DNA of 33,580 bases from an uncultured Porphyromonadaceae bacterium (GTDB lineage: Bacteria; Bacteroidota; Bacteroidia; Bacteroidales; Muribaculaceae), in contig CAMVDK010000003.1 of assembly GCA_947166165.1 (NCBI GenBank), positions 1 to 33,580 on the forward strand, given 5' to 3'. A program made the translations under genes and the position numbers. This document shows, piece by piece, positions 1-33,580 of this stretch (position 1 is its first letter; each line of letters starts with the position of its first letter). A model generated the notes under the pieces. That model searched no databases and was not told the DNA's origin. It worked only from the letters and a program-made list of their open reading frames with translations.

Positions 1-234
1 GCGCAGCACGTCGCGGTTGTTGTCGTCGATGACGAACTTGCGTCGCTGGTGTCGCAACACAATCTCATTGGCTACGCGCATCAGCACTTTGGCGTGCACA
101 TTAAAGATTTCAGGAATGGCCAGTTCTTGTGAGTGCGCCAGCTCTTTCTTCATCTTGCTCAACGCGCGGTTGAGTTGCGCATCAAGGTTTTCGATGGCGA
201 GTCGTTTTTGTCGTTCAATCAGTTCTTGGTTCAT
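1..234 (-). CDS. Partial phage/mobile-element protein (N-terminus MNQELIERQKRLAIENLDAQLNRALSKMKKELAHSQ...), truncated by the window edge; possibly a helicase-loader-type protein by position
   Basis: Open frame on the minus strand from ATG at 234 to the window edge; absent from the ORF track because its stop lies outside. Same strand as, and directly downstream of, the DUF4373-like gene. Confidence 0.6.
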   Translation of the reverse strand, partial: MNQELIERQKRLAIENLDAQLNRALSKMKKELAHSQELAIPEIFNVHAKVLMRVANEIVLRHQRRKFVIDDNNRDVLR

Positions 235-251
235 CGTCAAAAGCTAATCAG

Positions 252-977
252 TTAAACATCTTTGCTCCCGAAGCCGCCGCTATACTGGTAGTCGGTGGCC
301 GCAGGCGGTTCGCCGGCCTCGTCGTTTTTCGTCCGTTCGCAGCGTATGCGCATGAGCGAAATAAGATGTTGCGACCAGTCGGTGTAGTTGGGGTGAGTTT
401 TCTTTGACAACTTCCATTCGGCAACGACATCTTTGGCGACGGCTTTCAGCAGCGGTTTGTCGTTAGGTTTCAGCCCGAAGTTTTTGAGCAGCACCTCAAT
501 GTTTGCGCTGTTGTCGGCACCAAAGAAGCGGTTGTAGAACTCGTCGTCGGTGGTGTAGTCGGTTACTGGTGCAGGCTCGGTGTCGGCAGTTGTCTCTACC
601 TGCCTCGCGCTCCATCGTGTCGCCATGCCTTTCTTTCCAGCGGCACTTCTCTTTGCGGCCGATGTGTCCTTTACTTCCATGCGACTGTTGAAACTCTCGG
701 AGTAGAAGTACTCACCGCTACTGGTGAAGACGAATAACCCGAAGTCTTCTACAACAGACTTGACAAGGGCAGCATCGACACGAAGGTCAAAGGCTATCAT
801 GTTATAATCTTTGGCACTCATGTAATTGGCCTCCTCCCTCATGCGCTCCAGTATCATAAAGTAAACTCCATAACCTGCGGCACCATGTTTCATGCGCAAG
901 TTAACGAGCTTCGCGTCGTTCCGGGCGTTGCTGTCGTGAGAGAAGTAGTTGGTGATTTTCGTTTGCCTTGTTGTCAT
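252..977 (-). CDS. DUF4373 / Lin1244-Lin1753-like (DnaD-like) phage replication protein
   Basis: 241 aa; N-terminus 'YFSHDSNARNDAKLVNLRMKHGAAGYGVYFMILERMREE' is typical of this family. Confidence 0.8.
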   Translation of the reverse strand: MTTRQTKITNYFSHDSNARNDAKLVNLRMKHGAAGYGVYFMILERMREEANYMSAKDYNMIAFDLRVDAALVKSVVEDFGLFVFTSSGEYFYSESFNSRMEVKDTSAAKRSAAGKKGMATRWSARQVETTADTEPAPVTDYTTDDEFYNRFFGADNSANIEVLLKNFGLKPNDKPLLKAVAKDVVAEWKLSKKTHPNYTDWSQHLISLMRIRCERTKNDEAGEPPAATDYQYSGGFGSKDV

Positions 978-991
978 GTGAAGTGAAGTTT

Positions 992-1339
992 TTATCGTTC
1001 CGTAATTCTTATGCCGTGTACTTTGAGCATCAGCTTGCGCTTGATACGGTACACATCGGTACGCACGCCCTTGGTGTCCTCGACGATGGTGTTACCATGC
1101 TCGTCGGTATAGACGAAGTCGGCGACATAGTGGCAGGCGCGTTCCAGCACCTTGCCGTCGGGAGCGCGTTGCGTGGGGATAAGTTCGTATGGCACCTGTT
1201 CGCGCAAGTCGGAGATAAGCCCTGCACGCAGGAGCAGCCGCAACTCATTGGCGCGGCGATGCTCCTTGCGTGAGTCGTAGCCACCCGATTTCTCGGCGTG
1301 GTACTTGCTTGGCTTGGTTTTGCGCATGTTGAATTTCAT
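992..1339 (-). CDS. DUF1064-type phage endonuclease-like protein
   Basis: 115 aa; 'KYHAEKSGGYDSRKEHRRANELRLLLRAGLISDLREQVPYELIP...YVADFVYTDEHGNTIVEDTKGVRTDVYRIKRKLM' matches the DUF1064 pattern. Confidence 0.8.
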   Translation of the reverse strand: MKFNMRKTKPSKYHAEKSGGYDSRKEHRRANELRLLLRAGLISDLREQVPYELIPTQRAPDGKVLERACHYVADFVYTDEHGNTIVEDTKGVRTDVYRIKRKLMLKVHGIRITER

Positions 1340-1620
1340 TTCTGTGCGCGGTTAATGCGTTCCTGAAGCTCGTTGTAGGCGGTGAACTTGACGCGCTTGC
1401 GCTCTGGCACAATGATGGTCTCGCCCTTGCTGATGTTGCGTGCAGGCTTGGCGGCACGTGTGACGAGCTTGATACAGCCGAAGCCTCGCAGCAGGATGGT
1501 CTTGCCCTCTACGAGAGCGTCGGCAACGATGTCCATAATGCCCTCAACGGCGTGAGTGGCTTGTGATGTGGAGAGGTCGGTACGCCCCACCAGTTCGCTG
1601 ATGATTTCTTTCTTTGTCAT
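1336..1620 (-). CDS. HU/IHF-family DNA-binding protein
   Basis: 94 aa; 'MTKKEIISELVGRTDLSTSQATHAVEGIMDIVADALVEGKTILLRGFGCIKLVTRAAKPARNISKGETIIVPERKRVKF'. Confidence 0.9.
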   Translation of the reverse strand: MTKKEIISELVGRTDLSTSQATHAVEGIMDIVADALVEGKTILLRGFGCIKLVTRAAKPARNISKGETIIVPERKRVKFTAYNELQERINRAQK

Positions 1621-1820
1621 GTCGTTAATGTTTTAATTTGTTCTTTAATTTGCTCGCACTGAGTGCGAATTATCTTTGTCGCTATTTTGTCGTGCATTAT
1701 CGAGAGCAGCCTTGCCCTGTCAACCTCCCTTGTGTTGCCGGCATGAAGCAGGTAGAATGAAGCAGCGTCACGCAGGTATCGACAGAGCGAACTGCAATCG
1801 GAGTTGGATAGTGGTATCAT
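1617..1820 (-). CDS. Small hypothetical protein
   Basis: 67 aa; 4-bp overlaps with both neighbours (1617-1620 and 1817-1820) indicate translational coupling. Confidence 0.6.
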   Translation of the reverse strand: MIPLSNSDCSSLCRYLRDAASFYLLHAGNTREVDRARLLSIMHDKIATKIIRTQCEQIKEQIKTLTT

Positions 1821-2089
1821 TTTTTCTTGCCAATTAGCATGTCCACTGTGTTCTTTATTTCAATCACTCTGGCAGCCCTTTGAATGATGTACGTTAGTCT
1901 TTTGTCTTGCATACTCCCAAGCACAAGCCCCATGACAATTCTGTCAGTGTCGCCTTTAGCGGCCAGTATAGAGCTATCGCCTTTAGATACAAGCATTAGG
2001 TACTCATCGCTGTTGGTGTCGAGCCATTCGGTGAAAGCCTGTACGGTGCTTTTTATCTCGTTTACGGTTTTTTCGTTGTCCATAATCAA
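1817..2089 (-). CDS. Small hypothetical protein
   Basis: 90 aa; abuts the SNF2 gene (2090) and overlaps the downstream gene by 4 bp. Confidence 0.6.
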   Translation of the reverse strand: MIMDNEKTVNEIKSTVQAFTEWLDTNSDEYLMLVSKGDSSILAAKGDTDRIVMGLVLGSMQDKRLTYIIQRAARVIEIKNTVDMLIGKKK

Positions 2090-3499
2090 TTACAAGTCGT
2101 TGAAAAACATTGTTACAAGTTCATTGAAATACAATTCGTCGGTTGGAATATCATCGTCGGTCGCCATGATTTGGTTGGCGATAGACTTCTTGCGGTGGAT
2201 GATATTGTAGAGAACGCCGTCGATGGTGCCACGCCCGATGAGGTAGTAGCAGGTGACGTTGTCCTTTTGTCCGATACGGTGTGCGCGGTCTTCGCATTGC
2301 AGGCAGTCGGCATACGTCCAAGGGAACTCGATGAACGCCACGTTGCTGCTTGCCGTGAGCGTGAGACCCACGCCAGCGGCCTTGATGGAGCAGATGATAA
2401 GCTTTGCCTTGCCCGACTGGAACGCATCGACGGCGGCTTGCTTGCTGGTGGCGTTGTCGCGCCCGGTGACGCGCACCGCATCAGGGAACGCCTTGCACAG
2501 TTCGTCCACTATCTCATGATAGGAGCAGAACAGTATGAGCGGCTTGTCGCTGTCGAGGAACACGCGCACGAAGTCGATGGCCTGCTTTACCTTTCCTTTG
2601 GCGGAGAGCGAGCGCAGCGTCATGAACTTCACGAGAGCTTCCATGCGCATCTTGCGCCGTATCTCCCAGTCGTCGCACTCCTTGTACTGGCGCAGGTACT
2701 CGGCGAGGTCGGCCTGTGCGAGGTAGTATTCCTCGCGGTTGCTGATGTCCACATACAGGTCGGTGCGTGTCTTGTCGGGCAACTGCGTGAGAACCTTTGT
2801 TTTCTCGCGCCGTATCATGCAGCGGTCGTAGAGCTGTCGCGACAACTCGTCGAGGTTGTCGTTCTCGCCGTAGTCGGCAAGGAACTTGCCGCGCCCTCCG
2901 AACTCTTGGAGCCTGCCCATGATGGAGAGTTGCGCCACCAAGTCCTCGGCGCGGTTCACCACTGGCGTGCCTGAGAGCAGTATTCGCCAGTCCTTGCCCT
3001 CGACGATGCCGCGCGTGAAGATTGTCTGCTGTGCGCCGGGGTCTTTGACGCGGTGGCTCTCGTCGATGATGACGGAGCGGAACACCTTTATAGCGTCGTT
3101 GAACACCACGTCTTTAAGACGGAACGCGACACGCTTGGAGGCGCGGTGTATGTCCCACACGAAGTATTTGCGCAGGCTCTCATAGTTGACGATGGCCACA
3201 TGGAACATGCCCATCTGCAAGAAGTAAGGCCATGCCGTGCGTGAGGCGTTGTCGAGGACGAGGGCTTTCTTGTCGGTGAATTTCTCAAACTCGCGCTGCC
3301 AGTTGATTTTAAGTGACGACGGACATATAACGAGTGCAGGGTAAGCGTTGGCGGTATCGACAATGCCGATGGACTGGAGCGTTTTGCCCAGCCCCGGCTC
3401 GTCGCCGATAAGAAGCCTTTTCTTATCGAGACCAAAGCAGATACCCTCACGCTGGTACTGGTACGGCTCTATCTTCAAGTTATGTTTAAGAGCGTCCAT
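2090..3499 (-). CDS. SNF2-family DEAD/DEAH-box helicase
   Basis: 469 aa; Walker A-like 'GDEPGLGKTLQSIG', 'IIDESHRVKD', 'LLSGTPVVNRAEDL', 'CEDRAHRIGQKDNV'. Confidence 0.92.
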   Translation of the reverse strand: MDALKHNLKIEPYQYQREGICFGLDKKRLLIGDEPGLGKTLQSIGIVDTANAYPALVICPSSLKINWQREFEKFTDKKALVLDNASRTAWPYFLQMGMFHVAIVNYESLRKYFVWDIHRASKRVAFRLKDVVFNDAIKVFRSVIIDESHRVKDPGAQQTIFTRGIVEGKDWRILLSGTPVVNRAEDLVAQLSIMGRLQEFGGRGKFLADYGENDNLDELSRQLYDRCMIRREKTKVLTQLPDKTRTDLYVDISNREEYYLAQADLAEYLRQYKECDDWEIRRKMRMEALVKFMTLRSLSAKGKVKQAIDFVRVFLDSDKPLILFCSYHEIVDELCKAFPDAVRVTGRDNATSKQAAVDAFQSGKAKLIICSIKAAGVGLTLTASSNVAFIEFPWTYADCLQCEDRAHRIGQKDNVTCYYLIGRGTIDGVLYNIIHRKKSIANQIMATDDDIPTDELYFNELVTMFFNDL

Positions 3500-3500
3500 G

Positions 3501-3728
3501 TCAAGCGATGAGGGTGTATTTGGCGAAGCGCACAGGCTTTCCTGTTATCCTGCTTTTGGCTTTCATTATCTCTGTCGTGATGTTGTAGCCGTCAGCCCGA
3601 AGATTGAATATGATGGCACCGAGACGGTAGCAGCCGTATTCGCGCAATGCGGTCAACGGTTCTATGCTGCCGTACTCTTGCAGGTGCCTAAGCACAAATT
3701 GCTTCTGAGTGGTCGTTACTTTCTCCAT
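3501..3728 (-). CDS. Small winged-helix/helix-turn-helix protein
   Basis: 75 aa; 'TTQKQFVLRHLQEYGSIEPLTALREYGCYRLGAIIFNLRADGYNI' looks like the wHTH proteins found in phage early operons. Confidence 0.7.
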   Translation of the reverse strand: MEKVTTTQKQFVLRHLQEYGSIEPLTALREYGCYRLGAIIFNLRADGYNITTEIMKAKSRITGKPVRFAKYTLIA

Positions 3729-3741
3729 GATGATATTGTTT

Positions 3742-4419
3742 TTATAGGTTCAAGCACCAGTATTGAAAGGCAAGCTCCTCATACTTGGCGCGGCCACGTC
3801 GGTAGATGTCGTCGTCGCGGTTGATGAGCTTCTTGAAAATACAGCCGTTGCGTTTGCTGATGGCGTAGATGAAGTCGCGGTCGGAGCGTGCGATGTCCAT
3901 GTACCAAGCGCGGCTCCTGTCCCAGTCGAAGAAGTCGAGCGCGTCGTCGAACTCGCTTTGCGTGGAAGCGGACACCGTTTTGAGGTCGCCGCCGAAGCCG
4001 ATGTTGCCGAATGACAGCCACCAGTCCCACTTGCAGCGCGTGTCGAGCGTGAAGCTGAACTCGCCATACTCAATGGTCTGGTCTTTGTTGACCATGACCT
4101 TTTGTGTGTCGGCCACCTCCAGCACCTTGGCGAGGAACGGGTCACGCCTTGCCTCGGCGCGTAGTGCGCGATACATTTCCTGTGCGTGACGGAACTCGTC
4201 CTCGGTGTACTGCACGTCATCGACGGTGTACTGGTAGTAGTTCACGCGCTCGGGTTCGGTGATGATAGCGTCAACGAGCGTGCCGAAGCGGAACGCCGCC
4301 TCACGGTCACCGAACATGGGACGTGGGTGCAGCAGTTCTTTGAGAGCCGTGAGGTCAGAATTACTGACCTCACTACGCTCAAAGTAGCCAGCAGTCGGGA
4401 TACTCCTCAATGCTTCCAT
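3742..4419 (-). CDS. PD-(D/E)XK exodeoxyribonuclease VIII (RecE)-like nuclease
   Basis: 225 aa; 'YFERSEVSNSDLTALKELLHPRP...FRFGTLVDAIITEPERV' and 'FGGDLKTVSAS' (DxK-type motif); two genes upstream lies recT. Confidence 0.75.
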   Translation of the reverse strand: MEALRSIPTAGYFERSEVSNSDLTALKELLHPRPMFGDREAAFRFGTLVDAIITEPERVNYYQYTVDDVQYTEDEFRHAQEMYRALRAEARRDPFLAKVLEVADTQKVMVNKDQTIEYGEFSFTLDTRCKWDWWLSFGNIGFGGDLKTVSASTQSEFDDALDFFDWDRSRAWYMDIARSDRDFIYAISKRNGCIFKKLINRDDDIYRRGRAKYEELAFQYWCLNL

Positions 4420-4420
4420 C

Positions 4421-5623
4421 TTACTTGGCTTTTACGTCGTCAACATATTCAACATGCTCCGACTGGATTAGTATGGGGTTGGCCTTGTCGTTGGCCAGCT
4501 TGTTGCAGAACGTGAGTTGCTTCTTGAACTCCTTTTCAAGCTCGGCGACGGAGAGTGTGCATCCGTAGTGCGACCACCACATGCCGACAATGGGCATGAA
4601 GCCCTCGGCGTTGAGGACGTTGATGCGTTTCTTCACCTGCGTCTTGGGCTGGTAGGCCATTTCGGTCAGTTGCGCCTCGCCAAAGAGGCTGTCCATTTCC
4701 TGCTTTTGCGCTGCCAGTTCGGCGGCGGCTTTCTCCTTTGCCTCGCGCTCGGCGCGTTCCTTTTCGCGCTGCTCGGCTTCCTTGCGCTCGCGTTCCTCCA
4801 TAGCCTTGCGGATGCGCTCGGCCTCCTCGGCGTTGGCTTTCGCCATGCGCTCCAGTTCCTTGCGCTTGCTTGGCAGACGGTCGAGGATGTCGTCGCGCGT
4901 AGCTGATACCTCAAAGGTGTACTGCTCGGTTAAACGCTGGTACATCTTCTGCTTGACATCAGCGGCAATGGAGCGTGCCTCGTCGGGAGATAGCGCGGAC
5001 GGCAGCAGCACCTGCGGACGCAGGTTGTTGAACCACTCCTGCGGCAGCGCGTCGCTGGTATTCTTCACGCCGTCGGCGACGATGGCGTAGTTGTCGAGCG
5101 TGAGCGACTTGTCAAGCTCCATGAGGCGGTTGATGGTGCCAGTGACAAGTGCGTTGTACTGTCGCGTGTAGTCCTCCTCCACGTCGGTGGTGTACTTGGA
5201 AATCGCCGTCAGGCGTGCCTGCTCCTGCTGACGCTGGCGAAGCTCGGCCTCGCGCTCCTCGCGTTTCTTGGCGGCATACTTGTTGCGCACTTCCTGCAAC
5301 TGTGCAGGCACGGTGCCTTTCTTTGCCGGGTCAACTTCATTCTCCAGCCCGGTATAGGCGGAGCGGATGGTGTCGAAGATTTGCGTGACGGCTGAACGCT
5401 TGCCGTTCATCTTCTTCAACGTCTTCTTGGCGCGGTCGATGAAGACGGCAATCTCTTGGTCGAGGCTGTCGGACATGCCCTCGGTCTCGACACGCTTTAG
5501 CAGTTCCTTGCCGAACTGGATGCAGCGGTCGTGTGAAATGGTGTTCTCTTTGTAAGCCTGCGGCGCGACTTGTGCTATCGTCCCTACGCTCTGCGGCTCA
5601 AATATTGTAAGTTCATTAGCCAT
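4421..5623 (-). CDS. Phage coiled-coil protein (DUF1351-like organisation)
   Basis: 400 aa; long charged coiled coil rich in E/R/K/A; lies between RecE-like and RecT genes. Confidence 0.6.
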   Translation of the reverse strand: MANELTIFEPQSVGTIAQVAPQAYKENTISHDRCIQFGKELLKRVETEGMSDSLDQEIAVFIDRAKKTLKKMNGKRSAVTQIFDTIRSAYTGLENEVDPAKKGTVPAQLQEVRNKYAAKKREEREAELRQRQQEQARLTAISKYTTDVEEDYTRQYNALVTGTINRLMELDKSLTLDNYAIVADGVKNTSDALPQEWFNNLRPQVLLPSALSPDEARSIAADVKQKMYQRLTEQYTFEVSATRDDILDRLPSKRKELERMAKANAEEAERIRKAMEERERKEAEQREKERAEREAKEKAAAELAAQKQEMDSLFGEAQLTEMAYQPKTQVKKRINVLNAEGFMPIVGMWWSHYGCTLSVAELEKEFKKQLTFCNKLANDKANPILIQSEHVEYVDDVKAK

Positions 5624-5630
5624 GATGTTG

Positions 5631-5777
5631 TTATTTTTGTGGTTGGAAAATCTGTGTGCAAGGCTGCACCTTGCTGTATTCTACGTAGCGTTTGAGGCGC
5701 GTGCAGTAGAGGCCGTTCAGTGCGTTGTATGCCATGCGGCACCCTTTGCACGCGCTCTTTTTATTCTCAGAAGGCAT
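5631..5777 (-). CDS. 48-aa cysteine-containing microprotein
   Basis: Below the ORF-track cutoff. Reads MPSENKKSACKGCRMAYNALNGLYCTRLKRYVEYSKVQPCTQIFQPQK*; ATG at 5777 overlaps the 3' end of recT; ends just before the 5623 gene. Confidence 0.6.
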   Translation of the reverse strand: MPSENKKSACKGCRMAYNALNGLYCTRLKRYVEYSKVQPCTQIFQPQK

Positions 5778-6717
5778 CGTCGTCGTCGGTTTCAACGGTT
5801 ACACCTGCGGAAATGTCGTTGGCAGGAGGGCCGAACGACGCGGCACGCGGCATGACTGCCGGCTCAATCACTTCGCCAGTCTCGGGGTCAACGCCCTCGA
5901 CGCCGTAGAGGTCGTTGTTGATTTCGATTTCTTTCTCCTCGACCTGCTGGCTTTGCAACACGGAGCCACGGCCGATGCGTACTTTGGGGTAGGTCTTGAA
6001 GGCGTGCTTGACACACTTGGCCATGAGGAAGCCCGGGTCGATATTGACGACACCGTTAGCGTCCACTCCGTAAAGCTCGTTGGCGATGTTCTTGCTGCTC
6101 TGGCGCGCGCTGTACTGCGCGAGGCGCACCCAGTCCTCCTCGGTCATCACCGAATAGTCGATGCTGCCGTCGGCGCGTGTGATGCGCAGGTAGCAGGCGA
6201 TGATGCGCTGTCCGTTGTGCGGCAGGTGGCAGGTGTAGTTCACGACTTTCTGTCCGTTGCGGTCGGAGAAAGAGAACTCGTCGCCTGAATAGACCAGCAC
6301 GGGGTTGTCGGCGTGCCGTATCTGTCCTGCTCGCTCACGGAGCACCAGCTCTCCGTAGGCGGAGATTTCGAGGCGGGCGCGCACCTCCCACACGGCGCGT
6401 TCGCGTGTGCCGATGTTGGTGTTACGTTTGATGAGGTAGCAGAGGGCGCGTGTCCCTTGCTCGAGAGTGAGGCCGCACACCGCGATGTCGATGAACGCGG
6501 TGAACAGCGAGAACGGCGTGCACTTCTGCAGCTCGGGCTTCTCGCGCAGTATCTTGTTGAAGTAGATACTCTCGCGCTCGTAGGCCTGCTCGCCGGTACC
6601 AGCACCCCAAAGGGTGTCGTAGATGGTGATGAACTTGTCGCGAACGATTTCGGATTTCGCGATGTCGAACGCTTTCATGCTGTTAAGCTGTTCGACGGTA
6701 AGATTAATCTTGCTCAT
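5767..6717 (-). CDS. recT: RecT-family single-strand annealing recombinase
   Basis: 316 aa; 'FNKILREKPELQKCTPFSLFTAFIDIAVCGLTLEQGTRALCYLIKRN...ISAYGELVLRERAGQIRHADNPVLVYSGDEF', DxDD-rich C-terminus. Confidence 0.8.
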   Translation of the reverse strand: MSKINLTVEQLNSMKAFDIAKSEIVRDKFITIYDTLWGAGTGEQAYERESIYFNKILREKPELQKCTPFSLFTAFIDIAVCGLTLEQGTRALCYLIKRNTNIGTRERAVWEVRARLEISAYGELVLRERAGQIRHADNPVLVYSGDEFSFSDRNGQKVVNYTCHLPHNGQRIIACYLRITRADGSIDYSVMTEEDWVRLAQYSARQSSKNIANELYGVDANGVVNIDPGFLMAKCVKHAFKTYPKVRIGRGSVLQSQQVEEKEIEINNDLYGVEGVDPETGEVIEPAVMPRAASFGPPANDISAGVTVETDDDDAF

Positions 6718-6758
6718 GTCTGATAGAAATTAATGAGTTAAACATAAATAAGTCTTCT

Positions 6759-6832
6759 TGGTGGGACAGGCAGGTGTCGAACCTGCGCCTCGGCTGGGAT
6801 TAGACCGCGAGCTACCGCTGCTCCACTGTCCC
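6759..6832 (-). tRNA. tRNA-like gene with encoded CCA; anticodon uncertain
   Basis: Minus-strand GGGACAG-TG-GAGC-AGCGGTA-GCTC-G-CGGTCTAATCCCAGCCG-AGGC-GCAGG-TTCGACA-CCTGC-CTGTCCC-A-CCA: perfect 7-bp acceptor, 4-bp D stem, 5-bp T stem with TTCGA loop. The anticodon stem is imperfect (C-G, G-C, G-C, T-G, C.A). Confidence 0.8.
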
Positions 6833-6833
6833 T

Positions 6834-6894
6834 GTCGGTCTATTTCCGACTGTCAACGGTTTATTGCCTTGCGAGGTGGTAGTCCTCTCCGTTG
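6834..6894 (-). ncRNA. Possible structured RNA segment upstream of the tRNA-like gene
   Basis: Inverted repeats GTCGG-7-CCGAC (6834-6850), CAACGG/CCGTTG (6854-6859/6889-6894) enclosing GAGG-7-CCTC (6873-6887); noncoding gap. Confidence 0.3.
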
Positions 6895-6917
6895 GCGCGA
6901 TTATATTGAACCTGAGA

Positions 6918-7172
6918 TTATGATTTCAGTTGCGCGATGTAGAAGCGGATGCGCTCGGAGGTGTTGACGCTGGTGATGTAGTCGTACTCGAAGTCGTCGG
7001 GCGTTCCTTGGAAGCTCCTTTTGTTGTCATAGTGTTGCAGAGCGTGGTGTCGCATGTCGTCCAGCTTCTTTCGCGCCGCACGTTTGGCTTGGTGGTTACA
7101 TGCTTCCTGTGTGAAGCGGTGGATGATGCGCGGCTGCTTGCCGTCGCTGGTCTTGTAGATTGCGTAGTCCAT
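6918..7172 (-). CDS. Small phage hypothetical protein
   Basis: ATG at 7172: MDYAIYKTSDGKQPRIIHRFTQEACNHQAKRAARKKLDDM...; the ORF-track start at 7289 would overlap the upstream gene. Confidence 0.6.
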   Translation of the reverse strand: MDYAIYKTSDGKQPRIIHRFTQEACNHQAKRAARKKLDDMRHHALQHYDNKRSFQGTPDDFEYDYITSVNTSERIRFYIAQLKS

Positions 7173-7177
7173 AATTG

Positions 7178-7453
7178 TTATCTTTTGAAATAATCTTGTT
7201 GTGTCTGTTGCAGCAGGCGCAGGTCGGCCATGCAGTACTCCACTTTCCCCGGTCGCTTGCACGGATGCACGCGTCCCTCCCTGCGCCATCGGTCAATGTT
7301 GGCACGCCCGAAGATGGCGTAGGCCTGCCGCTGGCTTACCGTCTTCGGGTCAGCCTCGGCACGCTGCATGTTGCGGACGATACGTGCGGAGAGGTCGTCC
7401 ATGAATGTGTCGTAGGACACACAGCGGTCGGGGAAGGTGATGAACATTGACAT
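7178..7453 (-). CDS. Small protein with possible helix-turn-helix/excisionase-like segment
   Basis: 91 aa; 'SQRQAYAIFGRANIDRWRREGRVHPCKRPGKVEYCMADLRLL'. Confidence 0.55.
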   Translation of the reverse strand: MSMFITFPDRCVSYDTFMDDLSARIVRNMQRAEADPKTVSQRQAYAIFGRANIDRWRREGRVHPCKRPGKVEYCMADLRLLQQTQQDYFKR

Positions 7454-7456
7454 GGT

Positions 7457-7681
7457 TCAGAGGTTTTCGGAATAGACGCTGAGTTCGTTGATGAGACCGC
7501 GGTTGTCCCAGTAGCGTGAGAGGCGATAGCAGAGGTAGCCGAGGCCGAAGCCTGCGGGCTTGATGAACATGAACACGGTGAGGTCGTCGGTGTCGCCCAG
7601 GATGAGGACTAACGCCATCATGGCGAGAACCGTCAAGACGAGGACGCGCCAGTTGAGCAGGGGGATGAGATACTTTTTCAT
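7457..7681 (-). CDS. Small predicted membrane protein
   Basis: ATG at 7681: MKKYLIPLLNWRVLVLTVLAMMALVLILGD... with hydrophobic segment(s). Confidence 0.55.
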   Translation of the reverse strand: MKKYLIPLLNWRVLVLTVLAMMALVLILGDTDDLTVFMFIKPAGFGLGYLCYRLSRYWDNRGLINELSVYSENL

Positions 7682-7694
7682 GACTGTGTGGTGT

Positions 7695-7922
7695 TTAGAG
7701 TTTAAAATGTTTGCTGAATGTTTCAATCTTGTTGCCTTTCCAGTCCACATCGTTGTTGGTGAAAAAGGCAATAACGTCAAGTAGTTGTTTCTTGCTCCAT
7801 GCGGCGATGGGTATCACGTCGTCAAATCGTTGCACGGGCGTGGGGTCGAAGAAGAACTTCGTGCGCTTGCCATGCTTCTCGCAGCGAATTTGCGATTTTA
7901 TTTTGCGGTAGTTGATAGCCAT
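7695..7922 (-). CDS. Small hypothetical protein
   Basis: 75 aa ORF in line with the operon: MAINYRKIKSQIRCEKHGKRTKFFFDPTPVQRFDD... Confidence 0.5.
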   Translation of the reverse strand: MAINYRKIKSQIRCEKHGKRTKFFFDPTPVQRFDDVIPIAAWSKKQLLDVIAFFTNNDVDWKGNKIETFSKHFKL

Positions 7923-7933
7923 GGCGGTATTGG

Positions 7934-8233
7934 TTACTTGTTGTTGCGGATTTGGTTGAGTTTCTCGCGGTCTTCCTTGGAGAGGTAGCGCTTGACGGGC
8001 TGGCCGGCGTTCTTGCCGCTCTTGGCGACCTTGTAATAGAAGTAGCCGCCCTTGCTGCCCTGATAGATGGGGTACTTGCCGTCGCGGTCTTCCCAGCAGT
8101 AGCCGGTGGGAGTCTCGCCGGGCTTGGCTGTAGTCTGTTCGATGCGCACAGTGTTGTCGCTCTTGACGATGGTGCCGGCGGTGCAGGTGAGTGCAGCAAG
8201 TGCCAGCATGATTGAAAGGAAAATCTTTTTCAT
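7934..8233 (-). CDS. Small exported protein
   Basis: 99 aa; signal peptide MKKIFLSIMLALAALTCTAGT followed by 'GYCWEDRDGKYPIYQGSKGGYFYYKVAKSGKNAGQPVKRYL'. Confidence 0.65.
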   Translation of the reverse strand: MKKIFLSIMLALAALTCTAGTIVKSDNTVRIEQTTAKPGETPTGYCWEDRDGKYPIYQGSKGGYFYYKVAKSGKNAGQPVKRYLSKEDREKLNQIRNNK

Positions 8234-8245
8234 AAGGCTATTGCT

Positions 8246-8497
8246 TTATTGGTTGTTGTTCTTGTTGCGCTTGATGATGATGGTCGCGCCGTTGTCTGGC
8301 GTGGTTACTTCAAACTCGGTAAAGCCTGCACGCTGGTTGAGGCGTGTGGACGCGCTCTTTACTGTGCTGAAAGGAGCAAAATCCACACACGATACTTCTA
8401 CAGTCGCACCCTGTTCTATGGTGAGCATACTCTCGGGAGTGTTCACCTGCGTCTCACGAATGACACGCATCTGATTTTTTTCTTGATTTTTTGCCAT
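8246..8497 (-). CDS. Small hypothetical protein, first gene of the leftward operon
   Basis: 83 aa ORF MAKNQEKNQMRVIRETQVNTPESMLTIEQGATVEV...; leader lies in the divergent intergenic region. Confidence 0.55.
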   Translation of the reverse strand: MAKNQEKNQMRVIRETQVNTPESMLTIEQGATVEVSCVDFAPFSTVKSASTRLNQRAGFTEFEVTTPDNGATIIIKRNKNNNQ

Positions 8498-8583
8498 AGT
8501 TTTATCGTCTATATCAATTAAAATGTTTAACTTTGAACCCTTTTAAGTAAGTGAGTTGCATTGCAACGGCACTTAATTCGGTG

Positions 8584-8660
8584 CAAAGATAAGACGCTAA
8601 TTTGATTTATACAAGACTAATGTCTTATTTTCTGCAATTTTTAAGATTTATTAACAAGAC
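8584..8660. promoter_or_regulatory. Divergent promoter/operator region of the mobile element
   Basis: Palindrome AAGAC-TAAT-GTCTT (8613-8626) plus AAGAC copies at 8591-8595 and 8656-8660; minus-strand TATCTTTG matches the Bacteroidetes -7 box TAnnTTTG and abuts one AAGAC copy. Confidence 0.6.
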
Positions 8661-8671
8661 AACAGACTGAT

Positions 8672-9034
8672 ATGACTGGAAAACAACTAAAGGCAATGAT
8701 TGACGACCTCGGCATAACTCAAAGAAAACTTGCCGAGGAAATGGGTGTGACCCCACAAACTATAAGTGCAATTCTTACAGCCAAAGATGTCCGCACATCA
8801 ACTATCGAAAGAATTGCCGATGTGACAAAAATGCCTATCAGTTATTTCTTCAGAGAACATGATGGGCAAAGTGCGGTGGCGAACGGTGACGGCAGCGTGG
8901 CCGTGACTGGCAACAACAATGTGGCAGGCAACGTTACCATGGGCGACGCTGCCGTGCTTCAGGAACGCGTGACAATGTTGGAGAGGCTCCTCGAGGAAAA
9001 AGAGCGAACAATTAAAATTCTGATGCAGAGATGA
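8672..9034 (+). CDS. XRE-family transcriptional regulator with GNNN-type linker and C-terminal coiled coil (probable repressor)
   Basis: 120 aa; HTH 'ITQRKLAEEMGVTPQTISAILTAKDVRTSTIERIADV', then 'NGDGSVAVTGNNNVAGNVTMGD' and 'VLQERVTMLERLLEEKERTIKIL'. Confidence 0.85.
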   Translation: MTGKQLKAMIDDLGITQRKLAEEMGVTPQTISAILTAKDVRTSTIERIADVTKMPISYFFREHDGQSAVANGDGSVAVTGNNNVAGNVTMGDAAVLQERVTMLERLLEEKERTIKILMQR

Positions 9035-9396
9035 GTCGTCACGACTATTCTGGTATAGCTTCATGTTGTGTATTCTTACTTATATTCGTAGCAGGAATAG
9101 CAATGGGCATATATTTTTCTCCCAAAAAGCAACATGCTGATAGCGAGACAAAGAAAGACTCAATAGATTGGGCGATTGAATCCAAAAAGATTGTCATCAT
9201 TTGCGAGTCAGACAGTCTTTTCCACTATTCAACGATGTGTGAAATTCTTGGTCGTTCACCCAAAATTACCATTGAACATGTTGCACGACTCAAGGGAAAA
9301 TGGATGTGCCCTATTTGTGGAATTAAGGAAGCAGAATATGTCATTCACAAAGACGAATATCTTAATGATTTGAGAAGCGTTGATGAAGATAATTAA
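9031..9396 (+). CDS. Membrane-anchored small protein with Cys-containing C-terminal domain
   Basis: 121 aa; N-terminal TM 'IASCCVFLLIFVAGIAMGIYF'; 'IICESDSLFHYSTMCEILGRSPKITIEHVARLKGKWMCPICG'; ATGA overlap with the upstream stop. Confidence 0.7.
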   Translation: MSRHDYSGIASCCVFLLIFVAGIAMGIYFSPKKQHADSETKKDSIDWAIESKKIVIICESDSLFHYSTMCEILGRSPKITIEHVARLKGKWMCPICGIKEAEYVIHKDEYLNDLRSVDEDN

Positions 9397-9670
9397 AACA
9401 AAATATCCAATGAGACTACTATTGATTTTTTGTCTTGGGCTTGTATTATTATCTTGTTCTGACAATAAAGACAAGGTTGTAAAGATAGACATTAACACGG
9501 TGCAGATGCAAGATAGCGTGTGGATATGCACGAGCGAGAATGCAAAGCGGTTCCACGCAAGTGATACATGCGGTGGCATCTTGTCATGTGGAGAAGAAAT
9601 AAAGCAATTTACGAGAGAAGAAGCAGAACGGAACGGCAGAACTTACTGCCATAAATGCTACAAAACATGA
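9383..9670 (+). CDS. Small lipoprotein with related Cys-containing domain
   Basis: ATG at 9383; lipobox-like 'LGLVLLSCSDN'; 'WICTSENAKRFHASDTCGGILSCGEEIKQFTREEAERNGRTYCHKCYKT'. Confidence 0.7.
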   Translation: MKIIKTKYPMRLLLIFCLGLVLLSCSDNKDKVVKIDINTVQMQDSVWICTSENAKRFHASDTCGGILSCGEEIKQFTREEAERNGRTYCHKCYKT

Positions 9671-10026
9671 GCAATGACGACATAGCAAGACGCAAGTTCG
9701 ACCTGCTCATGGAGGCGGTTGAGCAAGTGAAACATCAGGACGCGGCGATGGACGAGCTTCGGCACGCAGCGTTCGAGGTGCTGCTGCTGCATCCCGGTTG
9801 CGAGCTTGAAGACTGGGGAGAGCTGCTTGCCGAGCAATACGGCACGGAACTGATAGACGCTTTCGGGAAAGACCTCGACAAGATAACCACCTCGGTCATC
9901 AAGATGTGGAAGTCGCCTTACCTCGACGAGAACAGCGGACTGGAGCGCAGCTACGAGGAATGGGCGCAGGCATTCGCCACGGAGGCGGCGGTGCAGATGT
10001 ATTACGACCTCATAACACCGACATGA
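9667..10026 (+). CDS. Acidic helical hypothetical protein
   Basis: ATG at 9667 overlaps the preceding TGA (ATGA): MSNDDIARRKFDLLMEAVEQVKHQDAAMDELRHAAFEVLLLHPGCELEDWGELLAEQYG... Confidence 0.65.
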   Translation: MSNDDIARRKFDLLMEAVEQVKHQDAAMDELRHAAFEVLLLHPGCELEDWGELLAEQYGTELIDAFGKDLDKITTSVIKMWKSPYLDENSGLERSYEEWAQAFATEAAVQMYYDLITPT

Positions 10027-10032
10027 TTTAAT

Positions 10033-10140
10033 ATGGATTTGAACAAACGTCTAACTCGCTCACTGGCAAAACCGAATAACAGCCGCGCAGGCAGCAGTGG
10101 AAGAATAAGCGAAAAAACGCTGAAAATTAGCGAAATATGA
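10033..10140 (+). CDS. 35-aa basic microprotein (candidate)
   Basis: MDLNKRLTRSLAKPNNSRAGSSGRISEKTLKISEI*; starts 6 nt after the upstream stop and its TGA merges with the terminator stem. Confidence 0.4.
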   Translation: MDLNKRLTRSLAKPNNSRAGSSGRISEKTLKISEI

Positions 10141-10179
10141 GGCAAATGTCTGGCAAACAGACACTTGCCTCACTTTTTT
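10139..10179 (+). terminator. Rho-independent terminator of the rightward mobile-element operon
   Basis: GAGGCAAATGTCTG-GCAAA-CAGACACTTGCCTC (14 bp, one mismatch) followed by ACTTTTTT. Confidence 0.88.
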
Positions 10180-10286
10180 CTGCACATCCTGCGCATTTCA
10201 AAAAAATTAGATGGCACCTGAAACAAAAAGACAAAAATGGTTGGTCTTCCGTCGATCAGGATAGCCCCATGAAGCGGATTTCGCTG

Positions 10287-10294
10287 TATTTTTG
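10287..10294 (+). promoter_or_regulatory. Putative Bacteroidetes -7 box (TATTTTTG) for the RibD-C gene
   Basis: Matches TAnnTTTG, 30 nt upstream of ATG 10324; -33 element not clear. Confidence 0.5.
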
Positions 10295-10323
10295 CACTAG
10301 ATTTAAATACAAGTTAAGGAAAT

Positions 10324-10995
10324 ATGAAGAGACCCTACGTGATTTGCCACATGATGGCATCGATAGACGGTCGCATCGACTGCGACATGACGGAGCAGAT
10401 AGGTGGCAACGAATACTATGAGGCGTTGGAAATGCTCTGCTTCGACACGACCATCGAGGGAAAGACAACCGCCGTGAACCACTATGCCGAGAAAGAACTG
10501 TTCGTACCCCAAGACGCTACGCCTGTGGGTCGCGAGGAGATTTACAAAAGCCACGACTCGAAGCGGTGGGAGGCGGTGGTGGACACACGCGGCACCCTGC
10601 GATGGCCGGTGGACGACACGCCCGACCGCATCTGCATCGTGAGCCAACAGGCTTCGCGCGAATACCTCGACTATCTGCGCAGCCGCAGCATCTCCCACAT
10701 AGCAACCGGAGAGAAGGCCATCAACCTGCCCCGTGCGCTCAACATCCTGCAGTGTGAGTTCGGCAGCGAGAGGGTGGGGATTGTTGGTGGCGGCCACATC
10801 AACGGCAGTTTTCTGCGCGAAGGGTTACTCGACGAGGTGAGCATGCTCTACGGTGCTGCCATCGACGGTCGCGAGGGCTTCTGCGCAGCCTTCGACGGCA
10901 TCGAGTCCGACCATACCCATCCCTACATGCTCCGCTTAAAGAGCGTCCGCCAGATGGGCAACGACTCCGTGTGGATAAGGTATAGTATCATATAA
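10324..10995 (+). CDS. RibD C-terminal-domain / dihydrofolate reductase-like protein
   Basis: 223 aa; 'RPYVICHMMASIDGRIDC...ERVGIVGGGHINGSFLREGLLDEVSMLYGAAIDGREG'. Confidence 0.85.
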   Translation: MKRPYVICHMMASIDGRIDCDMTEQIGGNEYYEALEMLCFDTTIEGKTTAVNHYAEKELFVPQDATPVGREEIYKSHDSKRWEAVVDTRGTLRWPVDDTPDRICIVSQQASREYLDYLRSRSISHIATGEKAINLPRALNILQCEFGSERVGIVGGGHINGSFLREGLLDEVSMLYGAAIDGREGFCAAFDGIESDHTHPYMLRLKSVRQMGNDSVWIRYSII

Positions 10996-10996
10996 T

Positions 10997-11980
10997 ATGG
11001 AGAAGAACATGAAAGAACTACGACACTTTGCCACCGCCTGTCTGATGGCTACGACGTTGCTCACCCATGCACAAAGCATGAGGATACACTATAATGATGG
11101 CTGGACCGAACAAATTCCTGTCAGCAACATCGACAGCATCACCTTTTCATTCAACGAACAACATTTAGCACCTACGCTTATGCTTAACAACGGACTCCAA
11201 ATACCGGTATTCGGCATCGGCACCTACTCGCTCAAGGGCGAGACGTGCTTCAACTCGGTCTATACGGCCCTGAAAAACGGCTACCGGCTCATCGACACCG
11301 CCTATATGTACGGCAACGAGGAGGAACTCGGTCGCGCCGTGCGCCAGGCCATCGCCGACGGCATCTGCCGTCGCGAGGACATCACCGTCATCACCAAAAT
11401 CTATCCCGGACAGCAGTTCGCCAACCCAGAGCCGGCCATACAGGAGCGCATCGACAAACTCGACATCGGCTATGTGGACATCATGCTGCTGCATCATCCT
11501 GGCGACAACGACGTGAAAGCCTACAAGGCGATGGAGCGGTTCGTGCACAAGGGGCTGATTCGTTCGCTCGGCATCTCATGTTTTTATATCGACGAGTTGA
11601 AACGCTTCCTGCCGCAGGTGAGCATCAAGCCCGTGCTGGTGCAGAACGAGATACATCCCTACTATCAGGACACGGAGGTGGTCGATTATATCCACAGCCA
11701 GGGCATTGTCGTGCAGGCATGGTATCCGCTTGGCGGTCGTGGCCATCAGTCGGAACTGCTGAGCGACCCCGTGCTGCAACGCATAGCAGACGCTCACGGC
11801 AAGACACTCGTGCAGGTCATCCTGCGCTGGCACTACCAGCGGCGTGTCGTCGCTATTCCCGGCAGCAGCAACCCGGCACACATCGCCGAGAATATCGACA
11901 TCTTCGACTTCGTGCTCACCGACCAAGAGATGGCCGACATTGCCGCCCTCAACCGCAACGAGAAGCACGACTGGTACTGA
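10997..11980 (+). CDS. Exported aldo/keto reductase
   Basis: 327 aa; 'LIDTAYMYGNEEELG', 'VITKIYPGQQF', 'IMLLHHPGD', 'VAIPGSSNPAHIAENIDIFDF'; N-terminal signal-like peptide. Confidence 0.9.
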   Translation: MEKNMKELRHFATACLMATTLLTHAQSMRIHYNDGWTEQIPVSNIDSITFSFNEQHLAPTLMLNNGLQIPVFGIGTYSLKGETCFNSVYTALKNGYRLIDTAYMYGNEEELGRAVRQAIADGICRREDITVITKIYPGQQFANPEPAIQERIDKLDIGYVDIMLLHHPGDNDVKAYKAMERFVHKGLIRSLGISCFYIDELKRFLPQVSIKPVLVQNEIHPYYQDTEVVDYIHSQGIVVQAWYPLGGRGHQSELLSDPVLQRIADAHGKTLVQVILRWHYQRRVVAIPGSSNPAHIAENIDIFDFVLTDQEMADIAALNRNEKHDWY

Positions 11981-12001
11981 TAGGGTTTAGGGTTTAGGGT
12001 T
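11981..12001 (+). repeat. Short tandem repeat (GGGTTTA)n
   Basis: TAGGGTTTAGGGTTTAGGGTT directly after the stop codon of the aldo/keto reductase gene. Confidence 0.9.
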
Positions 12002-12008
12002 GAGATGA

Positions 12009-12116
12009 TTGATTAGGGAGAAAGTCGCGGCTGTGCTGATGGGCGGAATGCTCACGGCCTGCACACAGAAGAGCGACAACAACATCCAAAACAACAGCGA
12101 ATCACTACAACATTAA
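12009..12116 (+). pseudogene. Probable remnant of a lipoprotein gene (signal peptide only)
   Basis: In-frame ..REKVAAVLMGGMLTACTQKSDNNIQNNSESLQH*; lipobox LTAC then a low-complexity tail and stop. Confidence 0.45.
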
Positions 12117-12227
12117 ATTGACTTAGGGGGGGCAAGACGTCCGCCAAGAGAGTGTGGCAATGTAATCCTGGCAAAAGATGATGAGGCTTTGACGCTCTGA
12201 CCGTGCAATGGGGCATGACGTTTTGCG

Positions 12228-14126
12228 TCAGGTTTTGGGCGCACAGTAGGTGTCGTCGGCGTTGCGGACTAGGTAGCCCTCGTCGACCAGGAAGTCGACC
12301 ATCTTGCAGATGTCGTCGGCGGGGAAGGCCAGGGTGCGGATGAAGTCGGCCAGGGCGCGCGGATGCTGGCTGGCCATGTAGAGGATTCCCTGCTGCACAT
12401 CGGCGCTGGTGCTTTGCTGCCGTTGCCGCTGTTCGATGCAGAGGTCGCAGTGGCCGCAGTGGGCCTCGGTTTGCTCGCCGAAGTAGTTGAGCAATGTGAG
12501 TTCGCGGCAGCCGTCGGTGCTGTAGGCGTAGTGGATAACGGCTTCGATGCGTTGCTCCATGCGCTGCTTTTGCAGCTCGTAGACCTCGCGGGGCAGCAGC
12601 ACGTGGCGCGGCTCTTCGCGCGAGGTGGTGTAGGTGACGTAGGGCGTGCGCTTGCGGGGGATGTAGTGCAGGATGTGCATGCGCGTGAGCTCGAGCAGCG
12701 AGTCGTAGACGTGCTGCGCGTCGACCCCCGAGCGCATGGCAATCACGTCTTCGTTCACGTTCACATAGTCGGCAAACAGGCCGGTGTAGAGCCTGAGCAC
12801 GGCCATGAGCACGCGGTCGGCTCCGGGGGTGGTGGTGGGCAGGTTGTAGAGCTGGTCCTTGCGGGCGTCAATCATGATGCGCGACTGCGAGTCCATCTCC
12901 TCCACATAGTCGATGTAGCCGGCGGCGGTGAGGATGCGCAGGGCGTTGTGGGTGGGCAGAACGGGCAGCTTGTAGGTGCGGCAGAATAGGCCGAAGTTGA
13001 AGTCGTAGGTGCGGTCGTAGCCGCTGCCGAGGGCCACGCCGAGGAAGTTGCCGGTGAGCTCGTAGACGCGGCGGATGAACTGCTTGTCGGGGTATGCGTC
13101 GGCGAGGCGGCGGCGCAGGGTGCGGCGGTCGGTGGTGCTGACGAGCAGCACGGCGTAGGAGCGGCGCCCGTCGCGTCCGGCGCGTCCGGCTTCCTGGTAG
13201 TATTCCTCGAGCGAGCTGGGCACGTCGATGTGCACCACCACGCGCACGTCGGGCTTGTCGATGCCCATTCCGAAGGCGTTGGTGGCCACCATCACGCGGC
13301 ACTGGTCGCTCTTCCATCGGTTCTGCTTGTGGTTCTTGACCTCGGCGGCGAGGCCGGCATGATAGTAGTCGGCCGCGATGCCGCGCTGGCCGAGCTCGTC
13401 GCTCACCTGCTTGCAGCGCTTGCGGCTGCGGGTGTAGACAATGGCCGAGCCGGCCACCGAGTTGAGGATGTGCACCAGTTCGGCGGGCTTGTCGGTGGTG
13501 GGGCGGACCACGTAGGTGAGGTTGTCGCGCGCGAAACTCTTGCGCAGCACCACCGGCCGTTGCATTTCGAGCCGCTGCAGGATGTCGGCCTCCACCTGCT
13601 TGGTGGCGGTGGCGGTGAGGGCGAGCACGGGCACGCCGGGCAGCAGCGGGCGCACGCCCGCAATGCGCAGCAGCGAGGGGCGGAAGTCATGGCCCCACTG
13701 CGAGATGCAGTGCGCCTCGTCGACCACAATCAGGCACACGGGCATGAGGCGCAGCTGCTGGAGGAAGGCCGTGGAGGCCAAGCGCTCGGGCGACACGTAG
13801 AGGAACTTGCAGCCGCCGTAGCGGCAGCGCTCGTAGGTGCGCATCACCTCGGTGCGCGTGAGGCCGGAGCAGAGGTAGGCGGCCTTGATGTGGCGGGCGG
13901 GGGGGCCGTCCTCTGGGTCTTTCACCAGCGAGCCGATGGGGGCGTCCACCCGCTCCTGGCCGTCCCGCATGAGCGTGGGCACTTGGAGGGGGAGCGACTT
14001 GCCTCCGCCGGTGGGCATCAGGCCCAGGGTGTCGCGGCCGTCGAGCACCGAGGCGATGATTTCCTCTTGCAGGCCGCGGAAGGCGGGGTAGCCCCAGTGT
14101 TTTTTGAGTACGTCGAGTGCTGTCAT
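12228..14126 (-). CDS. recQ: ATP-dependent DNA helicase RecQ family
   Basis: 632 aa; 'GLMPTGGGKS', 'VDEAHCISQWGHDFRPS', 'QEAGRAGRDG', Zn-binding 'CRELTLLNYFGEQTEAHCGHCDLC'. Confidence 0.93.
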   Translation of the reverse strand: MTALDVLKKHWGYPAFRGLQEEIIASVLDGRDTLGLMPTGGGKSLPLQVPTLMRDGQERVDAPIGSLVKDPEDGPPARHIKAAYLCSGLTRTEVMRTYERCRYGGCKFLYVSPERLASTAFLQQLRLMPVCLIVVDEAHCISQWGHDFRPSLLRIAGVRPLLPGVPVLALTATATKQVEADILQRLEMQRPVVLRKSFARDNLTYVVRPTTDKPAELVHILNSVAGSAIVYTRSRKRCKQVSDELGQRGIAADYYHAGLAAEVKNHKQNRWKSDQCRVMVATNAFGMGIDKPDVRVVVHIDVPSSLEEYYQEAGRAGRDGRRSYAVLLVSTTDRRTLRRRLADAYPDKQFIRRVYELTGNFLGVALGSGYDRTYDFNFGLFCRTYKLPVLPTHNALRILTAAGYIDYVEEMDSQSRIMIDARKDQLYNLPTTTPGADRVLMAVLRLYTGLFADYVNVNEDVIAMRSGVDAQHVYDSLLELTRMHILHYIPRKRTPYVTYTTSREEPRHVLLPREVYELQKQRMEQRIEAVIHYAYSTDGCRELTLLNYFGEQTEAHCGHCDLCIEQRQRQQSTSADVQQGILYMASQHPRALADFIRTLAFPADDICKMVDFLVDEGYLVRNADDTYCAPKT

Positions 14127-14205
14127 GGTGTCGTGCGATTCGGGATTGGGGGCATGTGGCGGGCTGCGGCGAGGCTCTTTGGCCCGCGGGCGCAGCTGCG
14201 CGCGC

Positions 14206-15177
14206 TCACTTCTTCTCGATGATGTATTCCACGCTGTCGGTCATCGGGGTCACGTCGTGGAACACGCCCGAGGCCTCGCCCACCTGCACAGCGGCCTTGT
14301 TGCCGGCGGTGGTGAGGTCGATGGTGTTGTAGTCCACCACGAGAGTCACCACGCCGTCGGTGGAGCGCACGAGGCTCTCGGGAGCGTAGTAGTGCACGTC
14401 GACGCTAGCCGGGAAAAAGACGATGCTGACGCCCGGCGGGGCGTTGCGCACCACCACGGGCACCGTTTTGGTGACGGGCCGGAGCTTCTCAATGGGCACA
14501 ACCACGGCCACCGACGACGGCTCGACCACAGCACCCTTGACGGGCGAGATGTGCACGGTGCGGCGCAGTGTGTCGCGTAGGTCGGTCTCCTTGACGTGGT
14601 AGGTGTACACCTCGTTGATTTGCTTGAGCGTCTTGGAGTCGGCGAAGACGATCACCGAGTCGGTGCTGTGCTCCACAAAGCCGTTCTGCACAAAGGTGGC
14701 GGCCGGAGTGGCCACGATGTCGTACTTGACGGGCACGCGCTTGCTGTGCTCGCTGTAGCGCGCGGTGATGCTTTCGGGCAGGATGATGATTTCCTGCGGT
14801 TGGGCGCCGAGCAGGCGCACGATGGCTTTGCGCAGATGGGCGGCGTCGTACTTGAAAGTGCCCTCGCCCTCGGCGGCGTCGACGGCGATGGTGAGCCGGG
14901 GCACCTGGCCGAACATGGCACGCAAGAAGAAGCGCCCGCGCTCCTTGATGGTGACCGTGATGGTGTCGGGCACCGGCGTGAGAAACCGCGCGCTGGCGGG
15001 CAGGCGGTATTCCACGGGTATCTCGATGCTGCGCGTCATGTACTCGCCTGCGGTGAGAAACGCCCAAAAGGCGGCCGAGATGACCACAAAGCTCAGGTAG
15101 AGAAGGATGGAACGCGTGCGGTTGGAACCGATGCGCGGATGCTTGAGCTGCCGATATTTTTCGGACCAGAAACTCAC
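14206..15177 (-). CDS. YbbR/CdaR-like domain protein
   Basis: 323 aa; N-terminal TM, repeated YbbR-like beta domains; adjacent to yajC and nusB as usual in Bacteroidetes. Confidence 0.8.
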   Translation of the reverse strand: MSFWSEKYRQLKHPRIGSNRTRSILLYLSFVVISAAFWAFLTAGEYMTRSIEIPVEYRLPASARFLTPVPDTITVTIKERGRFFLRAMFGQVPRLTIAVDAAEGEGTFKYDAAHLRKAIVRLLGAQPQEIIILPESITARYSEHSKRVPVKYDIVATPAATFVQNGFVEHSTDSVIVFADSKTLKQINEVYTYHVKETDLRDTLRRTVHISPVKGAVVEPSSVAVVVPIEKLRPVTKTVPVVVRNAPPGVSIVFFPASVDVHYYAPESLVRSTDGVVTLVVDYNTIDLTTAGNKAAVQVGEASGVFHDVTPMTDSVEYIIEKK

Positions 15178-15521
15178 TGCTGCTCTTTGGGATTTGAACC
15201 GGTTTCGTTCACGTCTTGCATCGACTGGTAGATGGAGCTGATGTCGACCTTGATGCGCACGCCGTCGGCCACCTCAAGGATGACGGCTTTCTCCTTCACC
15301 TCGCGGATGCGTCCGTAGATGCCGCCGGCGGTCATGACCTTGTCGCCGTTCTTGAGCGAGGAGCGGAACTCGGTGATTTTTTTCTGTTTCTGCGATTGCG
15401 GACGGATCATAAAAAAATAAAAAATCACAATCAGGATGGCAATCATGATGAGCGTGCTCCAGCCGCTGCCGGCAGCACCGCCGCTCGGGGCGGCATCCAA
15501 GAGAAGGTAGTTGAGTAACAT
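15174..15521 (-). CDS. yajC: Preprotein translocase subunit YajC
   Basis: 115 aa; 'LIMIAILIVIFYFFMIRPQSQKQKKITEFRSSLKNGDKVMTAGGIYGRI'. Confidence 0.95.
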   Translation of the reverse strand: MLLNYLLLDAAPSGGAAGSGWSTLIMIAILIVIFYFFMIRPQSQKQKKITEFRSSLKNGDKVMTAGGIYGRIREVKEKAVILEVADGVRIKVDISSIYQSMQDVNETGSNPKEQQ

Positions 15522-15542
15522 ATGTGTATAAATTATTGGAAA

Positions 15543-16481
15543 TTACGAATTCAATTCGGGCCGCAATCCTTGCTCGCGCAGGTGCACCAGGGCGGCGTTG
15601 AGCACTCCGTTGACAAATCGGCCGCTGTTGGGCGTGCTGAACGTCTTGGCCAGTTCGATATACTCGTTGAGCGTGACCACTGTGGGAATGGAGTCGAAGC
15701 CCTTAAGCTCGGTGATGGCCATGCTCATGATCAGGCGGTCCATGAGCGCGACGCGGTCGTTGTTCCAGCGTTCGGTGTGCACAAGGCTGTCGATGAGCGC
15801 GTTGTTGTCGTCGTACTGCCGTATGGAGCACTCAAGCAGGTCGGGGCCGAAACGGCTGTCTTCGTCATTGGCAAACATGGGGAACAGCGGTTCGGGGTCG
15901 TTGCGCTCGATGCGCTGCATGGTTTTGATGGCGAAATCGACCATCACGTCGATGTCCTCGCTGCTCCAATGCATCGAGCGGGCCTCGACGGTGTCGGCAA
16001 ACAGCTGGTCCTCGGCCAGCACGTCGCGCAGCAGTGTGACCCACAGCTGGCAGTCGTCGTGCAGGGTGGCCTGCTCGAGGGCCATATAGTCGGCATAAGG
16101 CTCGCTGTGGAGCACGCGGTCGAGCATCGACCTGAGGAAGATGATGTCGTCCCAGGCCACGAGGTGGTCGCGGCAGAATCGGTTGAACTCCTCGTTCTGC
16201 CGCAGGGCCTGCGCCAGACGGTTGTCCACAAAGCGGGTGTCGGGGTTGAGATCCTGCTCGGTGGGCAAGAATTTGTGCTTGGCGTCGTCGAGGCGGCGGT
16301 CCTGCAAGTCGGTGAGTTCTACCACCAGGTGGAGCAGATAGTAGTAGAGCTCGTGCGACTTCTGGAAGGCGGTGTCGAGTTCGGCCTGGGCTTGTTCGGG
16401 CGTGCGGCCGGCGGGCTTGGTGAGCCTATAGCTGTAGAAGCACTGCAGCGCTTTAACCCTGATGAGGATGCGGTTGATCAT
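15543..16481 (-). CDS. nusB: Transcription antitermination protein NusB (long Bacteroidetes form)
   Basis: MINRILIRVKALQCFYSY...; C-terminal 'LMDRLIMSMAITELKGFDSIPTVVTLNEYIELAKTFSTPNSGRFVNGVLNA'. Confidence 0.93.
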   Translation of the reverse strand: MINRILIRVKALQCFYSYRLTKPAGRTPEQAQAELDTAFQKSHELYYYLLHLVVELTDLQDRRLDDAKHKFLPTEQDLNPDTRFVDNRLAQALRQNEEFNRFCRDHLVAWDDIIFLRSMLDRVLHSEPYADYMALEQATLHDDCQLWVTLLRDVLAEDQLFADTVEARSMHWSSEDIDVMVDFAIKTMQRIERNDPEPLFPMFANDEDSRFGPDLLECSIRQYDDNNALIDSLVHTERWNNDRVALMDRLIMSMAITELKGFDSIPTVVTLNEYIELAKTFSTPNSGRFVNGVLNAALVHLREQGLRPELNS

Positions 16482-16578
16482 TTTGCGATAATGGATGAAT
16501 AAATGGTGGTGCAAAGTTACAACATATTGCCGAAACGGCAAAATGCGCCGTTGGCGGAGTGGGGGAGCGCGCGAGCGT

Positions 16579-17361
16579 TCAGTCCACGCGCTGGTTGTCG
16601 AGCAGTCGCTGCCGCACGACCTCGTAGATCATGATGCCGGCGGCCACCGACACGTTGAGCGAGCGGATGTTGCCGAACTCCGGGATGGCCACGCGGTGCT
16701 GGCACAGCCGCTCCACCTCGGGCGAGATGCCGCGGTCTTCGGCTCCGAGCACAAGGGCCACCGGGCCTGTGTAGCTGACGGCGGTGTAGGGTTCTGCCCC
16801 CTCGCCGCTGGTGCCCACGATGGCGAAGCCGCTGTCGCGCAGATAGCGCAGCGCCGCCACAAGGTTGCTTTGCCGGCACACGGGCAGATAGTTGAGTGCT
16901 CCGGCCGAGGTCTTGACCGCGTCGGGCGTGGCTCCCACACTGCCGTGCTGCGGGATGACGATTGCACTGGCTCCGGCACACTCGCAGGTGCGGGCGATGG
17001 CACCGAAGTTGCGCACGTCGGTCACTCCGTCGAGCACGACCAGAAAGGGGTTGTCGCCCTGCTCGTAGAGCGTGGGCACGAGTTGCTCCACCGTGCAATA
17101 GTCGACGGCGGCCATGAGCGCCAACGCCCCCTGGTGGTTCTTGCGGGTGACGCGGTTGATGCGCTCCTCAGGCACTCGCTGCACGGGCACCGAGGCGGCG
17201 CGGGCCTTGTCGATGAGTTCGGCCACCAGGTCGCCGCGCAGGTCGCGGCGGAGCAGGATCTTGTCGATGGGGCGGCCGGAGTCGATGGCCTCGATCACGG
17301 CGTGAAGGCCATACACATAGTGTTGCGACGGGGTGGGGTGGGTATCGGTGTTGGTCATCAT
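16579..17361 (-). CDS. rlmB: 23S rRNA 2'-O-ribose methyltransferase RlmB/TrmH family
   Basis: 260 aa SpoU-type: 'VLDGVTDVRNFGAIARTCECAG', 'LVLGAEDRGISPEVERLCQHRVAIP', 'SLNVSVAAGIMIYE'. Confidence 0.92.
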   Translation of the reverse strand: MMTNTDTHPTPSQHYVYGLHAVIEAIDSGRPIDKILLRRDLRGDLVAELIDKARAASVPVQRVPEERINRVTRKNHQGALALMAAVDYCTVEQLVPTLYEQGDNPFLVVLDGVTDVRNFGAIARTCECAGASAIVIPQHGSVGATPDAVKTSAGALNYLPVCRQSNLVAALRYLRDSGFAIVGTSGEGAEPYTAVSYTGPVALVLGAEDRGISPEVERLCQHRVAIPEFGNIRSLNVSVAAGIMIYEVVRQRLLDNQRVD

Positions 17362-19034
17362 TTGGTTGTGTTTTGGCTGATGAGCGATTGGGCGTTGCGG
17401 ATGGCGGCCTCGTCGAGCTGGCGACCGCTGAGCATGCGGGCTATCTCGAGCACGTGCTGCTCATCGTCGAGGCGGCGGATGGACGTCAGCGTGGAGTCGG
17501 CCTCGTCGGTCTTGTAGACCTGGTAGTGGTGCTGGCCGTGCGAGGCCACTTGCGGCAGGTGGGTGATGGCAATCACCTGTATCGAGCGCGCTATGCCGGC
17601 CATCATGGCACCGATGCGGCTGGCCACATCGCCCGACACGCCGGTGTCGACCTCGTCGAAAATGATGGTGGGCAGGTTCATGGTGCTGGCTATGATGGCT
17701 TTGATGCATAGCATGATGCGCGACATCTCGCCGCCCGACGCGGTGTCGCGCAGCGGCATGGGCGCCTGGTTCTTGTTGAAGGCCATCATGAAGTCGACGG
17801 CATCGGCTCCGCTGGCCGTCAGCGCGGTGGCGCTGAAGTCGACGTGGAAGCGCAGGTTTTTCAGCCCCAGCTCGGTGGCCATGGGCAGTAGTTGCTGCTC
17901 GAATTGGGCGGCCGCTTGCTGGCGGCCTTCGGTCAGGCGGCAGGCCAGCGCGGTGGCCTCGCTGCGGAGCGCGTCGACCTGTGCCTGACGCTGGGCGAGC
18001 TGCTCGTCGGCGCCGTCGATGGCGGCCAGACGGGCTTCGTAGTCGTGCTGCAAGTCGAGCAGGGCGTCGACCGAGTCGGCTCCGAGTTTGCGCTCCAGGT
18101 CGTAGATTTCGCCCAACCGGGTTTCGACGCGCTCGAGTTGCTCGGGGTCGGACTCGAGGGTGGCCAGCAGGTCCTGCACGGTGGCGGCGATGTCCTTGAG
18201 TTCGATGAGCGTGGCGCTGGTGCGCTGGCTCAGTTCGGCGGCTTCGGGGAGCATGGTCTCGAGCTGCGCGAGTTGCGAGGCCGACTGCTTGAGTCGCGAC
18301 AGCATCGAGCCGCCGCCGTCGGTGTCGTCGCCGTCGATGTCGTTGTGCACGAGCCAGAGCGTCTGCTTGATGTGGCTGGAGCCAGCCAGTCGCCGTTGCA
18401 GGGCCTCGAGCTGCTGGTCTTCGCCGGGGGTGAGGCGCATCTGCTGCAGTTGGTTGCATTGGAAGGCGATGTAGTCGTGCTCGGCCTGCGCCTGGGCGAG
18501 CTGCCGCCGCATTTTCTCCAGGTCGCGCTCGGCCTGAGTGAGCTGCTGGTAGGTCTGGGCGTACTGGTCGAGCAGCGGCTGGTGATGGGCGATGGTGTCG
18601 AGGATGCGCAGCTGGAAGGCCGCAGTGGCGAGCAGCATGTTGCTGTGCTGCGAGTGGATGTCGACCAGCCGTGTGGCGAGCTGCTTGAGCGTGGCCAGCT
18701 GCACGGGGGTGTCGTTGACAAAGGCCCTCGACCGTCCGCCAGCCCCCACCTCGCGGCGCAGGATGCACTCGGGGCAGTAGTCCACGTCGATTTCGTCGAA
18801 GTAGGGTTCGAGCCCGAAGCCGTCGACGGCGAAGGTGGCCTCGACCACGGTTTTGGCCTGCTTGTCGCGGATGGCCTGTGCGCTGGCGCGCTCGCCCAGG
18901 ATGAGCGACAGCGCGCCTAGGATGATGGATTTTCCGGCCCCTGTCTCGCCGGTGATGATGGTGAGCCCGGGGTCGAAGGTCACCTCAAGGTGGTCGATGA
19001 GCGCATAGTTGCTGATGTGGAGCGTGGTGAGCAT
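17358..19034 (-). CDS. recN: DNA repair protein RecN
   Basis: 558 aa; 'ITGETGAGKSIILGAL', 'SGGEMSRIMLCIK', 'IIFDEVDTGVSGDVASRIG', 'ITHLPQVASHG'. Confidence 0.96.
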   Translation of the reverse strand: MLTTLHISNYALIDHLEVTFDPGLTIITGETGAGKSIILGALSLILGERASAQAIRDKQAKTVVEATFAVDGFGLEPYFDEIDVDYCPECILRREVGAGGRSRAFVNDTPVQLATLKQLATRLVDIHSQHSNMLLATAAFQLRILDTIAHHQPLLDQYAQTYQQLTQAERDLEKMRRQLAQAQAEHDYIAFQCNQLQQMRLTPGEDQQLEALQRRLAGSSHIKQTLWLVHNDIDGDDTDGGGSMLSRLKQSASQLAQLETMLPEAAELSQRTSATLIELKDIAATVQDLLATLESDPEQLERVETRLGEIYDLERKLGADSVDALLDLQHDYEARLAAIDGADEQLAQRQAQVDALRSEATALACRLTEGRQQAAAQFEQQLLPMATELGLKNLRFHVDFSATALTASGADAVDFMMAFNKNQAPMPLRDTASGGEMSRIMLCIKAIIASTMNLPTIIFDEVDTGVSGDVASRIGAMMAGIARSIQVIAITHLPQVASHGQHHYQVYKTDEADSTLTSIRRLDDEQHVLEIARMLSGRQLDEAAIRNAQSLISQNTTK

Positions 19035-19069
19035 GAATCAGGATGAAGCGTGTGGTGGCGTGCGGGGCG

Positions 19070-19978
19070 TCAGAACGTGTCGTCCGACACTTTTTTGATT
19101 TTGTCGAGGCGTTCGAGGTCAGTGGGGTAGATGGGGTAGAGGGTCTCATAGACGCTCTCCTTTTCGCTTGAGTTGGCCTTGCTGTAGATGTTGACCAGCT
19201 CGTCCAACTTGGCGTCGCGGAACATCGACAGGCACACGCTCATCGAGTTGGCGTCGTAGATTTTCTTGAGCGTTTCGAGCTGCTTGGTGATGTTGGCGCG
19301 GCCCTTGTCGACGCTCACCACCATCTGGTCGAGACCCTGCCGGTGGTACTGGTAGAGCACCTCGCGAATGCCGGCGGTCTGCGAGTCGGTGAAGGCGCTG
19401 ATGACAGCCGAGCGGTTTTTGGTGTCCTCGAAAGCCCTCCATCCCGTCTCGCCCGAGCCTTGGGCCAGCCGCACCACGTTGGCGGCCTTCTCGTAGTAGG
19501 GGTCGCCGCCGTTCGGCGCGAAGGTGTCGAAGTCCATGGCGATGATCAGATAGGCGTAGAAGTTGAGGATGGCCGTGAGGTTGCTCTGCATCTCCTGCTC
19601 GTTGAACGTGAGCGGGTCGTTCTCCATGTAGGTGAAGTCGATTTTGGTGTCCTTGAAGTTGATCACCGTGGTGGTGTAGGAGCTGTTGTAGACGGGCCGC
19701 TGCGACTGTATCTGCAGGTCGCCTTTCATTTCGCCGGTGCCGTCGTTGTACTCCGAAATGGTGAAAAAGAGCTTGCACACGATGCGCTCGTTGTAGCCAA
19801 ACTGGGCGTCGGTCCACTTGGTTGTGTTCATATAGTCGGAAATGGCCTGCTGCAGGGTGTTGAACACGTCTTTGTTGACGTTTCCCACCTTGCTGGCGTT
19901 GACCTCGACGGTGCAGTTGAGCTCCTGGGCTTCGTCCTGCGCCCACGCTGCGGCGGCGATGAGAAATCTTCTACGCAT
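19070..19978 (-). CDS. DUF4835-like exported protein
   Basis: Start [31 protein letters not shown]; 'DVFNTLQQAISDYMNTTKWTDAQFGYNERI'; downstream of coaBC as in other Bacteroidetes. Confidence 0.85.
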   Translation of the reverse strand: MRRRFLIAAAAWAQDEAQELNCTVEVNASKVGNVNKDVFNTLQQAISDYMNTTKWTDAQFGYNERIVCKLFFTISEYNDGTGEMKGDLQIQSQRPVYNSSYTTTVINFKDTKIDFTYMENDPLTFNEQEMQSNLTAILNFYAYLIIAMDFDTFAPNGGDPYYEKAANVVRLAQGSGETGWRAFEDTKNRSAVISAFTDSQTAGIREVLYQYHRQGLDQMVVSVDKGRANITKQLETLKKIYDANSMSVCLSMFRDAKLDELVNIYSKANSSEKESVYETLYPIYPTDLERLDKIKKVSDDTF

Positions 19979-21188
19979 TTTTCTGACTGAGGATGAGTTG
20001 ATGTATGGCATCGACAACGTCGGCGGCCACCTCGCGCTTGTTCTTGAGCGGGTAGGGGGTCTGCCGGCCGTCGGCGGTGATGATGGTCACGCGGTTGGTG
20101 TCGACCTGGAATCCGGCCTGGGGGTCGCGCAGTGAGTTGAGCACGATCATGTCGAGGTGCTTGCGCTGGAGCTTGCCCAGGGCGTTGGCCTGCTCGTTGT
20201 CGGTTTCGAGCGCGAAGCCCACGGTGATTTGCCCCGGTCGCTTGGCCTGGCCGGTGGCCAGGGCGATGTCGGGATTGGGCACCAGGCGCAGCACGGGAGG
20301 CTCGTTGCCTTCGCGCTTGATTTTGTGCTGTGCCACGTTGTCGACACGGTAGTCGGCCACAGCGGCGCAGAGGATGGCCACGTCGGCCTGGCCAAAGGCG
20401 GCCAGGGTGGCCTGTAGCATCTGCTCGGCGCTCTCCACATCAACGCGCTCGATGGCCGGGTGGCGCGTGGACAGGCTCACCGGGCCAGCCACCAGGGTGA
20501 CCTGCGCGCCGCGCGCCGCACACTCCTCGGCCAGGGCAAAGCCCATCTTGCCGCTGGAGAAGTTGCTGATGTACCGCACCGGGTCGATGCGCTCCACGGT
20601 GGGCCCGGCGGTGATGACCACGCGCCGGCCCGCCAGGTCTTGCCCTCTGGCGAAGAAGTCGTCGAGCACGAGCACAATGTTCTCCGGCTCTTCCATGCGG
20701 CCTTTGCCTATCAAGTGGCTGGCCAGCTCGCCCTCGGCCGGCTCGATGATGTGGTTGCCATAGCTGCGGAGCAGCTCCAGGTTGCGCACGGTGGACGGAT
20801 GCCGCATCATGTCGAGGTCCATGGCCGGGGCCACAAACACCGGCGCTTTGGCCGAGAGATAGGTGGTGACGAGCATGTTGTCGGCCACGCCGTTGGCCAT
20901 CTTGCCGATGGTGGAGGCGGTGGCGGGGGCCACCACCATGGCGTCGGCCCACAGACCCAGGTCCACATGGCTGTTCCACTGGCCGGTGTTGGCGGTGAAA
21001 AACTCGCTGATCACGGGCCGGCCGCTGAGTGTGGACAGCGTGACGGGCGTGATGAACTCGCGCGCGTTGGGTGTCATGACCACTTGCACCTCGGCGCCGG
21101 CTTTGACGAGCAAGCGCACCAACGTGGCCGTCTTGAAGGCAGCTATTCCGCCAGTGATTCCAACTATGATATGCTTATCCTTGAGCAT
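19971..21188 (-). CDS. coaBC: Bifunctional phosphopantothenoylcysteine decarboxylase/phosphopantothenate-cysteine ligase
   Basis: 405 aa; '[33 protein letters not shown]', '[25 protein letters not shown]'. Confidence 0.96.
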
Positions 21189-21193
21189 ATTGG

Positions 21194-22000
21194 CTATCGA
21201 TTATTGAACTTTTCCTTTAGGGCATTGAGGCGGCGTTGCTCATTGACTCGCTGCTTGGCTTCGGCAAAGACGCGCTTGGTGTCGTCGGCAAAGTCGCTGT
21301 TCATCACCCATCCCGCATATCCGGGGTCGTTGGCAAGAACATCGTCGAGCAGCTGGCCACGGTATTTGCCAAAGTTGATGGTGGGCTGGCCCTTGTCGTT
21401 GAGCACAACGCGCCCGGCCAGGTCCACATTGCGCGTGTGGGAAGAGTAGGCCGACAGCTTCCCGATGTCGTTTTCCAGGTCGGGGTAGCGGTCGAGCTGC
21501 GCCTTGAGCACGTTGAGCGTGGTGCGCGCGTCGGCCATGGCGTTGTGGTGGTTCTCCATCTCCACACCGCAGTAGAAGCGGCAGGCGGCGGCCAGGTCGC
21601 GCTTCTCGCGCTTGTGGTAGATGGTCTGCACGTCCACAAACCGGCACTGCTTGATGTCGAACTCCACGCCGGCTTTGGCCATTTCCTGCGCCAGCAGGGG
21701 GATGTCGAAGTTGTTGCTGTTGAAGCCGGCGATGTCGCAGCCCTCAAACACGCCGGCAATCTCCTGCGCCAGCTGCGCGAAGGTGGGGCAGTGGGCCACA
21801 TCAGCGTCGGTGATGTGGTGCACGGCAATCGAGGCGGCCGGGATGGGCATGCCGGGGTTGATGCGGTAGGTGTGCGACGACTCGTGCCCGTCGGGATACA
21901 CTTTCACATAGCTCAGCTCGATGATGCGGTCCTTGGTGATGTTGAGTCCCGTCGACTCCACATCGAACACAATGAGCGGGCGTGTCAATTTCAGTTCCAT
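21194..22000 (-). CDS. DnaQ-like 3'-5' exonuclease
   Basis: 268 aa; 'IVFDVESTGLNITKDRIIELSYVKV', 'IAGFNSNNFDIPLL', 'HNAMADARTT'. Confidence 0.92.
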   Translation of the reverse strand: MELKLTRPLIVFDVESTGLNITKDRIIELSYVKVYPDGHESSHTYRINPGMPIPAASIAVHHITDADVAHCPTFAQLAQEIAGVFEGCDIAGFNSNNFDIPLLAQEMAKAGVEFDIKQCRFVDVQTIYHKREKRDLAAACRFYCGVEMENHHNAMADARTTLNVLKAQLDRYPDLENDIGKLSAYSSHTRNVDLAGRVVLNDKGQPTINFGKYRGQLLDDVLANDPGYAGWVMNSDFADDTKRVFAEAKQRVNEQRRLNALKEKFNNR

Positions 22001-22027
22001 AGTGGATATGAATTCGGTTAGTGCGCG

Positions 22028-23146
22028 TCAAATCATCATCGGCATTTGCAGCACGAGCAGTTCTTCGCCCTGCTTCTGGTCGGCGGGCAGGAAGATGCCG
22101 GCCCGGCTGGGGTCGCTGAGCTTGATGACCACCTGCTCGGAGTCGATGTTGTTGAGCACCTCGATGATGTCGCTGTTCTTGAATCCCATCACCAGGTCGT
22201 CGCCGACGTATTCGCACTGGATGCGCTCCTCGGCACTGGTGGCGTGGTCGAGGTCCTGTGCGGTGAGCTTCATGCCTCCCTCGCCCAGCTGGAGCTTCAC
22301 GAGTCCGCCCACGCTGGCGAAAATCGACACGCGCCGCATGGCCGTGAGCAGCGTCAGCCGGTCGGCGGTCACGGTCTTGGGGCTGTCCTGCGGAATGACC
22401 TTGTTGTAGTCGGGATAACGCCCGTTGATGAATCGGCACGAGAGGATGTAGGCACCGGCCTCGAAGGTGGCGCTGCCGTCTTCGAGGGTGATGTGCACCG
22501 GCTCGCTGCTGCCCTTGTCGAGCACCGTGTTGAGGATCGAGGCCGGCTTGGAGGGCAGGATGAAGCTGCGCTCGGTGTTGGGCGTGATGTTGCTCTTGGT
22601 GAAGCGTACCAGCTTGTGGGAGTCGCTGGCCACGAAGGTGATGGAATCGGGCTTGATGTCCCAGTAGATGCCCATGAATTGCGGATGCATCTCGTCGGTG
22701 CCCACGGCGAAGAGCGAGTGCATGATGCCCTCGCACACGTCCTTCTCCGACAGCACAAGCACTTGCTGATTCTCGCCACCCTGCGCCTTGAGCGGATAGT
22801 CGTCGCCATTGAAGGCGGTGATGTTGAACTGACCGTTGAGGTAGGTGATGGTCACCTCCAGGTTGTCGAGGTTCACTTCGAACGTCAGCCCCACGTCGGG
22901 CAGCTCGCGCAACAGGTTGAGCATGCGCTTCACGTCGACGGCGAAACGCCCTTCGCCCTCGGCACCAGGCACCTCGATGGAGGTGGTCATGCGTGTCTCC
23001 ATGTCGCTGCCGGTCACCACCAGCCGCTCGCCGCCAAGTTCAAACAGAAAGTTGTCGAGGATGGCATAGGCGTTCTTGTTGCTTATCACCTTGCTCACTG
23101 CCGTCAGGTGCGACAGCAGCAGCTTGCTTTGGATGTTGAATCTCAT
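22028..23146 (-). CDS. dnaN: DNA polymerase III beta sliding clamp
   Basis: 372 aa; MRFNIQSKLLLSHLTAVSKVISNKNAYAILDNFLFEL...; C-terminus 'LLVLQMPMMI'. Confidence 0.96.
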   Translation of the reverse strand: MRFNIQSKLLLSHLTAVSKVISNKNAYAILDNFLFELGGERLVVTGSDMETRMTTSIEVPGAEGEGRFAVDVKRMLNLLRELPDVGLTFEVNLDNLEVTITYLNGQFNITAFNGDDYPLKAQGGENQQVLVLSEKDVCEGIMHSLFAVGTDEMHPQFMGIYWDIKPDSITFVASDSHKLVRFTKSNITPNTERSFILPSKPASILNTVLDKGSSEPVHITLEDGSATFEAGAYILSCRFINGRYPDYNKVIPQDSPKTVTADRLTLLTAMRRVSIFASVGGLVKLQLGEGGMKLTAQDLDHATSAEERIQCEYVGDDLVMGFKNSDIIEVLNNIDSEQVVIKLSDPSRAGIFLPADQKQGEELLVLQMPMMI

Positions 23147-23179
23147 ATCGTTAGGTTTAAAAAATTATATACCACTCTG

Positions 23180-23222
23180 CCTTGCAGGTTGCCCTTTTAG
23201 GCACCCCGCAAGGGATTGAAAC
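23180..23222 (-). promoter_or_regulatory. Structured dnaN 5' leader containing a solitary CRISPR-repeat-like 35-mer
   Basis: CCTTGC/GCAAGG outer stem (23180-23185/23208-23213) with inner GGTTGCC/GGCACC; plus-strand 23188-23222 reads GTTGCCCTTTTAGGCACCCCGCAAGGGATTGAAAC. Confidence 0.5.
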
Positions 23223-23224
23223 TA

Positions 23225-23232
23225 CAAATTTA
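23225..23232 (-). promoter_or_regulatory. Putative -7 box (TAAATTTG) of the dnaN promoter
   Basis: Minus strand TAAATTTG = TAnnTTTG, just upstream of the hairpin. Confidence 0.5.
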
Positions 23233-23255
23233 GCAACAATTTTCGAAACTAACGC

Positions 23256-23294
23256 AAAAAAGCGCGTCCGCCGTGCGGCGGAAGCGCTTTTTTT
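23256..23294. terminator. Bidirectional-type Rho-independent terminator downstream of the M13 peptidase gene
   Basis: AAAAAAGCGC-GT-CCGCC-GTGC-GGCGG-AA-GCGCTTTTTTT. Confidence 0.85.
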
Positions 23295-23310
23295 AGGCAT
23301 TTTTTGCGTT

Positions 23311-25320
23311 TCACCAGATGGCCACGCGGTCGGCGGGCTCGCGATACATCTTCTGTCCGCTGGTGATGCCGAAGGCTTTGAAGAACGGGTCGAGGTTGCG
23401 GATGGCCACATTCACGCGGTTCACGCCCAGCGAGTGGGGGTCGACCTTGGTACGGCGCAGGATTTCCTCCTTGGTGATGTTGTTGGCCCACACGTTGGCA
23501 TAGGCCAGGAAGAAGCGCTGGTCGGGGGTGAAGCCGTCGATGGTCTGGTTGCCCTTGCCCTGGTCGGTGTGCTTGAAGGCGGTGTAGCTCACGCGCAGCC
23601 CGCCGTGGTCGGCGATGTTCTCGCCCATGGTGAAGGTGCCGTTGGCGTGGATGCCGTCGGCCACCACCTCGGCGCTGTACTGCGCCCCGAGTTTGTCGGC
23701 CAGGGCCTTGAAGCGGTCGGCGTCCTCTTGCGTCCACCAGTCCACCATGTTGCCCTCGTGGTCGAAACTGCGTCCCTGGTCGTCGAAGCCGTGGGTCATC
23801 TCGTGGCCAATCACCACACCGATGGCGCCATAGTTGCTGGCATCGTCAGCGGTGGGGTCGAAGTAGGGCGGCTGCAGGATGGCGGCCGGGAAGCAGATCT
23901 CGTTGGTCGACGGCTCGTAGTAGGCGTTCACCGTCTGCGGCGTCATCTGCCAGCGGGCTTTGTCGACGGGTTTGAACAGCTGGCTGTACTCGTAGGCGGC
24001 CTCATGCTGGCGAGCGGCCTTGACGTTGGCCCAGTAGGAGCGGCCGGTGTCGATGTCGATGCCGCTGTAGTCGCGCCACTTGTCGGGATAGCCGATTTTG
24101 ACGGTGAAGCTGTTGAGCTTGACCAGTGCGTTCACCTTGGTGGTGGGCGACATCCAGGTGAGGTCTTTGATGTGCTCGCCCAGGGCCACCTTCAGGTTGT
24201 CGACGAGCCGCTGCATCTTCTTCTTCGACTCGGCGGGGAAGTATCGCTCCACATAGAGCTGCCCGACGGCCTCGCCCAGCAGCGTGTTGGGCACGTTCAG
24301 GGCGCGTTTCCAGCGGGGCTGCATCACCTGCTTGCCGCTCAGGGCGCGGCTGTAGATGTCGAAATTGGCCTGCACAAAGTCGTCGCTCAGGTAGTTGGAG
24401 GCCGCGTCGGCGAGTTTGAAGGCCAGATAGTTCTTCACCTGGTCGTCGGTGAGCTTGCCCAGCAGCTCGTTGACCTTGGCCAGCGAGGCGGTCTGCATGA
24501 CGCACACGCGCTGCACACCGCTGATGCCCAGAGCGGCCATGAAGGCGTCCCAGTCGATGCGGGGATAGTCGGCCTTGAGCTGGTCGAGCGTGCGCAGGTT
24601 GTAGAGCTTGGAGTAGTCGCGGGTCTGTTCGCGTGTCATGGCCGCCCGTGCCAGCTCGGTTTCGATGGCCATCACGTCGTTGGCGGCTTTGGTGGCGGCA
24701 CCCTTTTTGTAGCCGGCCAGTTGCATGAGTTTGACCACGTAGTTGCGGTAGGCTGTGCGCACCTTGACGGTGTTGGCATCGTTTTCAAGATAGTAGTCGC
24801 GGTCGCCCAGGCCCAGTCCGCCCTGGATGAGGTAGAGCAGGTTGGTGTTGGAGTCCTTGAGGTCGGCCATCACGGCGCTATTGAAGAAGGGGTCGCCCAG
24901 ACCGTTGTGGAACCAGGCAATCAGGCGCGAGAAGTCGGCCCGGCGGGAGTTGGCGATCATCGCCAGGTCGTCGGCCAGCGGAACGGCTTTCTCGGCGTTG
25001 AGGCGCGCGCTGTCCATGCCCATGGCATAGAGGTCGCCCACCTGCTGCTTGATGGAGCCCTTGGGGTTGCCCGTGCCCAGCGTGGTGATGATTTGCTTCA
25101 CCTGCTCGCGGCTGTTCTCGGCCAGCTGGTCGAAGGTGCCGAAGCGGGCATACTGTGGGTCGAGCGGGTTGGCCTTCATCCAGCCACCGCAGGCATACTG
25201 ATAGAAGTTCTCGCCGGGCGACACCGAGGTGTCGAGGTTGGCGCGGTCCACGCCCTTGAGGCTGCCCGCGTGCATGGTGAGGCTTGCAGCCATCGTGAGT
25301 AGCAATGCGATTTTTTTCAT
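23311..25320 (-). CDS. M13-family (neprilysin/PepO) metallopeptidase
   Basis: Start MKKIALLLTMAASLTMHAG; 'VIGHEMTHGFDDQGRSFDHEGN' (HExxH), 'ENIADHGGLRVSYTAF', C-terminal 'CAW'-like 'RVAIW'. Confidence 0.95.
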   Translation of the reverse strand: MKKIALLLTMAASLTMHAGSLKGVDRANLDTSVSPGENFYQYACGGWMKANPLDPQYARFGTFDQLAENSREQVKQIITTLGTGNPKGSIKQQVGDLYAMGMDSARLNAEKAVPLADDLAMIANSRRADFSRLIAWFHNGLGDPFFNSAVMADLKDSNTNLLYLIQGGLGLGDRDYYLENDANTVKVRTAYRNYVVKLMQLAGYKKGAATKAANDVMAIETELARAAMTREQTRDYSKLYNLRTLDQLKADYPRIDWDAFMAALGISGVQRVCVMQTASLAKVNELLGKLTDDQVKNYLAFKLADAASNYLSDDFVQANFDIYSRALSGKQVMQPRWKRALNVPNTLLGEAVGQLYVERYFPAESKKKMQRLVDNLKVALGEHIKDLTWMSPTTKVNALVKLNSFTVKIGYPDKWRDYSGIDIDTGRSYWANVKAARQHEAAYEYSQLFKPVDKARWQMTPQTVNAYYEPSTNEICFPAAILQPPYFDPTADDASNYGAIGVVIGHEMTHGFDDQGRSFDHEGNMVDWWTQEDADRFKALADKLGAQYSAEVVADGIHANGTFTMGENIADHGGLRVSYTAFKHTDQGKGNQTIDGFTPDQRFFLAYANVWANNITKEEILRRTKVDPHSLGVNRVNVAIRNLDPFFKAFGITSGQKMYREPADRVAIW

Positions 25321-25364
25321 TGAGTTATTAAGTTTGTTCGGTGTTATTCGCAATGATGTTCGGT

Positions 25365-26225
25365 TCAAGGCGCATAGGTTTCGCGTGGAATGACGATGGG
25401 CATTCGCTTTCGCTTGAACTCCGAGTTGCGGTGCCGGCGCAGCACGCGCTCCACCGTTTCGGCGCCATAGTCGGCGTTGAGCCGCTGCATGGTGGCTGCC
25501 TCGGCCTCGGGGTCGCCTTTCGCGGCGATGTAGCTGGCCAGGATGTCGTCGACGTGCTCGTAAGTGTGTCCGGGAGCGATTTGCGCCATGTCGCCGCCGT
25601 CGGCCACGCCGTTGCCGTCGGTGGGCATGATGTCGTGAGCCGCGCGCAGGGCCTGGTGGCGCGGGTCGGCAGCGTCGGGCCACAAGTGCGTGAAGGCGTG
25701 GCGGCACAGCTCGTAGACCTCGTGCTTCCACAGCCCGCCGATGGGGTTGTAGTCGGCCACGTCGCCGTGAATGGTCCAGAAGCCGAGGTTGTGTTCGGTC
25801 AGGTTGTCGGTGTCCATCACAAGTCCGCCGGTCACCGACGCTATATTATATAGGTATATCATGCGCAGGCGGGCCTTGATGTTGCCCTGCGAGATGGGTG
25901 TCGACGGCAGCCGCTGCTCGCAGGTGGCCCGCAGCAGCAGGTATTGCGCCTGCAGGTTCTCGGTCCACCACTCGTCGCAGAACGCCTCCATGGCGCGCCG
26001 GGCCGAGTCGTTCTCCTCGGCGGTGTTGCTTGTGCAGGGCAGGCTCACGCCAATCAGTTTCAGCCCCAGTTCGCGATGCGTGTGCACCACCTGGTGGCAG
26101 ATGGCCGCCGTCACCGTGCTGTCGAGCCCTCCCGACAGGCCGAGCACCATGGTCTTCAGGCCATGGTCGGTCAGATAGCCGGCCGTGACTTCGACCAGCG
26201 TGTTGAAAACCTTGTTATAGTCCAT
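25365..26225 (-). CDS. nadE: NAD(+) synthase (no N-terminal glutaminase domain)
   Basis: MDYNKVFNTLVEVTAGYLTDHGLKTMVLGLSGGLDSTVTAAI...; 'LVMDTDNLTEHNLGFWTIHGDVADYNPIGGLWKHEVYEL'. Confidence 0.93.
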   Translation of the reverse strand: MDYNKVFNTLVEVTAGYLTDHGLKTMVLGLSGGLDSTVTAAICHQVVHTHRELGLKLIGVSLPCTSNTAEENDSARRAMEAFCDEWWTENLQAQYLLLRATCEQRLPSTPISQGNIKARLRMIYLYNIASVTGGLVMDTDNLTEHNLGFWTIHGDVADYNPIGGLWKHEVYELCRHAFTHLWPDAADPRHQALRAAHDIMPTDGNGVADGGDMAQIAPGHTYEHVDDILASYIAAKGDPEAEAATMQRLNADYGAETVERVLRRHRNSEFKRKRMPIVIPRETYAP

Positions 26226-26302
26226 AATGCGAAAATAATTCAGAGTGAGGTGGAAATTACAGCGCAAAATTACTGCAATCCGAGCGAAAAACCAAAACAA
26301 GT

Positions 26303-26334
26303 TTTGATTTTTCCGCAAACTTGCACTACCTTTG
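26303..26334 (+). promoter_or_regulatory. Bacteroidetes-type promoter for wecB
   Basis: -33 TTTG (26303-26306), 20-nt spacer, -7 TACCTTTG (26327-26334). Confidence 0.75.
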
Positions 26335-26450
26335 CATTCAGTTTTCAGGGCTTTACCGTTTTCGGTGATGTAGGGCCGAGTCGCCACAGCCACCTTGAAC
26401 AGGAGAGTCTATCGACCAAAAACAGACATCAAATCATTAATCATTCGTAT

Positions 26451-27608
26451 ATGAAACGAATCATGCTCGTGTTCGGGACCCGTCCCGAAGCCATCAAGAT
26501 GGCGCCGCTCGTCAAGGAGTTCCAGCGCCATCCCGACCAGTTCGACACCGTGGTGTGCGTCACCGGTCAGCACCGTGAGATGCTCGACCAGGTGCTCGAG
26601 ATTTTCGACATCCGCCCCGACTACGACCTCAACATCATGAAGCCCGGCCAGGACCTGTACGACATCACCAGCCGCGTGCTGCTTGGCATGCGCGACGTGC
26701 TGCGCCGCGTGGAGCCCGACGTGGTGCTCGTGCATGGCGACACCACCACCAGCACCGCCGCCGCGCTGGCCGCCTTCTACCAGCAGATACCCGTGGGCCA
26801 TGTGGAAGCCGGGCTGCGCACCCACAACATCTACAGCCCCTGGCCGGAGGAGATGAACCGGCAGATCACCGGCCGCATTGCCACCTACGACTTTGCCCCC
26901 ACACCGCTGAGCCGCCAGAATCTGCTCGACGAGCACGTTGCCGACGACCACATCACCGTGACGGGCAACACCGTCATCGACGCCCTCTACTGGGTGGTGG
27001 ACAAAATCAAGCGCACCCCCTCGCTCAGCGCCGAGCTCACCGAAGCCCTGCGCGAGAGCGGCTACGACGTGGAGCGCCTTGCCGCCGGCACCGGGCGCCG
27101 CCTGGTGCTCATCACCGGCCACCGGCGCGAGAACTTCGGCGATGGCTTTCGCAACATCTGCCAGGCCATCAAGACCCTCAGCGAGCGCTATCCGCAGGTC
27201 GACTTTGTGTATCCCATGCACCTCAACCCCAACGTGCGCGGACCCATCCACGACCTTTTCGGCGCCGACCTTGCCGGGCTGGGCAACCTCTTCTTCATCG
27301 AGCCGCTGGAGTATCTGCGCTTCGTCTTCCTCATGGAAAAAGCCCACATCGTGCTCACCGACAGCGGCGGCATCCAGGAGGAGGCCCCCGGCCTGGGCAA
27401 GCCCGTGCTCGTGATGCGTGACACCACCGAGCGTCCCGAGGCGCTCGACGCCGGCACCGTGAAGCTCGTGGGCACCGACTACGACCGCATCGTCGACAGC
27501 ATTGCCTGCCTGCTCGACGACCAGCAGGCCTACGAGGCCATGAGCCATGCCGTGAACCCTTATGGCGACGGACACGCCTGCGAGCGCATCGTGGCCAAGA
27601 TGCAGTGA
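26451..27608 (+). CDS. wecB: UDP-N-acetylglucosamine 2-epimerase (non-hydrolysing)
   Basis: MKRIMLVFGTRPEAIKMAPLVKEF...; 'VLVHGDTTTSTAAALAAFYQQIPVGHVEAGLRT', 'LTDSGGIQEEAPGLGKPVLVMRDTTERPE'. Confidence 0.96.
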   Translation: MKRIMLVFGTRPEAIKMAPLVKEFQRHPDQFDTVVCVTGQHREMLDQVLEIFDIRPDYDLNIMKPGQDLYDITSRVLLGMRDVLRRVEPDVVLVHGDTTTSTAAALAAFYQQIPVGHVEAGLRTHNIYSPWPEEMNRQITGRIATYDFAPTPLSRQNLLDEHVADDHITVTGNTVIDALYWVVDKIKRTPSLSAELTEALRESGYDVERLAAGTGRRLVLITGHRRENFGDGFRNICQAIKTLSERYPQVDFVYPMHLNPNVRGPIHDLFGADLAGLGNLFFIEPLEYLRFVFLMEKAHIVLTDSGGIQEEAPGLGKPVLVMRDTTERPEALDAGTVKLVGTDYDRIVDSIACLLDDQQAYEAMSHAVNPYGDGHACERIVAKMQ

Positions 27609-27683
27609 TTGCTTCGGGCAACCCACAACTGCATTGCACCACCAGAGCTGACCATTGATAACCATCAACCCTTCACCCACCAT

Positions 27684-28724
27684 ATGCAAACGAAAGGAAA
27701 AATTCTAGTCACCGGCGGAACCGGATTCATCGGTTCGCACACCACCGTCGAGCTGCAACAGGCCGGCTACGAGGTGGTGATCATCGACAACCTGAGCAAC
27801 AGCAACCGCGACGTGGTCGACGGCATCGAGCGCATCACTGGTGTCAGGCCCCACTTTGTAGAGGGCGACTGCACCGACATGGCCACCCTGCGCCAGCTCT
27901 TCGACACCCACCCCGGCATCAAAGGCATCATCAATTTTGCCGCCAGCAAGGCCGTGGGCGAGAGTGTGGAGAAGCCCATCCTCTACTATCGCAACAACCT
28001 CAACATCCTGCTCAATCTGCTCGACCTCATGCCCGTGTACGGTGTTGAGGCGTTTGTCTTCTCCTCGTCGTGCACCGTCTATGGCGAGCCTGACCAGAAT
28101 CCCATCACCGAGGCCGCGCCCATCAAAAAGGCCACCTCGCCCTACGGGGCCACCAAGCAGATATCGGAAGGCATCATCGCCGATGTGATTCGCAGCGGAA
28201 GCCCCATCAAGGCCGTGCTGCTGCGCTACTTCACCCCCATCGGGGCCCATCCGCGCGCCGAGATTGGCGAGCTGCCCAACGGCGTGCCGCAGAACCTGGT
28301 GCCATTCCTCACGCAGACGGCCATCGGCATCCGCAACGAACTCAGCATCTTCGGCGACGACTACAACACGCCCGATGGCTCGTGCATCCGCGACTTCATC
28401 TATGTGGTCGACCTTGCCAAGGCTCACGTCAAAGCCCTCGACCGCATGCTGCAAGGACACAACGCCGAGGCCCTCGAGACCTTCAACATCGGCACCGGCC
28501 AGGGACTGTCGGTGCTGCAACTGGTCGACGCCTTCGAGCAGGCCACCGGCGTGAAGGTGCCCCACCGCATCGTGGGTCGCCGTGAGGGCGACATCGAGCA
28601 AATATGGGCCGACCCCGCTCGCGCCAACCAGGTGCTCGGCTGGCACGCCGAGGCCGACATCAGCGACGTGATGCGCTCGGCATGGCGCTGGCAGCAGCGC
28701 CTGCGTGAGCGAGGACTGATGTGA
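27684..28724 (+). CDS. galE: UDP-glucose 4-epimerase
   Basis: MQTKGKILVTGGTGFIGSHTTVELQQAGYEVVIIDNLSNS...; 'FSSSCTVYG', 'SPYGATKQISE'. Confidence 0.95.
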   Translation: MQTKGKILVTGGTGFIGSHTTVELQQAGYEVVIIDNLSNSNRDVVDGIERITGVRPHFVEGDCTDMATLRQLFDTHPGIKGIINFAASKAVGESVEKPILYYRNNLNILLNLLDLMPVYGVEAFVFSSSCTVYGEPDQNPITEAAPIKKATSPYGATKQISEGIIADVIRSGSPIKAVLLRYFTPIGAHPRAEIGELPNGVPQNLVPFLTQTAIGIRNELSIFGDDYNTPDGSCIRDFIYVVDLAKAHVKALDRMLQGHNAEALETFNIGTGQGLSVLQLVDAFEQATGVKVPHRIVGRREGDIEQIWADPARANQVLGWHAEADISDVMRSAWRWQQRLRERGLM

Positions 28725-28751
28725 CGCACTGTCGCGCCTTTTGAACCACCA

Positions 28752-28787
28752 GAAGCACATAAGCGTAACCAAAAGCTTATGTGCTTT
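28752..28787 (+). terminator. Stem-loop terminator downstream of galE
   Basis: AAGCACATAAGC-GTAACCAAAA-GCTTATGTGCTT, 12-bp perfect stem; only a short T-tract. Confidence 0.6.
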
Positions 28788-28881
28788 CAGTATACTATGA
28801 CGCCTCAACAATTTTGCCCCTTATGTTCTTCTGGTCTAAAAAATATCCTCATGTCCTTTTAGTCAAGAAAAGGTGCAAAAG

Positions 28882-28897
28882 TGTCAGTCGACTGACA
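28882..28897. promoter_or_regulatory. Perfect 16-bp palindrome TGTCAGTCGACTGACA upstream of groES
   Basis: Self-complementary sequence read directly; 23 nt upstream of the sigma-54-like -24 element. Confidence 0.7.
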
Positions 28898-28919
28898 AAT
28901 TGGCCACGCTACGCTGACT

Positions 28920-28935
28920 TGGCACGACTTATGCA
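28920..28935 (+). promoter_or_regulatory. Putative sigma-54 (RpoN) -24/-12 promoter of groESL
   Basis: TGGCACGACTTATGCA versus TGGCACRNNNNTTGCW: one mismatch and correct GG-N10-GC spacing. Confidence 0.7.
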
Positions 28936-29005
28936 ATAGCGGTGGTGGTCACTCAAAAGACCAAAACAAGAAATTATACAACAACTTTTAAAAATATTTC
29001 GAATC

Positions 29006-29278
29006 ATGACAATCAAACCGTTAAGTGACCGCGTTCTCATCGAACCGGCAAAGGCTGAAGAAGTGGTCGGAGGCATCATCATCCCCGACAGTGCTAAGGA
29101 AAAACCCCTCAAGGGCATCGTGCGTGCCGCTGGTGGTGGCACCAAGGACGAAGAGATGGTCGTCAAGGCCGGCGACACCGTGCTCTATGGCAAGTATGCC
29201 GGAACCGAAATCGAAGTTGATGGCGAAAAGCTGCTCATGATGCGCCAGAGCGACATCCTGGCCATTATCGAGGACTGA
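29006..29278 (+). CDS. groES: Co-chaperonin GroES
   Basis: 90 aa; [45 protein letters not shown]... Confidence 0.98.
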
Positions 29279-29382
29279 CACACCACCGCGAGAGTGTTTT
29301 GAAATGCAGACGTATGGATATTTTAGACTATAAGAACATAAGTCTTTATCGGTGCGGATGCAGTTTGAAGAATAAAAAATAA

Positions 29383-31056
<1,674 letters not shown>

Positions 31057-31096
31057 TGCCGCACCAGCCCGAGCCTCAGGCTCAAGCCTAATAACC

Positions 31097-31139
31097 ACAA
31101 GCCCCGCCAGAGCAATCGCTCGCTGGCGGGGCTTGTTTT
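31097..31139 (+). terminator. Rho-independent terminator after groEL
   Basis: ACAAGCCCCGCCAG-AGCAATCGCTCG-CTGGCGGGGCTTGT then TTT. Confidence 0.9.
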
Positions 31140-31157
31140 GGGTTTGTGCCGTGGCGC

Positions 31158-33580
31158 TTACTGGAAGGCGTTCTCGCTCAAGCCCTTGCCGCTGAGCGCG
31201 AGGTCGGCCATGTAGCCAGGCACGGGTTTGCCCAGATACTTGTCGACGTAGAGCCGCGCAAGATACTGGCCGAGCATGAATCCGTGTCCGCGCAGGCCCG
31301 TGAGCAGTCCGGCCTCGGGGTCGACAAGGTAGCGAGGCTCGATGTAGTAGCCGGCCCACACTGCGTGGAAGCCCACCGAGGCCAGGTTGGGAATCCACTG
31401 GGCAAACATCTCGCTCACCACCTTGAGGAAGGCCTGGCTGTTGTACTTCAGGTTCTGCCTGGCCTCATAGGGGTCGCAGTCGGGCGACGCGCAGCCGATG
31501 ATTTGGCCGGTGTGCAGGAACTGCTGACCGTAGACGGCGTTGAACCCCTTGTAGTGGCGGCGGTCGATGATCATGTCGAGCGAGTCGCCCCGCACGCCCA
31601 GGTTGGGCAGCCGGCGGGTGATGAACGCCTGGTGCTTGACGGGATAGAGCTGGGTGTCGATGCCGAGCATGTCGGTGAACTTTTCGGAGCCCCAGCCCAT
31701 GGCGTTGACAAAGTGGTGGCAAGTGTACTCCACATAGTGCTTGTCGTGCCGGCGCACGAGCACCCGGAATTTGTCGCCCGCGCGCTCCACGTGGAGCACC
31801 TCGCAGTCCTCGAGCACCTGTCCGCCGTGCTGCTTGCCCACGTTGCGCACATATTCAATGGTGCGTCCTGGCGTGGCCTGCCAGCAGTTCTCCGAAATCA
31901 GGGCGTGGCTGTAGGTGTGGTCGTCGGGGTTCCAGTAGGGCGAGATTTCGCTGGCGAAGTCCTTGCGGTCGATCATGCGGGCCTCGCTCCATGCGCGCGA
32001 GGCGTCGAGCGAGCGGTAGGTGGCCTCGTCGTGCACCAAGTTCACGTAGCGCGTCATCTTCAGGTCGATGTTGCAGTGCTGCTGGTCGTCGCGGAATATC
32101 TCGAGGTTGTGCATGGCGATGTCGCTGATGTCGGGGTTGGAGAACGCCGGCCGTCCGCCGCCTATGCAGCGCCACGACGAGCCACGCTCGTAGTTGGCCA
32201 GCACGGTGCGCTTGCCGGCCTCGGCAAAGTAGCGGAAGGCGGCGCTGCCGGCCATGCCGCCACCGGCGACAAAGATTTCGGTCTCGGCTTTCTCGATCAC
32301 TGCTCCGTGCTCGAACACGAAGGTCTCCTTGTACTCGCCGTTGTAGACGTCGCCCAGGGTCACCTGGTTGGCCAGCGGCGCGCGCGGAGTGCTGTCGCCG
32401 GTCACCTCGATGCCGCGAGCGCGCAGGAGCTGCTTGGCGCGGGCCACACAGCGCTTGCCACGGCAAGGACCCATGCCCATGCGGGTGGTGTGCTTGAGCT
32501 CGTCCACCGAGATGTGCTTGCGGTCGCCCACCACGGCCAGCAGGGTATGCACATCCACATCCTCGCAGTGGCAGACGTAGGCTTTGCCTTCCTCGGCGTT
32601 GGTGAGCGGGCGCAGTTGCAGCGGCTCGGGATAGCGCTCCTTGACGATGAAGCCATGCACCTGGTTCAAATCGCCGACCTCGGTGGCACGCACGCGGGCC
32701 ACGTTGGTCTTGTTGCCTTTTTTGAGCACCTTTTCGATCACACCCAGTCCCACTTTGGCTCCGTTGTCGTCGACCAGCACCACGTCGCTGCCCTCGTCCA
32801 CTTCGTATTCCACCGGCAGGAACACCACATTCTTGCGCTTGTCGTAGCCGAAAATGGCCAGACCCGGGCAGTGGTTCACGCACTGCATGCAGCCGATGCA
32901 CTTGTCGTAGTCAATCGTCGGCACCGACGAGGTGGTGGGCTTGCTGATGGCCCCTTGCGGGCAGGCGAAGGTGCAGGGATTGCACGCGAAGCCGTAGAGG
33001 CAGTCGGCCACCACATAGGGCTTCTGCTCCATGCGCTGCTCGCTGGGCAGGCGCGGGCTGTCGAGCAGGCGCACGGGGCGCTGCTGCGAGTCGATATACT
33101 GGCGCGAAACTTCGAGATAGTCCTCGTAGGAGAAGCGGATGCCCAGTTCCTGGGCCACCTCGTAGGCCACCTGCCGTCCGCGCAGCACGGCGCTGGTGCC
33201 CTCGCCGATGCGCACAGCGTCGCCGGCGCCGTAGACGTTGCGCCCGAACACCGAGCGGCCCTTCACGAGCAGCTGGTTGTCGGGAATCAGACCCGTGCAG
33301 ATGTTGATGATGTCGATGTCGTCGATCACGCGTTCGGTGCCGGGAATGGGCTGGAAGTTGCGGCATTCGGCAATCACCGCGCCGGTGATGCCAGTGTAGT
33401 CGTCGTTGGGTATGGCGCGGACGAGCACGTGCGAGGTCATGATGGGGATGCCCAGCCGGCGCACGCGGTTTGCCTGCACCGGGAAGCCGCCCTCGTGGTC
33501 CATGCCCTCGATGATGGCCTTGATGGTGGCTCCGGCCTGCATGGCCTGGTAGCTGGTCAGGTAGCCGATGTTGCCGGCAC
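31158..33580 (-). CDS. Multidomain Fe-S/FAD-dependent oxidoreductase (N-terminus outside window)
   Basis: Frame stays open past the track's ATG (33542) to the window edge (..AGNIGYLTSYQAMQAG..). 'VYGAGDAV', 'CNPCTFACPQGAI', 'CIGCMQCVNHCPG', BFD-like 'YVCHCEDV...MGPCRGKRC', then 'IFVAGGGMAGSAAFRYFAEAGKRTVL' plus a DAO-like domain. Confidence 0.85.
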   Translation of the reverse strand, partial: AGNIGYLTSYQAMQAGATIKAIIEGMDHEGGFPVQANRVRRLGIPIMTSHVLVRAIPNDDYTGITGAVIAECRNFQPIPGTERVIDDIDIINICTGLIPDNQLLVKGRSVFGRNVYGAGDAVRIGEGTSAVLRGRQVAYEVAQELGIRFSYEDYLEVSRQYIDSQQRPVRLLDSPRLPSEQRMEQKPYVVADCLYGFACNPCTFACPQGAISKPTTSSVPTIDYDKCIGCMQCVNHCPGLAIFGYDKRKNVVFLPVEYEVDEGSDVVLVDDNGAKVGLGVIEKVLKKGNKTNVARVRATEVGDLNQVHGFIVKERYPEPLQLRPLTNAEEGKAYVCHCEDVDVHTLLAVVGDRKHISVDELKHTTRMGMGPCRGKRCVARAKQLLRARGIEVTGDSTPRAPLANQVTLGDVYNGEYKETFVFEHGAVIEKAETEIFVAGGGMAGSAAFRYFAEAGKRTVLANYERGSSWRCIGGGRPAFSNPDISDIAMHNLEIFRDDQQHCNIDLKMTRYVNLVHDEATYRSLDASRAWSEARMIDRKDFASEISPYWNPDDHTYSHALISENCWQATPGRTIEYVRNVGKQHGGQVLEDCEVLHVERAGDKFRVLVRRHDKHYVEYTCHHFVNAMGWGSEKFTDMLGIDTQLYPVKHQAFITRRLPNLGVRGDSLDMIIDRRHYKGFNAVYGQQFLHTGQIIGCASPDCDPYEARQNLKYNSQAFLKVVSEMFAQWIPNLASVGFHAVWAGYYIEPRYLVDPEAGLLTGLRGHGFMLGQYLARLYVDKYLGKPVPGYMADLALSGKGLSENAFQ

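What the first reader, a model, noticed from the sequence alone, without database searches (positions are those of the whole stretch)
8672..10179. Compact overlapping 'lysogeny-side' operon: XRE repressor, two membrane-tethered Cys-domain proteins, acidic protein, microprotein and terminator
Seen: XRE (8672-9034), 9031-9396 (ATGA overlap), 9383-9670 (14-bp overlap), 9667-10026 (ATGA overlap), a 35-aa ORF at 10033-10140 and a strong terminator at 10139-10179. Such tight overlaps suggest one co-expressed unit transcribed away from the lytic-type operon. Inference: genes co-transcribed with a repressor are often lysogenic-conversion functions such as superinfection exclusion, phage defence or envelope modification. 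The TM/lipoprotein anchoring would fit an envelope-acting system. I do not recognise this combination as a described system.
Basis: partly seen in the sequence, partly recalled or inferred. Interest (0 to 1): 0.72.

Follow-up and report, generated by a model that had tools for sequence, protein, structure and literature searches.

The report
Prophage lysogeny module with envelope-protein slot
A dormant virus in a gut or rumen bacterium carries, right behind its own off-switch gene, two small proteins aimed at the cell envelope and a conserved acidic helper protein; relatives keep the same layout but swap the envelope proteins, which fits a system that shields the host from rival viruses.

Summary
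Real, and better than chance. The four overlapping genes (XRE repressor 8672-9034, membrane Cys protein 9031-9396, Cys lipoprotein 9383-9670, acidic protein 9667-10026) form the lysogeny side of a Bacteroidales prophage. I compared 27 modules defined by a homologue of the acidic protein. All read: repressor, one to five swappable genes, acidic gene, then attachment site with integrase or host DNA. A cultured phage, Bacteroides phage BS-TP4, has this order. In 25 of 27 the slot holds a membrane or secreted protein; 11 of 27 hold a His-Cys3 (H-x4-C...C-x2-C) protein like the two here. The Cys pair also recurs with unrelated repressors. The acidic protein is a confident all-helical fold with no PDB match, and in one phage it is fused to a repressor-like HTH. 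Two details fail: the 35-aa 'microprotein' is conserved attachment-region DNA, not a gene, and the terminator probably belongs to the host, since phage similarity stops near 10111. Best reading: an exchangeable envelope cargo expressed with the repressor, most likely for superinfection exclusion, as with Ltp of phage TP-J34. That function is inferred, not shown. The acidic family is the most novel part and may be a repressor-linked regulator.

The parts
8584..8591 (-). candidate early (lytic) promoter -7 box TATCTTTG, with CTTG 20 nt upstream as a possible -33 box
   Evidence: pattern TANNTTTG; Bacteroidetes consensus is general knowledge; not experimentally tested
8591..8660 (.). candidate repressor operators: palindrome AAGACTAATGTCTT (8613-8626) plus half sites AAGAC at 8591 and 8656
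   Evidence: only stretch of the window with four AAGAC/GTCTT half sites within 86 bp; palindrome; inferred function
8672..9034 (+). XRE-type repressor, HTH plus C-terminal coiled-coil-like tail, no S24 peptidase domain
   Evidence: Pfam HTH_3 E 5.6e-10; repressors at the same place in L002-L006 43-54% identical
9031..9396 (+). tmCys: one N-terminal hydrophobic anchor, then a His-Cys3 domain (H-x4-C...C-x2-C)
   Evidence: homologues L043/L094 and L093, the latter with a lipobox instead of a TM anchor
9383..9670 (+). lipoCys: lipoprotein with Cys/His metal-site-like domain; true start may be 9410
   Evidence: invariant C49, H58, C63, C69, C89, C92 in 16 homologues; lipobox C25
9667..10026 (+). 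conserved acidic protein (pI 4.3), new mostly helical family of this lysogeny module
   Evidence: homologues; AlphaFold2 pLDDT 89; no PDB fold match; HTH-fused form in L065
10027..10111 (.). phage attachment-proximal DNA, conserved GCCGCGCAGGCAGCAGT core; end of detectable prophage sequence
   Evidence: 85/88 identity with L042 from the acidic gene's stop, then abrupt divergence at about 10112
10033..10140 (+). 35-aa ORF: not supported as a gene
   Evidence: not kept in frame or length in relatives
10138..10179 (+). intrinsic terminator (14-bp stem, T-run), probably host DNA just outside the prophage
   Evidence: lies past the divergence point
10324..10995 (+). host RibD-like reductase gene flanking the prophage end
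   Evidence: Pfam RibD_C E 2e-14; bases 10239-10266 just upstream weakly resemble the region upstream of the homologous gene in a same-genus genome (L087, E 0.22)

Best explanation
This is the lysogeny module at the right end of an integrated Bacteroidales temperate phage. The repressor shuts the divergent early promoter (operator over its -33 region, inferred). Its own transcript, the one made in the lysogen, also carries an exchangeable envelope cargo: tmCys, held in the inner membrane by one helix, and lipoCys, a lipoprotein; both put a His-Cys3, probably zinc-binding, domain outside the cytoplasm. The most likely job of this cargo is superinfection exclusion: in the lysogen it interferes with entry of competing phage DNA, as Ltp of phage TP-J34 does. 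The acidic protein ending the operon is cytoplasmic and near-constant; it probably works with the repressor or with excision rather than in the envelope. Shown: gene order, recurrence, swapping, anchor signals, shared motif, HTH fusion. Inferred: co-transcription, operator, zinc, topology, exclusion, the acidic protein's role.
For: 27 modules with an acidic-gene homologue all have at least one gene between repressor and acidic gene; 23 pass a hydrophobic-segment cut-off, and two more (L067, L072) are lipoproteins by inspection; 11 carry the H-x4-C...C-x2-C motif. Cultured phage BS-TP4: repressor, lipoprotein-like gene, acidic gene, integrase. tmCys and lipoCys sit side by side in L043/L094 and L093 behind other repressors. 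Anchors swap between TM helix and lipobox for the same domain, which places it outside the cytoplasm. The G210 prophage is bounded by a 19-bp repeat with integrase at one end and this module at the other, 64.3 kb. Precedent: ltp lies in the lysogeny module, is transcribed in the prophage and blocks DNA injection from outside the membrane (PMC3952083).
Against: No functional test exists. No match to a known exclusion or defence family; PADLOC hits are weak (tmCys to PDC-M14A E 0.0076). lipoCys relatives also occur as ordinary chromosomal lipoproteins, so the domain is not phage-specific. Some slot genes are soluble (L069, L073), or a protease or nuclease-like protein. Co-transcription is inferred from overlap only. 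The control ORFs were picked mechanically.
Confidence: 0.45

Rival explanations
1. The membrane and secreted proteins and the acidic protein are parts of the phage's own lysis-lysogeny control: an envelope sensor passes a signal through the acidic protein to the repressor, which lacks an S24 autocleavage domain in this phage.
For: The slot is never empty and is nearly always envelope-directed; the acidic domain is fused to a repressor-like HTH in L065, 35% identical to this window's repressor over 60 aa; the acidic gene is near-constant while the rest changes; this repressor has no peptidase domain.
Against: The envelope proteins are unrelated between phages, and the same pair sits behind unrelated repressors in L043 and L093, both without the acidic gene; some relatives have longer repressors that look S24-like and could respond to SOS.
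Confidence: 0.2
2. Lysogenic conversion unrelated to phages: the cargo benefits the host envelope (metal or redox handling, stress, competition), and the acidic protein is a separate phage factor.
For: lipoCys belongs to a family of chromosomal secreted lipoproteins; M48 peptidases occur in the slot of L059 and L061.
Against: Fast swapping of unrelated small envelope proteins at a repressor-linked site is more typical of phage-phage competition (general knowledge).
Confidence: 0.25
3. Loose genomic neighbours with no joint function: gene order is an accident of modular phage evolution.
For: Variable content; no transcript data.
Against: Overlaps recur, constant order in 27 modules, motif enrichment 14/49 versus 0/182.
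Confidence: 0.1

Closest known systems
Ltp superinfection-exclusion lipoprotein of Streptococcus phage TP-J34 (PMC3952083)
   Same: small lipoprotein gene inside the lysogeny module, expressed by the prophage, acts outside the cytoplasmic membrane
   Different: Gram-positive host; different protein family (no Pfam match here); exclusion is demonstrated for Ltp, not here
Lysis-lysogeny region of Pseudomonas phage Fc02 (olg1/sie1 and gene 10, PMC9936078)
   Same: small exclusion gene placed with the repressor on the lysogen's transcript, overlapping genes
   Different: beetrevirus of Pseudomonas; located upstream of the repressor; no Cys domain or acidic partner described
P22 SieA (PMC10883804)
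   Same: prophage-expressed membrane protein acting on incoming DNA
   Different: different protein and locus arrangement
Bacteroides phage BS-TP4 (PQ571277), gp58-gp61
   Same: repressor, lipoprotein-like gene, acidic homologue (31% identical), then integrase
   Different: its slot protein is unrelated (annotated PsbP-domain) and lacks the His-Cys3 motif
N-terminal zinc domain of Ada (PF02805)
   Same: small domain ending C-x2-C with an upstream H/C pair; predicted strand-helix-strand-helix-strand order (weak model); resemblance partly from memory
   Different: no PF02805 match; a His stands at one ligand position; secreted

Membership tests
Temperate phage lysogeny module | repressor divergent from early genes, with attachment site and integrase at the far end | tested here: met
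   divergent early operon with RecT, SNF2, HU; relatives L063, L067, L092 have integrase next; G210 prophage bounded by a 19-bp repeat; the window's own integrase lies off the contig
Superinfection-exclusion lipoproteins of the Ltp type | prophage lipoprotein gene in the lysogeny module | tested here: met
Superinfection-exclusion lipoproteins of the Ltp type | Ltp sequence domain | tested here: not met
   no Pfam match for lipoCys or its homologues
Superinfection-exclusion lipoproteins of the Ltp type | blocks DNA entry of other phages | not testable with these tools
   needs phage challenge
Ada_Zn_binding (PF02805) | profile match above cut-off | tested here: not met
CI-type repressor | XRE helix-turn-helix | tested here: met
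CI-type repressor | S24 autocleavage domain | tested here: not met
   120-aa protein; Pfam matches cover only the HTH
Known anti-phage defence systems (PADLOC) | convincing match to a core defence protein | tested here: not met
   best non-HTH window hit E 0.0076

The most novel reading that the evidence does not exclude
The acidic protein founds a new family of repressor-linked regulators with an unseen fold, and together with a swappable envelope protein it forms a sensor that couples events at the cell envelope, such as arrival of another phage, to the prophage's decision to stay or leave.
Probability: 0.15. Interest if true: 0.78.

Novelty: new variant of a known kind. Interest (0 to 1): 0.5.

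Why it matters
Superinfection exclusion and lysogeny control in Bacteroidales phages are little described. A fixed slot behind the repressor, marked by one conserved acidic gene, gives a simple handle for collecting candidate exclusion proteins from many prophages and testing them, and the acidic family itself has an unassigned fold and role.

Tried and rejected
Microprotein 10033-10140 as a gene: rejected. Ada-family membership: rejected by profile, kept only as a resemblance. PDB relatives of the acidic and Cys families by sequence and fold: none convincing; the lipoCys model is weak (pLDDT 57.5), so its fold search means little. BSAP-5i immunity hit of lipoCys covers mainly the signal-peptide end: rejected. 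Trypco2 resemblance in slots of L042 and L066 is below Pfam's cut-off: noted only. Single-sequence viral-contig scans with the three cargo and acidic proteins found nothing; profile and repressor queries did. Alignment A4 had no searchable stretch. No close relative of the L063 integrase in the MAG.

Full report
What is there. They run away from a leftward operon that begins at 8497 and encodes phage early proteins: RecT, an SNF2-type helicase, HU, DUF1064 and a Lin1244-like protein. To the right, from 10324, lie host genes (RibD-like, aldo/keto reductase). The window is the start of a contig of a fragmented Bacteroidales MAG, so the rest of the prophage, with its integrase, is missing from the contig; a search of the MAG with a relative's integrase found no close match.

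Related modules. The acidic protein proved the best handle. It has homologues in 17 other genomes of the 247 searched in the host's family, and in no other genome of 393 sampled across the order, few of which were from that family. It is in 21 viral contigs and, at 31% identity, in the cultured Bacteroides phage BS-TP4. In 27 non-redundant modules the order is repressor, one to five genes, acidic gene, then either an integrase or host DNA where the contig reaches that far. The G210 prophage shows the geometry: a 19-bp direct repeat at 8856 and 73130, the integrase just inside one end and this module just inside the other, 64.3 kb apart. BS-TP4 is 64.3 kb, with the integrase directly after the acidic gene.

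The slot. The genes between repressor and acidic gene change from phage to phage but keep a character. 37 of 49 have a strong hydrophobic segment, against 47 of 182 ORFs on the early strand of the same loci; 14 of 49 have the H-x4-C...C-x2-C motif, against none of 182 (the control ORFs were picked mechanically, so the numbers are indicative). Two modules flagged negative, L067 and L072, are lipoproteins by eye, so 25 of 27 modules carry an envelope protein; L069 and L073 have only a soluble one. Other slot contents are M48 peptidases, an Mrr-like protein with membrane segments and Trypco2-like proteins below cut-off; the slot of L093, which lacks the acidic gene, holds a DUF6864 protein.

The two Cys proteins. 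tmCys and lipoCys share a weak but aligned His-Cys3 pattern (hhalign P 3.7e-4), and a second lipoprotein family in other slots aligns too. lipoCys homologues keep six Cys/His positions. tmCys is rare: window, G135 (nearly the same sequence as L094) and L093, each time directly before lipoCys and behind different repressors. In L093 the tmCys homologue has a lipobox in place of the helix, so the domain most likely sits outside the cytoplasm. lipoCys relatives also occur as chromosomal lipoproteins, so phages appear to have recruited a host family.

The acidic protein. pI is near 4.1 in almost all homologues. AlphaFold2 gives a confident, mostly helical fold (pLDDT 89) with no PDB match and two uncharacterised phage relatives. 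In L065 the same domain is the C-terminal part of a protein whose first 60 residues are 35% identical to this window's repressor HTH. That fusion is the best clue that it works with the repressor.

The right-hand end. From the stop of the acidic gene, window and L042 agree at 85 of 88 bases, then diverge abruptly near 10112. The 35-aa ORF spans this border; in L042 it is cut after 27 codons, and in other phages the same DNA is read in other frames. It is attachment-region DNA, not a gene. The terminator lies beyond the border. L042 and the phages have a different terminator-like repeat there, so this one is probably chromosomal; it could still end the lysogenic transcript.

Control region. The intergenic region has four AAGAC/GTCTT half sites within 86 bp, including a perfect palindrome at 8613-8626, the only such cluster in the window. 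They surround a Bacteroidetes-type -7 box for the leftward promoter. This fits a repressor operator over the early promoter but is untested.

Interpretation. The lysogeny-module location, the repressor linkage, the swapping of small envelope proteins and the precedent of Ltp and of the Fc02 exclusion genes make superinfection exclusion the best single reading of the cargo, at about 0.45. General lysogenic conversion and a sensing role in phage control remain open.

Noticed in passing
window 6759-6832 (-); L043 3150-3222; L067 4411-4482; L055 11109-11180; L058 10428-10680; L060 3371-4012: A tRNA-like gene sits next to recT in several of these phages, with varying and sometimes odd anticodons (ATC, AGA, TTG, CGC, CAC); the window copy does not reach Rfam's tRNA cut-off.
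   Followed up: partly
L052 7088-8863 and L053 5033-8217: Two same-genus genomes share a chromosomal cluster with a lipoCys homologue, two tiny membrane proteins and larger membrane proteins, of unknown function.
   Followed up: no
L055 7609-8952: A membrane-anchored Mrr-like nuclease with a near-cut-off sunset-domain match at its C-terminus occupies the same slot in another prophage.
   Followed up: no
L042 2941-3219: A 92-aa Cas2-like protein (PADLOC Cas2b E 0.00095, weak) lies in the slot of a close relative.
   Followed up: no
L105 1511-17686 and 35987-37477 (phage BS-TP4): The cultured phage with this module also carries a reverse transcriptase gene and a 16-kb gene.
   Followed up: no
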